Below, piece by piece: positions 1 to 64,000 of a stretch of 64,000 nt of DNA. The stretch is from Geodermatophilaceae bacterium NBWT11. GTDB lineage: Bacteria; Actinomycetota; Actinomycetes; Mycobacteriales; Geodermatophilaceae. The stretch lies in the NCBI GenBank assembly GCA_014218215.1, contig CP043652.1, positions 3,596,001 through 3,660,000 of the forward strand, given 5' to 3'. The notes below the pieces were generated by a model that ran no database searches, was not told the origin of the DNA, and saw only the letters and a program-made list of their open reading frames with translations. Position 1 is the first letter of the stretch, and every line of letters begins with the position of its first letter. A program made the position numbers and the translations under genes.

Positions 1-90
1 GTGGAGGAGGAGACGGCTGCCGGCGCCGCCAGCGTCCTGCGCAGGCTCCTGGCCGGACCCGTGGTGCCGTCCGACCCGGGCCCTCGCTGA
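1..90 (+). CDS. C-terminal fragment of an unidentified protein
   Basis: Frame 1 is open from the window edge to a TGA at 88-90, giving the last 29 residues of a protein. The tail is Ala/Leu/Arg-rich (AASVLRRLLAGP) and ends in a Pro-rich stretch. I cannot assign a family from so little sequence. It is followed by about 190 bp without a gene that holds the promoter of the rhamnose operon. Confidence 0.4.
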   Translation: MEEETAAGAASVLRRLLAGPVVPSDPGPR

Positions 91-150
91 CCCGACCGCC
101 CGCCTCCCGAGGCGTCGGTCCCCGGTCGGGGCGACGTCCGCAAGTCGAGG

Positions 151-223
151 CTTTCGCACGACAAGCACCAGGCTTTCGTGATGCTTTCGTTGTTTGACGT
201 TCGCTTTCGGTCACTCGTAGATT
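151..223 (+). promoter_or_regulatory. Promoter and repeated CTTTCG operator of the rhamnose operon
   Basis: CTTTCG occurs four times on the plus strand, at 151, 173, 184 and 204. A -35 TTGACG (194-199) and -10 TAGATT (218-223) are 18 bp apart, and the fourth repeat lies between them. Direct CTTTC-type repeats are typical operators of DeoR/GlpR/AgaR regulators, and the first gene downstream is a DeoR-type regulator, so autoregulated repression is the likely arrangement (inference). Confidence 0.6.
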
Positions 224-283
224 GCGCCCTGGGTCACAGAGACCCAGCTCACGCAGCCCCCCGGCCGAGAGGACCCCCGCACC

Positions 284-1069
284 GTGGTCGCACTGGACGA
301 GTTCGCCCGCTCGGAGGTGATCCTCAACGAGCTGGAGAGCCGGGGACGCGTCCAGGTGACCGACCTCGCGACCCAGCTGGGCGTCTCCACGGTGACCATC
401 CGCAAGGACCTCGAGGCCCTCGAGCAGCGGGCCGCGCTGCGCCGGGTGCGGGGCGGCGCCGTCTCCACCCGGACCGCCGACGAGGGCGCCTTCGAGACCC
501 GGCTGCGGCACCGGCAGGCGGCCAAGACGGCCATCGCCGAAGTAGTCGCGCCGCTGGTCCGCGACGGCGACGTCATCGCCCTGGACTCCTCCACCACGTG
601 CTGGTACCTCGCCGCGCAGCTCGTCGACCGGCGCGGCCTCGTCGTCGTCACCACCAGCCTGCCCACCGCGACGCTGCTCAGCGAGCGCACCGACGCCACG
701 ATCGTCATGCCCGGCGGGGTCGTGCGGCGCTCGGCCCGCTCGCTGGTCGGCCACGTCGGCGACGTGCTGGCCGGACGCGGCCGGATCGACCGCGGCTTCC
801 TCGGCGGGCACGGCATCTCCGCCGAGCGCGGCCTGCTCGACCTGGCCGGCGAGGAGGCCGCCGCCAAGGCCCAGCTCGCCGAGGCGTGCGACGAGGTCTA
901 CGGCCTGCTCGACGCCAGCAAGTTCGGCAGCTTCTCCATCCACACCTGCGTCCCGGTCGAGCGGCTCACCGCCGTCTACACCGACTCCGGCGTCGACCCC
1001 GCGGCCGCCGCCGCGGTCAAGGACGCCGGCGTGCCCGTGCACGCCGTAGAGCTCGAGGCCCTCCGATGA
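284..1069 (+). CDS. DeoR/GlpR-family transcriptional regulator of the rhamnose operon
   Basis: 261 residues, the usual DeoR-family length. The N-terminal winged helix-turn-helix covers about residues 5-60 (RVQVTDLATQLGVSTVTIRK, then RRVRGGA). The C-terminal sugar-phosphate sensor domain has the family pattern VIALDSSTT and later LLDASKFG. The GTG start at 284 has a GAGAGGA ribosome site 10 bases upstream. It is the first gene of the operon, and its stop overlaps the rhamnulokinase start by ATGA. It probably represses the operon and is released by a phosphorylated intermediate such as rhamnulose-1-phosphate (family inference). The CTTTCG repeats upstream are its probable operator. Confidence 0.88.
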   Translation: MVALDEFARSEVILNELESRGRVQVTDLATQLGVSTVTIRKDLEALEQRAALRRVRGGAVSTRTADEGAFETRLRHRQAAKTAIAEVVAPLVRDGDVIALDSSTTCWYLAAQLVDRRGLVVVTTSLPTATLLSERTDATIVMPGGVVRRSARSLVGHVGDVLAGRGRIDRGFLGGHGISAERGLLDLAGEEAAAKAQLAEACDEVYGLLDASKFGSFSIHTCVPVERLTAVYTDSGVDPAAAAAVKDAGVPVHAVELEALR

Positions 1070-2568
1070 CCGCGGGGAGGACCGTTGCCGCCGTCGACCT
1101 CGGGGCCGAGAGCGGTCGGGTCGTCGCCGCCACGTTCGACGGTGCGAGGCTGCACCTGGACGTCGAGGGCCGCTTCGCCAACGGCGCCACGGTGGCCGCG
1201 GACGGCCTGCTGCGCTGGGACGTGGACACCCTCTGGACGCACGTGGCGGACCTGCTGGCGGCCCTCGCCGCACACACCCCGGTCGCCTCGGTCGGGGTGG
1301 ACACCTGGGGCGTCGACTACGGCCTGCTCGCCGCCGACGGGTCGCTGGTCGACCAGCCCACCTGCTACCGCGACCCCCGCCAGGCCCGGGCCATGCGCGA
1401 GGCGGTCGCCCGGATCGGCGCCGACCGGCTCTACGGCGCCGCCGGGATCCAGACCATGGAGATCAACACGGTCTTCGCGCTCATGGACGACGCCGCGCAC
1501 ACCGACCGGCTGGACCGGGCGCAGACGCTGCTGATGATCCCGGACGTCTTCCACCACCTGCTCTCGGGCACCCGCGTCACCGAGTCGACCGCGGCGTCGA
1601 CCTCAGGGCTCTACCGCAGCGACACCCGGGCCTGGGCCACCGACGTCGCCGAGTCGCTCGGCATCCCGGCCCGGCTCTTCCCCGAGGTCGTGGACCCCGG
1701 CACGGACCTGGGCCCGGTCACCGGGGCCCTGGCCGACCGCGGGCTGGCCGGTACCCGGGTCATCACGCCCACCGGCCACGACACCGCCGCGGCCGTCGTC
1801 GGCACCCCGTTCGCGACCCCCGGTGGGCTCTTCATCTCCTCGGGCACCTGGTCGCTGATGGGCGTCGAGCGCGACACCCCGCTGATCACGCCGGGGACCC
1901 TGGCGGCGAACCTGACCAACGAGGGCGGGTACGCCGACACCACCCGGCTGCTGCGCAACGTGATGGGCCTCTGGGTGCTGCAGGAGTGCCGACGGCAGTG
2001 GGCCGCCGAGGGACCCGACCTGGACTACGCCGAGATCGCCGAGCTCGCCGCGGCCGAGCCGGCGCTGCGCAGCATCGTCAACGTCAACGCCCAGGACTTC
2101 CTGGCCCCCGGTGACATGCCGGCCCGGATCCGCGCCTACTGCGCCCGGCACGGCGACCCGGTGCCCGAGGGGGTCGGTGCGGTCGCCCGCTGCGTCGTGG
2201 ACAGCCTCGCACTGGCCTACCGGCTCACCGCCGAGGACGTCGCCACCGTGACCGGGCAGGCGCCCGCCTCGGTGAACGTCACCGGCGGCGGGGCCAACCA
2301 CCGGCTGCTGGCCCAGGCCACCGCCGACGCCACCGGGCTCCCGGTGCACTGCGGGCCGGTCGAGGCCACCGCGCTGGGCAACGCCGGGGTCCAGCTCATC
2401 TCCCTGGGCGAGCTCGCCGACCTGGCCGACCTGCGCCGCGTCGTCGCCGCCTCGACCGAGCTGCGCACCCACGAACCACGTCCCGACGACCGCTGGGACG
2501 CAGCCGCCGCGCGGCTGCGCGACCTGGTGGAGCGCGACGACCACGCCCGGGGACTCCGCAGTCCCTGA
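1066..2568 (+). CDS. rhaB: Rhamnulokinase
   Basis: 500-residue FGGY-family sugar kinase that phosphorylates L-rhamnulose at C1 with ATP in the cytoplasm. The first phosphate motif is AAVDLGAESGRVV near residue 8, and the GVDTWGVDYGLL segment near residue 80 is characteristic of rhamnulokinases. FISSGTWSLMG lies near residue 262 and the C-terminal adenosine-site motif NVTGGGANHRLLAQ near 405. The start ATG overlaps the regulator stop (ATGA), so the two are probably translationally coupled. It acts after RhaI and before the aldolase RhaD. Confidence 0.92.
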   Translation: MTAGRTVAAVDLGAESGRVVAATFDGARLHLDVEGRFANGATVAADGLLRWDVDTLWTHVADLLAALAAHTPVASVGVDTWGVDYGLLAADGSLVDQPTCYRDPRQARAMREAVARIGADRLYGAAGIQTMEINTVFALMDDAAHTDRLDRAQTLLMIPDVFHHLLSGTRVTESTAASTSGLYRSDTRAWATDVAESLGIPARLFPEVVDPGTDLGPVTGALADRGLAGTRVITPTGHDTAAAVVGTPFATPGGLFISSGTWSLMGVERDTPLITPGTLAANLTNEGGYADTTRLLRNVMGLWVLQECRRQWAAEGPDLDYAEIAELAAAEPALRSIVNVNAQDFLAPGDMPARIRAYCARHGDPVPEGVGAVARCVVDSLALAYRLTAEDVATVTGQAPASVNVTGGGANHRLLAQATADATGLPVHCGPVEATALGNAGVQLISLGELADLADLRRVVAASTELRTHEPRPDDRWDAAAARLRDLVERDDHARGLRSP

Positions 2569-2667
2569 CCCAGACCACCCGGGGAGCCAGTGCCCGGGAG
2601 ACCCACCCGCCAGCCCACAGGTGGCGGCCCCTCAGCGGGGACACCCCGCTTTCACGATGGAGTGATC

Positions 2668-3702
2668 ATGAAGGCAGTGCACTACAAGAGCCTGGTGGCC
2701 GGGATCGGCCTGTCCCTGGCCCTCACCGCCTGCGGGCAGGGCGACGGCGGTTCGGCCGGCGGCGACAGCGGCTCCGGCGGCGGCGACGCCAGCGGCCCCA
2801 CGGTCGCCTACGTCCCCAAGCTGCAGGGCATCCCCTACTTCGAGGCCATGAACGCCGGCGGCGAGGCCGCCTGCGAGGAGCTCGGCTGCACCTGGCTGTA
2901 CCAGGGCCCGGTCGAGGCCGACGCCGCCGCGCAGGCCGACATCGTCCGCTCGTTCATCCAGCAGGGCGTCGACGTCCTCTTCGTCGCCCCCAACGACCCC
3001 GACTCGATGGCCCCGCTGCTCCAGGAGGCGCGCGACGCCGGGATCGCCGTCGGCACCACCGACACCGACGCCCCCAACTCGGTGCGCGAGGTCTTCGTCA
3101 ACCAGGCGACCGCCCAGGGCATCGGCGAGACCCTCACCGACCAGATCGTCGAGGCCATGGGCGGCAGCGGCCGCTACGCCATCGTCTCCTGCGGTGAGAC
3201 GGCCGAGAACCTCAACAGCTGGATCGAGGTGCAGCGGGAGTACACCGCCTCGGAGTACCCCGACGTGGAGCTGACCGACGTCGTCTACGCCGGTGAGGAC
3301 CAGGCCGCGGCCACCCAGATCGCGACCGACCTGCTCAACGCCGACCCGACCCTGACCGGCCTCGTCGGCGAGTGCACCTCGGCCGCCCCGGGCGTCGCGC
3401 AGGCCGTGCAGGACGCCGGCCGCGTCGGCCAGGTCTCGACCGTCGGCCTGGGCACGCCCATGTCGATGGCCGACTACCTGGAGGACGGCTCCTCCTCGGC
3501 CAGCGTGCTGTGGGACGTGCAGAACCTGGGCTACCTGACCGCCTGGGCCGGCACCCAGCTCGCCGAGGGCACCGCCTTCGAGGCCACCAACGACGTCAAC
3601 TCCGACCTCTCCGGGATCGAGTACGACGAGGCCACGAAGACCCTCCTGCTCGGCCCGCCGCTGGTCATCACCTCGGACAACGTCGGCGACTTCGACTACT
3701 GA
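2668..3702 (+). CDS. rhaS: Rhamnose ABC transporter substrate-binding lipoprotein
   Basis: 344 residues. The signal peptide MKAVHYKSLVAGIGLSLALT is followed by a lipobox (LTAC) with the lipidated Cys at residue 22, then a Gly/Ser linker and a type I periplasmic-binding fold. The ATG at 2668 follows a GGAG at 2659-2662 and is chosen over upstream in-frame starts because the signal peptide begins there. The opening VAYVPKLQGIPYFEAMNAGG is typical of RhaS/LsrB-type sugar binders. It should capture rhamnose outside the membrane and deliver it to RhaPQ. A strong hairpin directly after it may raise its transcript level over the rest of the operon. Confidence 0.9.
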   Translation: MKAVHYKSLVAGIGLSLALTACGQGDGGSAGGDSGSGGGDASGPTVAYVPKLQGIPYFEAMNAGGEAACEELGCTWLYQGPVEADAAAQADIVRSFIQQGVDVLFVAPNDPDSMAPLLQEARDAGIAVGTTDTDAPNSVREVFVNQATAQGIGETLTDQIVEAMGGSGRYAIVSCGETAENLNSWIEVQREYTASEYPDVELTDVVYAGEDQAAATQIATDLLNADPTLTGLVGECTSAAPGVAQAVQDAGRVGQVSTVGLGTPMSMADYLEDGSSSASVLWDVQNLGYLTAWAGTQLAEGTAFEATNDVNSDLSGIEYDEATKTLLLGPPLVITSDNVGDFDY

Positions 3703-3708
3703 GCACCA

Positions 3709-3746
3709 CCCGTCGTGGGCGGGCCGACCGGCCCGCCCACGACGGG
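3709..3746 (+). terminator. 17-bp stem hairpin between rhaS and rhaT
   Basis: A perfect 17-bp inverted repeat (3709-3725 with 3730-3746) closes a GACC loop just after the rhaS stop, without a T-run. Because transport genes continue downstream on the same strand, it is more likely a partial terminator or 3' mRNA stabiliser than a full stop. That would account for excess binding protein over membrane components, as seen in other importer operons. Confidence 0.65.
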
Positions 3747-3788
3747 GCACCACCCACCCCAGAGACCACCCCCGGAGGACCCCCGGAC

Positions 3789-5314
3789 ATGACCGCAGAC
3801 CCCGCTCCCGCGACGCCCGCCCGGCTCGAGGTCGCCGGCGTCGCCAAGCGCTTCGGCGCGGTGCGCGCCATCCGCAACGCCGACATGCGGGTCGAGGCCG
3901 GCAGCGTGCACGCCCTGGTCGGGGAGAACGGCGCCGGCAAGTCCACGCTGATCAAGATCCTGTCCGGCGCCGAGACGGCGGACACCGGCACGATCGAGTT
4001 CGACGGCGCCCCGGCCAGCATCGCCACCACCGGCGACGCGATGGCCCTGGGCATCGCCACCGTCTACCAGGAGCCGCAGCTCTTCGCCGAGCTCACCGTC
4101 TCCGAGAACGTCTTCACCGGCCGCGAGCTCACCCGCGGCGGCCGGATCGACTGGGCCGCGCAGAACGCGAAGGTCGTCGACCTGCTCGAGCTGATCGGGT
4201 TGCCCGGGCGCTACGCCACGGTCGCCGTCGGACAGCTCTCGATCGCCGAGCAGCAGCAGGTCTCCATCGCCAAGGCCCTCGCCGGGGACGCCCGGGTGCT
4301 GATCCTCGACGAGCCGTCGGCGATCCTCACCGACACCGAGGTCGAGGTGCTCTTCGGCGTCGTCCGTCGGCTGGCCGCCTCCGGCGTCTCGATCATCTAC
4401 ATCTCGCACCGGCTCGACGAGCTGTTCACCATCGCCGACACCGTCACCGTCATGCGCGACGGGCAGACCATCGGCACCCACCCGATCGGCGAGCTGACCG
4501 TCCGGAAGATCGTCGAGCTGATGGTCGGCGGCATCCTGGACGACGCCCGCCACGAGCGCACCGTGCCCGAGGGCGAGCCGCGGCTGGAGCTGCGCGGCCT
4601 GGGCCTGGCGGGCCGGTTCCACGACGTCGACGTGACGATCCGGCCGGGGGAGATCGTCGGCCTGTACGGCCTGGTCGGCTCCGGCGTGGCCGAGATCGGC
4701 GCGACGGTCTACGGGATGAGCCGGGCGACGTCGGGCTCGATCGTCATCGACGGCCGCGAGGTCAGCCCGCGCTCCCCGCGGCAGGCCCAGAAGCTGGGCA
4801 TCGCGCTGCTGCCGGCCAACCGCAAGCAGCAGGGCCTGTTCGGCTTCCAGCCCATCTCCTTCAACATCTCCGCCGGCCACCTGCCGCTGCTGTCCCGGCT
4901 GGGCTGGCTGGACCGCCGCAAGGAGCGCGAGGTCGCCCGCTCCTCGATCACCCGGCTGTCGGTCAAGACGCCGAACGAGAAGCAGGCCGTCTCGATGCTC
5001 TCCGGCGGCAACGCCCAGAAGGTCGTGCTGGCCCGCCAGCTCGTCGAACGCCCCCGTCTCCTGGTCCTCGCCGAGCCCACCCAGGGCGTCGACGTGGGGG
5101 CCAAGGAGGAGATCCACCGCATCATCACCCAACTCGCCGACGACGGGACCGCCGTGCTGATCGTCACCTCCGACCTCGCCGAGGCCATCCGCATCTCCGA
5201 CCGGCTGCAGGTCGTCCGGGCCGGGACCACCACCGTCGAGTTCGGCCCGGGCGCCACCCAGGTCGACGTGCTGGCCGCCGCCGCCGGCGCCGTGGACGAG
5301 GCGGGGGTGCCGGC

Positions 5315-5318
<4 letters not shown>
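3789..5318 (+). CDS. rhaT: Rhamnose ABC transporter ATP-binding protein (two NBDs)
   Basis: 509 residues, the RbsA/MglA-type tandem ATPase. NBD1 has a canonical P-loop GENGAGKST near residue 45, a modified signature LSIAEQQQVS and Walker B LILDEPSAI. NBD2 has a degenerate P-loop (GLVGSGVAEI), signature LSGGNAQK and a Walker B reading VLAEPTQGVD, with Ala where Asp is usual. Only one catalytically competent ATP site is expected, which is common in this importer class. The start ATG is preceded by GGAGGA at 3774-3779. The stop overlaps the first permease start (ATGA). Confidence 0.92.
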
Positions 5319-6345
<1,027 letters not shown>

Positions 6346-6349
<4 letters not shown>

Positions 6350-7434
6350 GCACCATCGCTCCCGCTCCCGTCACCGAGAAGGCCGCGCCCGGCGGGCCCT
6401 CGCTCGGTGCCCGGCTGCTGAAGATCGCGCTGACCCAGCGGATCGCCCTGCTCGTGCTGCTGCTGGTCGCCGTCGTGCTCACCATGACGACGCTCAGCCA
6501 GAACAACTACCTCAGCGCCCCGTACAGCCCGTCGTACATGGCCTCCACGCTGATCAACCTCGTGCCGCTGGTGCTGCTGGGCCTGGCCCAGCTGCTGGTC
6601 ATCACCTCCGGCCGCGGCGGCATCGACCTGTCGGTCGGCGCGATCGTCTCGCTGACCGGCATGGTGTTCGGCTTCGCCTACGGCGAGTGGGGCTGGTCGC
6701 TGTTCCCGGCGCTGCTGCTGGCGGTCGCCTTCGGTGCGCTCTGCGGCGCCCTGAACGGCGTCCTCGTGGCCTACGTCGGCTTCCCGGCACTGATCACCAC
6801 GCTGGCCACGTACTACGCCTTCCGGTCCCTGGCCCTGGTGATCAACGACCAGCAGCCGATCAGCACCCAGCCGATCCAGGACCTCTACTCCACGGCCGCG
6901 ACCGTGCAGCTGCCGTTCCTGCCCGAGTCCTTCCCCCGGGTGCCGCTGGGCATCTTCACCTTCCTGATCCCGACGGTGATCGTGGTGTGGCTGGTGCTGG
7001 CCCGCACCACCTGGGGTCGCCGGCTCTACGCGGTGGGCACCAACGACGTGGCCGCCGAGTGGACCGGCATCGACGTCCGCCGCACCCGGTTCACCGCCTA
7101 CGTCGCCGCGGGCGCCATCTCCGGCCTCGTCGCGGTGGTCACCGTCGCCCAGTTCGCCTCCGCCCGGCCCGACGCCGGGGTCTCCGGCACGGGCATGGCG
7201 CTGCCCGCGATCACCATCGCCGTCCTGGGCGGCGTCGCCATCACCGGCGGCATCGGCCGGGTCGCCGGCGTCGTGCTCGCCGCCCTGCTCATCGTCTGGC
7301 TGAACGCCGGGATCCTGCTCGCCGTCCCGGGCAACACCGGCAGCCAGCTCCAGCTCCTGGCGCTCGGCGCCGTCCTCGTCTTCGCCGCGCTCCTCAACGG
7401 CATCACCAACCGCCGCTACGGAGGCACCCAGTGA
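6346..7434 (+). CDS. rhaQ: Rhamnose ABC transporter permease (second)
   Basis: 362-residue membrane permease paralogous to the preceding gene, with GGIDLSVGAIVSLTGM near residue 90 and AVLGGVAITGGIGRVAG near 290. It forms the heterodimeric channel with RhaP. A start at 6346 (ATGA overlap) gives the normal length. The next gene begins at GTG 7431, again overlapping by four bases. Confidence 0.9.
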
Positions 7435-8207
7435 CCGCGACGTGGGACCCCTCACTCGTCAGCCCCGAACTCGTCCAGCTCACCCGTGACCTCGGCGAAC
7501 CCGCCCGCGACCTGGTGATCCTGGCCGAGGGCAACACCTCCCAGCTGCTCGCCGACGGCCGGGTGGTCGTCAAGGCCTCCGGGTCGAACATGCGGACGTC
7601 GACGGCCGAGGACTTCGTCGTCGTCGACGTGCAGCCGCTGGTCGACCTGATGCGCGACCCCCGCTCGACCCAGGCCGACCTGACCGCCGCCCTGGACGCC
7701 GGGGAGCACGAGGGCCGCCGCCGCCGCGCCTCGATCGAGACGCTGGTGCACGTCGCGGCCCAGGCGTTCGCCCCCACCGCGTTCGTCGGGCACACCCACC
7801 CCACCCCGGTGGTGGCGCTGCTGGCCAGCGTGCACGCCGCCACCGCCTACGACCGGTTCGTCTACTCCGACGAGGCCGTGGTCATCGGCCGCCCGCTGTT
7901 CGTGCCCTACGCCCAGCCCGGTGTGAAGCTCGGCCGGGTCTACCTGGAGGGCCTGACCCGGCACTGGGAGACCCACGGCGAGCTGCCGCAGCTGGTGCTG
8001 CTGGGCAATCACGGGATCGTCGCGCACGCGCCGACCCCGGCCGGCATCGAGGGCGTCTCGCAGATGGCGGTCAAGGGCGCCCAGGTGCGGACGGCGGCCT
8101 ACGCGGCCGGCGGTGTGGCCCCGCTGCCCACCGACTCCGTCGAGGAGTTCTTCGCCCGCGACGACATCGAGGAGCGCCGGCGGAACCTCGCCGGGGGCGT
8201 GCTGTGA
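7431..8207 (+). CDS. Class II aldolase/adducin-family sugar-phosphate aldolase
   Basis: 258 residues of the L-fuculose-phosphate aldolase / ribulose-5-P epimerase fold. The phosphate-binding segments are EGNTSQLL near residue 31 and KASGSNMR near 48. Zinc ligands are GHTHPTP near residue 122 and the third His in LLGNHGIVAHAP near 190. The GTG start has GGAGG six bases upstream. RhaD encoded downstream already contains a rhamnulose-phosphate aldolase domain, so this second aldolase may act on another deoxy- or branched sugar phosphate. The substrate is not readable from sequence. Confidence 0.8.
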   Translation: MTATWDPSLVSPELVQLTRDLGEPARDLVILAEGNTSQLLADGRVVVKASGSNMRTSTAEDFVVVDVQPLVDLMRDPRSTQADLTAALDAGEHEGRRRRASIETLVHVAAQAFAPTAFVGHTHPTPVVALLASVHAATAYDRFVYSDEAVVIGRPLFVPYAQPGVKLGRVYLEGLTRHWETHGELPQLVLLGNHGIVAHAPTPAGIEGVSQMAVKGAQVRTAAYAAGGVAPLPTDSVEEFFARDDIEERRRNLAGGVL

Positions 8208-8899
8208 CCCTGCCCGCCGAGCTGCGGGCGGTGTTCCTCGACGTCGGGGGGCCCGTCTACGACGACGAGAACTTCGTGGCCGCCGTGCTCACCGCCCTCG
8301 ACGAGATGCGCGCCGCCGCCGGGCAGCCCGCGGTGGAGCGGGCCGCGTTCCGCGCCGTCTACGACCGGATCCGGGCCGCGCAGGGCGGGTCGCTGCGCAC
8401 CGCGCTGGCCACCGAGCTGCTGGGCGACCCCGCGGCCCGCGGCGAGCTGCACGAGCGCACCCGGGAGCACTGGCTGCACCCGGCGGGCACCGCCTACGAC
8501 GACGTGCTGCCGTTCCTGGAGTCACTCCCCGACGACGTGGTGGTCGGGGTCCTGGCCAACCAGGAGGCCACCGTCGTCGACGCGCTCACCCGCGACGGCG
8601 TCGCCGAGCACGTCGACGTCTGGGGCGTCTCGGCGATCGTCGGGCACGAGAAGCCCAGCCCCGAGCTCTTCCGGTGGGCGCTGGCGCAGGCCGGCACCGA
8701 CCCCGCGCACGCGGTGCACGTCGGCAACCGGCTGGACACCGACGTCCGGCCCGCCGCCGCCCTCGGCCTGGGCACCGTGTGGGTGCTGCGCGGCGAGGCC
8801 CCCGACCACCCCACCCCCGAGCAGCTGGCCGAGCCCGACCTCGCCGTCCGCGGGCTGACCGGGCTGGCCGACCTGCTGCTGCACCCCGCGGGGGTCTGA
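8204..8899 (+). CDS. HAD-superfamily hydrolase
   Basis: 231-residue HAD phosphatase-like protein. Motif I is VFLDVGGPVYDD, with the Asp nucleophile kept but Gly instead of the usual +2 Asp, as also found in YihX-like HADs. The motif II region is GVLANQE. Motif III Lys is in GHEKPSPELF near residue 149 and motif IV is HVGNRLDTDV near 170. A small cap lies between motifs I and II. It overlaps the aldolase stop by GTGA and is followed at once by a sugar kinase. A sugar-phosphate phosphatase or repair role is plausible, but the substrate is unknown. Confidence 0.78.
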   Translation: MTLPAELRAVFLDVGGPVYDDENFVAAVLTALDEMRAAAGQPAVERAAFRAVYDRIRAAQGGSLRTALATELLGDPAARGELHERTREHWLHPAGTAYDDVLPFLESLPDDVVVGVLANQEATVVDALTRDGVAEHVDVWGVSAIVGHEKPSPELFRWALAQAGTDPAHAVHVGNRLDTDVRPAAALGLGTVWVLRGEAPDHPTPEQLAEPDLAVRGLTGLADLLLHPAGV

Positions 8900-8900
8900 G

Positions 8901-10361
8901 GTGTCTGCAGCCGGCCCCGTCGTCCTCGGGGTGGACCTGGCCACCGCCGCCGTGCGGGTGGTCGCCGTCGACGCCTCGGACGGCAGGGTGCTCGCCCGGG
9001 CCACCGGCCCGCTCGGCGCCCCGCGCACCCCGCGACCGGGCTGGGTGGAGCAGGACCCCGGGCACGCGGCCGGCGCCCTCATGGCGCTGTCCCAGGTCGT
9101 CCGGGACCTCGGTCCCCGGGCCGCGGCGGTCGCTGCGCTCTCGGTGACCGGCACCTCGGGCAGCGTGGTCGCCATCGACGACACCGGCCGTCCCGTCGGT
9201 CCGGCGCTGCTCTACTCCGACGACCGGGGCCGGGGGCTGGCCGAGGCCGCCCTGGGCGGTCCGGCCGGGTCCTCGTCCACCATCGGCCGGCTGCTCTGGC
9301 TGCTGGGGCAGCCGGGCACGGCCCCGGCCCCGGGACGCCGCTACCTGCACGTGCCCGACCTGGTGGTCGCCGCGCTGACCGGGGAGCTGGTCACCGACAC
9401 CTCGCACGCGCTGAAGGCAGGCATCGACGCGGCTGCCGGCAGCTGGCCCGACGTCCTCACCGCCGCGGGGGTACCGGCCTCCTGCCTGCCCCCGCTGGTG
9501 CGGCCGGGCACGCCCGTGGGCACCGTGCTGCCGGCGGTGGCCACCGGGCTGGGGCTGCCGCCGGGGGTGGTCGTCGTCGCCGGGATGACCGACGGCTGCA
9601 CCGCGCAGATCGCCGCCGGCGCCGTCCTGCCCGGCCAGACGATCGGCGTGCTGGGCACCACCCTGGTGCTCAAGGGGGTCAGCGACCACGAGGTCGCCAC
9701 CGCCGGCGTCTACTCCCACCTCGCGCCCGACGGCAGCTGGTGGCCCGGGGGCGCCTCGAACACCGGGGCCGGCACGCTCACCGCCGACGACGACCTCGCC
9801 GGCCTGGACGCCGCGGCGCTGGCCGCCGGTCCGTCCCCGCTCACCTGTTACCCGCTGCCCGCTCCGCCCCGGCGCGGCGAGCGCTTCCCCCTCACCGACC
9901 CGGACGTGACCGCGTTCCTGGTCGGCCCCGGCGCGGACACCGCGGACCCGGTCGCCCGGCACCGTGCCGAGCTGGACGGCGTCGCGTTCGTCGAGCGGCT
10001 CGGGCTCGAGCGGCTGGCCGCCCTCGGCGTGGCCAGCACCGACCACCGGGTGGTCGGCGGCGGAAGCGGATCCCGCGAGTGGCTGGTCGTCCGGGCCAGC
10101 GTGCTCGGTCGGCCGGTCACCCGGCCCGCCGAGCCCAGCAGCGGGTCCGGGGCCGCCCTGCTCGCCGCGACCGCGCTGGAACCCGTCGCCGGGCGTGCCC
10201 TGGGTGACGTCACCTCCCGCGCGGTGCGTCCGGAGCTGGTGGTCGACCCCGACCCCGCCCAGGTCGCCGGGCTGGAGGAGGGCTACCAGCGCCTCCTCGC
10301 CGAGCTGCGCTCCCGCGGGCTGCTCGACCCCCACCTCCTCCCGCCTGCGGTGCCCGCGTGA
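8901..10361 (+). CDS. FGGY-family carbohydrate kinase (second kinase of the locus)
   Basis: 486 residues. The N-terminal motif is LGVDLATAAVRVVAVD, the metal/substrate loop ALSVTGTSGSVVAID lies near residue 75, IGVLGTTLVLKG near 250 and the adenosine motif VVGGGSGSREW near 378. The sequence is more like xylulokinase/gluconokinase-type FGGY proteins than like RhaB. The GTG start lies one base after the HAD stop. Encoding a second kinase beside a second aldolase suggests a branch for another pentose or deoxyketose that co-occurs with rhamnose in plant polymers (inference). Confidence 0.8.
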   Translation: MSAAGPVVLGVDLATAAVRVVAVDASDGRVLARATGPLGAPRTPRPGWVEQDPGHAAGALMALSQVVRDLGPRAAAVAALSVTGTSGSVVAIDDTGRPVGPALLYSDDRGRGLAEAALGGPAGSSSTIGRLLWLLGQPGTAPAPGRRYLHVPDLVVAALTGELVTDTSHALKAGIDAAAGSWPDVLTAAGVPASCLPPLVRPGTPVGTVLPAVATGLGLPPGVVVVAGMTDGCTAQIAAGAVLPGQTIGVLGTTLVLKGVSDHEVATAGVYSHLAPDGSWWPGGASNTGAGTLTADDDLAGLDAAALAAGPSPLTCYPLPAPPRRGERFPLTDPDVTAFLVGPGADTADPVARHRAELDGVAFVERLGLERLAALGVASTDHRVVGGGSGSREWLVVRASVLGRPVTRPAEPSSGSGAALLAATALEPVAGRALGDVTSRAVRPELVVDPDPAQVAGLEEGYQRLLAELRSRGLLDPHLLPPAVPA

Positions 10362-10420
10362 GCACCGCCCACCCCCAGACCCCCACAGGCGGCCCCGCCG
10401 CCAGGACGGAGCACGACACG

Positions 10421-12460
10421 ATGACCTCCCTGCCCGAGGGCGTCCAGGAACTCCTGGCCCGGTCCCACCGCTACGGCAGCGACCCCACCGTCACCAACTA
10501 CGGCGGCGGCAACACCTCGGTGAAGGTGACCGTGACCAGCCCGGCCACCGGCCAGGACGTCGAACTGGTCTACGTGAAGGGCTCCGGGGGCGACCTGGGC
10601 ACCCTGCGCGCCGAGGGGCTGGCCGTGCTGCGCCGCGAGCCGTTCCTCGCCCTGGACGACGTGTACCGCGGGGTCGAGCACGAGGACGAGATGGTCGGGC
10701 TCTTCCCGCACGCCGCCTTCGGCGCCGGCGGTGCGACGCCGTCCATCGACACCCCGATGCACGGTCTGGTCGACTGCCCGCACGTCGACCACCTGCACCC
10801 CGACTCGGTCACCGCGCTGGCCTGCGCCGCCGACGGCCCGGCCCTGGTGGCCGAGCTGTGGGGCGGGAAGGTCGCCTGGGTCGACTGGAAGCGCCCGGGC
10901 TGGGAGCTGGGCCGGCAGGTGTCCGCGCTGGCCCAGGACCCCGAGGTCATCGGGGCCGTGCTCGGCGGGCACGGCCTGACCAGCTGGGGCGCCACCTCCG
11001 CGGAGGCCCAGGAGCGCGCGCTGGGCATCATCGACCAGGCCGCGGAGTTCCTCGCCGCCCGCTCGGTGGCCGAGCCGTTCGGCCCCGTCGTCGCCGGCCG
11101 CGAGGCCCAGCCCACCGAGGTGCGGCGCACCCGGGCCGCCGAGCTGTTCCCGCTGCTGCGCCGGGTCGCCTCGGCCAGCAGCCGGCAGGTCGGCCACCTG
11201 ACCGACTCCGACGTGGTGCTGGACTTCATGTCCCGGGAGAAGCTCGACCACCTGGTCTCGCTCGGCACCTCCTGCCCGGACCACTTCCTGCGCACCAAGA
11301 TCCGCCCGATGGTGCTCGACACCGCCGTCGACGCCCCGCTGGCCGACGTCGAGGCCCGCCTCGTCGAGCTGCTCGCCGAGTACCAGGCCGAGTACAGCGC
11401 CTACTACGAGCGGCACGCGAAGCCGGAGTCCCCGGCGATGCGCGGCTCGGCCCCGGCGATCGTGCTGGTGCCCGGCATCGGGATGTTCTCCTTCGGCGCC
11501 GACCACCAGACGGCCCGGGTCGCGGGGGAGTACTACGTCAACGCGATCAACGTGATGCGCGGCGCCGAGGGCGTCAGCAGCTACGCCCCGATCAGCGAGG
11601 CGGAGAAGTTCGCCGTGGAGTACTGGCAGCTGGAGGAGGACAAGCTCGCCCGCCGGCCCAAGCCCAAGGCCCTCTCCGGCCGGATCGCGCTGGTCACCGG
11701 GGCGGCGTCGGGCATCGGCCTGGCCACCGCCCGGCTGCTCGCCGAGCACGGCGCCGACATCGTCGTCGCCGACCTGGACCTGGCCAAGAGCGAGGAGGTC
11801 GTGGCCGAGCTCGGGGGCCCCGACCGTGCCGTCGCCGTCCGGATGGACGTCTCGGACCCGGCGGCCGTCGCCGCCGGTGTGCAGCAGGCGGTGCTCGCCC
11901 TGGGCGGGATCGACATCGTGGTGAACAACGCCGGGTTCGTGAAGCCCGGGTCGCTGGCCGACACGGAGTTGAAGGACTGGGACGCCCAGTTCGCCGTCAT
12001 GACCCGGGGCAGCTTCGTGGTCACCCAGGCCGCCGCGGTCGTCCTGCGCGGGCAGGGCCTGGGCGGCGACGTGATCAACATCTGCTCGAAGAACGCGGTG
12101 TTCGCCGGTCCGAACAACCTGGCCTACTCCTCGGCCAAGGCCGCCCAGGCGCACATGGTGCGGCTGCTGGCCACCGAGCTGGGCGAGGACGGCATCCGGG
12201 TCAACGGGATCAACCCCGACGGCGTCGTCCGCGGCTCGGGGATCTTCTCCGGCGGCTGGGGCGCCTCCCGGGCGGCCACCTACGGCGTGCAGGAGGACGA
12301 CCTGGGCAAGTACTACGCCTCGCGCACCGTGCTCAAGGAGGAGGTCCTCCCCGAGCACGTCGCCGGGGCGGTGCTCGCGCTGACCAACGGCACCCTCGCC
12401 GTCACCACCGGGCTGCTGGTCCCGGTCGACTCCGGGGTGGCGGCGGCCTTCCTGCGCTGA
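10421..12460 (+). CDS. rhaD: Bifunctional rhamnulose-1-phosphate aldolase / lactaldehyde dehydrogenase
   Basis: 679 residues. The N-terminal half is a class II aldolase module (TNYGGGNTSVK near residue 25, zinc His in DHLHPDS near 125) that splits rhamnulose-1-phosphate to DHAP and L-lactaldehyde. The C-terminal half from about residue 423 is a short-chain dehydrogenase (VTGAASGIGLATA, NNAG, YSSAK) that oxidises lactaldehyde to lactate. ATG 10421 has GGACGGAG upstream and gives the usual family length. An upstream GTG at 10358, overlapping the kinase stop, would add 21 residues. The product feeds LldD encoded downstream. Confidence 0.92.
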   Translation: MTSLPEGVQELLARSHRYGSDPTVTNYGGGNTSVKVTVTSPATGQDVELVYVKGSGGDLGTLRAEGLAVLRREPFLALDDVYRGVEHEDEMVGLFPHAAFGAGGATPSIDTPMHGLVDCPHVDHLHPDSVTALACAADGPALVAELWGGKVAWVDWKRPGWELGRQVSALAQDPEVIGAVLGGHGLTSWGATSAEAQERALGIIDQAAEFLAARSVAEPFGPVVAGREAQPTEVRRTRAAELFPLLRRVASASSRQVGHLTDSDVVLDFMSREKLDHLVSLGTSCPDHFLRTKIRPMVLDTAVDAPLADVEARLVELLAEYQAEYSAYYERHAKPESPAMRGSAPAIVLVPGIGMFSFGADHQTARVAGEYYVNAINVMRGAEGVSSYAPISEAEKFAVEYWQLEEDKLARRPKPKALSGRIALVTGAASGIGLATARLLAEHGADIVVADLDLAKSEEVVAELGGPDRAVAVRMDVSDPAAVAAGVQQAVLALGGIDIVVNNAGFVKPGSLADTELKDWDAQFAVMTRGSFVVTQAAAVVLRGQGLGGDVINICSKNAVFAGPNNLAYSSAKAAQAHMVRLLATELGEDGIRVNGINPDGVVRGSGIFSGGWGASRAATYGVQEDDLGKYYASRTVLKEEVLPEHVAGAVLALTNGTLAVTTGLLVPVDSGVAAAFLR

Positions 12461-12473
12461 CCCACGGAACGCA

Positions 12474-12508
12474 GACGGCCCCGTCTCCCATCGGGAGGCG
12501 GGGCCGTC
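12474..12508. terminator. Bidirectional terminator between rhaD and rhaI
   Basis: A 16-bp inverted repeat (12474-12489 with 12493-12508, one G-U pair) closes a 3-base loop in the gap between the convergent rhaD and rhaI genes. There is no T-run, as with the other hairpins in this window. It should end both transcripts. Confidence 0.75.
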
Positions 12509-12568
12509 CGGCCTCCTGCAGGGTCCCGCCGCGGCCGGAGGCCGTGGTGGGGGGCAGGAGGTCCTTCT

Positions 12569-13768
12569 TCATGCGCCCCAGCCGGCCTGCTCACCGCCGA
12601 CGCGCTCGGCCGCGACCTGCTCGAAGTACCCGGAGCGGGCGTAGGCGGCCGAGGGGTCGGGGTCCAGCCCCAGGTCCTCGCGCAGGTCGCCCAGCAGCGG
12701 CCGGACGTCGGTGTCGTAGGCGTCCTTGACGATCGAGTACGCCGCCAGCACGTCGCCCGAGCGCTGGGCCGCGGTGAGCGCCTCGGTGTCGACCAGCAGG
12801 GCCTTGGCGGTGGCCTCCTGGACGTTGGTGACCGAGCGGATCATCGCCGCGACCTTGGGCTCGATGTTGTGGCACTGGTCGAGGAAGAAGGAGATCGGCT
12901 GGCCCGTCGAGGACCCGGTGGCCGGCACCCCGGACACCGCGTCGGCCTGCACCAGCTCGTGCATGATCCGGAAGAGCTGGAACGGGTCGGCGGCGCCGGC
13001 CATGAGGTCGTCGTCGGCGTAGAACCGCGAGTTGAAGTCGAAGGCACCCAGCCGCCCGTGCCGCAGCAGGGTGGCGACGATGAACTCGATGTTGGTGCCG
13101 GGGGCGTGGTGCCCGGTGTCCAGCACGACCTGGGCCTGCGGGCCGAGGGCGACGCAGTGCGCGAACGAGGTGCCCCAGTCGGGCACGTCGGTGGTGTAGA
13201 CGGCCGGCTCGAAGAACTTGTACTCCAGCAGCAGCCGCTGCTCCCCGGTCAGCCGGGCGTAGGTCTCGGCGAGGGCCTCGGCGAGCCGGTCCTGGCGCTC
13301 CCGGATGGAGTCCTGACCGGGGTAGTTGGTGCCGTCGGCGAACCACAGCTTGAGGTCGTCGGAGCCGGTGGCGTCCATGATGTCGATGCACTCGAGCAGG
13401 TGGTCGGTGGCCTTGCGGCGCACCGCCGGGTCGGGGTTGCAGACGCTGCCGAGCCGGTAGGCGTCGTCCTGGAAGACGTTGGCGTTGATCGCGCCGAGCT
13501 GCACGCCGCGCTCCTGGGCGTGCGCGGCCAGGGCGGCGTAGTCCTCGACCCGGTCCCACGGGATGTGCAGGGAGACCAGCGGGGCGACGCCGGTGAAGCG
13601 GTGCACGGTGGCCGCGTCGTCGATCTTCTCCTCCGGCGTGCGGGGCACCCCGGCCTGGGCGAAGACCTTGAAGCGGGTGCCGGAGTTGCCGTAGCCCCAC
13701 GAGGGGGTCTCGATGCGCTGCTCGCGCAGCACCTGCTTGGCGTGCTCGCGGCGGTCGGGGCTGGTCAC
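12569..13768 (-). CDS. rhaI: L-rhamnose isomerase
   Basis: 399-residue TIM-barrel isomerase that converts L-rhamnose to L-rhamnulose. Recognisable segments are SWGYGNSGTRFKVF near residue 20, the metal-site stretch LLEYKFFEP, VVLDTGHHAPGTNIEF and LGAFDFNSRFYADDDLM, which carry the Glu/Asp/His metal ligands of this family. The length fits the Pseudomonas/actinobacterial RhaI type rather than E. coli RhaA. The GTG start overlaps the rhaM stop by GTGA and has GAGGAG upstream, so rhaM and rhaI form an operon read away from the LacI regulator gene. Confidence 0.9.
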   Translation of the reverse strand: MTSPDRREHAKQVLREQRIETPSWGYGNSGTRFKVFAQAGVPRTPEEKIDDAATVHRFTGVAPLVSLHIPWDRVEDYAALAAHAQERGVQLGAINANVFQDDAYRLGSVCNPDPAVRRKATDHLLECIDIMDATGSDDLKLWFADGTNYPGQDSIRERQDRLAEALAETYARLTGEQRLLLEYKFFEPAVYTTDVPDWGTSFAHCVALGPQAQVVLDTGHHAPGTNIEFIVATLLRHGRLGAFDFNSRFYADDDLMAGAADPFQLFRIMHELVQADAVSGVPATGSSTGQPISFFLDQCHNIEPKVAAMIRSVTNVQEATAKALLVDTEALTAAQRSGDVLAAYSIVKDAYDTDVRPLLGDLREDLGLDPDPSAAYARSGYFEQVAAERVGGEQAGWGA

Positions 13769-14118
13769 GGGGTCTCCTCGGGGGTCGGGGTGGTGTCGAG
13801 CTGGGCGTCCAGGTCGAAGACGAGCTCCAGGGGCGCCTTGTCGCTGCCGTCGCCGGTGCCGGGCACGAAGAGCGGGCCCATGGCGGCCTCCCAGCGGGCG
13901 CTGACCTCCGTGGCGCCGACGGCGGCCTGGGCGGCGTCGAGGTCGTCCACGTCGGCGGTGCCGACGAGCAGACCGTCGGCCCGCAGGAAGAGCTGGTAGT
14001 CCCGCCACCCGGCGTCGCGCAGGGCCTGGAGCATCTCGGGCCAGACCGCGGCGTGCGCGGCCCGGTAGTCGGCCAGCCGCTCGGGGCGTACCTGGAGGGT
14101 GAAGCACACGCGGGGCAA
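13765..14118 (-). CDS. rhaM: L-rhamnose mutarotase
   Basis: 117 residues. The RhaM pattern is clear: VCFTLQVRPERLADYRAAHA at the N-terminus, WPEML, GWRDYQLFLR near residue 42 and EVSARWEAAMGPLF near 80. It interconverts the alpha and beta anomers of rhamnose before isomerisation. The likely start is TTG at 14118 (MPRVCFTLQ), with AGAGGA six bases upstream. No ATG or GTG with a ribosome site gives the conserved N-terminus. It is the first gene of the rhaM-rhaI operon. Confidence 0.88.
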   Translation of the reverse strand: MPRVCFTLQVRPERLADYRAAHAAVWPEMLQALRDAGWRDYQLFLRADGLLVGTADVDDLDAAQAAVGATEVSARWEAAMGPLFVPGTGDGSDKAPLELVFDLDAQLDTTPTPEETP

Positions 14119-14129
14119 CAGACGTCCTC

Positions 14130-14186
14130 TGAATCGTTTCACAAGTGGTGTGCCGCACACTAGGATCGACACTGGTCCGGGGTCAA
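14130..14186. promoter_or_regulatory. Overlapping divergent promoters with a LacI-type operator
   Basis: Plus strand: -35 TTCACA (14138-14143), 17 bp, -10 TAGGAT (14161-14166), reading into the LacI gene. Minus strand: -35 TTGACC (14186-14181), 18 bp, -10 TAGTGT (14162-14157), reading into rhaM. The two -10 boxes overlap. The imperfect palindrome TGAATCGTTTCA (14130-14141) has the central CG of LacI-family operators. It covers the plus -35 and lies just downstream of the rhaM start point, so one protein could silence both directions (inference). Confidence 0.6.
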
Positions 14187-14218
14187 CCGGTCCCCGCCAC
14201 GGCCTTCGAGGAGTCCCG

Positions 14219-15298
14219 CTGACCGCCAGCATCCGCGACGTCGCCCGCCGGGCCGGGGTCTCGCTGGGCACGGTCAGCAACGTGCTCAACCGGCCCGACC
14301 AGGTGAGCGCCGGCAGCCGCGAGCGGGTGCTGGCCGCGATCGCCGAGCTGGGCTTCGTGCGCAACGAGTCGGCCCGCCAGCTGCGAGCCGGGCGGAGCCG
14401 GACGATCGGACTGGTCGTGCTGGACATCGCCAACCCCTTCTTCACCGACGTCGCCCGCGGCGTCGAGGACGTCGCCAACGAGGCCGGCCTGTCGGTCATC
14501 CTGTGCAACTCCGACGACCTGCCGGGCAAGGAGGCCGCCTACCTGGACCTGCTCGCCGAGCAGCGGGTGCAGGGCGTGCTCATCACCCCGACCGCCGAGC
14601 TGTCCCCGCACCTGGCCGCGCTGCGCCGGCGGGGCACCCCGGTGGTGCTGCTGGACCGCCGGGCATCCGGGCCCGGCCAGTGCACGGTCGCGGTGGACGA
14701 CGTCCTGGGTGGCCGGCTGGCCGCCGACCACCTGCTGGAGCGCGGGCACCGGCGGATCGCCTTCGTCGGGGGTGCCTCCGGGCTGCCCCAGGTCGAGGAA
14801 CGGCACGCCGGGGTGGTGGCCGCCGTGCGCGAGGCCCGGGGGAGCGAGGACGCGCTCATCGTGTTCTCCCCGTCCCGTCTCACCGTCGAGGCCGGCCGGG
14901 AGGCCGCCGCCTCGATCAACGCCATGCCCGCCGACGTCCGGCCCACCGCGGCGGTCTGCGCCAACGACCTCCTGGCGCTGGGCATGCTGCAGGAGCTGCA
15001 CCGGCACGGCGTGGCCGTGCCCGCGGAGTTCGCCCTGGTCGGCTACGACGACATCGACTTCGCCGCGGCGGCCGCCGTGCCGCTGACGTCGGTCCGCAAG
15101 CCCCGACGGGAGCTGGGCCGGCGCGCCGCCCAGCTGCTGCTGGACGAGGCCACCCGGGGCACGGACCACGTCCACGAACAGCTCGTCTTCGAGCCGGTGC
15201 TCGTGGTCCGGGAGTCCTCGACGGGCCGGGCACCGCCCGTGCGCCCGCTCCCCGGAACCGAGCACGTCCCCCGTCCCGACCACCCCGAGGTCCCGTGA
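14219..15298 (+). CDS. LacI-family transcriptional regulator
   Basis: About 359 residues. The N-terminal helix-turn-helix and hinge are standard: [20 protein letters not shown] then RELGFVRN-like text ending [15 protein letters not shown] periplasmic-binding-type sensor domain follows ([29 protein letters not shown]). The promoter -10 at 14161-14166 puts the transcript start near 14173, which excludes upstream GTG 14150. A CTG at 14219 with GAGGAG five bases before it is the best start, although automated callers may choose otherwise. It sits between rhaM and lldD and probably senses rhamnose or a derivative. The Pro-rich C-terminal tail is longer than usual. Confidence 0.87.
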
Positions 15299-16536
15299 TG
15301 ACACGCACCCGCCGTCAGGCCCCCCGTCCGGCCGAGCTCCTGGAGCTCGTGAAGTTCAAGAAGCCCGAGCTCAACGGCAAGCGCCGCCGCTTGGACGCCG
15401 CGCTGACCATCGCCGACCTGCGCACGATCGCGAAGCGGCGCACCCCGCGGGCGGCGTTCGACTACACCGACGGCGCCGCCGAGGGCGAGCTGTCCCTGGC
15501 CCGGGCGCGGCAGGCCTTCGCCGACGTCGAATTCCACCCCGACGTGCTGCGGCCCGCCGTCGACGTCGACACCTCGGTCCAGGTCCTGGGCGGGCCCAGC
15601 GCGCTGCCCTTCGGCATCGCGCCCACCGGGTTCACCCGGCTCATGCAGACCGAGGGCGAGAGCGCCGGGGCCGGCGCCGCGGCCGCCGCGGGGATCCCGT
15701 TCACGCTGTCCACGCTGGGCACCACGACGATCGAGGACGTGAAGGCGGCCAACCCGCACGGCCGCAACTGGTTCCAGCTCTACGTGATGCGCGACCGGTC
15801 GATCTCCTACGGGCTGGTCGAGCGGGCCGCGGCTGCCGGGTTCGACACCCTGCACTTCACCGTGGACACCCCGATCGCCGGGGCTCGGCTGCGGGACAAG
15901 CGCAACGGGTTCTCCATCCCGCCGCAGCTGACCGCCGGCACGGTGCTCAACGCCGCCGTGCGGCCCTGGTGGTGGTGGGACTTCCTGACCACGCCCAAGC
16001 TGGAGTTCGCCTCGCTGTCGAGCACCGGCGGCACGGTCGCGGAGATGCTGGACTGGGCGATGGACCCGACCATCAGCTACGAGGACCTCGACGTCGTCCG
16101 GGGCATGTGGCCGGGCAAGCTCGTGGTCAAGGGCGTGCAGTCGGTGGCCGACGCCGCGAAGCTGTTCGACGCCGGGGTCGACGGGATCGTGCTGTCCAAC
16201 CACGGCGGGCGGCAGCTGGACCGGGCCCCGGTGCCGTTCCACCTGCTGCCGGCGGTGCGCAAGGAGGTCGGGGACGACGCCTGCGTCATGGTCGACACCG
16301 GGATCATGAACGGCGCCGACGTCGTGGCTGCCTGCGCGCTGGGCGCCTCCTTCTCCCTCATCGGCCGGGCGTACCTGTACGGCCTGATGGCCGGCGGCCG
16401 GGAGGGCGTGGACCGCGCCATCGAGATCCTCCGCACGGAGATCGTGCGCACGATGCGGCTGCTGGGCGTCAGCTCGATCGCCGAGCTCGAGCCCCGGCAC
16501 GTCACCCAGCTGCACCGCCTGCTGCCCCGCGACTGA
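15298..16536 (+). CDS. lldD: FMN-dependent L-lactate dehydrogenase
   Basis: 412 residues of the alpha-hydroxyacid oxidase/dehydrogenase family. [13 protein letters not shown] near residue 56 and [16 protein letters not shown] near 106 precede the catalytic stretch [13 protein letters not shown] near 298 and the FMN-phosphate loop [12 protein letters not shown] near 330. It oxidises L-lactate to pyruvate and passes electrons to the respiratory chain. The ATG overlaps the LacI stop (TGATG). In this context it consumes the lactate made by RhaD from lactaldehyde and completes rhamnose breakdown to DHAP and pyruvate. Confidence 0.9.
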
Positions 16537-16538
16537 CC

Positions 16539-17000
16539 GTGCCGGGGACAGCAGGGCAGCCGGTGGTGGTCCGCAGCGGTGCGGGCGAGCTGCTCGACGT
16601 CGGGGGCATCCGGCACCTGTTCGCCCTCACCGCCGAGCACACGGAGGGGCGTCTGGGCCTGGAGGAGTTCGTGCTCCCGCCCGGCACGCTCGGTGCGCGG
16701 CCGCACGTGCACGGTGCGCACGACGAGTACTTCGTCGTCCTGTCCGGGGAGCTGACGCTGAGCACCGCCGGGGACGACGTCGTCCTCGGCCCCGGGGACG
16801 TCGCGGCCGCCCTGCGGGGCACCGCACACGGCTACCGCAACGACAGCGGCACGGAGCCGGCGCGGGCGTTGTGCCTGTACACCCCTGCCGGGTACGAGCA
16901 GTACTTCCGGGACGTGCACGCCGCCGTCGCGGCCGGCGCCGAGCCCACCGACGACCTGCTGGCGCTGCTGCGGTCGCGCTACGACACCACGACGAGCTGA
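16539..17000 (+). CDS. Cupin-domain protein
   Basis: 153 residues with one cupin barrel. Motif 1 is ARPHVHGAHDEYFVVLSG (two His, a Glu, terminal Gly) and motif 2 is VLGPGDVAAALRGTAHGYRN, giving a complete metal-binding set. The GTG at 16539 lies 2 bases after the lldD stop; a second in-frame GTG at 16563 is possible. It is probably co-transcribed with lldD. A role in sugar or acid modification is possible, but no substrate can be named. Its end converges on the GNAT gene with a 16-bp gap. Confidence 0.75.
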   Translation: MPGTAGQPVVVRSGAGELLDVGGIRHLFALTAEHTEGRLGLEEFVLPPGTLGARPHVHGAHDEYFVVLSGELTLSTAGDDVVLGPGDVAAALRGTAHGYRNDSGTEPARALCLYTPAGYEQYFRDVHAAVAAGAEPTDDLLALLRSRYDTTTS

Positions 17001-17016
17001 TCCCCTCGGCGACTCG

Positions 17017-17544
17017 TCAGCCCAGCTGCCTCTCGAACGCGTACAGCCGGTCGAGCACCGGCAACGCCCGCAGCTCCTCGACGTCGGTGGGTCGCAGGGA
17101 GTCGAACAGCGGCGTCCACCCGGCCCGGGTGTACAGCTCGCGCGCCTCGGGCTGCAGCGGGCCGGTGGTCAGGTACATCCGGGAGTAACCGGCCGCCGCC
17201 GCGTGCTCCTCCAGCTCGGCCAGCACCCGGCGGGCCAGGCCGCGGCGGCGGTGGTCCCGGTGGGTCCACATCCGCTTGACCTCGGCGGTCCCGGCGTCAT
17301 CGTGCGGGCGGTAGGCGCCGCCGGCGACGGGCGCGTCGTCCTCGAGCAGCAGCAGGAAGGCCCCGGTGGGCGGCAGGAAGTCACTGGCCGGGTACAGCGA
17401 CATCTCGTCGGCGGCGCTGCCGAAGAGGTCGCCGTACCGGGCGTCGTACTCCCGGAGCAGGTCGTCCAGGAGCGGGCGGGCCCGCGGGTCGTCGGGGTGC
17501 ACGCGCACGGTGACGATCCGGTCGCGGTGGGGGTCGGCAGCCAC
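17017..17544 (-). CDS. GNAT-family N-acetyltransferase
   Basis: 175 residues. The acetyl-CoA-binding motif A is KRMWTHRDHRRRGLARRVLA near residue 94, followed by a typical C-terminal GNAT ending (ARELYTRAGWTPL). The substrate is not inferable. The GTG at 17544 is preceded by TACCGT with an 8-base spacer, the same layout as the acyl-CoA dehydrogenase start at 19076, so the transcript is probably leaderless. Confidence 0.85.
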   Translation of the reverse strand: MAADPHRDRIVTVRVHPDDPRARPLLDDLLREYDARYGDLFGSAADEMSLYPASDFLPPTGAFLLLLEDDAPVAGGAYRPHDDAGTAEVKRMWTHRDHRRRGLARRVLAELEEHAAAAGYSRMYLTTGPLQPEARELYTRAGWTPLFDSLRPTDVEELRALPVLDRLYAFERQLG

Positions 17545-17619
17545 GGGACACGACGGTAGGCCGTCCCCGGGGCCGACGATCCGGTGGCAGGCGGTTGTGA
17601 TCGGGGGCACACTGGGGAC

Positions 17620-17874
17620 GTGGACAGCTACGCCGTCGGGTTCTCCCGACCAGACCGCTGGTCGCAGTCGCGACCGGTCCAGACCACCAGCACCTGGCAC
17701 GCCGTCGAGGCGCACCGCCCGCCGGGCGAGCTCGACGGGGAGGTCGAGCTCGCCGCGTGCGGGGCGATCGTGCAGGTGTGGGGATCCCAGCGCTGGGAGC
17801 GGGTGGGCGCCTCGCGCACCGCGTGCGCCGAGTGCCAGTCGATCGCCGACCGGGAGCTCAGCCGCGCCGGCTAG
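17620..17874 (+). CDS. Small Cys-containing protein of unknown function (WHAVE type)
   Basis: 84 residues. It contains WHAVE, then an ACG turn, a conserved Trp and a C-terminal ACAECQS pair of cysteines. The same order (WHAVE, CG, Trp, R-x-x-ACGVC) occurs in the small protein at 26782-27054, so the two are paralogs. Three or four cysteines suggest a small zinc site (inference). The GTG start is preceded by CACACT-N6, a leaderless layout. Its TAG stop shares CTAG with the TAG stop of the convergent acyl-CoA dehydrogenase. Confidence 0.6.
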   Translation: MDSYAVGFSRPDRWSQSRPVQTTSTWHAVEAHRPPGELDGEVELAACGAIVQVWGSQRWERVGASRTACAECQSIADRELSRAG

Positions 17875-19076
17875 TCCCGCTTCGGGCGGCGGCCGGTGAT
17901 GGCCGACAACCCGGTGACCTCCCGGCCGACGATGAGCGCCTGCACGTGGTCGGTGCCCTCGAAGGTGTAGATCGCCTCGATGTCGGCGTGGTGCCGGGCG
18001 ATGTGGTGCTCGAGCAGGATCCCGTCGCCGCCGAACAGGTCGCGGGCGTCGGCGATGATCGTGCGGGCCTTCTTGCAGCAGTTCATCTTCGCCAGCGAGG
18101 CCATCGCCGCGGTCATCCGGCCCTGGTCGGCCAGCGTCGACAACCGCCAGCACATCAGCTGCATGGTGGTGATCTCGGCCAGCATCCGGGCGAGCTTCTC
18201 CTGCACCAGCTGGTAGCCCGCGATCGGCTGACCGAACTGCTCGCGCTGCAGGGTGTGCGCCAGCGCCAGCTCGTAGGCCGACTGCGCGACCCCGAGCGCC
18301 CGCCAGGCGACGGTGTACCGGGTGCGGTCGAGCACCTGGGACACGTCCTTGAAGTTCCGGCAGTTCTCCAGCTTGTTCTCCGCGCCGACCCGGCAGTTCT
18401 CCAGGGTGATCTCGGCCTGCCAGACCGCCCGCAGCGCCGTCTTGCCCGTCATCACCGTGGCGGTGAAGCCCGGCGTGCCCTTCTCCACGACGTACCCGCC
18501 GACGTTCCCGTCCTCGTCGCGGGCCCAGATCAGCACGATGTCGGCGATCGAGCCGTTGCCGATCCACTTCTTCGCCCCGTTGAGCACGAAGCCGTCGCCG
18601 TCCCGGGTGGCCGTCGTCCCCAACGCGACGGCGTCGGAGCCGTGGTCGGGCTCGGTGAGGCCGAACGCGCCGATGGTCTCCATCCGGGCCATGCCCGGCA
18701 GCCAGCGCTCCTTCTGCTCCTCGCTGCCCAGCAGGTCGATCGACTGCATGGCCAGGAAGGAGTGCACGCCGTGGAAGGTGCCCATCGAGCCGTCGGCCCG
18801 GGCCCACTCCGCGGCGACCAGGCCGGCCGCCACGGCGCTCATGCCGGCCGAGCCGTGGCCCTGCACGGTCCCGCCGGCGATGCCGAGGTCGGCGAGCATC
18901 GGCACCAGGTGCGCGGGGAACTCCGCGCGCTCCCAGTAGTCGTTGATGATCGGGGTGACCTCGCGGGCGCAGAAGTCACGCACCCGGTCGCGGATCTCGA
19001 GGTCACCGGGGTCGATGAGGTCGTCGACGGCGTAGAAGTCGGTGGCGGGGGCGAGGGGGTCAGCGGCGGTGCTCAC
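17871..19076 (-). CDS. Acyl-CoA dehydrogenase, glutaryl-CoA dehydrogenase-like
   Basis: 401 residues, full-length flavoprotein acyl-CoA dehydrogenase. The FAD/substrate segment is GAFGLTEPDHGSDAVAL near residue 137. The C-terminal region DLFGGDGILLEHHIARHHAD followed by IYTFEGTDHVQALIVGRE carries the catalytic Glu in the position used by glutaryl-CoA and isovaleryl-type enzymes. It should introduce an alpha-beta double bond in an acyl-CoA; the chain is unknown. GTG 19076 is chosen because TACCGT lies 8 bases upstream. ATG 19106 would extend into the divergent glycerate kinase start region. Confidence 0.87.
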   Translation of the reverse strand: MSTAADPLAPATDFYAVDDLIDPGDLEIRDRVRDFCAREVTPIINDYWERAEFPAHLVPMLADLGIAGGTVQGHGSAGMSAVAAGLVAAEWARADGSMGTFHGVHSFLAMQSIDLLGSEEQKERWLPGMARMETIGAFGLTEPDHGSDAVALGTTATRDGDGFVLNGAKKWIGNGSIADIVLIWARDEDGNVGGYVVEKGTPGFTATVMTGKTALRAVWQAEITLENCRVGAENKLENCRNFKDVSQVLDRTRYTVAWRALGVAQSAYELALAHTLQREQFGQPIAGYQLVQEKLARMLAEITTMQLMCWRLSTLADQGRMTAAMASLAKMNCCKKARTIIADARDLFGGDGILLEHHIARHHADIEAIYTFEGTDHVQALIVGREVTGLSAITGRRPKRD

Positions 19077-19116
19077 GTCGTCGGACGGTAGGCCGGAGTC
19101 GGGCATGCTGCCCGTC

Positions 19117-20214
19117 GTGCGCATCGTCATCGCCCCGGACAAGTTCAAGGGCACGCTGGACGCCGACGGCGTGGCCGACGCGGTGGCCGCGGGCATCGCC
19201 CGGGTGCGGCCCGACGCCGAGGTCCTGCTGCGTCCGATCGCCGACGGTGGCGACGGCACCGTGGCCGCGGCCCTGCGCGCCGGGTGGCGCGCCGTGACCG
19301 CGACCGTGTCCGGTCCGGACGGCGCTCCGGTGACTGCGGTGTTCGCCGTCGACGGCGACACCGCCCTGGTCGAGCTGGCCACCGCGGCCGGGCTGCACCT
19401 CGCGCCGCCGGCGCCGCACACCGCGACCACCCGGGGTGTGGGCGAGCTGCTGGTGCGGGCCCTGGACGAGGGCTGCCGGCGGTTGGTCGTGGGCATCGGC
19501 GGCAGCGCCACCACCGACGCCGGCACCGGCATGCTCGCCGCGCTGGGCGTCCGGTTCACCGACGCCGACGGCGTCGACCTGCCCCCGGGCGGCGCGGCGC
19601 TGGCCCGGCTGGACCGGATCGACCCCACCGGGCTGGACCCCCGGCTGGCCGGCGTCGAGCTGTTGATCGCCACCGACGTGGACGCCCCGCTCACCGGCCC
19701 CCGCGGCGCCGCCCACGTGTTCGGCCCGCAGAAGGGCGCCGACCCCGGTCAGGTCGCCGACCTCGACGCCGCCCTGGCCCGCTTCGCCCTCGTGGTGCTG
19801 CGCGACCTGGACCTCGACGTCGTCGACGTGCCCGGCGCCGGGGGAGCGGGCGGCACCGCGGCCGGGGCGCTGGCCGTGCTCGGCGCCCGGATCACGTCCG
19901 GCGCGGACCTGGTCTGCGACCTGGTCGGACTGGACGAGGCGCTGGTCGGTGCCGACCTCTGCGTGACCGGCGAGGGTGCGCTGGACGCGCAGACGCTCAC
20001 CGGCAAGGGCCCGGCCGTCGTCGCCCGTCGCGCCGCGGCCGCCGGGGTGCCGTGTCTCGGGCTGGCCGGTGTCGTCCGGCTGGCGCCCGAGGAGCTGGCG
20101 ATCGCCGGGTTCACCGCCGCGCACGGGCTGACCGAGGTGGAGCCGGACGTGACGACCTGCCTGGCCGAGCCGGCCAGGCTGCTCACCGAGCTGACGGTCC
20201 GCGCCCTCAGCTGA
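19117..20214 (+). CDS. Glycerate kinase (GlxK/GarK family)
   Basis: 365 residues. The N-terminus RIVIAPDKFKGTLDADGVAD is the family signature. RPIADGGDGTVAA lies near residue 43, GIGGSATTDAGTGMLAALG near 128 and the C-terminal CVTGEGALDAQTLTGKGPAV near 285. It phosphorylates D-glycerate to 2- or 3-phosphoglycerate. GTG 19117 gives the family N-terminus; ATG 19105 would add four residues. No glyoxylate-cycle partners lie next to it. The end overlaps the convergent GyrI-like gene by 8 bp. Confidence 0.9.
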   Translation: MRIVIAPDKFKGTLDADGVADAVAAGIARVRPDAEVLLRPIADGGDGTVAAALRAGWRAVTATVSGPDGAPVTAVFAVDGDTALVELATAAGLHLAPPAPHTATTRGVGELLVRALDEGCRRLVVGIGGSATTDAGTGMLAALGVRFTDADGVDLPPGGAALARLDRIDPTGLDPRLAGVELLIATDVDAPLTGPRGAAHVFGPQKGADPGQVADLDAALARFALVVLRDLDLDVVDVPGAGGAGGTAAGALAVLGARITSGADLVCDLVGLDEALVGADLCVTGEGALDAQTLTGKGPAVVARRAAAAGVPCLGLAGVVRLAPEELAIAGFTAAHGLTEVEPDVTTCLAEPARLLTELTVRALS

Positions 20215-20803
20215 CCGGCTGGCGCAGGATCGTCCGGCGCTTCTCGGGGGCGGTGCGGCGGGGGTCGGTCAGGTAGACCTCGTGGTGCTTCCCCGAGGGT
20301 CGGAACCCGGCGCCGGGCAGGACCTCGCGGTGCAGCCGGTGCAGCACCGGGCCCTCGTCGTCGAACGGGCCGACGTGCAGGGTCTGCATGCACAGTCCCT
20401 CCGCCAGCGGTTCGAGCCGGACGTCGTCCAGCCGGGCCGGCGCCTTGGCGCGGGTGCGGTCGACCGCAGTCTCGACGTCGGCGGCACCGAGCCAGTCGGG
20501 CACCAGGAGGAGCAGGGTCCACTCCCAGACGGCCTTGTCCCGGCGGCGGGTGAAGGTGTCCATGTCCTCGGCCCACCACAGCCCCTCCAGCGGCGGGACC
20601 ACGTAGTCGCGGCCGGCGTCCTTGCTCGCGAACTTCAGTGCGTAGGCCACCGGGTAGAGCGCCTGGACCGCGACGCTGAAGACCTCGGTGTCCGGGTCGC
20701 CGTGCCCGTCGATCGCCAGGTAGGTCCGGTCGGGCACCTGGAGCATGCGGAACTCGCCGCGGTGGGCCCGGTAGACGTCGTCGTCCTCCAGATCGGTCGT
20801 CAG
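20207..20803 (-). CDS. GyrI-like small-molecule-binding domain protein
   Basis: About 198 residues. YLAIDGHGDPDTEVFSVAVQ, YPVAYALKFASK and VVPPLEGLWWAEDMDTF match the YtaB/GyrI-like family, which binds small ligands and is found alone or in MerR/AraC regulators. No DNA-binding domain is present. The conserved N-terminus begins at a CTG (20803) that overlaps the DinB stop (CTGA), so translation probably depends on coupling. The next ATG lies well inside the conserved region. Confidence 0.75.
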   Translation of the reverse strand: MTTDLEDDDVYRAHRGEFRMLQVPDRTYLAIDGHGDPDTEVFSVAVQALYPVAYALKFASKDAGRDYVVPPLEGLWWAEDMDTFTRRRDKAVWEWTLLLLVPDWLGAADVETAVDRTRAKAPARLDDVRLEPLAEGLCMQTLHVGPFDDEGPVLHRLHREVLPGAGFRPSGKHHEVYLTDPRRTAPEKRRTILRQPVS

Positions 20804-21300
20804 GTCACCAGCCCCCGCACGTAGGCGGCCTGCCCGGCGTGCTGCAGGTCGTCGGTGACCACGCTGACCAGTCGGACCCCGAGGGTCACCGGCGGGTCCC
20901 ACTGCTCGTCGACCACGCGGTCGAGGTCGCCGTCGGACAGCGTGCGCAGGTAGGTGGCCGTCGCAGCGTGCACCGCGCGGTGGTAGTCGAGGAGGGTGAC
21001 GGCCTCGGCGCGGAGCCGGGCGACGTCCTCGACGTCCATGCTGTAGCCGGTCTCCCGGTCGTCGAAGGGGAGCGCGAACCGCTGTGCGAAGCCCTGCGCG
21101 GTGTAGACCTGCTCGGTGCCGGCGACCTCGGCGACGTGGTCGTCCTGGACCCGGGTGAGGTGCCAGACCAGCCAGCCGATCGTGTTGGCCCCCGGCGCCG
21201 GGGCCTGGGCGAGCTGGTCGACGGTCAGGCCGTCGACGGCCCGGGTGACCACGCCCTCGATGTTGTCTAAGGCGGCTGCGAGCAGTTCGTCGGTGCGCAT
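20800..21300 (-). CDS. DinB-family protein (putative thiol-dependent hydrolase/transferase fold)
   Basis: 166-residue four-helix-bundle protein. WLVWHLTRVQDDHVAEVAG near residue 43 and DDLQHAGQAAYVRG at the C-terminus carry the His residues of the DinB/MDMPI metal site. In actinobacteria many members act with mycothiol or bacillithiol-type thiols, but the reaction here is unknown. It is the first gene of a two-gene unit with the GyrI-like protein (4-bp overlap). Confidence 0.8.
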   Translation of the reverse strand: MRTDELLAAALDNIEGVVTRAVDGLTVDQLAQAPAPGANTIGWLVWHLTRVQDDHVAEVAGTEQVYTAQGFAQRFALPFDDRETGYSMDVEDVARLRAEAVTLLDYHRAVHAATATYLRTLSDGDLDRVVDEQWDPPVTLGVRLVSVVTDDLQHAGQAAYVRGLVT

Positions 21301-21331
21301 GCGCGGTGGCCTACCCGGTGGTGGACGCCGG

Positions 21332-22477
21332 TCAACCGTTGAGCAGCTCGCCGCCCTCGACGAGCAGCCACCAGCCGCCCGCGACGAGGGCGATGGCGAC
21401 CAGCACCAGGAGGATCGTGGGCACGACCACCCAGCGGCGCTTGAACCGGAACCGCGGCTTGGGCGGGGGCGGAGCCTGCTGTGTGGTCGGGGCCGTGAGC
21501 TGCTCGGACAGCGAGCGGAGCTTCTCCTTGGCCCGGTGGGCGCGGCGGCGCAGGTCCTGGGGGTCGAAGCGCTGCACCTCGCCGCCGGCGTCGGCCCGGG
21601 GGGCCGGTTGCGGGGGAGTGGGGGCCTGGACCGGGGGCGGCGGTGGGGCTGCGGCCTGCGTCGCCGACTGCAGGGCGACCCGGGCCTGCCCCGGGGTGGC
21701 GCGCTGCTGCGGGTCGCGGGCCAGCATCGCCGTCAGCACCGGCTGCAGGGCCCCGGACCGGACCATCGGCGCGGGGTGGTCGGAGACGACCGCGAGCAGG
21801 GTGGCCATCGGCTCGCCCCGGTCGAAGGGCGGTCGGCCCTCCACCGCGGTGTAGAGCGTGGCGCCGAGTGACCACAGGTCGTCCTGCGGCTGGGGGTCGT
21901 GCCCCGTGGCGCGCTCGGGGGACATGTAGGCGGGGGAGCCCAGCACCGTGCCGGTCGAGGTCAGCGTGCTGTCCCCGGTGGTGGTGGCGATGCCGAAGTC
22001 GGTGAGGTGCGCGCGCCCGGCATCGTCGACCAGCACGTTGGCGGGCTTCACGTCGCGGTGCACGATCCCGGCCTGGTGCGCGGCGGTGATCGCGTCGAGC
22101 AGGTCCAGCCCGATCCGGGCGACCAGGTCCACCCGCAGCGGGCCGTACTCCTCGACCAGCTGGAGCAGGGTGCGGGACCGCACGTGCTCCATGACCAGCC
22201 AGGGCTTGCCGTCCTCCTCGAAGACGTCGTGCACCGTGGTGACGGCGGGGTGGTCGAGCCGGGCGGCGGCGCGGGCCTCGCGGAAGGTGCGCTCGCGCAG
22301 GACGGCGCGCTCCTCGGCGGTCACGTCGACGCCGAAGGTGACCTCCTTGACCGCGACCTCGCGGCCCAGCATCCGGTCCTCGGCGAGCCAGACGACGCCC
22401 ATCCCGCCGCGGCCGATCTCCTCGCGCAGCAGGTAGCGACCGGCCACGACGCGCTCGCCGGTGCCGGAGGGGTCCAC
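21332..22477 (-). CDS. Membrane-anchored Ser/Thr protein kinase
   Basis: 381 residues. The eukaryotic-like kinase domain spans about residues 14-265: Gly loop IGRGGMGVVW, Lys in VAVKEV, catalytic HRDVKPANVLVDD and metal-binding DFGIATT. A Pro/Ala-rich juxtamembrane segment follows, then a single membrane helix near the C-terminus (VVVPTILLVLVAIALVAGGW). Only about 15 residues lie outside and no PASTA or other sensor domain is present, so the activating signal is unclear. The GTG start is preceded by TAACTT-N7, a leaderless layout. Confidence 0.92.
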   Translation of the reverse strand: MDPSGTGERVVAGRYLLREEIGRGGMGVVWLAEDRMLGREVAVKEVTFGVDVTAEERAVLRERTFREARAAARLDHPAVTTVHDVFEEDGKPWLVMEHVRSRTLLQLVEEYGPLRVDLVARIGLDLLDAITAAHQAGIVHRDVKPANVLVDDAGRAHLTDFGIATTTGDSTLTSTGTVLGSPAYMSPERATGHDPQPQDDLWSLGATLYTAVEGRPPFDRGEPMATLLAVVSDHPAPMVRSGALQPVLTAMLARDPQQRATPGQARVALQSATQAAAPPPPPVQAPTPPQPAPRADAGGEVQRFDPQDLRRRAHRAKEKLRSLSEQLTAPTTQQAPPPPKPRFRFKRRWVVVPTILLVLVAIALVAGGWWLLVEGGELLNG

Positions 22478-22579
22478 GGGGCAGAAGTTACGCGGTGCGG
22501 GCGGTGGCCACCCGCCGGACGGGACCGCCTCGGATGGCCGGCGGCGGTGACCGGCGGGTGCCGGTCACCGCCGGAGCGG

Positions 22580-22705
22580 TCACTCCTGCTCGGGCTCGCT
22601 CTGCTCCTCGAGGGAGGCTGCCTGCTCCTCGGTCTCCTGCTCCAGGGCGATGTCGCGGGGCTGCGGCTCGCCGGATTCCATCTCGTCAGGGTGCGGTGTC
22701 GACAT
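22580..22705 (-). CDS. Small acidic Glu-rich protein
   Basis: 41 residues starting ATG 22705 and ending TGA 22580. It begins MSTPHPDEMESGEPQPRDIA and then is almost entirely Glu/Gln/Ala/Ser. There is no hydrophobic segment. It lies between the kinase and carbonic anhydrase genes, in a 290-bp gap otherwise empty. GGTGGG upstream is a weak ribosome site. Its composition differs from the random Arg/Pro/Gly-rich frames of this genome, which supports it being real, but the function is unknown. Confidence 0.5.
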   Translation of the reverse strand: MSTPHPDEMESGEPQPRDIALEQETEEQAASLEEQSEPEQE

Positions 22706-22764
22706 GCCGCCCACCCTGCGCCCGGACCTCGTCGTCCGCACCCCGGGTGTGTGAGGCTCGCCGC

Positions 22765-23289
22765 ATGCCGCTGTTCTCCTTCGAAGGCAAGCACCCCCAG
22801 GTGCACCCCGACGCGTGGATCGCCCCCACCGCGACGCTGGTGGGCGACGTGACGGTCGAGTCCGGTGCCTCGGTCTGGTACGGCGTGGTGGTCCGGGCGG
22901 ACTTCGGCGCCATCGTGATCCGAGCCGGGGCCAACGTGCAGGACAACTCGGTGCTGCACGGCGGCGACGACCCGGTCACCGAGGTCGGCCCCGGGGCGAC
23001 CATCGGCCACCTGTGCGTGGTGCACGGCTGCGTGATCGGGGCCGAAGCGCTGATCGGCAACGGGTCGACCGTGCAGGACGGCGCCCGGATCGGCCGGCGC
23101 GCCCTCATCGGCGCGGGCTCCCTCGTCCCGCCCGGGATGGTCGTGCCCGACGAGGTGCTCGCCCTGGGCTCCCCGGCCAAGGTGCGCGGGCCGCTCACTG
23201 CCGGCGCCGCGCAGTGGGTGGACGGCAACCCCTCGATCTACCAGGAGCTGGCTCGCCGGCACGCCGCCGGCGTCGAGCGGCTGGACTGA
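22765..23289 (+). CDS. Gamma-class carbonic anhydrase family protein
   Basis: 174 residues of left-handed beta-helix hexapeptide repeats. Three His fit the metal site: His65 (NSVLHGG), His82 and His87 (GHLCVVHGC). WYGVVVRADFGAIVIRAGANVQDNS is the conserved core (given here by residues 38-62). It probably hydrates CO2 as a trimer, although some relatives are inactive or bind other ligands. It is a stand-alone gene; ATG 22765 follows GAGGCT at a 6-base spacing. Confidence 0.85.
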   Translation: MPLFSFEGKHPQVHPDAWIAPTATLVGDVTVESGASVWYGVVVRADFGAIVIRAGANVQDNSVLHGGDDPVTEVGPGATIGHLCVVHGCVIGAEALIGNGSTVQDGARIGRRALIGAGSLVPPGMVVPDEVLALGSPAKVRGPLTAGAAQWVDGNPSIYQELARRHAAGVERLD

Positions 23290-23348
23290 CGCCGAGCCGT
23301 CGTGCGGACCGTATGGTCTCGGTCTCAGCCGGTGACGAGGGGGCGGGC

Positions 23349-23738
23349 GTGCGCAGAGCGGTCTTCGGGGTGCTGACGGTGGCGCTGTTCGTGTGGATGG
23401 TGCTGCTCTTCGCAGGGTCGCCGGGCACCCGGGACTTCGAGTACGACGGGGACGAGCCCGGGACAGCGACCGTGACCTGCGGGTCGACCGCCGCCGTGGG
23501 GTGGCCCTTCCGGACCCAGCCCGAGAGCGCCCGGTCCGAGGCCGGTGGGCCGCTCTCCGACGACTACGTCGACGGTGGGGTGCTCCCCGGCGACGTCACC
23601 CAGCAGTCGATCCTCGACCAGTGCCAGGACCTGCGCGCCACCCGGCTGGGCTTCATGACGCTGCTGGCCGTGCCCACCGCGCTGTGCGGGGTCGGCGCGC
23701 TCCTGCCGGGCCGCCGATCAGGCCAGCCGGCGCTGTAG
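23349..23738 (+). CDS. Small two-helix membrane protein, unknown function
   Basis: 129 residues. An N-terminal membrane helix (VFGVLTVALFVWMVLLFAG) is followed by an extracellular segment with two Cys (VTCGST, ILDQCQD) and a C-terminal helix (FMTLLAVPTALCGVGALLPG). GTG 23349 follows a GAGGGGG site. The -10-like TATGGT at 23312-23317 puts the upstream ATG 23313 inside the promoter. No family recognised. Its 3' end overlaps the convergent DUF2505 gene by 21 bp. Confidence 0.65.
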   Translation: MRRAVFGVLTVALFVWMVLLFAGSPGTRDFEYDGDEPGTATVTCGSTAAVGWPFRTQPESARSEAGGPLSDDYVDGGVLPGDVTQQSILDQCQDLRATRLGFMTLLAVPTALCGVGALLPGRRSGQPAL

Positions 23739-24194
23739 CGACTCGGCCTCCTTGCGGAGCACGACCACCGCGAGCTGGTCGACCGCGCCCTCGGCCTTGC
23801 GGCCCACGAACGGCGCGTCGACCTTCGAGGTGCCGGTGCTGTCGATCTGGCTGCCCGCTCCTGCGGCGGTGACCCGGCGCTCGCCCTCGAGGCGGACGTC
23901 GCGGCCGAACAGCTTCGAGGTGACGACGACGGTGCCGGTCGCGCCGTCGCCGGTCGCCGTCCAGGTGCGGACGTCGAGGAGCTCGACCCGGTCGCCGACG
24001 AACTTCGCGAACGCCTCGGGGATGCCCTGCGTCGGGACGGTGTACCGCGCGGTCGTCGTCGTGCCCTCGACGGACACCTCGCGCACCTCGGCGCCGAGCG
24101 CGGCCAGTGCCTCGCGGACGAAGGACTCGTCGGTGAGCGTGGCGATCAACTGGGCGGGCGGGGCGGGGACGGTGACGTCGTGGGTGAAGGACAC
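23718..24194 (-). CDS. DUF2505 family protein (SRPBCC-like)
   Basis: 158 residues. The start SFTHDVTVPAPPAQLIATLT and the C-terminal VDAPFVGRKAEGAVDQLAVV match the actinobacterial DUF2505 family, which has a START/SRPBCC-like fold and may bind a hydrophobic ligand. The function is unknown. GTG 24194 gives the family N-terminus. Confidence 0.8.
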   Translation of the reverse strand: MSFTHDVTVPAPPAQLIATLTDESFVREALAALGAEVREVSVEGTTTTARYTVPTQGIPEAFAKFVGDRVELLDVRTWTATGDGATGTVVVTSKLFGRDVRLEGERRVTAAGAGSQIDSTGTSKVDAPFVGRKAEGAVDQLAVVVLRKEAESLQRRLA

Positions 24195-24238
24195 CCGCTC
24201 ATGATCGTCGCGGTGCGCCGGGGCCGCTGGCCAGGGGA

Positions 24239-24275
24239 GTGGGGCGGGTGGGGCTCGAACCCACGACCCAGGGAT
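24239..24275 (-). repeat. Left attachment-site repeat: truncated 3' half of tRNA-Met
   Basis: 37 bp identical to 26099-26135, covering the anticodon-stem 3' strand, T-arm, acceptor strand and discriminator of the intact tRNA-Met. Beyond 24275 the similarity to the tRNA stops and no 5' half follows. This is the classical footprint of an element integrated at the 3' end of a tRNA gene. Confidence 0.75.
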
Positions 24276-24390
24276 GTGAGTCGCCGGGTGGGCAGTGCAG
24301 CGTCATTCCACCTTGTGCGCCTGCCCTGCTCAGATGAGGGTTGGGACCCAAGCGGCGTCCCACACCGTCCGACCGCGTGTGACCCCGCTG

Positions 24391-24582
24391 CTACCGCTGG
24401 CAGTCCTCGGTGCCGGTCGGCCCAGACTTGTCCGGACGGTCTCCAACCCCGCGTCGTCGCCAACGTCGGGCCCGCACGATGAGGACCAACAGCAGCAGGA
24501 GGTACCCGCCGAGGATCAGGAGGATCCACAACTCCGGAGGAGGCGCTCCGCCGATCAGGGGTGAGAGGGCTGCGGCGCTCAC
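24391..24582 (-). CDS. Small single-helix membrane protein
   Basis: 63 residues: a short N-terminus, a strong membrane helix (LWILLILGGYLLLLLVLIV) and a basic Arg-rich tail RARRWRRRGVG, so the C-terminus should be cytoplasmic. The GTG start overlaps the stop of the gene upstream (GTGA), making a two-gene unit inside the tRNA-flanked island. No homolog recognised. The size and topology resemble phage or toxin-type small membrane proteins, which is only a suggestion. Confidence 0.5.
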   Translation of the reverse strand: MSAAALSPLIGGAPPPELWILLILGGYLLLLLVLIVRARRWRRRGVGDRPDKSGPTGTEDCQR

Positions 24583-24716
24583 CCTTCGTCCATCCGTCGG
24601 AGGCGGCTCTGGACCGCACGCCGGACCCGCACCATCCGGCTCGTCGCGATCAGGTACGAGCCCAGCGCGGCGCCAGCGGCCCCGACGACCACGGCCAGGA
24701 GGTCTCCCTCGGTCAC
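24579..24716 (-). CDS. Very small membrane protein, first gene of the island pair
   Basis: 45 residues from GTG 24716. It has one hydrophobic segment (LLAVVVGAAGAALGSYLIA) followed by a basic tail (RMVRVRRAVQSRLRRMDEG). CAGACT lies 7 bases before the start, matching the leaderless pattern seen elsewhere in the window. The 4-bp overlap with the following membrane-protein gene supports both being translated. Confidence 0.45.
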   Translation of the reverse strand: MTEGDLLAVVVGAAGAALGSYLIATSRMVRVRRAVQSRLRRMDEG

Positions 24717-24916
24717 GCCACTCAGTCTGTCGGCCCCCCGACCTAAGGGCGCGGCATGGACCGACGGGCACCTCGCCGTGCTGGACGTCGGCTCGACACC
24801 ATGCTGTTCGCCATGGCGCCGAACGGAGGTCAGGCGATCGCGCAGGAAAATGCGTGGTGGGCAGCCGGTACCCCGTGCACTGTGACCGCAGGAGGTTCGC
24901 TGGTCAGTGGATCTCT

Positions 24917-25019
24917 ACAGGGTCGCGGGTTCAAATCCCGTCGGCCTTGTCCGCAAGGCCGTAGCTCAGTCTGGTAGAGCGGCAGCGTGCCTGGTCGACC
25001 CTGTCGGCCAGGCACGCTG
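24917..25019 (+). ncRNA. Circularly permuted tRNA-like structured RNA
   Basis: A tRNA 3' half comes first: T-stem GCGGG/CCCGT with loop TTCAAAT (24925-24941), then acceptor strand CGGCCTTG (24942-24949). A TCCG loop joins it to the perfectly matching 5' acceptor strand CAAGGCCG (24954-24961), which is followed by TA and a canonical D-arm, GCTC/GAGC with AGTCTGGTA loop (24964-24980). Next is a perfect 12-bp hairpin (24983-24994 with 25008-25019), whose loop holds GACCCTGT, complementary to ACAGGGTC (24917-24924) abutting the T-stem. No normal anticodon arm is formed. It could be a permuted tRNA, a tRNA-like regulatory RNA or the junction of two decayed tRNAs. Confidence 0.5.
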
Positions 25020-25405
25020 TGGATGACAGCAGACGCTTCTGGCAGAAGTCGGGGATGCCTGAGACGCTCATCGGGTCGATGGAGTTGGTGGCCGTCGACC
25101 TTGGCCGCGGCCTCGATGCATGCGTTGCCACGCCTGGCGCGTGCGTCCGTTGTGGAGGGGAGCTGCCCGTTCGAGACGGGCCCGTGCAGGCACCCGGGGC
25201 GGGCGCATGAGATCGATCAAACGCCCGCCCCGGCCACCGCTCCAGTAGCGCGACCCCGCGCGATGTCGACTCTCGAGAGCACCGCGGCGCCTGGTTGACG
25301 ATCATCGATGCATCCGTTGCCGTGCAACGGTCATGGCGACGGTGGCGAGACGGGCAGGCGCTTGTCTCGCCGGTTGCAGCAGTGCAGACATGGCCGCAAG
25401 GGGGT
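25020..25405. other. Island stretch without a convincing gene
   Basis: A 63-codon plus-strand frame (25019-25210) contains a CVRCGGELP cysteine pair but has weak codon bias and no clear ribosome site, so it is not called. The stretch also holds a long hairpin (25194-25233), the 8-bp palindrome TCTCGAGA near 25270 and the inverted repeat CCGTTGC-CGT-GCAACGG (25314-25330). Base composition is visibly less GC-rich than in neighbouring genes. Confidence 0.4.
25194..25233. terminator. 12-bp stem hairpin in the island
   Basis: Perfect inverted repeat 25194-25205 with 25222-25233; the 16-base loop contains GATCGATC. It lies about 175 bp downstream of the permuted tRNA-like element on the same strand and could end a transcript covering it. 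Confidence 0.45.
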
Positions 25406-26015
25406 TCAACCGGGACCGACTGTGTCGGCGGCCCCAAGAAGCCGTCCGATCCTGGCTAGGTGGACCAGGTCGATGGTCAGCTCGACTACCCAGCTGGCGG
25501 CGCCGGTGGTGACCAACTGCTCGTGATCCGGGAATGTTCGAGGCTCTCCGAGAAGCCCTAGGGGCCAGGCGATGCACAACAGGGCAGCGTCGCGCGAATC
25601 CCGCAAGCTGCGGGCTCGTTCCGGCAACTTCTCGTCCTGAGCAGTGCGTTCGCGCTCGTGGTCGACGTAAGGCTGTCGTCCTGGCCATCGGCGGGGGCGT
25701 TCGGTCCAGTTGCCCGATCGAACTTGCTCGTCACGCAGGTCGAACTGATCCACGCCCGGCCGCAGAACTGCGGCCCGGAGGGACCCGCCGGTGCTGACCC
25801 AATCGGTGACCCACTGATCGGCCGGCCCGAAGCCCGTCGGGCTGGTGTCGAGCTCCACTGAGTCGGGCCACCTCGGCGAGCCGGTTCAAGAGAACTAGCT
25901 CGACAGCGATTGCACCCCTCACCGCGATCGGGGTCACTAGGTCGTCGGTGAGGCGCCCACGAGGGTCGAGGGCCAGGCTGGCCAGGCGCATGGGAACGGA
26001 GTCGGCCCACGTCAT
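25406..26015 (-). pseudogene. Frameshifted GPP34 (Golgi phosphoprotein 3)-like gene
   Basis: From ATG 26015 one frame reads MTWADSVPMRLASLALDPRG, then an Ala/Val/Leu-rich segment ending LLNRLAEVARLS. The continuation VELDTSPTGFGPADQWVTDW is in another frame from about 25858 and runs to the stop at 25406. Joined, the two parts resemble the small actinobacterial GPP34 phosphoinositide-binding family (early GRL, then a PTG stretch and a WV tract). A single-base indel near 25860 explains the break. Alternatively these are two overlapping genes. The family call is tentative. Confidence 0.4.
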
Positions 26016-26098
26016 GGCTACATGGTCTCGTAGAGGATGTGCTGCCGGGCGCATCAGCTTCGCGACGATGCAGGAGCATGAACGCCGGGACAGCGACG

Positions 26099-26135
26099 GT
26101 GGGGCGGGTGGGGCTCGAACCCACGACCCAGGGAT
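26099..26135 (-). repeat. Right attachment-site repeat inside the intact tRNA-Met
   Basis: Exact 37-bp copy of 24239-24275, 1860 bp apart in direct orientation. Here it forms the 3' half of the complete tRNA-Met. The geometry, with the intact tRNA at one end and the orphan 3' half downstream of its 3' end, is that of a tRNA-integrated element. Confidence 0.75.
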
Positions 26136-26173
26136 TATGAGTCCCATGCTCTGACCGGCTGAGCTACCGCCCC
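26100..26173 (-). tRNA. tRNA-Met (anticodon CAT)
   Basis: 74 bases on the minus strand. The acceptor stem GGGGCGG pairs with CCGCCCC, the D-stem is GCTC/GAGC, the anticodon stem-loop is GGGAC-TCATAAT-style with CAT at 34-36, and the T-arm is GTGGG-TTCGAGC-CCCAC. The discriminator is A, and CCA is not fully encoded. Elongator Met is more likely than Ile2 (CAU read after modification), but the two cannot be separated with certainty here. Confidence 0.88.
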
Positions 26174-26212
26174 TCGTGTGCGGACAGCCTGCCATGCGGG
26201 TTGACTCGGGCC

Positions 26213-26716
26213 ATGGACGCCGCCGCCCTGCGCGAGATGCAGGCCCCGATCAAGCAGACCTACAAGGACGACCCGTCGGCGGCGATCGCCGACCTGCACG
26301 CCGTCGGTGACTTCCGGGACGACGGCATCACCGCCACGATCGACACCTGGTCGGGCCCGCAGCGCGCCGGGTTCCACCCCACCACCGGTGGGGACGGCTC
26401 GGACGCGTGCTCCGGGGACATGCTGCTGCAGGCCCTCCTGGGCTGCGCGGGGGTGACCCTCCGCTCGGTGGCCACCGCGATGAGCATCGAGATCCGGGGC
26501 GCGAAGCTGACCGCCCACGGGAAGATGGACGCCCGCGGCACCCTGGGGGTCTCCCGGGAGGCGCCGGTGGGGATGACCGGCATCGAGGTGGTCGCCGAGG
26601 TCGACACCGACGCCGACGACGCGAAGCTGGCCAAGCTCGCCGAGCTGACCGAGCGCTACTGCGTGGTCGCCCAGACCCTCAAGGACACCCCGACGATGAC
26701 GGTCCGCCGGGCCTGA
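26213..26716 (+). CDS. OsmC family protein
   Basis: 167 residues. The core ACSGDMLLQALLGCAGVTLR near residue 63 and the C-terminal Cys in RYCVVAQTLKDTP fit the OsmC/YhfA family of thiol-dependent peroxide-reducing or related proteins. It is predicted cytoplasmic. It starts 40 bp downstream of the tRNA gene, read in the opposite direction, and ends at a long perfect palindrome. Confidence 0.87.
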   Translation: MDAAALREMQAPIKQTYKDDPSAAIADLHAVGDFRDDGITATIDTWSGPQRAGFHPTTGGDGSDACSGDMLLQALLGCAGVTLRSVATAMSIEIRGAKLTAHGKMDARGTLGVSREAPVGMTGIEVVAEVDTDADDAKLAKLAELTERYCVVAQTLKDTPTMTVRRA

Positions 26717-26728
26717 CCCCCGAGACCG

Positions 26729-26766
26729 AGAACGCCCCGCCGCGGAGCTCCGCGGCGGGGCGTTCT
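26729..26766. terminator. 38-bp perfect palindrome, bidirectional terminator
   Basis: 26729-26747 is the exact reverse complement of 26748-26766. It sits between the convergent OsmC gene and the small Cys-rich gene. Very stable in either direction and lacking a T-run. Confidence 0.75.
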
Positions 26767-26781
26767 GCGTGCTGGGGGAGC

Positions 26782-27054
26782 TCAGTCCTCGGCGAGGGCC
26801 GTACAGACCCCGCAGGCCGGCGTCCGGCGCGGGCTCGGCCACTCGACGGCGGCGTCGGCCCGGGCGACCTGACGGCCGCACAGGGAGAAGACGACCCCCG
26901 CGGGACCCTCCTCGACGGCGTGCCAGGGACCGCTGGAGTCCACGATCCCGGTGTTGACCGCGCCGTTCCAGAGCACCTGGACGGCGGCCTGCCCGCAGAC
27001 GAAGGTCTCCCGGGTGGCGGTGGCGTGCCGCCCTCGGCGCTGCGTCGATGTCAC
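26782..27054 (-). CDS. Small Cys-containing protein of unknown function (WHAVE type, second copy)
   Basis: 90 residues from GTG 27054. An N-terminal extension contains FVCGQAAVQVLWNG. The shared core with the protein at 17620-17874 follows: WHAVE, LCG, a Trp, then RRTPACGVCTALAED with a C-x-x-C pair. The cysteines could hold zinc or respond to redox state (inference). GACTGT lies 6 bases before the start. It is probably a single-gene transcript ended by the palindrome at 26729-26766. Confidence 0.55.
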   Translation of the reverse strand: MTSTQRRGRHATATRETFVCGQAAVQVLWNGAVNTGIVDSSGPWHAVEEGPAGVVFSLCGRQVARADAAVEWPSPRRTPACGVCTALAED

Positions 27055-27362
27055 CCGGAGACAGTCGCACCGACACACACCGTGACCCGTCGTCCGACAC
27101 GCACGATGCGTAACGAGAAGGTCACGAGCGGCAACTGCCCAGGTGAGCTGGGTGTGCGCTGTGACGGTGAGTCCCACCAGTCACACGAGCAACATCTGGC
27201 ACTTCTGGCCCAGCGATCCGAACCTGCGCTGGCGCATCGGCGTGGTAGTCGGGCACACTGCTCGGAGCACGCTGAACCGCCCGTACACGTACTGCTGCGC
27301 CACCATCCGAGTCAGGTCCGTTGGGGAAGACGAGACCCGTCTTGATCCGATGGAGGTGCGCT
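27055..27362. other. 308-bp gap upstream of the DUF3145 gene
   Basis: No convincing gene. It contains a 10-bp inverted repeat with one bulge, TGTGACGGTG (27160-27169) with CACC-A-GTCACA (27175-27185), which could be a regulator site or hairpin, and the ribosome site GGAGG (27352-27356) of the next gene. Base composition is less GC-rich than in the flanking genes. Confidence 0.4.
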
Positions 27363-27863
27363 GTGCAACGACGGTCGACGCAGGGTGTGGTCTTCGTGCA
27401 CGCGTGCCCGAAGGCCCTGTGCCAGCACGTCGAGTGGTCCCTCGAGAGGGTCATCGGCGCGCCGGTGAGTTTGACGTGGGCCGAACAGCCCGCGACGCAC
27501 GGCTCCTACCGGGCCGAGGTGTCCTGGACCGGCAGTGCCGGTACCGGCTCGAAGCTCGTGGCTGCCCTCAAGCAGTGGCCGATGCTGCGCTTCGAGGTCA
27601 CCGAGGAGCCCAGCCAGGGCTGCGACGGCGAGCGCATGTCCTACGTGCCCGGGCACGGCGTCTTCCGCACGCCGATGTCCGCCAACGGCGACCTCATGAT
27701 CACCGAGCAGCAGCTCCGCCACCTGGCCGCCACCGCGACCAGCGTCGAGGCCTTCCGGCACGGCGTCGACGACCTCCTCGGCGCAGCCTGGGACGACGAC
27801 CTCGAGTCGCACCGGCACGCCGGCGACGGCGCTCCCCCCACCTGGCTGCACCAGGTCGTCTGA
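27363..27863 (+). CDS. DUF3145 family protein
   Basis: 166 residues. The pattern RGVVFVHA-type start, LCQHVEWSLERVIG, RAEVSWTG, LRFEVTEEPSQG, WDDDLESHRHAG and C-terminal APPTWLHQVV is characteristic of the actinobacterial DUF3145 family, whose function is unknown. GTG 27363 has GGAGG six bases upstream. A TTG at 27321 would be an unusual longer alternative. In many actinobacteria this family is encoded close to fatty-acid synthesis genes, as it is here. Confidence 0.85.
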   Translation: MQRRSTQGVVFVHACPKALCQHVEWSLERVIGAPVSLTWAEQPATHGSYRAEVSWTGSAGTGSKLVAALKQWPMLRFEVTEEPSQGCDGERMSYVPGHGVFRTPMSANGDLMITEQQLRHLAATATSVEAFRHGVDDLLGAAWDDDLESHRHAGDGAPPTWLHQVV

Positions 27864-27929
27864 CGACCCGGCGCAGTCCGCCTGCACCGTCGGCCCCCTG
27901 ACCCCGGACCGATCCCGCGCAGGCCAGCA

Positions 27930-27975
27930 CGACACAGCGGCCCGACACCCTCACGGGTGCCGGGCCGCAGTGTCG
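27930..27975. terminator. Bidirectional terminator after DUF3145 and accD
   Basis: Three consecutive pairing blocks (27930-27935/27970-27975, 27937-27944/27961-27968, 27946-27950/27955-27959), separated by single mismatches, close a TCAC loop between two convergent genes. Confidence 0.75.
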
Positions 27976-27982
27976 TCCGGGG

Positions 27983-29395
27983 TCAGAGCGGGATGTTGCC
28001 GTGCGCCCCTCGACCGGCGGGGGCGGCCGCCAGCGCGGCGACCAGGCGGCGCTTGGTCTGCGCGGGCTCGACGACCTCGTCGACCACGCCGATCTCCTGG
28101 GCGCGGGCGACACCGCCGGCGATCCGCTCGTGCTCGGTGGCCAGCTGGGCGTGCAGCGCCTCCCGCTCGCCGGGCTGGGCGGCGGCGAGCTTCTTGCGGT
28201 GCAGGATGCCGACGGCTGCCTTCGCGCCCATGACGGCCACCTCGGCGCCCGGCCAGGCGTAGACGGCGGTGGCCCCCAGCGAGCGGGAGTTCATCGCGAT
28301 GTAGGCGCCGCCGTAGGACTTGCGGGTCACCAGCGTCACCCGGGGGACGACGGCCTCGGCGAAGGCGTGCAGCAGCTTGGCGCCGCGGCGCACCACGCCG
28401 TCCCACTCCTGGCCCACGCCGGGCAGGTACCCGGGGACGTCGACCAGCACCACGAGCGGGACGCCGAACGCGTCGCACATGCGGACGAAGCGGGCCGCCT
28501 TCTCCGCCGAGGGGGAGTCCAGGCACCCGCCCAGGCGCAGCGGGTTGTTGGCGATGACGCCCACGGTGCGACCGGCCATCCGGCCCAGCGCGGTGATGAT
28601 GTTGGGCGCGTACCGGCTCTGCAGCTCCAGCGGCGGGCCGTCCAGGATCGAGGCGACCAGCGGCTTGACGTCGTAGGCCCGCTGCCGCGCCTCGGGCAGC
28701 AGGGCGGAGAGGTCGACGTCGGGCTCGCCGTCGGCCGGGGCGAAGGTGCCCTGCGCGGCCAGCAGGTCGACCGCCCGGCGGGCGGTGTCCAGGGCGTCCT
28801 GCTCGGTGTCGGTGACGATGTGCACCACGCCCGAGCGGCGGCCGTGGGTGTCCGGGCCGCCCAGGGACTCCATGTCGACCTGCTCGCCGGTCACCGAGCG
28901 GACGACGTCCGGACCCGTGACGAACACGCGGCCGGCCGGGCCCATGACCACCAGGTCGGTCAGCGCGGGGCCGTAGGCGGCACCGCCGGCGGCCGGGCCG
29001 AGCACGACGGAGATCTGCGGGATCCGGCCCGAGGCCCGGATCATCCCGGCGAAGACCTCACCGACGGCGTGCAGGGCGGTGACGCCCTCGGCCAGCCGGG
29101 CACCGCCGGAGTGCCAGATGCCGATGACCGGCACCCGCTCGCGCAGCGCCGCGTCGATGGCGTCCACGACGTGCCGGCAGCCGTCCACGCCCATCGCGCC
29201 GCCCATGATCGTGGCGTCGGTGCAGTAGGCGATCGCGGGGGAGCCCTGGACCAGCCCACGGGCCGCCATCACCCCGGAGGTGTCCCGGGCCGCGAGCGGC
29301 TGCATGGTGCCGGTGTCGAAGAACCGGGCGAGCCGGTCCTCGGGGTCACGCGGGTCGGGGGCGACGGCGGTCGGGGCGGGGTGGACGGTGGTCAT
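27983..29395 (-). CDS. accD: Acyl-CoA carboxylase carboxyltransferase subunit (AccD6-like)
   Basis: 470 residues, a complete biotin-dependent carboxyltransferase with both crotonase-like domains. GIWHSGGARLAEGV near residue 92 and LGPAAGGAAYGPALTD near 133 form the first oxyanion site. VDVPGYLPGVGQEWDGVVRRGAKLLHAFAEA-type text near residue 324 and KSYGGAYIAMNS near 359 form the second. It moves CO2 from biotin-BCCP to acetyl- or propionyl-CoA. Its place at the end of the fab operon matches mycobacterial AccD6, which makes malonyl-CoA for FAS-II. GGAGG lies six bases before the ATG. Confidence 0.9.
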   Translation of the reverse strand: MTTVHPAPTAVAPDPRDPEDRLARFFDTGTMQPLAARDTSGVMAARGLVQGSPAIAYCTDATIMGGAMGVDGCRHVVDAIDAALRERVPVIGIWHSGGARLAEGVTALHAVGEVFAGMIRASGRIPQISVVLGPAAGGAAYGPALTDLVVMGPAGRVFVTGPDVVRSVTGEQVDMESLGGPDTHGRRSGVVHIVTDTEQDALDTARRAVDLLAAQGTFAPADGEPDVDLSALLPEARQRAYDVKPLVASILDGPPLELQSRYAPNIITALGRMAGRTVGVIANNPLRLGGCLDSPSAEKAARFVRMCDAFGVPLVVLVDVPGYLPGVGQEWDGVVRRGAKLLHAFAEAVVPRVTLVTRKSYGGAYIAMNSRSLGATAVYAWPGAEVAVMGAKAAVGILHRKKLAAAQPGEREALHAQLATEHERIAGGVARAQEIGVVDEVVEPAQTKRRLVAALAAAPAGRGAHGNIPL

Positions 29396-29426
29396 GCAGG
29401 CCTCCAGGAGACGGGGCGCAGGGGGG

Positions 29427-30665
29427 TCAGGCCGTGAACACGAGCGCGATGTTGTGGCCGCCGAACCCGAAGGAGTCGTTGACGGCGGCGGAGAAGGTCG
29501 CCTTGCGCGGCTCCCCGCGGACGATGTCCAGGGCCTGGACGGCGGCGGCGTCGTCCAGCTGCTCGATGTTCGCGGTGCCGGGGACGACCTGGTCGCGCAG
29601 CGCGAGCAGGCAGAACACCGACTCCAGGGCGCCGGCGGCACCGAGCAGGTGGCCGGTCTGGCTCTTGGTGGCCGTCACCGCGGCGTGGTCGCCGATGGCG
29701 CCGAGGATCGCGGCGGCCTCGGCGACGTCGCCGACCGGGGTGGAGGTGGCGTGGGCGTTGACGTGGCCGATGTCGGAGGCCGAGAGCCCGGCGTCGCGGA
29801 GCGCGGCGCCGATGGCGCGCTGGGCGCCCTCGCCCTCGGGGTGCGGGGCGACCAGGTCGTAGCCGTCGGAGGTGGCCCCGGCGCCGGCGACGGTGCCGTA
29901 GACCTTGGCGCCCCGGGCCTTGGCGGCGTCCGCACGCTCGAGCACCAGGCAGGCGGCACCCTCGGCGAGCACGAACCCGTCGCGGCCGGCGTCGAAGGGA
30001 CGCGAGGCGTGCTCGGGGTCGTCGTTGCGGGTGCTCATGGCGCGCATCGAGGCGAAGCCGGCCATCGGCAGCGGGTGCACGCAGGCCTCGGCGCCGCCCA
30101 CGAGGACGACGTCGGCGCGGTCCAGGCGGAGCATGTCCAGGCCCCAGCGGATCGCCTCGGCGCCGGAGGCGCAGGCGCTGACCGGGGCGTGCACGCCACC
30201 GCGGGCGCCGATCGCCAGGCCGACGGCCGCGGCCGGGCCGTTGGGCATGAGCATGGGGATGGTGAAGGGGGAGACCCGCTTGGGGCCTTTCTCCTCCAGG
30301 ATGTCGTCCTGGTCGAGCAGGGTCATGGCGCCCCCGATGCCGGTGCCGATGACGACGGCGATGCGCAGCGCGTCGTAGCCGGCGTCCCCGGCGCCGGAGT
30401 CGGTCCAGGCCTCCTCGGCGGCGACGACGGCGACCTGCTGGCTGCGGTCGAGGCGGCGGGAGCGGACCCGGTCGATCTTCTCCGAGGGCTCCTGCGCCAG
30501 ACGGGCGACGAGCTTGGCCGGGAAGGGGTCGACCCAGGAGTCGGTGATGCGGGTGACCCCGGACCGCCCGGTCAGCAGTGCGTCCCAGGTGGAGGCGACG
30601 TCGGCCCCGAGGGGCGTGGTGGCACCGAGTCCGGTGACGACGACGTCTGTGGTGTTGACGGGCAT
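29427..30665 (-). CDS. fabF: Beta-ketoacyl-ACP synthase II
   Basis: 412 residues. The catalytic triad is readable: Cys165 in SACASGAEA, His305 in NAHATSTPVGD and His339 in KSQTGHLLGAAGALE. The C-terminal NDSFGFGGHNIALVF is typical. It condenses malonyl-ACP with acyl-ACP during fatty-acid elongation. It lies between acpP and accD in the FAS-II operon, in the position held by kasA/kasB in mycobacteria; only one copy is present here. Confidence 0.93.
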   Translation of the reverse strand: MPVNTTDVVVTGLGATTPLGADVASTWDALLTGRSGVTRITDSWVDPFPAKLVARLAQEPSEKIDRVRSRRLDRSQQVAVVAAEEAWTDSGAGDAGYDALRIAVVIGTGIGGAMTLLDQDDILEEKGPKRVSPFTIPMLMPNGPAAAVGLAIGARGGVHAPVSACASGAEAIRWGLDMLRLDRADVVLVGGAEACVHPLPMAGFASMRAMSTRNDDPEHASRPFDAGRDGFVLAEGAACLVLERADAAKARGAKVYGTVAGAGATSDGYDLVAPHPEGEGAQRAIGAALRDAGLSASDIGHVNAHATSTPVGDVAEAAAILGAIGDHAAVTATKSQTGHLLGAAGALESVFCLLALRDQVVPGTANIEQLDDAAAVQALDIVRGEPRKATFSAAVNDSFGFGGHNIALVFTA

Positions 30666-30728
30666 GGTGCTTCCTCCTGGGACGTGCTGGCCGGGGCGGC
30701 CGGGATCAGGGACGAGCCGGAGGCTCGG

Positions 30729-30974
30729 TCAGCCGTTGTTCTTCTCGATGAAGGAGATGGCGTCGCCGACGGTCTTGATGCCGCCGAGCTCGTCGTCGGG
30801 GATGGCGACACCGAACTTGTCCTCGACGGCGGTGGCGATCTCCACCATGGAGAGCGAGTCGACGTCGAGGTCCTCGGTGAAGGACTTCTCCGGGGTGGCG
30901 TCGGCGGGGGCGACCCCAGCGACCTCCTCCAGGATCTCGGCCAGGCCGGTCTGGATCTCCGCGGTGCTGCTCAA
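30729..30974 (-). CDS. acpP: Acyl carrier protein
   Basis: 81 residues. DLDVDSLSMVEIATAVEDKF carries the phosphopantetheine Ser at residue 40. The acidic four-helix composition is standard. The start is TTG 30974 with GAGAGGA seven bases upstream; no ATG or GTG is available near the family N-terminus. It carries the growing acyl chain for FabD, FabH and FabF, encoded on either side. Confidence 0.92.
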   Translation of the reverse strand: MSSTAEIQTGLAEILEEVAGVAPADATPEKSFTEDLDVDSLSMVEIATAVEDKFGVAIPDDELGGIKTVGDAISFIEKNNG

Positions 30975-31057
30975 GGCGTTGTCCTCTCTCGAGTGTGGGC
31001 CGGCAGCAGGGTGCTGACCGACGGTCCGGGGCAGGTGCCCCGGGGGTCTGGGGTGGG

Positions 31058-32032
31058 TCAGGGCATCCGGAGGACCTGACCGGCGAAGGTCAGGCCGGCG
31101 CCGTAGCCGAGGACCAGGCAGAGGTCGCCGGTCTTCGCCTCGCCGGACTCCTGCAGGGCGGCCAACGCCAGCGGCACGGACGCCGAGGACGTGTTGCCGG
31201 CCTGCACGATGTCGCGGGCGATGACGGTGGACTCCGGCAGGCCGAGCCGCTTGGCCATCAGCTCGATGATCCGCAGGTTGGCCTGGTGCGGGGCGAAGAC
31301 GTCGATGTCGGCGGCGGTGACGCCGGCACGGTCCATCGCCTCCTGCAGCACGTCGGTGAGCTTGGTGGTGGCCCAGCGGTAGACCGCCTGGCCGGCCATG
31401 GTGATGTGCTCGGTGCCCTGCGGGATCGCGATCGCGTCGCGCTGGTCGCCGTCGCTGCCCCACACGACCGGGCCCACGCCGGGGGTGTCGCTGGCGCCGA
31501 GGACCATCGCCCCGGCCCCGTCGGCGAAGATCACCGCGGTGCTGCGGTCGGTCTGGTCGGTGACGTCGGAGAGCCGCTCGGCCCCGACCACCAGCGCGTT
31601 GCGGGCCGACCCGGCCCGGATGGCGTCGGCGGCGGCGGACAGCGCGTAGCAGAACCCGGCACAGCCGGCGTTGACGTCGAAGGCGCCCGGTCGGCCCAGG
31701 CCCAGCCGGTTCGCGACCTCGGGTCCGGCGCCGGGGATCTGGGTGGCGAGACTGGCGCTGGCCACGATCACCAGGTCCACCTCGGCGGCGGTGAGCCCGC
31801 TGGCGTCGAGCGCCTGCTGCCCCGCGGCCACCGACATCTCGACCAGGGACTCGCCGTCGCCGGCCCAGCGCCGCTCGGCGATGCCGACCCGGGTCTGGAT
31901 CCACTCGTCGTTGGTGTCCATCACCTGGGACAGCTCGGCGTTGGTCACCACGCGGCGGGGCCGGTAGGCCCCGATGCCGAGGACCTGGGCGCCGGGCGCA
32001 CCGGTGGGGAGCTGGATGGTCGCGTCGCTCAT
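31058..32032 (-). CDS. fabH: Beta-ketoacyl-ACP synthase III
   Basis: 324 residues. The catalytic Cys is in VNAGCAGFCYAL, the His in FAPHQANLRII and the Asn in QAGNTSSASVPLAL, a complete triad. It starts fatty-acid synthesis by condensing an acyl-CoA primer with malonyl-ACP. The start overlaps the fabD stop by ATGA. M. tuberculosis keeps fabH elsewhere, whereas streptomycetes have it here, so the operon is of the Streptomyces fabD-fabH-acpP-fabF type. Confidence 0.93.
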   Translation of the reverse strand: MSDATIQLPTGAPGAQVLGIGAYRPRRVVTNAELSQVMDTNDEWIQTRVGIAERRWAGDGESLVEMSVAAGQQALDASGLTAAEVDLVIVASASLATQIPGAGPEVANRLGLGRPGAFDVNAGCAGFCYALSAAADAIRAGSARNALVVGAERLSDVTDQTDRSTAVIFADGAGAMVLGASDTPGVGPVVWGSDGDQRDAIAIPQGTEHITMAGQAVYRWATTKLTDVLQEAMDRAGVTAADIDVFAPHQANLRIIELMAKRLGLPESTVIARDIVQAGNTSSASVPLALAALQESGEAKTGDLCLVLGYGAGLTFAGQVLRMP

Positions 32033-33243
32033 GCCGACACCTCCGGGTAGAGCCGGGCCAACGGGTCTCCGGCGTCGACGAGGTCGCCCTCGGCGACCAG
32101 CCACTCGGCGAGCACGCCGTCGTAGCCGGCCGCGACGTCGACGGTCTCCCGTCGTCCGGTCACGGTGGCGAGCTTGGTGCCGGCCGGGAGGCGGGTGCCC
32201 TCGGCGACGTCGGCGGGGGAGATCGAGCCGCGGGCGGGGGAGACGACGACCCGCCAGTCGGGCAGGTGCTCGGCCTCGGCCCGGCCGCGCTCGGCGGCGA
32301 TCAGCTCGCGAGCCCGGTCGAGGTCGGCCGGGCTGGTGATGGCCAGGACCTCGACGTCGTGCCGGCCCTTCCAGTCGCGCTTGGCCAGCCCGGCCAGCGC
32401 GCCGGCGGGGGGCAGCTCGATGACGGCGGTGACGCCCAGCTCGCGCAGGGTGTCCAGGCAGGCGTCGAAGCGCACCGGGTTCGTCACCTGGCTGACCAGC
32501 CGGTTCAGCACGCCGGCGCCGGTCTCGACCGCCGAGCCGTCCTTGTTGGACACCAGCAGCCGGGAGGGCTGGGCCGGGCGGAGTCCACCGATCAGGCCCT
32601 CGAGCGTCGTCCGGGCGCTGGCCATGTACTCGGTGTGGAAGGCGCCGGCGACCGACAGGGGCATGACCCGGGCCTTGGCGGGCGGGTCGGCCTTCAGCGC
32701 GGCGAGGCCGTCGAGGGAGCCGGCGGCCACGACCTGGCCGGCGCCGTTGACGTTGGCCGGGGTGAGCCCGTGCGCCTCGATCGCGGCGAGCACCTCGGCG
32801 GGGTCGCCGCCCAGCACCGCGGACATCCCGGTGGGGGTCTGCGCGCACGCGGCGGCCATCGCCCGGCCGCGGACGGCGGTCAGTGCGATCGCGGCCTCGA
32901 TGCTGAGGACCCCGGCGAGCACCGCGGCGGTCAGCTCGCCGACGCTGTGCCCGGCGATGACGACGTCGCGGCCGGCCTGCGGGGTGTGCGCGACCGGGCC
33001 GGGCAGGCCCCCGAGCTCGCGGGCCACGAACAGCGACATCGCGACGACCAGCGGCTGGGTGACCGCGGTGTCCTTGATCGCCTCGGCGTCCCCGGTGGTG
33101 CCGAGCTCGAGGAGGTCGGCGTCGGCGATGGCACCGGCCCAGCGGAAGAAGGACTCGGCGCCGGGCAGCTCCAACCAGTCGGTGAGCATCCCGGGCTTCT
33201 GGGCCCCCTGACCGGGGGCGAGGACGGCGAGCACGTGCTCCAC
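32029..33243 (-). CDS. fabD: Malonyl-CoA:ACP transacylase with C-terminal biotinyl/lipoyl-like extension
   Basis: 404 residues, about 90 longer than typical FabD. The transacylase part has APGQGAQKPG, the nucleophile Ser100 in AGHSVGE, Arg125 and His203 in GAFHTEYM. Residues about 331-400 form a separate module (PARGSISP, GTRLPAGTKLATV, YDGVLAEWLVAEGDLVDAGD), resembling a biotinyl/lipoyl hammerhead but with GRRET where the modified Lys would lie. It moves malonyl groups from CoA to ACP. The GTG at 33243 lacks a clear ribosome site; GTG 33234 is an alternative. Confidence 0.9.
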   Translation of the reverse strand: MEHVLAVLAPGQGAQKPGMLTDWLELPGAESFFRWAGAIADADLLELGTTGDAEAIKDTAVTQPLVVAMSLFVARELGGLPGPVAHTPQAGRDVVIAGHSVGELTAAVLAGVLSIEAAIALTAVRGRAMAAACAQTPTGMSAVLGGDPAEVLAAIEAHGLTPANVNGAGQVVAAGSLDGLAALKADPPAKARVMPLSVAGAFHTEYMASARTTLEGLIGGLRPAQPSRLLVSNKDGSAVETGAGVLNRLVSQVTNPVRFDACLDTLRELGVTAVIELPPAGALAGLAKRDWKGRHDVEVLAITSPADLDRARELIAAERGRAEAEHLPDWRVVVSPARGSISPADVAEGTRLPAGTKLATVTGRRETVDVAAGYDGVLAEWLVAEGDLVDAGDPLARLYPEVSA

Positions 33244-33310
33244 CGTGCCAGTCGGGGGCGTTTCCCGGGCGCGTGGGGACCACGAAGATCATGGGCTGTC
33301 TCTTGGAGGA

Positions 33311-33334
33311 TCCCCACAAAGGGCCCACCGTCAA
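33311..33334 (-). promoter_or_regulatory. Possible fabD operon promoter region
   Basis: On the minus strand TTGACG (33334-33329) is followed 16 bp later by GATCCT, a weak -10. The implied 70-80 base leader can pair GTGGGGA (33317-33311) with TCCCCAC (33279-33273). Since the PucR-type gene lies just upstream on the same strand, this may be an internal promoter where that regulator acts. Confidence 0.3.
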
Positions 33335-33379
33335 CCGGGGTGGTGCCGGTGTGTCTGGTGGGGGAGCCCACAGGAGGGG

Positions 33380-34549
33380 TCAGGACCAGAGCGACCGGCT
33401 GCCCTCCAGCTCGGCCAGGGCCAGCGCGATCTGCAGGGTCCACCCGCCCCGCGGGTCGGTGGCCGACCACCCGGTCAGCTCGGTGGCCCGCTTGAGCCGG
33501 TACCGCACGGTGTTGGGGTGCACGAACAACGTGCGCGCGGTGGCCTCCAGGTTGCCGCCGCTGGCCAGCACCGCCCGCACGGTGTCCAGCACCTCGCCGC
33601 CGGCGGCCTGCAGCGGCAGCGCGACCCGCTCGGCCAGCGCCACCCGGGCCAGCGGGTCACCGTCCAGTGCGCGCTCGGCGAGCAGGTCGTCGGCGGCCAC
33701 GGGGCGGGGTGCGCCGGGCCAGGCGGCGGCCGCCCGCAGCCCGGCCAGGGCGACGGTGGCCGACTCCCCGGCGGCCGAGAGCGAGTCCACCACCGGGCCG
33801 CTGACCACCGGGCCGGGGCCGAACTCGCGGGCGACCCGCGCCGCCACCGGCGCCAGGTCGGGGAGGCCGCCGAGGACGACGACGAGCTGCTCGGCGTGCA
33901 CCCCGACGAGCACCTCGGCGCGCAGCGAGCGGGCGGCCCGGCGGACGGTGGTGTGCAGGTCGTCGACGTCCGGGGCGGTGCGGCCGACCAGGACGACGAC
34001 CGGTGACGTCGTCCCCCAGCCCAGGGCCGCCGTCCGGCCGGGCAGCTCCTCGGAGCGTTCGCCGCGCACGAGCGCGTCGACGACGAGGGCCTCCAGGCGG
34101 GCGTCCCAGGCGCCGCGGCTCTCGGCGTACGTGGCGTAGACGTGGGCGGTGGCGAAGGCGACCTCGCGGCTGAACTGCAGCACCGCCAGCCGCAGCGCGT
34201 CGGCCTCACCGGGGAGGGCGACCTGCTCGATCCGGTCCTCCATCACCTCGACGGTGACCTTGATGAGGTCGACGGTCTGCTTGAGCGGGACGGCGCGGAC
34301 CAGCTCGCGCGGGGCGGCGCCGAACACCTCCCCGGTCAGCCGCGGGGGCCGCTCGGGGTTGCGGCACCACTCGACCAGGGAGGCCACCCCGGCCTGGGCC
34401 ACCAGGGTCACCCAGGAGCGCTGGTCTGCGGGCATCGCGCGGAACCAGGAGAGGGTGTCGTCCATCCGGGCCACCGCTGCCGTGGCGACCTGACCGGAGG
34501 CCCGCTCCAGCCGGCGCAGCGTCGCCTCGGACGGTCGGGGCGCGCTCAC
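33380..34549 (-). CDS. PucR/CdaR-family regulator, probable FasR-type activator of the fab operon
   Basis: 389 residues. The C-terminal PucR-type helix-turn-helix is clear (NLEATARTLFVHPNTVRYRL, then RATELTGW). The N-terminal two thirds form a helical sensor and a GGDEF-like CdaR domain without catalytic motifs. In Streptomyces the equivalent gene directly upstream of fabD is fasR, which activates the fab operon, and M. tuberculosis Rv2242 has the same position. The GTG start is preceded by CACGCT-N6, a leaderless layout, and is divergent from the PAP2 gene. Confidence 0.85.
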   Translation of the reverse strand: MSAPRPSEATLRRLERASGQVATAAVARMDDTLSWFRAMPADQRSWVTLVAQAGVASLVEWCRNPERPPRLTGEVFGAAPRELVRAVPLKQTVDLIKVTVEVMEDRIEQVALPGEADALRLAVLQFSREVAFATAHVYATYAESRGAWDARLEALVVDALVRGERSEELPGRTAALGWGTTSPVVVLVGRTAPDVDDLHTTVRRAARSLRAEVLVGVHAEQLVVVLGGLPDLAPVAARVAREFGPGPVVSGPVVDSLSAAGESATVALAGLRAAAAWPGAPRPVAADDLLAERALDGDPLARVALAERVALPLQAAGGEVLDTVRAVLASGGNLEATARTLFVHPNTVRYRLKRATELTGWSATDPRGGWTLQIALALAELEGSRSLWS

Positions 34550-34594
34550 CGGGTCAGCGTGTCACGCACCGGGGGCGTGGGGGAGGCTTGGCCG

Positions 34595-35278
34595 GTGATC
34601 ACGGGGCCCGGACGGGTGAGGACCCGCGCTGCCGGTGCAGCCGTGCTCGGCTGCGTCGCGGTGGTCCTCCTGCTCGGCCTCGGCGTGCACCTCGGCTTCG
34701 CACCGCAGTTGCGGTTGGACGCCGTGGTCAGCCGGGCGCTGTACGCCGGGGACGACCGGTCGTCGACCGTGTCGGTGCTGCTCGAGGTGGTGACCACCCC
34801 CGGCTACTCCTGGTTCCGGGCGATCGTGTTCGTCCCGGTGCTGGTCTGGCTGGGCGTCCGGCGACGCTGGGCGACCCTGGGCTGGGTGGCGGTGGCGACG
34901 GTGCTGGTCAGCCCGCTCAACGAGGGGCTCAAGCAGCTCGTCGACCGGACGCGTCCGGACTACGCCGAGGGCGGGTCGCAGCTGGCGTCGCTCTCCTTCC
35001 CCTCCGGGCACGCCGCCGGCATCGCCTGCCTGGTGACGACGGCGCTGGTGCTCGCCTGGCCCCGGCTGCGCGCCCGCTGGTGGTGGGTGCTCCTCGGCGT
35101 CCTGGTCGTGGTCCTCGTCGGGCTCAGCCGGGTGTGGCTGGGTGTGCACTTCCCGACCGACGTGCTCGCCGGCTGGGCCGTCGGGGTCGGCTGGACCCTG
35201 CTGGTCGCGCTGCTCCTGGGCGGGCTCCCCGGCGGCCGCGCCGCCCTGCCGGCCCGGGAGGCGTCGTGGACGGCCTGA
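34595..35278 (+). CDS. PAP2-family membrane phosphatase
   Basis: 227 residues with about six membrane helices. All three phosphatase motifs are present: KQLVDRTRP near residue 112, SFPSGHAAG near 133 and SRVWLGVHFPTD near 178. It should dephosphorylate a lipid phosphate such as phosphatidate or undecaprenyl diphosphate at the outer face. The GTG start has GGAGG eight bases upstream. Its stop lies 13 bp inside the next gene. Confidence 0.87.
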   Translation: MITGPGRVRTRAAGAAVLGCVAVVLLLGLGVHLGFAPQLRLDAVVSRALYAGDDRSSTVSVLLEVVTTPGYSWFRAIVFVPVLVWLGVRRRWATLGWVAVATVLVSPLNEGLKQLVDRTRPDYAEGGSQLASLSFPSGHAAGIACLVTTALVLAWPRLRARWWWVLLGVLVVVLVGLSRVWLGVHFPTDVLAGWAVGVGWTLLVALLLGGLPGGRAALPAREASWTA

Positions 35279-35823
35279 CCTCCGTGGTGCTGCTCGCCCC
35301 GCTCGACGGCTCGACCGGGCCGCTGCTGCGGATCGCCGACGACCGGCTCGACGCCGGGGCCGGCTACGGGGCGCACCACCACGCCGACGTCGACGTGGTC
35401 GCGGTGCTCGTCTCCGGGTCGCTGGCGCACGGCTGGGGCGGCCGCGGGGTGACGTTGCGCCCCGGTGACGTCGCCGTGCTGCGGGCCGGCACCGGGCTGA
35501 CCCACGACGAGATCGCCGGCGCGGACGGTGCCCACGTGCTCCAGACGTACCTGCGCTCGGACGTGACCGGCGTGGGCCCCCGGCACGGCGTGGTGCGCTG
35601 GACGGCGGAACAGCCGCGCGGGTGGGTCGACCTGGACCGGCCCGACGCCCGGCTGTGGACCGCCCGGCTGCGGGCGGGGGAGTCGGTGACGCCGCCGGAC
35701 GGGCTGCGCGTCGTCGTCGCCCGGGACGGCGGCGCGGTCAGCGGCGGGGAGGGTCCGGTCGCCGGCCCGGCGACGGTCTGCGTGTGGCAGCTGGACGCGA
35801 GCCGGCCCTCCTGGGCCTCCTGA
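35266..35823 (+). CDS. Pirin-like bicupin protein
   Basis: 185 residues. YGAHHHADVDVVAVLVSGSL is the first metal motif, followed by VTLRPGDVAVLRAGTGLTHDE, as in pirin and YhaK-type quercetinases. The second cupin is degenerate. Substrate and role are unknown. GTG 35266 follows GGGAGG and overlaps the PAP2 gene by 13 bp. The stop is separated by one base from the stop of the convergent SRPBCC gene. Confidence 0.75.
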   Translation: MDGLTSVVLLAPLDGSTGPLLRIADDRLDAGAGYGAHHHADVDVVAVLVSGSLAHGWGGRGVTLRPGDVAVLRAGTGLTHDEIAGADGAHVLQTYLRSDVTGVGPRHGVVRWTAEQPRGWVDLDRPDARLWTARLRAGESVTPPDGLRVVVARDGGAVSGGEGPVAGPATVCVWQLDASRPSWAS

Positions 35824-35824
35824 G

Positions 35825-36307
35825 TCAGCCGGCGAGGACGCGGTACCGGGGGAGCTGGTCGGCGAACGCGGCGTCCCAGTCGTGGGTCGCGCCCGTGAGG
35901 CGGGCGGCCAGCGCGTCGAGGTGGGCGTGCCACCCGGCCCCGTACCCGGGGGCCTGCCCGGACTGCAGCAGCCGGTGCACCAGGGTGAGCTCGGTGCCGC
36001 CGTCGACCGCGCGCAGGTCGTAGCGCACGACGGAGCGGTCCTCGCCGGTGTGGTGCCACTCGTGCTCGAGGGTGTGCGGCGGGTCCCAGGTCAGCACGGA
36101 GCCGGTGGTCAGGTCCTCACCGCCGAACTCGATCCGCACCGCCCCGCCCACCAACGGCTCGATCGTCGCCGGCGCCAGCCAGACGCCGAGGTCGGCCGAG
36201 GACGTCAGTGCCGTCCAGACCCGTCCCGGCGGGGCCGGGAGGACGCGGACGAAGGTGACGGTGCGGCGGTCGTCGCTGACCGCGGAGTACGTGCCGGTGC
36301 TGGTCAT
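35825..36307 (-). CDS. SRPBCC (AHSA1-like) protein
   Basis: 160 residues. Typical features are VLPAPPGRVWTALTSSADLG, GGAVRIEFGG, LEHEWHH and the C-terminal GWHAHLDALAARLTG. This START-like fold binds hydrophobic ligands. It is the second gene of an ArsR-SRPBCC pair (ATGA overlap), a very common bacterial arrangement in which the regulator controls its partner. Ligand unknown. Confidence 0.85.
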   Translation of the reverse strand: MTSTGTYSAVSDDRRTVTFVRVLPAPPGRVWTALTSSADLGVWLAPATIEPLVGGAVRIEFGGEDLTTGSVLTWDPPHTLEHEWHHTGEDRSVVRYDLRAVDGGTELTLVHRLLQSGQAPGYGAGWHAHLDALAARLTGATHDWDAAFADQLPRYRVLAG

Positions 36308-36618
36308 GATCGGTCCCTCTCGTCGGTGAGGTGCTGGGCCAGTCGGTCCAGGGCGCCGTCCCAGTGCCGGCGGTAGCGGTCGACCCAGGCGTCGACCTCG
36401 GCCAGCGGGGCCGGGTCGAGCCGGTAGACCCGGTGCTGGCCGGCCACCCGGACCCGCACCAGACCGGCCTCCCGCAGCACCCGCAGGTGCCGGGAGACGG
36501 CCGGTTGGGTGAGCCCGGGGGCTGCGGCGGCGAGCTCGCCCGCCGTCCGGTCGCCTCCGGCGAGCAGGTCGAGCACGGCCCGGCGGGTGGGCTCGGCGAG
36601 CACGGTGAAGACGTCCAC
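36304..36618 (-). CDS. ArsR-family transcriptional regulator
   Basis: 104 residues. The winged helix reads FTVLAEPTRRAVLDLLAGGD, then GLTQPAVSRHLRVLREAGLV. No Cys metal-binding motif is present, so it is not a classical arsenic sensor; it belongs to the SRPBCC-associated group. GTG 36618 is chosen because an excellent promoter ends six bases before it. ATGs further upstream would lie inside the promoter. Confidence 0.87.
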   Translation of the reverse strand: MDVFTVLAEPTRRAVLDLLAGGDRTAGELAAAAPGLTQPAVSRHLRVLREAGLVRVRVAGQHRVYRLDPAPLAEVDAWVDRYRRHWDGALDRLAQHLTDERDRS

Positions 36619-36624
36619 TCCCGC

Positions 36625-36654
36625 ACTGTATGACTGCTGCGGCATATGACGCAA
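36625..36654 (-). promoter_or_regulatory. Leaderless promoter of the arsR-SRPBCC pair
   Basis: Minus strand -35 TTGCGT (36654-36649), 18-bp spacer, -10 TACAGT (36630-36625), then six bases to the GTG start. The spacer contains the inverted arms TATG/CATA (36629-36632 and 36643-36646), a plausible autoregulatory operator. Confidence 0.65.
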
Positions 36655-36696
36655 GGGCGATCTATCGAGTGGTGAGCGGTGCTACAGACTGTCCCG

Positions 36697-37899
36697 GTGA
36701 CTGACGCCGCTCCGCTCCTGGCCGCTGCCCGCGCCGACGCCGACCGCACCGTCGACCTGCGCCGACGGCTGCACCGTCGTCCCGAGGTGGGTCTGCGCCT
36801 GCCCGAGACCCAGGCCGCGGTGCTCGAGGCGTTCGCCGAGCTGCCGCTGGAGGTGCGCACCGGCACGACCACCACGTCGGTCGTGGCCGTGCTGCGCGGT
36901 TCGACGCCGGGCCCCACCTACCTGTTGCGCGGCGACATGGACGCCCTGCCGCTGCAGGAGGACACCGGGCTGGACTTCGCCTCCGAGATCGACGGCGTCA
37001 TGCACGCCTGCGGCCACGACACGCACGTCGCGATGCTGGTCGGGGCCGCCCGGCTGCTGTGCGACCGGCGTGACGAGCTGGCCGGGCAGGTCGTCTTCAT
37101 GCTGCAGCCGGGGGAGGAGGGCCACCACGGCGCCCGCTTCATGCTCGAGGAGGGGCTGCTCGACGTCGTCCCCGAGGCGCCGGTGAGCGGGGCGTTCGCG
37201 CTGCACATCAGCACTGCCTTCGAGACCGGCACGGTCAACGTGCGCCCCGGTCCGCTGATGGCCGCCGCCGACCACTTCCGGATCACCCTGCGCGGCGCCG
37301 GCGGGCACGCCTCGACCCCCTGGGTGACCGCAGACCCGGTCCCGGCCGCCGCGGAGATCGTGCTGGCGCTGCAGTCGATGGTCACCCGCCGGGTCGACGT
37401 CTTCGACCCCGCCGTCGTCACCGTCGGGCACATCAGCGCCGGGACGACGAACAACGTCATCCCGGCCACCGCCTTCCTCGAGGGCACCGTCCGCACCCTG
37501 TCGGCTTCTCGACGCGCGGACGTCGTCGCCCGGGTGGAGCGGGTCGCCCGCGGGGTGGCCGAGGCCCACGAGCTGGTCGCGGACTTCGAGCGGGTCGAGG
37601 GCTACCCCGTCACCGTGAACGACGCCGAGGTCGCCGCCCAGGTCTCCGCGGTGGCCACCGAGCTGCTCGGAGCTGCGGCCAGCATGCCGATGCCCGACCC
37701 GCTGATGGGCGCCGAGGACTGGTCCTACGTCCTGGAGCGCGTCCCCGGCGCGATGGCCTTCCTCGGCGCCTGCCCGCCCGACCTGGTCGTCGGCGAGTCC
37801 CCCGGCAACCACTCCAACCTCGTGGTCTTCGACGAGGCGGCGCTGCCGGCGGGGGTCGCGATGTACGCGCAGATGGCGCTGCAGGCCCTCCGCCCCTGA
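36697..37899 (+). CDS. M20D-family amidohydrolase
   Basis: 400 residues. The metal-site motifs of the hippurate hydrolase / IAA-amino-acid hydrolase group are present: RGDMDALPLQED, MHACGHDTHVAML with the metal Cys, QPGEEGHHGARFM and the C-terminal GNHSNL. A dimerisation domain lies between. It should cleave an N-acyl amino acid or similar amide; the substrate is unknown. GTG 36697 is preceded by CAGACT-N6. Confidence 0.87.
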   Translation: MTDAAPLLAAARADADRTVDLRRRLHRRPEVGLRLPETQAAVLEAFAELPLEVRTGTTTTSVVAVLRGSTPGPTYLLRGDMDALPLQEDTGLDFASEIDGVMHACGHDTHVAMLVGAARLLCDRRDELAGQVVFMLQPGEEGHHGARFMLEEGLLDVVPEAPVSGAFALHISTAFETGTVNVRPGPLMAAADHFRITLRGAGGHASTPWVTADPVPAAAEIVLALQSMVTRRVDVFDPAVVTVGHISAGTTNNVIPATAFLEGTVRTLSASRRADVVARVERVARGVAEAHELVADFERVEGYPVTVNDAEVAAQVSAVATELLGAAASMPMPDPLMGAEDWSYVLERVPGAMAFLGACPPDLVVGESPGNHSNLVVFDEAALPAGVAMYAQMALQALRP

Positions 37900-37903
37900 G
37901 CGA

Positions 37904-37964
37904 TGATCAGGGTCCTTCACCGCTGTGCGTCCTCCCTCGTGGACGTTCCCAGGGGAGGACGCAC
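37904..37964 (+). repeat. Hairpin element, left copy of an inverted pair flanking the AbiEi-like gene
   Basis: TGATCAGGGTCCTTCA (37904-37919) is followed by a perfect 12-bp stem (37925-37936 with 37953-37964) with a GTCCTCCC/GGGAGGAC core. The same 16-mer in reverse complement lies at 39177-39192, beside a 20-bp stem with the same core. The element lies just after the M20 stop and can also work as a terminator. Confidence 0.65.
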
Positions 37965-37985
37965 GACGGTGGGGTTGGACAGGGG

Positions 37986-38999
37986 TCAGGCTGGATTCTG
38001 GGACCGCGGCGTCGTCCTGAGGCCGCTCTTCCACTGCTCGATCCGGTAGCGGAGCGGCCCGGCAGTGGCTCCCGCTGCGAGCAGCGACCTCACCCGCTCG
38101 ACCTTCGCCGGCAGCGGCGCGTACAGGTCGGCCGGCCTGATCCGGACCCCGCGCAGGTCGAGGTCGAGCAGGGTGTCGTGCCGGGACTTCTCCGCCCACA
38201 GCGCCTCCGCTGGCGTCCCCCGCCAGGGGTCGTCTGTCTTGACCTTGCCGTCGCACTCGCCAAAGACGCCCGCGGCCTCCCACAGCATGTCCAGGATCGC
38301 GACCAGACGTCGACCCAGGAGGACGGCGGCCTGCAGGAGCGGCTCCGGGAGTCCCGCGCCCACCAGGGCGAGTCGACTGCGGGTCTCGTGCGGAGAGTGC
38401 GCGCCGACCCGGGCGAGGTCGGCGGCGCGGGCTGACCGACCGATGGCCGGCCAGTGCGTCTGACGCAGCACAGCTGTCGTGAGTTCGGCGCGCGTGACGC
38501 GACCGTCGGCCAGCGCGTCGTCCATGGCCACGACGGTGTCGGCGACGTCCCACTCGCGGCCGACGTCGACGAGCGTCCGTGCAATCGACGTGAGACGCAG
38601 CGGGCCCACCCGGACGATCTCGTCGGCGTCGACGGACGCCTCGGCTACCCGGTAGCCGCGGCCGCTGCGGAACTGGGTGGGATCGGTGAGCCGCACCTCC
38701 CGGTCCAGGCCAGGGGGGACGACGAGACCGTGTAGGCGAGCCGCCGACCCGTGGCTGATAGTGACGCCTGATCCGAGCCGGAGGAGGACGGCGGCGCACT
38801 CGAGTCGGTGGGCGTCGTCGTCCGCCTCGGCCTGCCGCCAGGCCGCCCCCGAGGTGAAGACGCCGTGCCGGATCCGCCACCACTCACCGGAGCGGAGCAG
38901 CGGGCGGATGGCGGTGCGGGGGACGCCGGAGCGGACCGCGTCGCCGGTGGCGAACACCCCGCCGTGACGTTCCATGGCTGCGCGGATGAAGGGGTCCAT
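37986..38999 (-). CDS. AbiEi-antitoxin-like N-terminal domain protein with nuclease-like C-terminus
   Basis: 337 residues. The N-terminal winged helix (GGVFATGDAVRSGVPRTAIR, then RHGVFTSG) is of the AbiEi antitoxin type common in actinobacteria. The middle reads SHGSAARLHGL and LTSIARTLVDVGREW. The C-terminal part (SPHETRSRLALVGAGLPEP, DMLWEAAGVFGECDGKVK, LDLDLRGVRIRP) resembles a DUF559/Vsr-like endonuclease fold with candidate acidic residues. No AbiEii toxin gene is adjacent, so a solitary defence or DNA-binding role is possible. It is bracketed by inverted hairpin elements. Confidence 0.65.
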   Translation of the reverse strand: MDPFIRAAMERHGGVFATGDAVRSGVPRTAIRPLLRSGEWWRIRHGVFTSGAAWRQAEADDDAHRLECAAVLLRLGSGVTISHGSAARLHGLVVPPGLDREVRLTDPTQFRSGRGYRVAEASVDADEIVRVGPLRLTSIARTLVDVGREWDVADTVVAMDDALADGRVTRAELTTAVLRQTHWPAIGRSARAADLARVGAHSPHETRSRLALVGAGLPEPLLQAAVLLGRRLVAILDMLWEAAGVFGECDGKVKTDDPWRGTPAEALWAEKSRHDTLLDLDLRGVRIRPADLYAPLPAKVERVRSLLAAGATAGPLRYRIEQWKSGLRTTPRSQNPA

Positions 39000-39126
39000 G
39001 CGGGCAGGGTGACCCTGCCCCGACGTCCGTGGCGCCCTCGTCGTGGAGTTGTGGAGGACGCCGCCGTCGGTGGAGAGGCGGACACGGTGGAGGGGCGGGT
39101 CGTGCTATCGGGACCGTCCTCCTACG

Positions 39127-39192
39127 CGAGAGTCCGTCCTCCCCCGTGCACGTTCGCGGGGGAGGACGGACTCTCGTGAAGGACCCTGATCA
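39127..39192 (-). repeat. Hairpin element, right copy of the inverted pair
   Basis: A perfect 20-bp stem (39127-39146 with 39157-39176) is followed by TGAAGGACCCTGATCA (39177-39192), the exact reverse complement of 37904-37919. Together the two copies form an inverted repeat around 37920-39176. It lies between the AbiEi-like gene start and the aceE stop. Confidence 0.65.
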
Positions 39193-39219
39193 ACGCTCAG
39201 GGTGGGCGGGCACCCAGGG

Positions 39220-42021
39220 TCAGGTGGCCGGGGTGTCCTGGGACTCGTCGACCGGGGCGGCCTCGACCTCGGTGGTCTTGTACTTCTCCACCGCCGAGAC
39301 GACGACGGAGCGGTCGATCTCGCCGCGGTTGGCCAGCTCGGCCAGGACGCGGACGACGATGGACTCGGCGTCGACCCGGAAGTGCCGGCGCAGGGCCGGG
39401 CGGGTGTCGGAGAGACCGAACCCGTCGGTGCCCAGGGAGACCATGCCGGGGACGTAGGGCGTGATGAGGTCCGGTACGGCCTTCATCCAGTCCGACACCG
39501 CCACGACCGGGCCCGGGGCGTCGGCGAGCGCGCGGGTCACGTAGGGCACCCGCTGCTCCTCGGCCGGGTGGTCGTGGTTCCAGGCGTCTGCCTCGACGGC
39601 GTCGCGGCGCAGCTCGGTCCACGAGGTCACCGACCAGACGTCGGCCGAGACCCCCCAGTCCTGGGCGAGGAGCTCCTGGGCCCGCTGGGCCCACGGGACG
39701 CCGACGCCGGAGGCCAGGATCTGGGCCTTCTTCGCGTCGTCGATCCACGGGCCCTGGCTGAGCCGGTACAGACCGGCCAGCAGACCGGAGACGTCCAGGT
39801 CCTCGGGCTCGGCCGGCTGCCGGTAGGCCTCGTTGTAGACCGTCAGGTAGTAGAAGACGTTGGGGCTGCGGTCCCCACCCAGCGGGGCACCCGGGTCCTC
39901 CCCGTACATCCGGGCCAGGCCGTCCTTGACGATGTGCCCGACCTCGTAGCTGAACGCGGGGTCGTAGGTGACGACGGCGGGGTTGGTCGCGGCCAGGAGC
40001 AGCGAGTGCCCGTCCTCGTGCTGCAGGCCCTCGCCGTTCAGCGTCGTCCGGCCGGCGGTGGCACCGAGGGCGAACCCGCGGGTCATCTGGTCGGCCGCGG
40101 CCCAGAAGGCGTCGCCGGTCCGCTGGAAGCCGAACATCGAGTAGAAGATGTAGAGCGGGATCATCGGCTCGCCGTGCGTGGCGTAGGAGGACCCGACGGC
40201 GGTGAACGACGCGGTGGAACCCGCCTCGTTGATGCCCTCGTGGAGGATCACCCCCGACTCGGACTCCTTGTAGGCCAGCATCAGCTCGCGGTCCACCGAG
40301 GTGTAGCGCTGGCCGTGCGGGGAGTAGATCTTCTGCGAGGAGAAGAGGCTGTCCATCCCGAAGGTGCGGGCCTCGTCGGGGATGATCGGCACGAAGCGCG
40401 GGCCGAGCTCGGGGTCCTTGAGCAGCTCCTTGAGCAGCCGGACGAACGCCATGGTGGTGGCGACCTCCTGCTTGCCCGAGCCCCGCTTGAGGACGTCGAA
40501 CGCCTTCTCCTCGGGGGCCTTCAGCGCCTTGGCCGAGGACCGCCGGCGCGGTACCGAGCCACCGAGCTGACGACGCCGCTCGAGCATGTACTGCATCTCG
40601 TCGGAGTCCTCGGCCGGCTTGTAGTACGGCGGCAGGGTCTTGTCGAGGGCCTCGTCGGGGATCGGCAGGTACAGCCGGTCGCGGAAGTTCGCGAGGTCCT
40701 CGGCGGTCAGCTTCTTCATCTGGTGCGTGGAGTTGCGGCCCTCGAAGTGGCTGCCCAGCGTCCAGCCCTTGATGGTCTTGGCGAGGATGACCGTGGGCTG
40801 GCCCTTGTGCTCCAGGGCGGCCTTGTAGGCGGCGTAGACCTTGCGGTAGTCGTGGCCACCGCGCTGCAGGGCCCAGACCTCGTCGTCGGTCATGCCCTCG
40901 ACCAGCTTGCGGGTGCGGGGGTCGCGGCCGAAGAAGTGCTCGCGGACGAAGGCGCCGTCCTCGGCCTTGTAGGTCTGGTAGTCGCCGTCCGGCGTCTGGT
41001 TCATCAGGTTGACCAGCGCGCCGTCGCGGTCGGCGGCCAGCAGCTTGTCCCAGCCGCGGCCCCAGACGACCTTCAGCACGTTCCAGCCGGCGCCGCGGAA
41101 GAAGGACTCCAGCTCCTGGATGACCTTGCCGTTGCCGCGGACCGGGCCGTCGAGGCGCTGCAGGTTGCAGTTGATGACGAAGGTGAGGTTGTCCAGCTCC
41201 TCGCGGGCGGCGATGCCGATCGCGCCGAGGGATTCTGGCTCGTCCATCTCGCCGTCGCCCAGGAACGCCCAGACGTGCTGGTCGGAGGTGTCGGCGATGC
41301 CGCGCCCGTGCAGGTAGCGGTTGTAGCGGGCCTGGTAGATCGCGTTGATCGGGCCCAGGCCCATCGACACGGTCGGGAACTCCCAGAAGTCCGGCATCAG
41401 CCGGGGGTGCGGGTAGGACGACAGGCCGCCGCCGGGGTGGCTGACCTCCTGGCGGAAGCCGTCGAGCTGGTGCTCGGTCAGCCGGCCCTCGAGGTAGGCG
41501 CGGGCGTAGATGCCGGGGGAGGCGTGGCCCTGGAACCAGATGTGGTCGCCGCCGCCGGGGTGGTCCTTGCCCTTGAAGAAGTGGTTGAAGCCGACCTCGT
41601 ACAGCGACGCGGAGGACGCGTAGGAGGAGATGTGGCCGCCGACGGCGACGCCCGGGCGCTGCGCCCGGTGCACCATGATCGCGGCGTTCCAGCGGATGTA
41701 GGCGCGGATCCGGCGCTCGACGTCCTCGTCACCCGGGAACCACGGCTCCCGCTCCGGCGGGATCGAGTTGATGTAGTCGGTGCTGCGCAGGGCGGGGACG
41801 CCGACCTGCTGCTCCCGGCTGCGCTCCAGCATGCGGAGCATCAGGTAGCGGGCACGGCCCTTGCCGGCGTTGTCGACGACGGCGTCGAAGGACTCGAGCC
41901 ACTCACCGGTCTCGTCCGGGTCGTTGTCGATCAACTGGCTCGGCAGGCCGTCGGTGATGACCGCGCGGGGGGTGCCGATCTCGCGGGCGGGGTCTCCGTC
42001 CGACTGCTGCGTGGCGCTCAT
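39220..42021 (-). CDS. aceE: Pyruvate dehydrogenase E1 component, homodimeric type
   Basis: 933 residues. ThDP binding is seen in [17 protein letters not shown] near residue 265 and NLTFVINCN near 291. [20 protein letters not shown] and the C-terminal transketolase domain ([20 protein letters not shown]) are typical. It decarboxylates pyruvate and transfers the acetyl group to E2 lipoate; E2 and E3 genes are not in the window. ATG 42021 has AGGAGA 12 bases upstream; ATG 42030 is closer to that site. As in M. tuberculosis it is near ahpE, DUF3052 and the fab genes. Confidence 0.93.
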
Positions 42022-42139
42022 GGGACACATCGTCTCCTGTCGCTCCCGCGCACGTCACGCCGCCTCGCCTGACAGGGCCTTTCGTCCGCAGTGGTCACGG
42101 CGGGGATGCCGGGACGACGGGCCGGTGGTCGGCGTGGCA

Positions 42140-42154
42140 GTCACCTACTGTGAC
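42140..42154. promoter_or_regulatory. Inverted repeat between aceE and the lipoprotein gene
   Basis: GTCAC-CTACT-GTGAC is a perfect 5-bp inverted repeat with a 5-base spacer. A -10-like TACTGT (42146-42151) for the plus strand lies within it. A regulator bound here could affect the lipoprotein gene and, from about 120 bp upstream, aceE. Confidence 0.4.
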
Positions 42155-42216
42155 CCGGAACCGGACCGTCTCGGGTGCGGACGACGGGGCCGTGGGCGGC
42201 CCGGGACGGGGGCCGC

Positions 42217-42738
42217 GTGGGCCGGACCAGGGTGCTGCTGACCGGTGGGCTCGCGGTGGGCCTGCTCGGCCTGACCGGTTGCACGAGCACGGTGCCCGGC
42301 ACGGCCACCGCGGCAGGGACGACGACGAGCAGCGCGCCGTCCAGCCCGTCCACGTCGTCCAGCTCGTCGGCGCCGTCGTCCTCGTCCTCGTCCGCCCCGA
42401 CCATCGCCGACGAGGACCTCGACGAGACCCTCGTCTGCGTCCTCCTGAACCTGGGCTTCATCGACGCCAACAGCCAGTACCTCGACTGGCAGGCCGCCAC
42501 CGCCGCCGGCACCCCGCCGCCGGTGCCCACCGAGCAGGTCGCCGCGACGCTCGACCAGGCGGTGGCCGACAACCAGGGCTCGGTCGCCGGGGCCCGCGAG
42601 GGCGCCGTCCGCACCGCCGGGCAGGCCGTCCTGGACCAGGCCACCGCGCTGGCCGCGGCCATGCGCGCCGGGGGCGGCCTCGACGCGTCCGCGCTGGGCG
42701 CGGCCTTCGACCAACTGGACGCCGCGTGCCCGGACTGA
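42217..42738 (+). CDS. Putative lipoprotein with Ser-rich linker
   Basis: 173 residues. The signal peptide (VLLTGGLAVGLLGLTGC) ends with a lipobox LTGC. A long Ser/Thr/Pro linker follows, typical of actinobacterial cell-wall-spanning lipoproteins. The C-terminal helical part (DEDLDETLVCVLLNLGFIDA, QLDAACPD) has two Cys that may bond. GTG 42217 follows GGGGG and gives the signal peptide. It is divergent from aceE. No named family recognised. Confidence 0.7.
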   Translation: MGRTRVLLTGGLAVGLLGLTGCTSTVPGTATAAGTTTSSAPSSPSTSSSSSAPSSSSSSAPTIADEDLDETLVCVLLNLGFIDANSQYLDWQAATAAGTPPPVPTEQVAATLDQAVADNQGSVAGAREGAVRTAGQAVLDQATALAAAMRAGGGLDASALGAAFDQLDAACPD

Positions 42739-42865
42739 GCAGGCTCGGCTACCGCTGGGGCGCTCCGTCGGACACACTGACGCACCGACCCGGGCGCGTC
42801 GCGGCACAGCGACGCACCCCGGACACACGCAACGGGTTCACTGAGCACATGGAGGACGAGCAGGG

Positions 42866-43291
42866 ATGAGCGTCGACTCGGGCAGCGCCAGCATGGCGGC
42901 CCGGCTGGGGATCAAGTCGGGCATGGTCGTGCAGGAGCTCGGCTGGGACGAGGACGCCGACGAGGACCTGCGCGACTCCGTCGTGGACGTCTCCGGCGGC
43001 GAGATGGTCGACGAGGACTCCGACGAGGTGGCCGACGTCGTCCTGCTGTGGTGGCGCGAGGAGGACGGCGATCTCATCGACGCCCTCGTGGACTCGCTGG
43101 CCTCCCTCGCCGACGAGGGCGTCGTGTGGCTGCTGACCCCCAAGTCCGGCCGCGCCGGACACGTCGAGCCCGGGGACGTCACCGAGGCCGCACCCACCGC
43201 TGGACTCCAGCAGACCAGCAGCATCTCCGCGGCCAAGGAGTGGGCCGGCATCCGCCTGGTCACCCCCAAGGCCGCCCGCTCCAAGCGCTGA
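42866..43291 (+). CDS. DUF3052 family protein
   Basis: 141 residues. MAARLGIKSGMVVQELGWDE, then a strongly acidic stretch, WWREEDGDLIDALVDSL and LLTPKSGRAGHVEPGD match DUF3052, a conserved actinobacterial family (M. tuberculosis Rv2239c). Function unknown. Genomic linkage to ahpE and aceE is conserved across actinobacteria. The ATG follows an AGCAGGG site. Confidence 0.85.
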   Translation: MSVDSGSASMAARLGIKSGMVVQELGWDEDADEDLRDSVVDVSGGEMVDEDSDEVADVVLLWWREEDGDLIDALVDSLASLADEGVVWLLTPKSGRAGHVEPGDVTEAAPTAGLQQTSSISAAKEWAGIRLVTPKAARSKR

Positions 43292-43325
43292 CCCACGGCA
43301 GGGGCTCGTGCGGCAGGATCGCCGC

Positions 43326-43787
43326 ATGAGCCTCTCCGTCGGTGACACCGCCCCCGACTTCACGCTGCCCGACTCCGACCGCCAGCCCTTCACGCTGTCC
43401 GAGCACCGTGGCAGCCCGGTGCTCGTGGTCTTCTACCCGTTCGCCTTCTCCGGCATCTGCACCGGCGAGCTGTGCCAGCTGCGCGACGACCTCGCCACCT
43501 ACACCGACGCCGGCGTCACCGTCGTCGCCGTCTCCTGCGACCCCGCTCCCACGCTCAAGGCGTGGAAGGACGAGCAGGGCTTCGACTTCCCGCTGCTCAG
43601 CGACTTCTGGCCGCACGGCGAGGTCGCCAAGGCCTACGACGCGTTCTTCGACGTCGCCGGCATGGCCAACCGCGGCACCTTCCTCGTCGACGCCGACGGG
43701 AAGATCGCCTTCACCGAGGTCAACGGCCCCGGCGACGCCCGCGCCCAGACCGGCTGGAAGGACGCCGTCGCCGCGCTGGCCTCCTGA
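43326..43787 (+). CDS. ahpE: AhpE-type peroxiredoxin
   Basis: 153 residues, the exact length of M. tuberculosis AhpE. The peroxidatic Cys45 lies in FSGICTGELCQLRD, with the thioredoxin-fold signature VLVVFYPFAF before it. A second Cys at position 50 is also present. It reduces peroxides and peroxynitrite, probably recycled through mycothiol/mycoredoxin. ATG 43326 follows CAGGAT-N6. Confidence 0.9.
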   Translation: MSLSVGDTAPDFTLPDSDRQPFTLSEHRGSPVLVVFYPFAFSGICTGELCQLRDDLATYTDAGVTVVAVSCDPAPTLKAWKDEQGFDFPLLSDFWPHGEVAKAYDAFFDVAGMANRGTFLVDADGKIAFTEVNGPGDARAQTGWKDAVAALAS

Positions 43788-43821
43788 ACACCGACGGCCC
43801 CGCTACGGTGGGGCCGCTCCC

Positions 43822-43893
43822 GGGCGCGTAGCTCAGCGGTAGAGCTCTCGCCTTACAAGCGAGCGGTCGCAGGTTCGAACCCTGTCGCGCCCA
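43822..43893 (+). tRNA. tRNA-Val (anticodon TAC)
   Basis: 72 bases. The acceptor GGGCGCG pairs with CGCGCCC, the D-stem is GCTC/GAGC, the anticodon stem CTCGC/GCGAG encloses CTTACAA with TAC at 34-36, and the T-arm is GCAGG-TTCGAAC-CCTGT. The discriminator is A and CCA is not encoded. About 215 bp after it hold no gene, only GC-rich hairpin-prone sequence. Confidence 0.93.
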
Positions 43894-44109
43894 CTGGTTG
43901 ATCGGTCGGCCTCCGGCCTCCAACCGCGCCCAGGATGCGGTGCGGGCTGCGTAGAGCTGCCCCTGCGCTCCTCGGGGAGGACTTCGTCCCCCCGCTCGTC
44001 GCGCCCGCTCGCCTCCGGCTCGGGGTCCGCTGCTGTCTGGTCGCCTCGAGTCGTCCTTCGGGGGGACCCTGCGGGCCCCCCGCTCACGACGACGGCCCTT
44101 CGGACCCTA

Positions 44110-46050
44110 TTAGTCGCGATGGGCTGGGGTGGTCTGGCGGATCAGCCTGCGGGCGCTGTCGACTTCTCTGGCCACGGGTTCCAGGACTCCGTCGGCGTGG
44201 ATCTCGGCGTCGTCGGGGAAGAGGTGGAGGCGGAGGTCGTCGGAGAGCTCGCGGATGGAGCGGCGGAGGACGTCGACCTGGCCCTTCGGGGGGATCTCGG
44301 CGCCGGCGCGCATCGCGATCACCGCCTCGGTCACCGCGTCCGAGGTGCGCTCCAGCTGCACGATCACCGGGTACCAGGCCGCGGCCCGGGTGCTGATCGG
44401 CGGCGGCTCGGCCAACCGGCGCTGCAGCTGGGTCTGCAGCTCGGTCAGCGCCCGGTAACTGGCCCGGCGGGCGCGCCGGGTCGCCTCCGGGGTGTCCCCG
44501 AACGCCGCCGCGACGAAGCGGTCCAACGCCGTCGCCGCGCCCCGCAGGGCGTCGTCCAGCGGGGCCTGCCACGTGCCGGGCCACAGCAGGTAGCCGAACA
44601 CCAGCACGATCGCGCAGCCGATCAGGGTGTCCACCAGCCGGGCGCCCACCAGACCCGAGCTGCTCGGCGCCGCCAGGTCCAGCAGCATCAGCACCAACGG
44701 GGTCAGGAAGACCGAGAACAGGCCGAAGTTGGCGTTGCGCGCCCACGGCAGCACCGCCGCCGAGACCGCCATGGCCACCAGCACCCACTCCCGGCCGGGC
44801 AGCACCGCCAGCAGCGCCGATCCCAGCAGCACACCCAGGACCGTGCCCACCCCGCGCTGCACCGCCCGGGTGAAGACCGACCCGAAGTCCGGCTTCAGCA
44901 CGATCGCCACGGTCAGCAGCACCCAGTACGGCCGTTCGATCGGCAGCAGCTGGCGTGCGGCCTCCGCCACCACCATGCACAGCGTCAGCCGGACGACGAA
45001 GGCCCTCGAGTCGGCGTTGCCGTAGGTCCGGTCGGCCAGGTCGTGCGCCCGCACCCGCCAGCCCAGGTGCTGCCGGTCGACGGCCGCCCGGGCCCGCTCC
45101 TCCGGGTCTCCCACCACCCGCCACACCAACCGCACCGCGTGCCGCACCGCGCGCCGCGTCGTGGGGCCCTCCTCCAGTGCCGGGGGCTGCTCCCCGACCA
45201 GTGGACGGCGGGTGCCGACCGCCGCGGCCAGGGCGTGCGTGGCCGTCACGTCCGCCGGGTCGGCGGCCACCCCGGCGCGCGCCGAGGCCACCGCGCCCTC
45301 GACCAGGGGGGCCGCGGCGTTCAGCAGCCCGGCGAGCTCGGCCAGCTCCCGGCTGCGCCCCGCCGACGTGCTCCGGCTGTGGATCACCCGGTCGTAGCCG
45401 GTGTTCAGCGCCTCGGTGAGCGTGCGTCGGGCGTCGTCGGTGCGGGGGGTGCCGACCGCAGCCAGCAGGTCGCCCAAGGCGGTGAACACCGCCCCGACCG
45501 CGCCCCGGTCGGGGTCGGTCTGCTCGGTGCGGGCCTGGACCAGCACCGGCAGGGTCGCCCAGACCGCACCCAGCAGGAAGAACCCGATCTCCACCCCGGG
45601 CGACAGCGTGGTCACCAGCCCCGAGGACAGCGCCGTGTAGACCAGCAGCTGCAGGGCCCCCAGGCTCAGCGCGGCGTCGATCGAGCTGATCAGCGCAGCC
45701 AGCGCCGAGAGCACCCCGATCACCACGAGCGGCTGCCAGCCCTCGCCGGAGGCGAACTCCCCGGCCAGCAGCCCGACCGCCCCGAACCCGACGGCCGCCA
45801 CGATCCGGCGCAGCTTCGTGCGCAGCGGACCGGCCTGGGGGGCCAGCGTCGTGGCCAGCGCCCCCGTGGTGCCGAAGACGCCCGCGCCGAGCAGGGCGGG
45901 GTCGCTCAGCCCACCGAGCAGGAGCACGAGGACAAGCGGCCCGGGGATCGTGACGGCGAACCGGACGACGTCGCGCCAGGGGACGGCGGGGCTGCTGGTG
46001 CGCACCAGCTCCTCCAGCCAGGCCGGCGCGTGCAACCCCCTGTCCGCCAC
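44110..46050 (-). CDS. FUSC-family membrane protein
   Basis: About 646 residues. Two blocks of roughly five or six membrane helices are present (residues about 20-170 and 370-500), separated and followed by cytoplasmic helical regions. The second block (ERPYWVLLTVAIVLKPDFGS, QRGVGTVLGVLLGSALLAVL) is the signature of FUSC/YccS-like aromatic-acid exporters. GTG 46050 is preferred; GTG 46092 would overlap the divergent exporter promoter. The stop is TAA, unusual here. Substrate unknown; efflux of aromatic acids is a family-based guess. Confidence 0.8.
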   Translation of the reverse strand: MADRGLHAPAWLEELVRTSSPAVPWRDVVRFAVTIPGPLVLVLLLGGLSDPALLGAGVFGTTGALATTLAPQAGPLRTKLRRIVAAVGFGAVGLLAGEFASGEGWQPLVVIGVLSALAALISSIDAALSLGALQLLVYTALSSGLVTTLSPGVEIGFFLLGAVWATLPVLVQARTEQTDPDRGAVGAVFTALGDLLAAVGTPRTDDARRTLTEALNTGYDRVIHSRSTSAGRSRELAELAGLLNAAAPLVEGAVASARAGVAADPADVTATHALAAAVGTRRPLVGEQPPALEEGPTTRRAVRHAVRLVWRVVGDPEERARAAVDRQHLGWRVRAHDLADRTYGNADSRAFVVRLTLCMVVAEAARQLLPIERPYWVLLTVAIVLKPDFGSVFTRAVQRGVGTVLGVLLGSALLAVLPGREWVLVAMAVSAAVLPWARNANFGLFSVFLTPLVLMLLDLAAPSSSGLVGARLVDTLIGCAIVLVFGYLLWPGTWQAPLDDALRGAATALDRFVAAAFGDTPEATRRARRASYRALTELQTQLQRRLAEPPPISTRAAAWYPVIVQLERTSDAVTEAVIAMRAGAEIPPKGQVDVLRRSIRELSDDLRLHLFPDDAEIHADGVLEPVAREVDSARRLIRQTTPAHRD

Positions 46051-46101
46051 CAGCGCAGCTTCCCACCCGGGAGTGTCAGACCCCCGGCGCACACTGGTGA
46101 C

Positions 46102-49866
<3,765 letters not shown>

Positions 49867-50095
49867 GTGCGCCGCCGGGGCCGGGCGACACGTCGGTCGC
49901 CGTGGATCGCGGACGGTGAGGTCACCCACAACCGGAGTGCGCGACACCCACCCGTCCAGGAGGCGTCCGGCGCGCGAACACGGGGAGATGACCACCGCCC
50001 GCCGTGAACCCGCTGAGAGCCACCCCACCCCGGGGAGGGCAGACCGACACGTCATGACGAGCCGAGCCCAGCTCGCTCACCTACAGTCCGGTCCT

Positions 50096-51346
50096 GTGGC
50101 ACTCCCGGCGCACGAAGGCGCGCACTCCGACCCGTTGGCGACGGTCCGTGAGCTCCCGCTCCCGGGCGCGCCGCTGAGCGAGGTGGTCGCGGCGCTGGAC
50201 GCGCGGTACGACCCGGCCCTGGCCGAGAGCTGGGACGCCGTCGGCCTGGTCTGCGGCGACCCCGCCGAGGCCGTCCACTCGGTGCTCTTCGCCGTCGACC
50301 CGACCGACGCGGTCGTGGACGAGGCCATCGAGGCCGGGGTCGACCTGGTCGTCACCCACCACCCGCTGTTGCTGACCCCGGTGCACGGTGTGCCCGCTGA
50401 CGACCCCAAGGGCCGCATCGTCCACCGGCTCATCCGGGCTGGGATCGGGCTCTTCGTCGCCCACACCAACGCCGACCGGGCCGCCGACCACGGCGTCAAC
50501 GACGCGCTGGCCTCCGCCCTGGGCGTGGCCAACGCCGTCCCGCTGGAGTCGGTCGCCGCGCCGCTGACCGACACCCTGGTGGTGTTCGCCCCCGTCGAGG
50601 AGGGCGACCGGCTCGTCGACGCGCTCTCCGCGGCCGGCGCCGGCGTGATCGGCGACTACACGCGGTGCGCCTGGCAGACCACCGGCACCGGGACCTTCAT
50701 CCCCGGCAACGAGACCAACCCGGCGATCGGCACGCACGGCACCCTCGAGCGCGTCCCGGAGACCCGGCTGGAGATGGTCGTGCCCCGTGCGGCCCGCGCC
50801 GAGGTGCTGCGCGCCCTGCACGAGTGGCACCCCTACGAGGACCCGGGCTACGCGGTCTTCGAGAACTCCTCCACCCCCACCCGGGCGGGCCTGGGCCGGG
50901 TCGGCGAGCTGACCCACCCGATCACGCTGCGCGAGTTCGCCGAGCGGGCCGCCGCCGTGCTCCCCGCCACCGCCGCAGGCGTGCGGGTCGCCGGTGACCC
51001 CGACCGGGTCATCCGCACCGTGGCCCTCTGCGGGGGCAGCGGCGGGTCGCTCATCGACACCGCGCGGGCCGCCGGCGCCGACGTCTTCCTCACCAGCGAC
51101 CTCAAGCACCACCCGGTCGTCGACGCCGGCGAGGTGTCGGGCCCGGCCCTGGTCGAGGTCGCGCACTACGCGACGGAGTACCCGTGGCTGCCGGTCGCCG
51201 CCGACGTCCTGTACCGGGACCTCGGCGCCCGCGTCGAGGTCACGGTCTCCCGGCGGCGCACCGACCCGTGGACGATGCACGTGTCCCAGCAGGTCGCCGA
51301 GGTGCCGGCTCCCGGCGTCTACGCCGCCTCCGACACCGCCGACTGA
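50096..51346 (+). CDS. Nif3-like dinuclear metal-center hexameric protein
   Basis: About 416 residues. WDAVGLVCGDP, VTHHPLLLTPVHGV near residue 82, VAHTNADRAADHGVNDALA near 122 and the C-terminal TSDLKHHPVVDAGE and LVEVAHYATEYPW supply the metal ligands of the Nif3/GTP-cyclohydrolase-type fold, with the PII-like insert in between. Function is unclear. GTG 50096 follows TACAGT-N8; in-frame ATGs at 49988 and 50054 would lie upstream of that promoter. M. tuberculosis Rv2230c has the same neighbours. Confidence 0.87.
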   Translation: MALPAHEGAHSDPLATVRELPLPGAPLSEVVAALDARYDPALAESWDAVGLVCGDPAEAVHSVLFAVDPTDAVVDEAIEAGVDLVVTHHPLLLTPVHGVPADDPKGRIVHRLIRAGIGLFVAHTNADRAADHGVNDALASALGVANAVPLESVAAPLTDTLVVFAPVEEGDRLVDALSAAGAGVIGDYTRCAWQTTGTGTFIPGNETNPAIGTHGTLERVPETRLEMVVPRAARAEVLRALHEWHPYEDPGYAVFENSSTPTRAGLGRVGELTHPITLREFAERAAAVLPATAAGVRVAGDPDRVIRTVALCGGSGGSLIDTARAAGADVFLTSDLKHHPVVDAGEVSGPALVEVAHYATEYPWLPVAADVLYRDLGARVEVTVSRRRTDPWTMHVSQQVAEVPAPGVYAASDTAD

Positions 51347-51399
51347 CCCTCCGGTCGGAGGCGGTACGGCACGCCCTCCGCCGCGGGTAGGTTGGACGG

Positions 51400-52140
51400 G
51401 TGCAGGCCGACCACTTCGACCAGCAGAAGCTGCTGGCACTCGCCGCGGAGGACGTCGCGCTCGCGCAACTCGCCCACCGCCGGCGCACCCTTCCCGAACA
51501 CGCTGCCGTCGCCGAGGCAGAGGACGCCCAACGGGCCTTCTCCGCCGACGTGGTGCGCGCGCAGACCGAGGTCCGTGACCTCGACCGCGAGCAGAAGCGG
51601 CTGGAGGCCGACGTCGACACCGTGCGGGCCCGGTCGGCCCGTGACCAGCAGAAGCTGGACTCCGGGGCGGCCTCGCCCAAGGAGATGACCAGCCTGCAGC
51701 AGGAGATGGAGTCCCTCGCCCGGCGCCAGGGCGACCTGGAGGACCAGGTCCTCGAGCTGATGGAACGCCGGGAGGCCTCCGACGCCACGCTGGCGACGGC
51801 CCAGACCGGTCTCGACGGTGCCCGGGCCCAGCAGGACGAGGCCGAGGGCCGCCGCGACGCCGCGCTGGCCGAGATCACCGAGGGCGAGCAGGAGCACGGC
51901 GCCAAGCGCGAGGAGATCGCCGGCACCGTCAGCGCCCCGCTGCTGGCGCTGTACGAGCGGGTCCGCACGCAGACCGGGGGCACCGGGGCGGCTGCGCTGC
52001 ACGCCCGCCGCTGCGAGGGGTGCCGGATCGAGCTCTACGGCACCGAGCTGGCCGCGGCCCGTAACGCCGACCCGCACACCGTGCTGCGCTGCGAGAACTG
52101 CAACCGGATCCTGGTCCGCACCGCCGAGTCCGGTCTGTGA
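51400..52140 (+). CDS. Zinc-ribbon coiled-coil protein
   Basis: 246 residues. A long heptad-rich coiled coil (about residues 20-190) is followed by a C4 zinc ribbon: RRCEGCRIELYG and VLRCENCNRIL. The family (M. tuberculosis Rv2229c) is encoded next to Nif3 and RNase H in most actinobacteria and probably binds nucleic acid. GTG 51400 follows TAGGTT-N6 (leaderless layout). The stop overlaps the RNase H start by GTGA. Confidence 0.88.
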   Translation: MQADHFDQQKLLALAAEDVALAQLAHRRRTLPEHAAVAEAEDAQRAFSADVVRAQTEVRDLDREQKRLEADVDTVRARSARDQQKLDSGAASPKEMTSLQQEMESLARRQGDLEDQVLELMERREASDATLATAQTGLDGARAQQDEAEGRRDAALAEITEGEQEHGAKREEIAGTVSAPLLALYERVRTQTGGTGAAALHARRCEGCRIELYGTELAAARNADPHTVLRCENCNRILVRTAESGL

Positions 52141-53231
52141 GCCGCCGTCTCGTCATCGAGGCAGACGGCGGGTCCCGGGGCAACCCCGGTCCGGCCGGCT
52201 ACGGCGCCCTGGTGAAGGACGCCGACACCGGGCGGCTGCTGGCCGAGCGGGCCGCGTCGGTCGGCCGCGCCACCAACAACGTGGCCGAGTACGGCGGTCT
52301 GGTCGCGGGGCTCGAGGCCGCGTTGGGCATCGACCCGACCGCGACCGTCGAGGTGCGGATGGACTCCAAGCTCGTCGTCGAGCAGATGTCGGGCCGCTGG
52401 CAGATCAAGCACCCGGACATGAAGAAGCTGGCCGTCCAGGCCCGCGACCTGGCCCGGCAGCTCGCCCAGGTGCGCTACACCTGGATCCCGCGCGCGCAGA
52501 ACTCCGCCGCCGACGCGTTGGCGAACTCCGCGATGGACGGCAAGCCGGTGCACCGCGACCTCGGGACCGACGCGGTCGCCGTCGAGGAGCCCGCGGCCCC
52601 GGCCGGCCCCCCGCCGCCGGTGGTCACCACCACCACGCTGCTGCTGCGGCACGGCCGGACGGCGCACACCCCCGAGCGTCGGTTCAGTGGCAGCAGCGAC
52701 CTGGACCTGTCGGACCTGGGCCGGGCCGATGCCGCCGCCGCCGCGCAGGCGATGGTGGGTCGCGGCATCGAGGCGATCGTGTCCTCCCCGCTCAAGCGCT
52801 GCCGGCAGACCGCCGGCGCCGTCGCCGAGGTGCTCGACACGGGCATCGAGGTCGACCGCGACCTGCGCGAGCTGGACTTCGGTGGCTGGGAGGGGATGAC
52901 CGGCACCGAGGCGCTGGCGGCCAACCCGCTGGCCTTCCGGCGCTGGCGCACCGCGCTCGACGTCCGCCCGCCCGGTGGGGAGTCGATCGTCGACGTGTCC
53001 ACCCGGGTCGCCGCGGCCCGCGCCCGCATCCTCGAGCGGCACGCCGGGAAGACCGTGCTGATCGTCAGCCACGTGACGCCGATCAAGCTGATGCTCGCCG
53101 CCGGCCTGGGCGTGGGCGACGAGGTCGTCTACAAGGTCTTCCTGGAGGCCGCGTCGCTCTCCACGGTCACGTGGGGCACCGACGGTTCGTCGTCCGTCCG
53201 CCTGGTCAACGACACGTCGCACCTGGCCTGA
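52137..53231 (+). CDS. Bifunctional RNase HI / histidine phosphatase
   Basis: 364 residues. The N-terminal RNase H domain has all acidic residues: EADGGSRGNPGP, NNVAEYGGL, RMDSKLVVEQM and NSAADALAN. After a Pro-rich linker (about residues 140-165) comes a CobC-like histidine phosphatase with LLRHGRTAH and VSHVTPIKLML. M. tuberculosis Rv2228c has the same fusion, combining RNA-DNA hybrid cleavage with acid phosphatase (alpha-ribazole phosphatase-like) activity. It ends directly at a long hairpin. Confidence 0.92.
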   Translation: MSRRLVIEADGGSRGNPGPAGYGALVKDADTGRLLAERAASVGRATNNVAEYGGLVAGLEAALGIDPTATVEVRMDSKLVVEQMSGRWQIKHPDMKKLAVQARDLARQLAQVRYTWIPRAQNSAADALANSAMDGKPVHRDLGTDAVAVEEPAAPAGPPPPVVTTTTLLLRHGRTAHTPERRFSGSSDLDLSDLGRADAAAAAQAMVGRGIEAIVSSPLKRCRQTAGAVAEVLDTGIEVDRDLRELDFGGWEGMTGTEALAANPLAFRRWRTALDVRPPGGESIVDVSTRVAAARARILERHAGKTVLIVSHVTPIKLMLAAGLGVGDEVVYKVFLEAASLSTVTWGTDGSSSVRLVNDTSHLA

Positions 53232-53232
53232 C

Positions 53233-53279
53233 GAGAAGCGCCCTTCTCGTCAGCACGGCTGACGAGAAGGGCGCTTCTC
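53233..53279. terminator. 22-bp perfect stem, bidirectional terminator
   Basis: Arms 53233-53254 and 53258-53279 pair without mismatch around an ACG loop. They fill the whole 49-bp gap between the convergent RNase H and ABC ATPase genes. Confidence 0.8.
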
Positions 53280-53280
53280 C

Positions 53281-54030
53281 TCAGAGGCGGCCGGCGTCGA
53301 TGACGCGGGAGAGGAACTGGCGGGTGCGGGCCTCGACCGGCTCGCCGAGCACCTGCTCCGGCGGGCCGGACTCCAGGACGACGCCGTCGGACAGGAAGCA
53401 CACCGTGTCGGCGACCTGCTTGGCGAAGCCCATCTCGTGGGTGGCCATCACGATGGTCATGCCCTGCGCGGCGACCTCGCGGACCACCCGCAGCACCTCA
53501 CCGACCAGCTCGGGGTCCAGCGCCGAGGTGATCTCGTCCAGCAGCAGCACCCGGGGGCGCACCGCCAGGGCCCGGGCGATGGCCACCCGCTGCTGCTGAC
53601 CGCCGGAGAGCCGGTCGGGGTACTCCCCGGCCTTGTCGGCCAGCCCGATCCGCTCCAGCAGGCCGAGTGCCTCCTCGCGGGCGTCGGCCTTGGAGCGGCC
53701 GTGCACGCGCACCGGGGCCAGGGTCACGTTGTCCAGCACGGTCATGTGCGGGAACAGGTTGAACGCCTGGAACACCACGCCCAGGCGCCGGCGGACCGCG
53801 TCGGCGTCCACCCGGGGGTCGGTGACGTCCTCGCCGTCGAGCAGCACCTGACCGTCGTCCACGGTCTCCAGCAGCGACGTGCAGCGCAGCAGGGTCGACT
53901 TGCCCGACCCCGAACCGCCGATCAGCGCGACCACCTGGTGCTCGCCGACGGCGAGGTCCACCCCGCGGAGCACCACGTTGTCCCCGAACGCCTTCACGAC
54001 GCCCCGCACGTCCAGCACCGGCTCGGTCAC
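53281..54030 (-). CDS. Polar amino acid ABC transporter ATP-binding protein
   Basis: 249 residues of the GlnQ/HisP type. Walker A GGSGSGKST, Q-loop VFQAFNLFPHMTVLDNV, signature LSGGQQQRVAIARAL, Walker B LLLDEITSALDPE (Ile in place of the usual Pro after Glu-Ile is only a conservative variation) and the H-loop MATHEMGFA are all present. The GTG start overlaps the permease stop by GTGA. It powers the importer with the two genes upstream. Confidence 0.92.
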   Translation of the reverse strand: MTEPVLDVRGVVKAFGDNVVLRGVDLAVGEHQVVALIGGSGSGKSTLLRCTSLLETVDDGQVLLDGEDVTDPRVDADAVRRRLGVVFQAFNLFPHMTVLDNVTLAPVRVHGRSKADAREEALGLLERIGLADKAGEYPDRLSGGQQQRVAIARALAVRPRVLLLDEITSALDPELVGEVLRVVREVAAQGMTIVMATHEMGFAKQVADTVCFLSDGVVLESGPPEQVLGEPVEARTRQFLSRVIDAGRL

Positions 54031-54872
54031 AGGACGCTCCCGCTCTGCTGACGACGACGGGCCCGGGCGGCGACGCCGTCGGCGATCCGGGCCGAGGGGA
54101 CGGCGAGCAGCACGAAGAGCAGCCCGGCGACGACGTAGGGCGTGAAGTTGAAGGTCTGCCCGACGATGATCTGCGCCTGGCGGACGGCGTCGATCGCGCC
54201 CAGCACCGAGATGAGCCCGACGTCCTTCTGCAGGGCGACGAAGTCGTTCAGCAGCGCGGGGGTCACGTTGCGGACGGCCTGGGGCAGCACCACGATCCGC
54301 ATCGACTGCCGGTGCGAGAGACCCAGCGAGCGGGCGGCGGCGCGCTGGCTGGGGTGCACCGACTCGATCCCGGCGCGGAACACCTCGGCGACGTAGGCCG
54401 AGTAGGTCAGCACGATCGCCGTCGTCCCCAGCACGAAGGGGGAGGTGGGCAGCCCCTGCAGCTGCAGCGCCGGGAAGCCGAAGCCCACCAGGTACAGCGT
54501 GATGATCAGCGGCATGCCGCGGAACAGGTCGACGTAGCCGGTGGCCAGGATGCGCAGCGGGGCGAACGCCGGGCCGCGCAACGTGCGCAGGACCGCGATG
54601 CCGAGGCCCAGCACCAGCACGCACAGTCCGCCGACGACGAGCACCTGCACGTTGAGCCACAGGCCCTGCAGGATCTCGGGGAAGGAGTCTCGGGCGACGT
54701 CCAGGGAGAAGAACGTGGCCTGCACCCGGGGCCAGCCCGGGGACCGGGTGACGACGAGGTAGGCGACGACGAAGAAGACCAGCGTCGAGCCCAGCGCCAC
54801 CAGGGTGGACCGCCGGGAACGGCGGGCCCGGAAGGCCCGCCGTCCCAGTTCAAGCTCCGAGGGCGCCGGCAT
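54027..54872 (-). CDS. Polar amino acid ABC transporter permease
   Basis: 281 residues with a basic N-terminus and about five or six membrane helices. The HisM/GlnP signature lies in VDLFRGMPLIITLYLVGFG and the EAA loop AARSLGLSHRQSMRIVVLPQ near residue 195. A single permease gene is present, so a homodimeric channel is expected. ATG 54872 follows a weak GGCGGGG site, 30 bp after the binding-protein stop. Confidence 0.9.
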   Translation of the reverse strand: MPAPSELELGRRAFRARRSRRSTLVALGSTLVFFVVAYLVVTRSPGWPRVQATFFSLDVARDSFPEILQGLWLNVQVLVVGGLCVLVLGLGIAVLRTLRGPAFAPLRILATGYVDLFRGMPLIITLYLVGFGFPALQLQGLPTSPFVLGTTAIVLTYSAYVAEVFRAGIESVHPSQRAAARSLGLSHRQSMRIVVLPQAVRNVTPALLNDFVALQKDVGLISVLGAIDAVRQAQIIVGQTFNFTPYVVAGLLFVLLAVPSARIADGVAARARRRQQSGSVL

Positions 54873-54901
54873 GCCCGGCGCCCCGCCGGTGACGGTGGCG
54901 G

Positions 54902-55771
54902 TCAGTTCAGGACCGGTGCGTCGGCGGCCTGGGACAGCCACTGGTCCTGCAGGTCGGCCAGCGTGCCGTCGGCCTCCAGGGCGTCCACGGCCTGGCTGAC
55001 GCAGTCGGTCAGCGGGGAGTCCTTGGCCAGCAGCAGTCCGAACTGGTCGCCGCTCTCGCCGGAGTCGGCGACCTGGCCGACGATCAGGCCGTCGTCCAGC
55101 TCGGCGCTGGTGATGAAGAAGGCGGTGGGCAGGTCGACGACGATCGCGTCGACCTGACCGTTCTGCAGCGCGAGCTTGGCGTCGTCGTTGGTGTTGAACA
55201 CGACCGGGTCGGTGGTCGGGTCGATGACGTCGGTCAGCACGGTGAGGCTGGTGGTGGCCACCTGGGCGCCGAGGCGCAGGTCCTGCAGGTCGGCCAGGCT
55301 GGTCGCGCCGTCTGCCGCGGAGCCCGCGGTGGTGATCACGGCCTGGGTGGCGGTGTAGTACGGCGAGGAGAAGTCCACGGCCTGACGGCGCTCGTCGTTG
55401 ATCGTGAACTGGTTGATGTCGAAGTCGAAGGACTTGTCCCCGGGGGAGATCGCGGTGTTGAACTGCACCCGCGTCCACTCGACCTGGTCCTCGGTGTAGC
55501 CGAGCTGCTCGGCGACCGCGTAGGCCACCGCGGACTCGTAGCCCTCGCCGTTCGTCGGGTCGTCGTCGACCATCCACGGCTCGTAGGCCGGCTGGTCGGT
55601 GGCGATGGTGAGGGTGTCGTCGGCGACGGTGTCCAGGTCGGCCGGGGCGCAGGAGCCGCCGCCGCTGCTGCCGGACGCGCCGGCGTCGGAGGAGGACTCC
55701 TGGGGGGCGCAGGCGGTGACCGCCAGGGCGGTGGTGGCGAGCACGGCGAGAGCGAGCGGGCGACGGCGCAT
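54902..55771 (-). CDS. Amino acid ABC transporter substrate-binding lipoprotein
   Basis: 289 residues. The signal peptide MRRRPLALAVLATTALAVTA ends at the lipobox Cys21. A type II binding fold follows (LTIATDQPAYEPWM, DKSFDFDINQFTIND, VDFSSPYYTATQAV). Substrate unknown; the arginine-binding-like order of motifs suggests a polar or cationic amino acid. The leader has TACGAT (55816-55811) as a -10 and an inverted repeat CTCAAG-AG-CTTGAG (55778-55791) overlapping the ribosome site. Confidence 0.9.
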   Translation of the reverse strand: MRRRPLALAVLATTALAVTACAPQESSSDAGASGSSGGGSCAPADLDTVADDTLTIATDQPAYEPWMVDDDPTNGEGYESAVAYAVAEQLGYTEDQVEWTRVQFNTAISPGDKSFDFDINQFTINDERRQAVDFSSPYYTATQAVITTAGSAADGATSLADLQDLRLGAQVATTSLTVLTDVIDPTTDPVVFNTNDDAKLALQNGQVDAIVVDLPTAFFITSAELDDGLIVGQVADSGESGDQFGLLLAKDSPLTDCVSQAVDALEADGTLADLQDQWLSQAADAPVLN

Positions 55772-55895
55772 GAGGTCCTCAAGAGCTTGAGCATCGGGGG
55801 GAACGCGCAGATCGTAAGGGCAGGCTGGGCACCGGCGGTCGGCGGCGACGGGGGATCATGGTCACCGTCAGCGCCGTCGACCCCCGGGAGCTCCC

Positions 55896-56915
55896 ATGAC
55901 GATCGCCCCAGCCGCCCCCATCGGTGACGAGCGGACGCTGTCCCCGGCGCAGTACGAGGAGTGGGCCGCCGAGGTCCGCCGGCTGGCCGACGAGCGCGGC
56001 GCCGTCGTCCTGGCGCACAACTACCAGGTGCCCGAGATCCAGGACGTCGCCCACCACACCGGTGACTCGCTCTACCTGTCCCGGGTCGCCGCCGAGACCG
56101 ACGCCCGCGAGATCGTCTTCTGCGGCGTCCACTTCATGGCCGAGACCGCCAAGATCCTGTCCCCGGACAAGACCGTGCTGCTGCCCGACCTCGACGCCGG
56201 CTGTTCCCTGGCGGACTCGATCACCGCCGACCAGCTGCGCGAGTGGAAGGCCGAGCACCCCGGCGCCGTCGTCGTCAGCTACGTGAACACCACCGCCGCG
56301 GTGAAGGCCGAGACCGACGTCTGCTGCACCAGCTCCAACGCCGCCGACGTCATCCGCTCGATCCCCGAGGACCGCGAGATCCTCTTCTGCCCCGACCAGT
56401 TCCTCGGCGCGCACGTCAAGCGGGTCACCGGTCGGCAGGACATCCACATCTGGGCCGGGGAGTGCCACGTGCACGCGGGCATCTCACCCTCCGACGTCCG
56501 CTCGCAGATCGCCGCCCACCCCGACGCGGAGATCCTGGTGCACCCCGAGTGCGGCTGCACCACCTCGGTGCTGGACCTGGTCAGCAACGGCGACCTGCCC
56601 GCCGACCGCACCCGGGTGCTGTCCACCGGGGGCATGGCCGAGGCCGCCCAGGCGACGACGGCCAAGCAGGTGCTGGTGGCCACCGAGATCGGCATCCTGC
56701 ACCAGCTGCGCAACCTCAACAGCGTCACCGAGTTCCTGCCGATGAACTCCCGCGCCGCCTGCCGCTACATGAAGATGATCACCCCGGCCAAGCTGCTGCG
56801 GACCCTGCAGACGGGCAGCGGCGCGATCGAGGTGCCGACGGAGATCGCGACGAAGGCCCGCCGCGCTGTGGAGGCGATGATCGCCATCGGCGACCCCGGC
56901 CGCGGCGGGGAATGA
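55896..56915 (+). CDS. nadA: Quinolinate synthase A
   Basis: 339 residues. Three pseudo-symmetric domains hold the 4Fe-4S cysteines in [21 protein letters not shown] and [29 protein letters not shown] is the substrate-site motif. It condenses iminoaspartate with DHAP to quinolinate in NAD synthesis. The usual partners nadB and nadC are not adjacent. GGGAG precedes the ATG. Confidence 0.93.
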
Positions 56916-56971
56916 CGAAGGAACCTCTGCACCCCCTGACGAGCCGCTCAGGGGGTGCAGAGGTTCCTTTG
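56916..56971. terminator. 24-bp stem, bidirectional terminator
   Basis: Arms 56916-56939 and 56948-56971 pair with one G-U; the core 22 bp (56918-56939 with 56948-56969) is perfect, and the loop is CGAGCCGC. It lies between the convergent nadA and transporter genes. Confidence 0.8.
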
Positions 56972-56981
56972 TCAGGGGGTG

Positions 56982-58232
56982 TCAGACCTGCAGCGCGGCC
57001 CAGAGGGCGACGGTGGCCAGCACCAGGGTGATCGGCACCGTCGCCAGCCCGACCAGGCTGAAGCGGGCCGGGCTGGGGGACTCCTCACCGGTCGCGGCGA
57101 ACACCCGGCGCCACAGCAGGTTGGCCAGCGAGCCCACGTAGGTCAGGTTGGGGCCCACGTTGACCCCGATGAGGACGGCGAGCAGCGTCGGCGGGCCACC
57201 CACCGCGGCGGCCGGCAGCAGGGCGAGGGTGGCCGGCAGGTTGTTGAGCAGGTTCGCGACGACGGCGGAGACCGCGGCGACGGCCAGCAGCGCCAGCAGG
57301 CTCTCGCCGTCCGGCAGCACGGCGGTGAGCAGCCGCTCGAGGCCGTTGAGCTGCAGGCCCAGCACGATGACCGCCAGGCCGAACACGAAGAGCGCGAACG
57401 GCAGGTTGGCCGCGGCGAGCAGGTCGGCGGGGCGGGTGCGCCGGGTGGCCAGCTGCTTGCCGGCCAGCACGAGCACCCCGATCAGCGCCGGCCAGACGGG
57501 GGAGAGGTCGACCAGCGAGGAGACCCCGAACCCGATCACGGTGAGGACGACGACGGCCAGCGCGAGGCGGGGTGTCGGCGGGACGTCGTGCACCGGCTCG
57601 CCCACCGGGACCCGCAGGTCGGCCCGGAACAGCCAGCGCAGCACCACGTACTCGACCAGCACGGCGACCACCCAGGGCCCGGCCATCAGCGCGGTGAAGT
57701 GCAGGAACGTCAGCCCGGTCGCGGCGAAGGCGAGCAGGTTGGTCAGGTTCGACACCGGCATCAGCAGCGAGGCCGAGTTGGCCAGGTGCCCGGCGGCGTA
57801 GGCGTGCGGGCGGGCCGGCACCCGCATCCGGGCGGCGGTGGCCAGCACGACCGGGGTGAGCAGCACGACGGTCGCGTCGAGGCTGAGCACGGCGGTGACG
57901 ACGGCGGACAGCGCGACCACCCGGACCAGCAGGCCCTGCGACGAGCGGCCGGCCCGGCGGGCGGTCACCGCGGCCGACCAGGAGAACAGGCCCTCCCGGT
58001 CGGCCAGGTCGCTCAACAGCAGGATCACCACGAGGAAGCCGACCGTGGGGGCGATCTCCCGCACGGTGGCCTCGGCGTCGGGCCAGCCGACCACGCCGAG
58101 CACCGCCAGCAGCAGCGCGCCGGGGACGGCGACGGCGGCACCGGGCAGCCGGGGCGAGTCGACGACGGCCGCGACCAGGGAGGCCACGAGCAGCACACCG
58201 GCGACCAGGAGGGCCACCACGTCCACGTCCAT
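56982..58232 (-). CDS. SLC13/ArsB-like membrane transporter
   Basis: 416 residues with about eleven membrane segments. DATVVLLTPVVLATAARM near residue 133, NSASLLMPVSNLTNLLAFAA near 163 and a C-terminal repeat (NLLNNLPATLALLP, GVNVGPNLTYVGSLANLLW) match the ArsB/NhaD/CitMHS ion-transporter superfamily. Arsenite, anions or dicarboxylates are possible substrates. It follows a TauE/SafE-type gene with a TGATG junction, so the two are probably co-expressed. Confidence 0.8.
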   Translation of the reverse strand: MDVDVVALLVAGVLLVASLVAAVVDSPRLPGAAVAVPGALLLAVLGVVGWPDAEATVREIAPTVGFLVVILLLSDLADREGLFSWSAAVTARRAGRSSQGLLVRVVALSAVVTAVLSLDATVVLLTPVVLATAARMRVPARPHAYAAGHLANSASLLMPVSNLTNLLAFAATGLTFLHFTALMAGPWVVAVLVEYVVLRWLFRADLRVPVGEPVHDVPPTPRLALAVVVLTVIGFGVSSLVDLSPVWPALIGVLVLAGKQLATRRTRPADLLAAANLPFALFVFGLAVIVLGLQLNGLERLLTAVLPDGESLLALLAVAAVSAVVANLLNNLPATLALLPAAAVGGPPTLLAVLIGVNVGPNLTYVGSLANLLWRRVFAATGEESPSPARFSLVGLATVPITLVLATVALWAALQV

Positions 58233-58984
58233 CAACGGAGGAAGAGGTAGGCCGCGACGGCGACGCCGAAGACCACGATGAACACCCGCAGCGGGGTGGT
58301 CGGGATCCTGGAGGCGACCCGGGCACCGAGGAAGCCCCCGACCAGCGCGGCCGGGGCGCAGACGGCGACCAGCAGCCAGTCGACGGGGCCGAAGAAGCCG
58401 AAGACCACCACCGTGGTGCTGGCGGTGACCAGGGCGAGCAGGCTCTTGACCGCGTTGGCCAGCTTCAGCCGGCCCAGCCCGATGGCCAGCACCGCGGTGA
58501 GGATGACGCCGAGCGCGCCGCCGAAGTAGCCGCCGTAGACGCAGGCCAGGAACACCACGACGTAGAGCCACAGCGGGTCGCGGCGCTCGCCGTCGGTCTC
58601 CCGGGCCTTGAGGCGCTTGGTGAGGAGCGGCTGCAGCCCGATGAGCAGGCTGGCCAACAGCACCAGCACCGGCACGATCGTGTCGAAGGCGCTCGAGGGG
58701 GTGGTCAGCAGCAGGATGCTGCCCGCCGTCCCGCCCAGGGTGGCGACCACCGACATCGCGACCAGCCGCCGGCGCTGGCCGGCGTAGTGGTCCCGGAAGC
58801 CGATGACCGCGCCGAGGTACCCCGGCCACTGGGCGACGGAGTTGCTGACGTTGGCGGCCACCGTGGGCAGCCCGAGCGCGACCAGGGTGGGGAACAGGAT
58901 CAGGGAGCCACCGCCGGCGATGGAGTTGATCCCACCGGCCAGCAGGGCGACCCCCGCAGCGATGAGCAGGTCGACGACGGACAC
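58232..58984 (-). CDS. TSUP-family (TauE/SafE) sulfite or anion exporter
   Basis: 250 residues with seven or eight membrane helices. INSIAGGGSLILFPTLVALG near residue 20 and YGGYFGGALGVILTAVL near 145 are the paired TSUP repeats. It probably exports sulfite or a related organosulfur anion. GTG 58984 is preceded by TAGGCT with an 8-base spacer, so the message should be leaderless. Confidence 0.87.
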   Translation of the reverse strand: MSVVDLLIAAGVALLAGGINSIAGGGSLILFPTLVALGLPTVAANVSNSVAQWPGYLGAVIGFRDHYAGQRRRLVAMSVVATLGGTAGSILLLTTPSSAFDTIVPVLVLLASLLIGLQPLLTKRLKARETDGERRDPLWLYVVVFLACVYGGYFGGALGVILTAVLAIGLGRLKLANAVKSLLALVTASTTVVVFGFFGPVDWLLVAVCAPAALVGGFLGARVASRIPTTPLRVFIVVFGVAVAAYLFLR

Positions 58985-58992
58985 GAGCGGCG

Positions 58993-59002
58993 AGCCTACG
59001 GT
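58993..59002. promoter_or_regulatory. Overlapping divergent -10 boxes
   Basis: Minus strand TAGGCT (58998-58993) lies 8 bases before GTG 58984, and plus strand TACGGT (58997-59002) lies 6 bases before ATG 59009. The two -10 boxes share two base pairs, so only one direction can be opened at a time (inference). Confidence 0.5.
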
Positions 59003-59008
59003 TCCCGC

Positions 59009-59362
59009 ATGGGGATCGACGTGCGCGCAGCGGGACTGGCCGTGGCTCTGGGTGGTTCGGGGGTGCTGCACCTGGTCCGGCCCCGAACGTTCACGTGGAT
59101 GGTGCCGCCGGAGCTGGGTCCCGGGCGGCCCTGGGTGACCGGCAGCGGGGTGGCCGAGCTGGCCACCGCCGCGCTGCTCGCCGTCCCCGCCACGCGGTCG
59201 GTGGGCGGCTGGGCCGCCGCCGGCCTGCTCGCCGCCTTCCTCCCAGCGCACCTGCACACCCTCCGGGTCACCTCCGGCCGGGCCCGGGCCGTCGCCGCGG
59301 CGCGGATCCCGTTCCAGGCTCCGATGATCGCGACGGCGCTCCGGGTGGCCCGCGGGGTGTGA
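59009..59362 (+). CDS. DoxX-like small membrane protein
   Basis: 117 residues with about four hydrophobic segments. GSGVLHLVRPRTFTWMVPPE, GSGVAELATAALLAVPATR and ARIPFQAPMIATALRVARG match the DoxX/YphA-like family of four-helix membrane proteins of uncertain, possibly redox-related, function. ATG 59009 follows TACGGT-N6. It is divergent from the TSUP exporter. Confidence 0.75.
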   Translation: MGIDVRAAGLAVALGGSGVLHLVRPRTFTWMVPPELGPGRPWVTGSGVAELATAALLAVPATRSVGGWAAAGLLAAFLPAHLHTLRVTSGRARAVAAARIPFQAPMIATALRVARGV

Positions 59363-59411
59363 CCAGCGCCGCTTCCGCAGGCGGAGAGGTTGGGGTGAGC
59401 AACTGCCGGGC

Positions 59412-60941
59412 ATGACCGGCGCCATGCGCAAGTGGTGGCCGCTCGTCGCGGTCTGTGCCGGCACGTTCATGCTCCTCATCGACGTCACGATCGTGAACGT
59501 CGCTCTGCCGGACATCGCGACGTCCCTGGGCACCTCGTTCGACCAGCTCCAGTGGGTGGTCGACGTCTACGCCCTGGCCCTGGCCGCCCTCGTGCTCGGA
59601 GCCGGGTCACTGGCCGACCTGTACGGGCGCAAGAAGCTCTACCTCGGCGGGCTGACGCTCTTCGCGGTCAGCTCGCTGGCCTGCGGCCTCGCCCCGAACG
59701 CCGAGCTGCTCATCGCGGCCCGCGCGGTGCAGGGCATCGGTGCCGCCGCCATGTTCAGCACCACGATCGCGCTGCTGAACGCGATCTACCGCGGCCGCGA
59801 CCGGGGGACGGCGTTCGGCATCTGGGGCGCCGTCGTCGGTGCCGCCGCTGCGGCCGGCCCGATCCTGGGCGGGCTGCTCACCGAGCTGTCCTGGCGGTGG
59901 ATCTTCCTGGTCAACCTGCCGGTGACGCTGTTCGCCGTGCTGCTGACCCTCAAGGTGGTGGAGGAGTCCAAGCAGTCCGGCGCCCCGCACCCCGACGTCC
60001 CCGGCATCGCCACCTTCACCCTGGGCGCCGGCGCGATCGTCTACGGCCTGGTCGAGGCCGCCGCCAACGGCTGGGCCGACCTCGGCTCCTGGGGCCCGAT
60101 CGTCGCCGGGTTCGTCGTCCTCGCCGGCTGGGTGGTCATCGAGCTGCGCCGCGAGGCCCCGATGCTCGACCTCCGGCTGTTCCGCACCACCCGGTTCACC
60201 GGCATCATGATCGGCTCGCTGCTGCTCAACCTGGCCGCGTTCGCCAACTCGATCTACCTGTCGCTGTGGCTGCAGTCGATCCTCGGCCTCAGCCCGCTGC
60301 AGGCCGGTGCGGTCTTCATCCCGCTGTCGGCGGTCAGCTTCGTCGCCGCCGCGGTCGCCGGGAAGAAGCTCACCGACCGGTCCCCGCGGGTCGTGCTGGC
60401 CGTCGGCCTGGCGATCATCGGTGCCGGCGCGCTGCTGATGGCCCGGGTCGACGGGGGAGCGAGCTGGGGGATCCTCGTCCCCGGGCTGGCCGTGCTGGGC
60501 CTGGGTGTCGGCATCTGCAACCCCGTCGTCACCTCCGCCGCGCTGGCCTCGGTGCCCCGCGAGCGCAGCGGGATGGCCTCCGGGGCGGTGAACACCGCCC
60601 GCCAGCTGGGCTTCGCCGTCGGGGTCGCCGTCCTCGGGTCGGTGTTCGCAGCCGGCACCACGCGCGCGCTGACCGAGGCCGGCGCCGACGACCCGACCGG
60701 GACGGCGTCCGCGCTGTCCGGTGGGCAGGCCCAGCAGGTGATCGGTTCGGCCCCCGCCGACGCCCGCGGGGGGCTCACCGAGCTGCTGTCGGCTGCCTAC
60801 GCCGACGGCCTGCGCGACGTGCTGCTGGTCGCCGGTGCCGCCGGGCTGGTCGGCGCCGTGCTGGTCGCCCTGCTGGTGCGCGGGCCGAGCCCGCAGACCG
60901 AGTCACCCGCCCCCGAGCGCGCGGAGGCCGTCCGCAGCTGA
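59412..60941 (+). CDS. MFS drug exporter, DHA2 (14-helix) family
   Basis: 509 residues. Motif D1/A appears as LIDVTIVNVALPDIA and GSLADLYGRKKLYL; motif C is AAAAGPILGGLL near residue 150. About fourteen membrane segments are visible. It should exchange a cationic or amphipathic compound for protons. No regulator gene is adjacent on the same strand. Confidence 0.9.
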   Translation: MTGAMRKWWPLVAVCAGTFMLLIDVTIVNVALPDIATSLGTSFDQLQWVVDVYALALAALVLGAGSLADLYGRKKLYLGGLTLFAVSSLACGLAPNAELLIAARAVQGIGAAAMFSTTIALLNAIYRGRDRGTAFGIWGAVVGAAAAAGPILGGLLTELSWRWIFLVNLPVTLFAVLLTLKVVEESKQSGAPHPDVPGIATFTLGAGAIVYGLVEAAANGWADLGSWGPIVAGFVVLAGWVVIELRREAPMLDLRLFRTTRFTGIMIGSLLLNLAAFANSIYLSLWLQSILGLSPLQAGAVFIPLSAVSFVAAAVAGKKLTDRSPRVVLAVGLAIIGAGALLMARVDGGASWGILVPGLAVLGLGVGICNPVVTSAALASVPRERSGMASGAVNTARQLGFAVGVAVLGSVFAAGTTRALTEAGADDPTGTASALSGGQAQQVIGSAPADARGGLTELLSAAYADGLRDVLLVAGAAGLVGAVLVALLVRGPSPQTESPAPERAEAVRS

Positions 60942-60960
60942 GCCGGGCCATGATGGCCCG

Positions 60961-61659
60961 ATGAGGGACGTCGTGCTGGTCCACGGTGCGTGGCACGGGG
61001 CGTGGAGCTGGCGGCGGGTGCTGCCGCTGCTCTGGGCCGAGGGTGCGCGCGCGGTCACCGTGTCGTTGAGCGGGGTGGGGGAGCGGCCCGGGGTCACCGG
61101 GGTGACGCTGCAGACCCACGTGGACGACGTCGTCGCCGTCGTCCGGGCCGAGGAGTGCCGGGGGGCCGTGCTCGTCGCGCACAGCTACGCCGGGGTGTCG
61201 GTGACCGCCGCCGCCGACGTGCTCGGGGACGCCGTCGGCCCGCTGGTCTACGTCGACGCCGTGCTGCCCGAGCCGGGGGAGTGCTGGTCGTCGCTCAGCC
61301 CGCCCGACACGAAGGCGGAACGGCGCGCCCAGATCGCCGCCGACGGGGTGCTGCCCGCACCGCCCGCGACGGTCTTCGGGCTCACCGGGGACGACGCCGC
61401 CTGGGTGGACCGCCGGCAGACCACCCACCCCGGCGGGGTCTACGACGACCCGGTGCACTTCGACGCCGCGCGGTGGTCGGCCCGCCCGCGCACCTACGTC
61501 AGCTGCACCGCTCCGCCGCTGGCCAGCATCGACCCGTCGCGGGCCCGGGTGGCCGGGCAGCCCGGGTGGTCGATGGTGGAGCTGGCCACCGGGCACGACC
61601 CGATGATCAGCGCGCCCGGGGAGCTGGCCGCCGTCCTGCTCGACGTCGCCCGGAGCTGA
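60961..61659 (+). CDS. Alpha/beta-hydrolase
   Basis: 232 residues. VLVHGAWHGAWSW is the oxyanion region, the nucleophile Ser lies in VAHSYAGVSV near residue 77 and the His in ELATGHDPMIS near 213. This matches the salicylate-esterase/hydroxynitrile-lyase-like group common in actinobacteria. Substrate unknown. ATG 60961 is preceded by CATGAT-N6. Confidence 0.85.
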   Translation: MRDVVLVHGAWHGAWSWRRVLPLLWAEGARAVTVSLSGVGERPGVTGVTLQTHVDDVVAVVRAEECRGAVLVAHSYAGVSVTAAADVLGDAVGPLVYVDAVLPEPGECWSSLSPPDTKAERRAQIAADGVLPAPPATVFGLTGDDAAWVDRRQTTHPGGVYDDPVHFDAARWSARPRTYVSCTAPPLASIDPSRARVAGQPGWSMVELATGHDPMISAPGELAAVLLDVARS

Positions 61660-61675
61660 GGACCAGACTCCGGGC

Positions 61676-62395
61676 ATGCCTGCCCCGTTCCCCACCGACT
61701 GGTCCCGCGCGCTCGTGGTCGCCGCGCACCCCGACGACATCGAGTACGGGGTGGCCGCCGCCGTCGCCGTGTGGACCGCGGCCGGCAAGGAGGTGCACTA
61801 CCTGCTGGCCACCCGCGGGGAGGCCGGGATCGCCGGGATGCCCCCGGCCGAGGCCGGGCCGCTGCGCGAGGAGGAGGAACGCCGCTCTGCCGCCGTCGTC
61901 GGGGTGACCGAGGTGGAGTTCCTGGACCACCGCGACGGCACCCTGGTCGAGGGCCCGGCGCTGCGGCGTGACCTGGCCGCAGCGATCCGCCGGCACCGCC
62001 CCGAGCTGGTGGTCACCCTGCACGGCGGGGACACCTGGACCGGACCCGACGTCACGCCGGCCGCCTGGAACTCCGCGGACCACCGGGCGCTGTCCCGCTC
62101 GGTGCTGGACGCCGTCGCCGACGCCGGGAACGAGTGGATCTTCCCGGAGCTGACCGGGGAGCCGTGGTCGGGTGCGGAGTACGTCGCGGTGCAGACCATC
62201 GGCGACCCGCCGCACGTCGTGGACGTCGCCGACGGCGTGGAGCTCGCCGTCGCCTCCCTCACCGAGCACCGCCGGTACCTGGAGGTGCTGGCGCCGGACG
62301 TGCCGGTCGAGGAGCAGGCGCGGCAGGTGGTCGACCAGGCCACGCTCACCGAGGACGGCGACCGGCGGGTCGGGTTCCGGCTCTTCTGGGGCTGA
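61676..62395 (+). CDS. PIG-L family deacetylase
   Basis: 239 residues. The metal motif AAHPDDIEYG near residue 16 is followed by DHRDGTLVEG and the third ligand in NSADHRALSRSV near 142. The family removes N-acetyl groups from sugars; MshB and Mca of mycothiol metabolism are relatives, but the sequence is too short and divergent to assign it there. The start lies 16 bp after the hydrolase stop. Confidence 0.87.
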   Translation: MPAPFPTDWSRALVVAAHPDDIEYGVAAAVAVWTAAGKEVHYLLATRGEAGIAGMPPAEAGPLREEEERRSAAVVGVTEVEFLDHRDGTLVEGPALRRDLAAAIRRHRPELVVTLHGGDTWTGPDVTPAAWNSADHRALSRSVLDAVADAGNEWIFPELTGEPWSGAEYVAVQTIGDPPHVVDVADGVELAVASLTEHRRYLEVLAPDVPVEEQARQVVDQATLTEDGDRRVGFRLFWG

Positions 62396-62417
62396 GTCAC
62401 CGGTAGGCTGCCCAGCA

Positions 62418-62830
62418 CGACGGACGAGTCGGCTGGGCGGCCGCGTGGCGCGGGGGAGACCCCGGGTCCCGAGGAACGTCCGGGCTCCACAGGGCAGGGT
62501 GGTCGTCAACAGCGACCCGGGGCGACCCGCGGGACAGTGCCACAGAGAACAGACCGCCAGTGCTCGCACTGGTAAGGGTGAAACGGCGGTGTAAGAGACC
62601 ACCGCACACCGGGTGACCGGTGTGGCTCGGTAAACCCCACCCGGAGCAAGGTCAGGAAGGTGCGGCGGCTCGCCGCCGCACTGCGGAGGCGTTCGAGGGC
62701 TGCCCGCCCGAGCCTCCGGGTAGACCGCTCGAGCCTGCGGGCAACCGCAGGCCTAGATGGATGGCCGCCCATCGGGAGGCCGTGAGGCACCCGGGGACAG
62801 AACCCGGCGTACAGGCCGACTCGTCCGTCG
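62418..62830 (+). ncRNA. rnpB: RNase P RNA, type A
   Basis: About 413 bases. The ends pair (CGACGGACGAGTCGGC with GCCGACTCGTCCGTCG). Conserved cores are present: GAGGAACGTCCGGGCTCCAC near 62471, GGTAAGGGTGAAACGGCGG near 62570, GGTGTAAGAGACCACCG just after, and GACAGAACCCGGCGTACAGG near 62796. A -10 TAGGCT (62404-62409) lies eight bases before the 5' end. It is the catalytic subunit that trims tRNA 5' leaders. Confidence 0.95.
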
Positions 62831-62833
62831 CCC

Positions 62834-63679
62834 TCAGCCCGCCAGCTGGTCGCGCACCGTGCGCGGCTCCCGGCCGAGCAGCTGACCCAGCAGCGGGTCC
62901 GTGCCGGCGAAGAAGCCCTGCTCGGCCGCCTCGTACATGCCCAGCGTGAAGCGGGCCACGCCCTCCGGGCGACCCGCGGCCAGCTGCCCGGCGAGCCACG
63001 CGTCCCGGCCCACGACGGCGAGCTCCACCGGACTCCCCGACACCTCGGCGGCCTTGCGGGCGACGTCGGCGAACGTGGGGGCGGCGCCGGCGGTCATCGT
63101 GACCGGGCCGTCGTACCCGCCGCCGGCGGCCAGCACGACGGCGGCGGCCTCGGCGGCGTCGTCCCGGGCGGTCCAGGAGACGGGGCCCTCCACCGGGACC
63201 GTGACGACCCCGGTCTCCCGCCACGGTCCGGCCAGCCAGTCCAGGCTGTGCGCGTAGAAGCCGTTGCGCAGCGACGTCCAGGCCAGCCCGGAGTGCTCCA
63301 GCAGATCCTCGGTGGCCGCGTGCACGCGGGCGGGGGCGAAGGGCGATCCGGCGGCGGCGCCCTGGTGGCTGGTGTACAGCACCCGCCCGACGCCGGCGGC
63401 CACCGCGGCGTCCACGGCCGCCCGGTGCAGCGCCACGGCATCGGCGCCCGGGTCGTTCGAGGACACCAGCAGCACCTGGTCGGCCCCGGCGAAGGCCGCG
63501 CGCATGGCAGCCGGGTCGTCGTAGCCCGCCTGCCGGACGGCGACACCCCGCTCGGCGAAGCGCTGGGCCCGGGCGGGGTCGCGGACGGCGACGGCGACCT
63601 GCTCGGCCGGCACCTGCTCCAGCAGGTGGTCGACGGTGGCGCCGTTGAGCGCGCCGGTGGCCCCGGTGACGACGATCAT
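62834..63679 (-). CDS. NmrA-type NAD(P)H-binding oxidoreductase
   Basis: 281 residues. The Rossmann start is MIVVTGATGALNGATVDHLL. SSNDPGADAV, LLEHSGLAWTSLRNGFYAHS and ARFTLGMYEAAEQG-type C-terminus match the QorB/NmrA-like group that reduces quinones with NADPH. GAGGAG precedes the ATG. The gene lies opposite a TetR regulator across a 15-bp palindrome and ends four bases from rnpB. Confidence 0.85.
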   Translation of the reverse strand: MIVVTGATGALNGATVDHLLEQVPAEQVAVAVRDPARAQRFAERGVAVRQAGYDDPAAMRAAFAGADQVLLVSSNDPGADAVALHRAAVDAAVAAGVGRVLYTSHQGAAAGSPFAPARVHAATEDLLEHSGLAWTSLRNGFYAHSLDWLAGPWRETGVVTVPVEGPVSWTARDDAAEAAAVVLAAGGGYDGPVTMTAGAAPTFADVARKAAEVSGSPVELAVVGRDAWLAGQLAAGRPEGVARFTLGMYEAAEQGFFAGTDPLLGQLLGREPRTVRDQLAG

Positions 63680-63713
63680 GGAGTGCTCCTCGTATCGCTG
63701 GTACCTCGTTGGT

Positions 63714-63728
63714 GTTATCGACGATAAC
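63714..63728. promoter_or_regulatory. TetR-type operator palindrome
   Basis: GTTATCG-A-CGATAAC is a perfect 7-bp inverted repeat around one base, 35 bp before the NmrA-type gene and 32 bp before the TetR gene. The TetR gene -10 (TATCGT, 63748-63753) repeats the same TATCGTCG half, so autoregulation is likely. Confidence 0.7.
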
Positions 63729-63760
63729 CACGATGCCGGACCGGCGCTATCGTCGGCGGC

Positions 63761-64000
63761 ATGACAGCGGCGACCACGACCCGGGCGGCGATCGTCGAGG
63801 CGGCAGCGCGCCTGCTGCACGAGGCCGGGCCGGACGCGGTGACCACCCGGGGGGTCGCCGAGTCGGCCGGGGTGCAGGCCCCCGCGATCTACCGGCTCTT
63901 CGGGGACAAGGACGGGCTGCTGGAGGCGGTGGCCGAGCACGTGCTCGCCGGACACGTAGCGAGCAAGGCGGCGGTCGTCCGGGCGGCCACCGACGAGGGC
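63761..64000 (+). CDS. TetR-family regulator, cut by the window end
   Basis: The first 80 residues are visible. The helix-turn-helix [20 protein letters not shown] then [20 protein letters not shown] is complete; the ligand-binding domain lies outside the window. ATG 63761 follows TATCGT-N7, a leaderless layout. It is divergent from the NmrA-type oxidoreductase gene, which it probably represses. Confidence 0.88.

Follow-up and report, generated by a model that had tools for sequence, protein, structure and literature searches.

The 64,000-nucleotide stretch of the Geodermatophilaceae bacterium NBWT11 genome analysed here, called the window below, encodes on its forward strand, in the region 24891-25019, what is probably an orphan, mobile derivative of a bacterial Y RNA acting as a tRNA mimic, a putative function proposed from sequence comparison. 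The presumed small non-coding RNA, ~105-135 nt long, would either descend from the tRNA-like module of YrlA or have a common core with it. Its T-arm, capped acceptor stem and D-arm would form a tRNA elbow with a Levitt pair—homology and covariation support this—and a self-contained 17-bp hairpin in the position of the anticodon arm replaces the 3' strand of the Ro-binding stem. Having neither a CCA end nor an anticodon loop, such an RNA would be expected neither to be charged nor to decode. It appears to reside in integrative islands of Geodermatophilaceae with no detectable Ro60, the island location being established for the window, Klenkia soli and Geodermatophilus ruber.

A permuted tRNA-like module followed by a long hairpin

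At its 5' side, the RNA possibly has a predicted hairpin of 11 bp, several of them G-U (24891-24916); a hairpin was predicted near the same place in the five homologues, with z-scores of only 0.1 to -1.7. The following segment, ACAGGGTC (24917-24924), ends in bases corresponding to a tRNA-type variable region, C24924 being position 48; its Levitt partner is G24969, and the pair is C-G in the two Klenkia sequences and U-A in the other three homologues. The T-arm, GCGGG-TTCAAAT-CCCGT, has 5 bp and the 7-nt loop TTCAAAT (24925-24941) and leads into a perfect 8-bp acceptor-like stem (24942-24961), the strands of which (24942-24949 and 24954-24961) are joined by the 4-nt loop TCCG, i.e. a UCCG cap in the RNA, its counterpart in K. 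soli being UUCG. The D-arm (24964-24980) consists of 4 bp and the loop AGTCTGGTA; like the T-arm, it is recognised from the sequence, the match to YrlA and the homologues, the acceptor stem resting on the sequence and the homologues. The succession of T-arm, four-base-loop acceptor stem and D-arm proposed in the sequence-only reading can thus be read directly from the sequence. The 12-bp hairpin described there is, however, just the outer part of a 37-nt hairpin of 17 bp (one G-U) with the 3-nt loop CCT (24983-25019), which takes the anticodon-arm position and closes the conserved unit. That the whole arrangement is beyond chance, as had been argued, is borne out both by the covariance match to YrlA and by the folding z-score of -6.56 for the segment 24890-25045, none of 200 shuffled sequences being equally stable.

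Concerning known RNAs with a permuted order, permuted tRNA genes occur in algae and archaea, and they have the 3' half before the 5' half, as does the RNA in the window. Unlike them, it lacks a split anticodon arm, a CCA end and an excisable intervening sequence. A permuted tRNA gene that is spliced or processed to a working tRNA would account for the order of the arms, but it can be given almost no weight, since the acceptor stem bears a UNCG-type cap in the two Klenkia sequences, both the anticodon loop and an acceptor end able to carry CCA are lacking, and the D-arm is followed by an unbroken hairpin and not by split anticodon halves. Of the three options left by the sequence-only reading—a permuted tRNA, a tRNA mimic and the remains of a tandem tRNA pair—it is the mimic that the capped stem, the missing CCA end and anticodon and the YrlA-like layout favour, the other two being disfavoured by the same features.

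A tmRNA was also considered and rejected. The permuted tRNA-like domain is common to permuted tmRNA and the RNA in the window, but ARAGORN reported neither a tRNA nor a tmRNA at the site and Rfam assigned no tmRNA to it, so that neither a recognised tmRNA-type tRNA-like domain nor a tag frame was found. Searched for beside the RNA, a sigma-70-like promoter and a T-tailed terminator were not found.

Relationship to YrlA and the Ro-binding stem

Bacterial Y RNAs are understood as tethers joining Ro60 to an effector. The Rfam search at a permissive threshold returned one credible match, YrlA (RF02553; 38.1 bits, E 1.1e-6 in 801 bases), covering the model positions 27-81 of 114, i.e. the tRNA-like module with the basal stem excluded. 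When the whole genome was scanned with the YrlA model, the site was the best of five matches at E up to 1 (E 1.5e-6). The T-arm, the closed acceptor stem and the D-arm of the YrlA module are all present, and the layout, which had not been recognised in the sequence-only reading, is therefore that of a known RNA module. The score of 38.1 bits remains under the gathering score of 69 bits, which tells little, because none of 396 actinobacterial genomes reached the latter, the best one having 56.2 bits. In that census, 68 of the 396 genomes matched RF02553 at E 1e-4, but tandem tRNAs were found among the weak matches, and four control genomes (including E. coli and B. subtilis) matched too, so that no count of orphan modules was drawn.

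A second covariance model (R2) was prepared from 12 ordinary YrlA sequences; TROVE was matched in the source records of 11, the exception being L073, whose record has 23 kb. With this model the window scored 55.4 bits in total and 50.4 bits for the module alone, the flanks outside the module thus contributing 5.0 bits, compared with 4.5 in K. soli and 6.0 in Modestobacter muralis; in G. ruber just the module was matched, the flanks adding nothing, and the copy from Modestobacter sp. VKM Ac-2986 (42.9 bits) was scored as a whole only. For Y RNAs outside the model, the flanks gave 33.8 (L031, counted as ordinary by its motif and not by TROVE), 12.1 (L195), 11.8 (L196), 11.4 (L198) and 12.7 bits (L086). 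The total for the window was not below those of several Ro-linked Y RNAs (57.1 for L195, 49.5 for L198, 48.8 for L086 and 47.9 for L196).

Most ordinary YrlA RNAs have the Ro-binding strands GGTGCG..TTACTTC upstream and GATCTCGG downstream, neither being recognisable in the RNA of the window, where the 17-bp hairpin stands in place of the 3' strand. Upstream TACTTC is absent from the copies of the family (by script; by eye for G. ruber), and was present in 22 of 35 distinct candidate modules found by a script, in whose output G. ruber is missing and two or three entries seem spurious. The Levitt pair in these candidates was C48-G15 in 25, U48-A15 in seven and another combination in three. Owing to the low share of the flanks in the score and the missing motif, the Ro-binding stem appears to be lost, or at least is not recognisable at the sequence level, the margin to divergent Y RNAs being small. 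YrlA and the RNA in the window are otherwise alike in the order of T-arm, capped acceptor stem and D-arm, in the Levitt pair and in their occurrence in phages. The permuted module at 24925-24980 is, judging from these similarities, most likely a tRNA mimic of the Y RNA type.

As far as the putative Ro60 partner is concerned, the gene of which usually lies next to that of YrlA, no TROVE match was obtained in the own genome of the RNA, nor in any of the six Geodermatophilaceae genomes with a module, i.e. the five carriers of the RNA and Klenkia G005, some of these being drafts. The domain was present in all five other actinobacteria tested, and a wider search was positive for seven of 192 genomes, none of them belonging to the family.

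In YrlA, Rsr is tethered by the basal stem, and the tRNA-like domain is a substrate of DusA and TruB and a binding site for PNPase (PMC8394870); a possible inhibitory effect of this domain on an anticodon nuclease has also been suggested (PMC7790460).

Homologues and covariation

Four homologues were found, all in Geodermatophilaceae: K. soli, Modestobacter sp. VKM Ac-2986, M. muralis and G. ruber. Among 196 genomes, that of the window counted in, a search yielded one clear homologue (87% over 113 nt) as well as weaker ones, and a scan of the species genome collection with a specific pattern returned four contigs, the record of the window itself possibly having been excluded. The covariance model of the five copies (R1) was run on 112 genomes of the family, with filters that can lose weak matches; the copies, from which the model had been made, scored 92.7-116.3 bits, and everything else at most 45.8 bits. 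The RNA is thus rare, being present in five of 112 family genomes under a model whose source is those same five.

In the alignment of the five copies, 94.8% of the cells are paired, compared with at most 44% in slid controls. Both sides have changed in 12 of the 35 pairs, namely in eight of the 17 hairpin pairs, three of the eight acceptor pairs and the Levitt pair 15-48. None of 500 shuffles reached either the percentage paired or the covariation score, and two of 500 reached the number of doubly changed pairs; the count of further pair types was not above shuffles, 439 of 500 attaining it. The stems of the T-arm and the D-arm are invariant in all five copies, and are therefore uninformative with regard to covariation. 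In the acceptor stem, five of 40 cells are unpaired (G. ruber accounts for two of them and the remaining three homologues for one each), and the hairpin has mismatches in two copies—three in Modestobacter sp. VKM Ac-2986 and one in G. ruber. Compensatory changes, the check proposed for the acceptor stem, T-stem, hairpin and an 8-base long-range pairing, were seen in the hairpin and the acceptor stem, the T-stem being unvarying and the 8-base pairing not exceeding shuffles. The two Modestobacter copies lie within a sharply bounded shared block (261 columns, 90% identical) in loci with no other strong similarity; an att-like repeat was sought at these loci within 19 kb.

The main rival explanation is that the RNA is a relic of an ordinary phage-borne YrlA, deprived of its Ro partner, functionless and in decay. 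Its rarity (five of 112 genomes) and the mismatches in the hairpin of two and the acceptor stem of four of the five copies would fit such a relic. It is nevertheless considered unlikely, given the changes on both sides of eight of 17 hairpin pairs, three of eight acceptor pairs and the Levitt pair, the possession by all five copies of a hairpin foreign to the ordinary YrlA sequences aligned, and the 90% identity of the two Modestobacter copies over 261 columns at different loci.

The pseudoknot-like complementarity between ACAGGGTC and GACCCTGT claimed in the sequence-only reading is exact over eight bases. GACCCTGT (24997-25004) was placed there in the loop of the hairpin, but it has only three of its eight bases in the loop and five in the stem. 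Over the five homologues, 33 of 40 cells are pairable (25 of 32 without the window), the two arms pairing at 8, 7, 6, 5 and 7 of the eight positions across the five species. Slid registers are at most 40% paired, which counts in favour of the pairing, and among 510 registers in the other four species this one ranks best with G-U allowed and eleventh with Watson-Crick pairs only. Of 500 shuffles, 68 had at least as high a percentage paired and 129 at least as high a covariation score, and arms taken from different species pair about equally well. The pairing would also compete with the Levitt pair for C48. An alternative closed form, in which ACAGGGTC is paired with GACCCTGT, is a possible candidate. 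In modelling, the predicted minimum-energy fold of 24920-25029 is the tRNA-like form, and that of longer stretches has ACAGGGTCG paired with the acceptor strand instead; for K. soli, M. muralis and G. ruber the predicted minimum differs from the tRNA-like fold, the gap in M. muralis being only 0.4 kcal/mol.

The island in the window

The RNA is situated in a 1.86-kb insertion between 37-bp direct repeats of the 3' end of tRNA-Met. The left, att-like copy (24239-24275) is identical to the right one (26099-26135), which lies inside the tRNA-Met gene itself (26098-26173, reverse strand). The site is empty in three Klenkia relatives (L202, L203 and L205), where the flanks are adjacent and there is a single tRNA-Met and no island; in the four further loci included in the comparison (L200, L201, L204 and L208), the left flank could not be located. 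The direct repeat and the empty sites support the mobile island supposed by the sequence-only reading and are those expected of an integrative island. Its own integrase was not found: the 12 ORFs scanned in it matched no Pfam family, and this lack of an integrase or of any intact known gene is a further point in favour of the decaying relic. In another Klenkia (G006:C4:448781-463539), ~14 kb part the tRNA-Met match from the match to its usual following sequence, so that this site may hold a further insertion.

The same data bear on the third option of the sequence-only reading, a decayed pair of tandem tRNAs, in which the T-arm and D-arm would follow in the same order, as they do in many of 60 viral pattern matches. 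This origin must be regarded as extremely improbable, since the two acceptor strands are able to pair with one another in 35 of 40 cells, the hairpin covaries and the three relatives with the empty site have just one tRNA-Met. A two-tRNA arrangement at this place, named beforehand as the sign of such decay, was not seen in the six Klenkia loci scanned.

Within the island, a degenerate copy of the Klenkia island repeat (24799-24828, forward strand) is found near the upstream end of the unit common with K. soli; its 18-nt core, with three mismatches, lies at 24807-24824, two such sites being present in the window against 0.17 expected. A possible second degenerate copy (25325-25354, forward strand) is weak, being one of nine sites in the window with at most 10 mismatches of 30. 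The reverse strand carries a broken gene in two frames (25406-26195); its relative in the G. ruber island is a GPP34-like gene (192 bp of DNA, 67% identical), the second item common to the two islands. The G. ruber counterpart (L096:11929-12519) matched GPP34 with E 8e-6, below the cut-off, and the frames in the window matched nothing.

No conserved partner gene was found beside the RNA in the all-against-all comparison of ORFs of at least 60 aa from the five 19-kb neighbourhoods. The matches obtained were overlaps with the RNA or tRNA-Ala sites, a G. ruber/K. soli gene pair outside the islands, one weak G. ruber/M. muralis pair and the GPP34-like gene of the window and G. ruber. Since no such gene was found, the partner of the RNA is probably a host protein.

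Islands carrying the RNA in relatives

In K. soli, the RNA is found in a 3.84-kb island bounded by 52-bp tRNA-Ala repeats, between two neighbouring copies of a dispersed repeat. This island (L094:6149-10036) resembles a gene-cassette array, with seven to eight repeats of ~49 nt in one orientation. The repeats are 311-773 bp apart and at least four of them are located directly 3' of a predicted small ORF. Their pattern, sought in 108 genomes, gave six matches in K. soli, all in the island, two single sites in another Klenkia, and none in the rest of the genomes or in the reversed control. The ten ORFs scanned in the island comprised no integrase, the one weak match, Imm33-like, being below the cut-off.

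In G. ruber, the tRNA-Ala island that contains the RNA spans 12.9 kb and includes two phage-integrase-type genes. The RNA is enclosed here by two copies of a palindromic repeat, which are separated by 231 bp and unlike the repeat of K. soli. The repeat (~30 nt) has eight copies in the island (L096:3421-16497), six of which share an orientation and two of which are inverted, the switch occurring at a Xer-like recombinase gene. Hairpin clustering revealed no dispersed repeats beside other relatives of this recombinase, but the procedure also missed the known repeats of G. ruber.

A sixth module, distinct from the others and with a long hairpin, is present in Klenkia G005. It lies in an 8.5-kb segment delimited by a 29-bp repeat at the end of a glutamine-synthetase-like gene, next to an integrase-like frame, these genes being named from the look of their proteins and not from a family search.

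The positions of the K. soli and G. ruber copies between dispersed island repeats, together with the three islands at tRNA genes, could speak for a role at the DNA level, i.e. a folded recombination site or an integron-like cassette end, whose likeness to tRNA serves integration. Such a role is nevertheless very doubtful: the island repeats themselves differ in sequence and recur where the tRNA-like part is missing, the module is familiar as an RNA from other sources, and both the G-U pairs and the Levitt pair indicate an RNA.

Proposed role

According to the preferred reading, that of an orphan Y RNA derivative, the RNA would be transcribed and its elbow offered to tRNA-binding proteins, such as modification enzymes of the TruB/Dus type, PNPase or a tRNA-attacking enzyme, which would thereby be tethered or titrated for the element, while the long hairpin would protect the 3' end or give a second binding site. 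More tentatively, and with less than even confidence, there might be a class of Ro60-independent, hairpin-tailed tRNA mimics serving as independent cassettes of mobile elements, which would bait or redirect host tRNA-handling proteins (tRNA-cutting nucleases, PNPase), perhaps with a switch between the hairpin and the closed form made by ACAGGGTC and GACCCTGT. The findings point to a possible independent spread of tRNA mimics. A tRNA-mimicking half kept with compensatory changes, borne by islands and without a detectable Ro60, would show that this half has its own function, and would offer a small natural system for finding the protein that it binds. No description of a hairpin-tailed Y RNA without Ro60 was recognised in the literature searched, which lacked a main Y RNA paper, so that novelty is unproven.

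Similar modules in phages, plasmids and viral contigs

Y RNA tRNA mimics are already known, phages included; one Mycolicibacterium prophage with YrlA and a Vibrio phage with a Ro60-related protein have been described (PMC8190616, PMC7765460). Similar DNA was found in 13 phage and three plasmid records, four of which were examined. In Sparky and Boopy the module is near an annotated Ro-like gene, the Myrna record has a TROVE gene at another place, and in Methylosinus the module is flanked by rtcB and by a gene with a TROVE match below the cut-off.

The same permuted module with other flanks and without TACTTC occurs in the viral records L044 (7050), L062 (1991 and 4833) and L036, as well as in Klenkia sp. 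G005 (L109); TROVE was matched neither in these viral records, which may be fragments, nor in G005. The 53.8-kb contig L036, at 7313-7440, has two permuted tRNA-like modules head to tail. Another viral contig (L030, 51.7 kb) contains a TROVE gene and three modules, at 6344 and 6481 on the forward and at 12386 on the reverse strand, one of them with a long hairpin 3' of the D-arm, as in the window. Finally, phage annotations of tRNA-Leu (L196:3941-4029) and tRNA-Asp (L197:3960-4031) overlap a Y-RNA-like module and may be misannotations.
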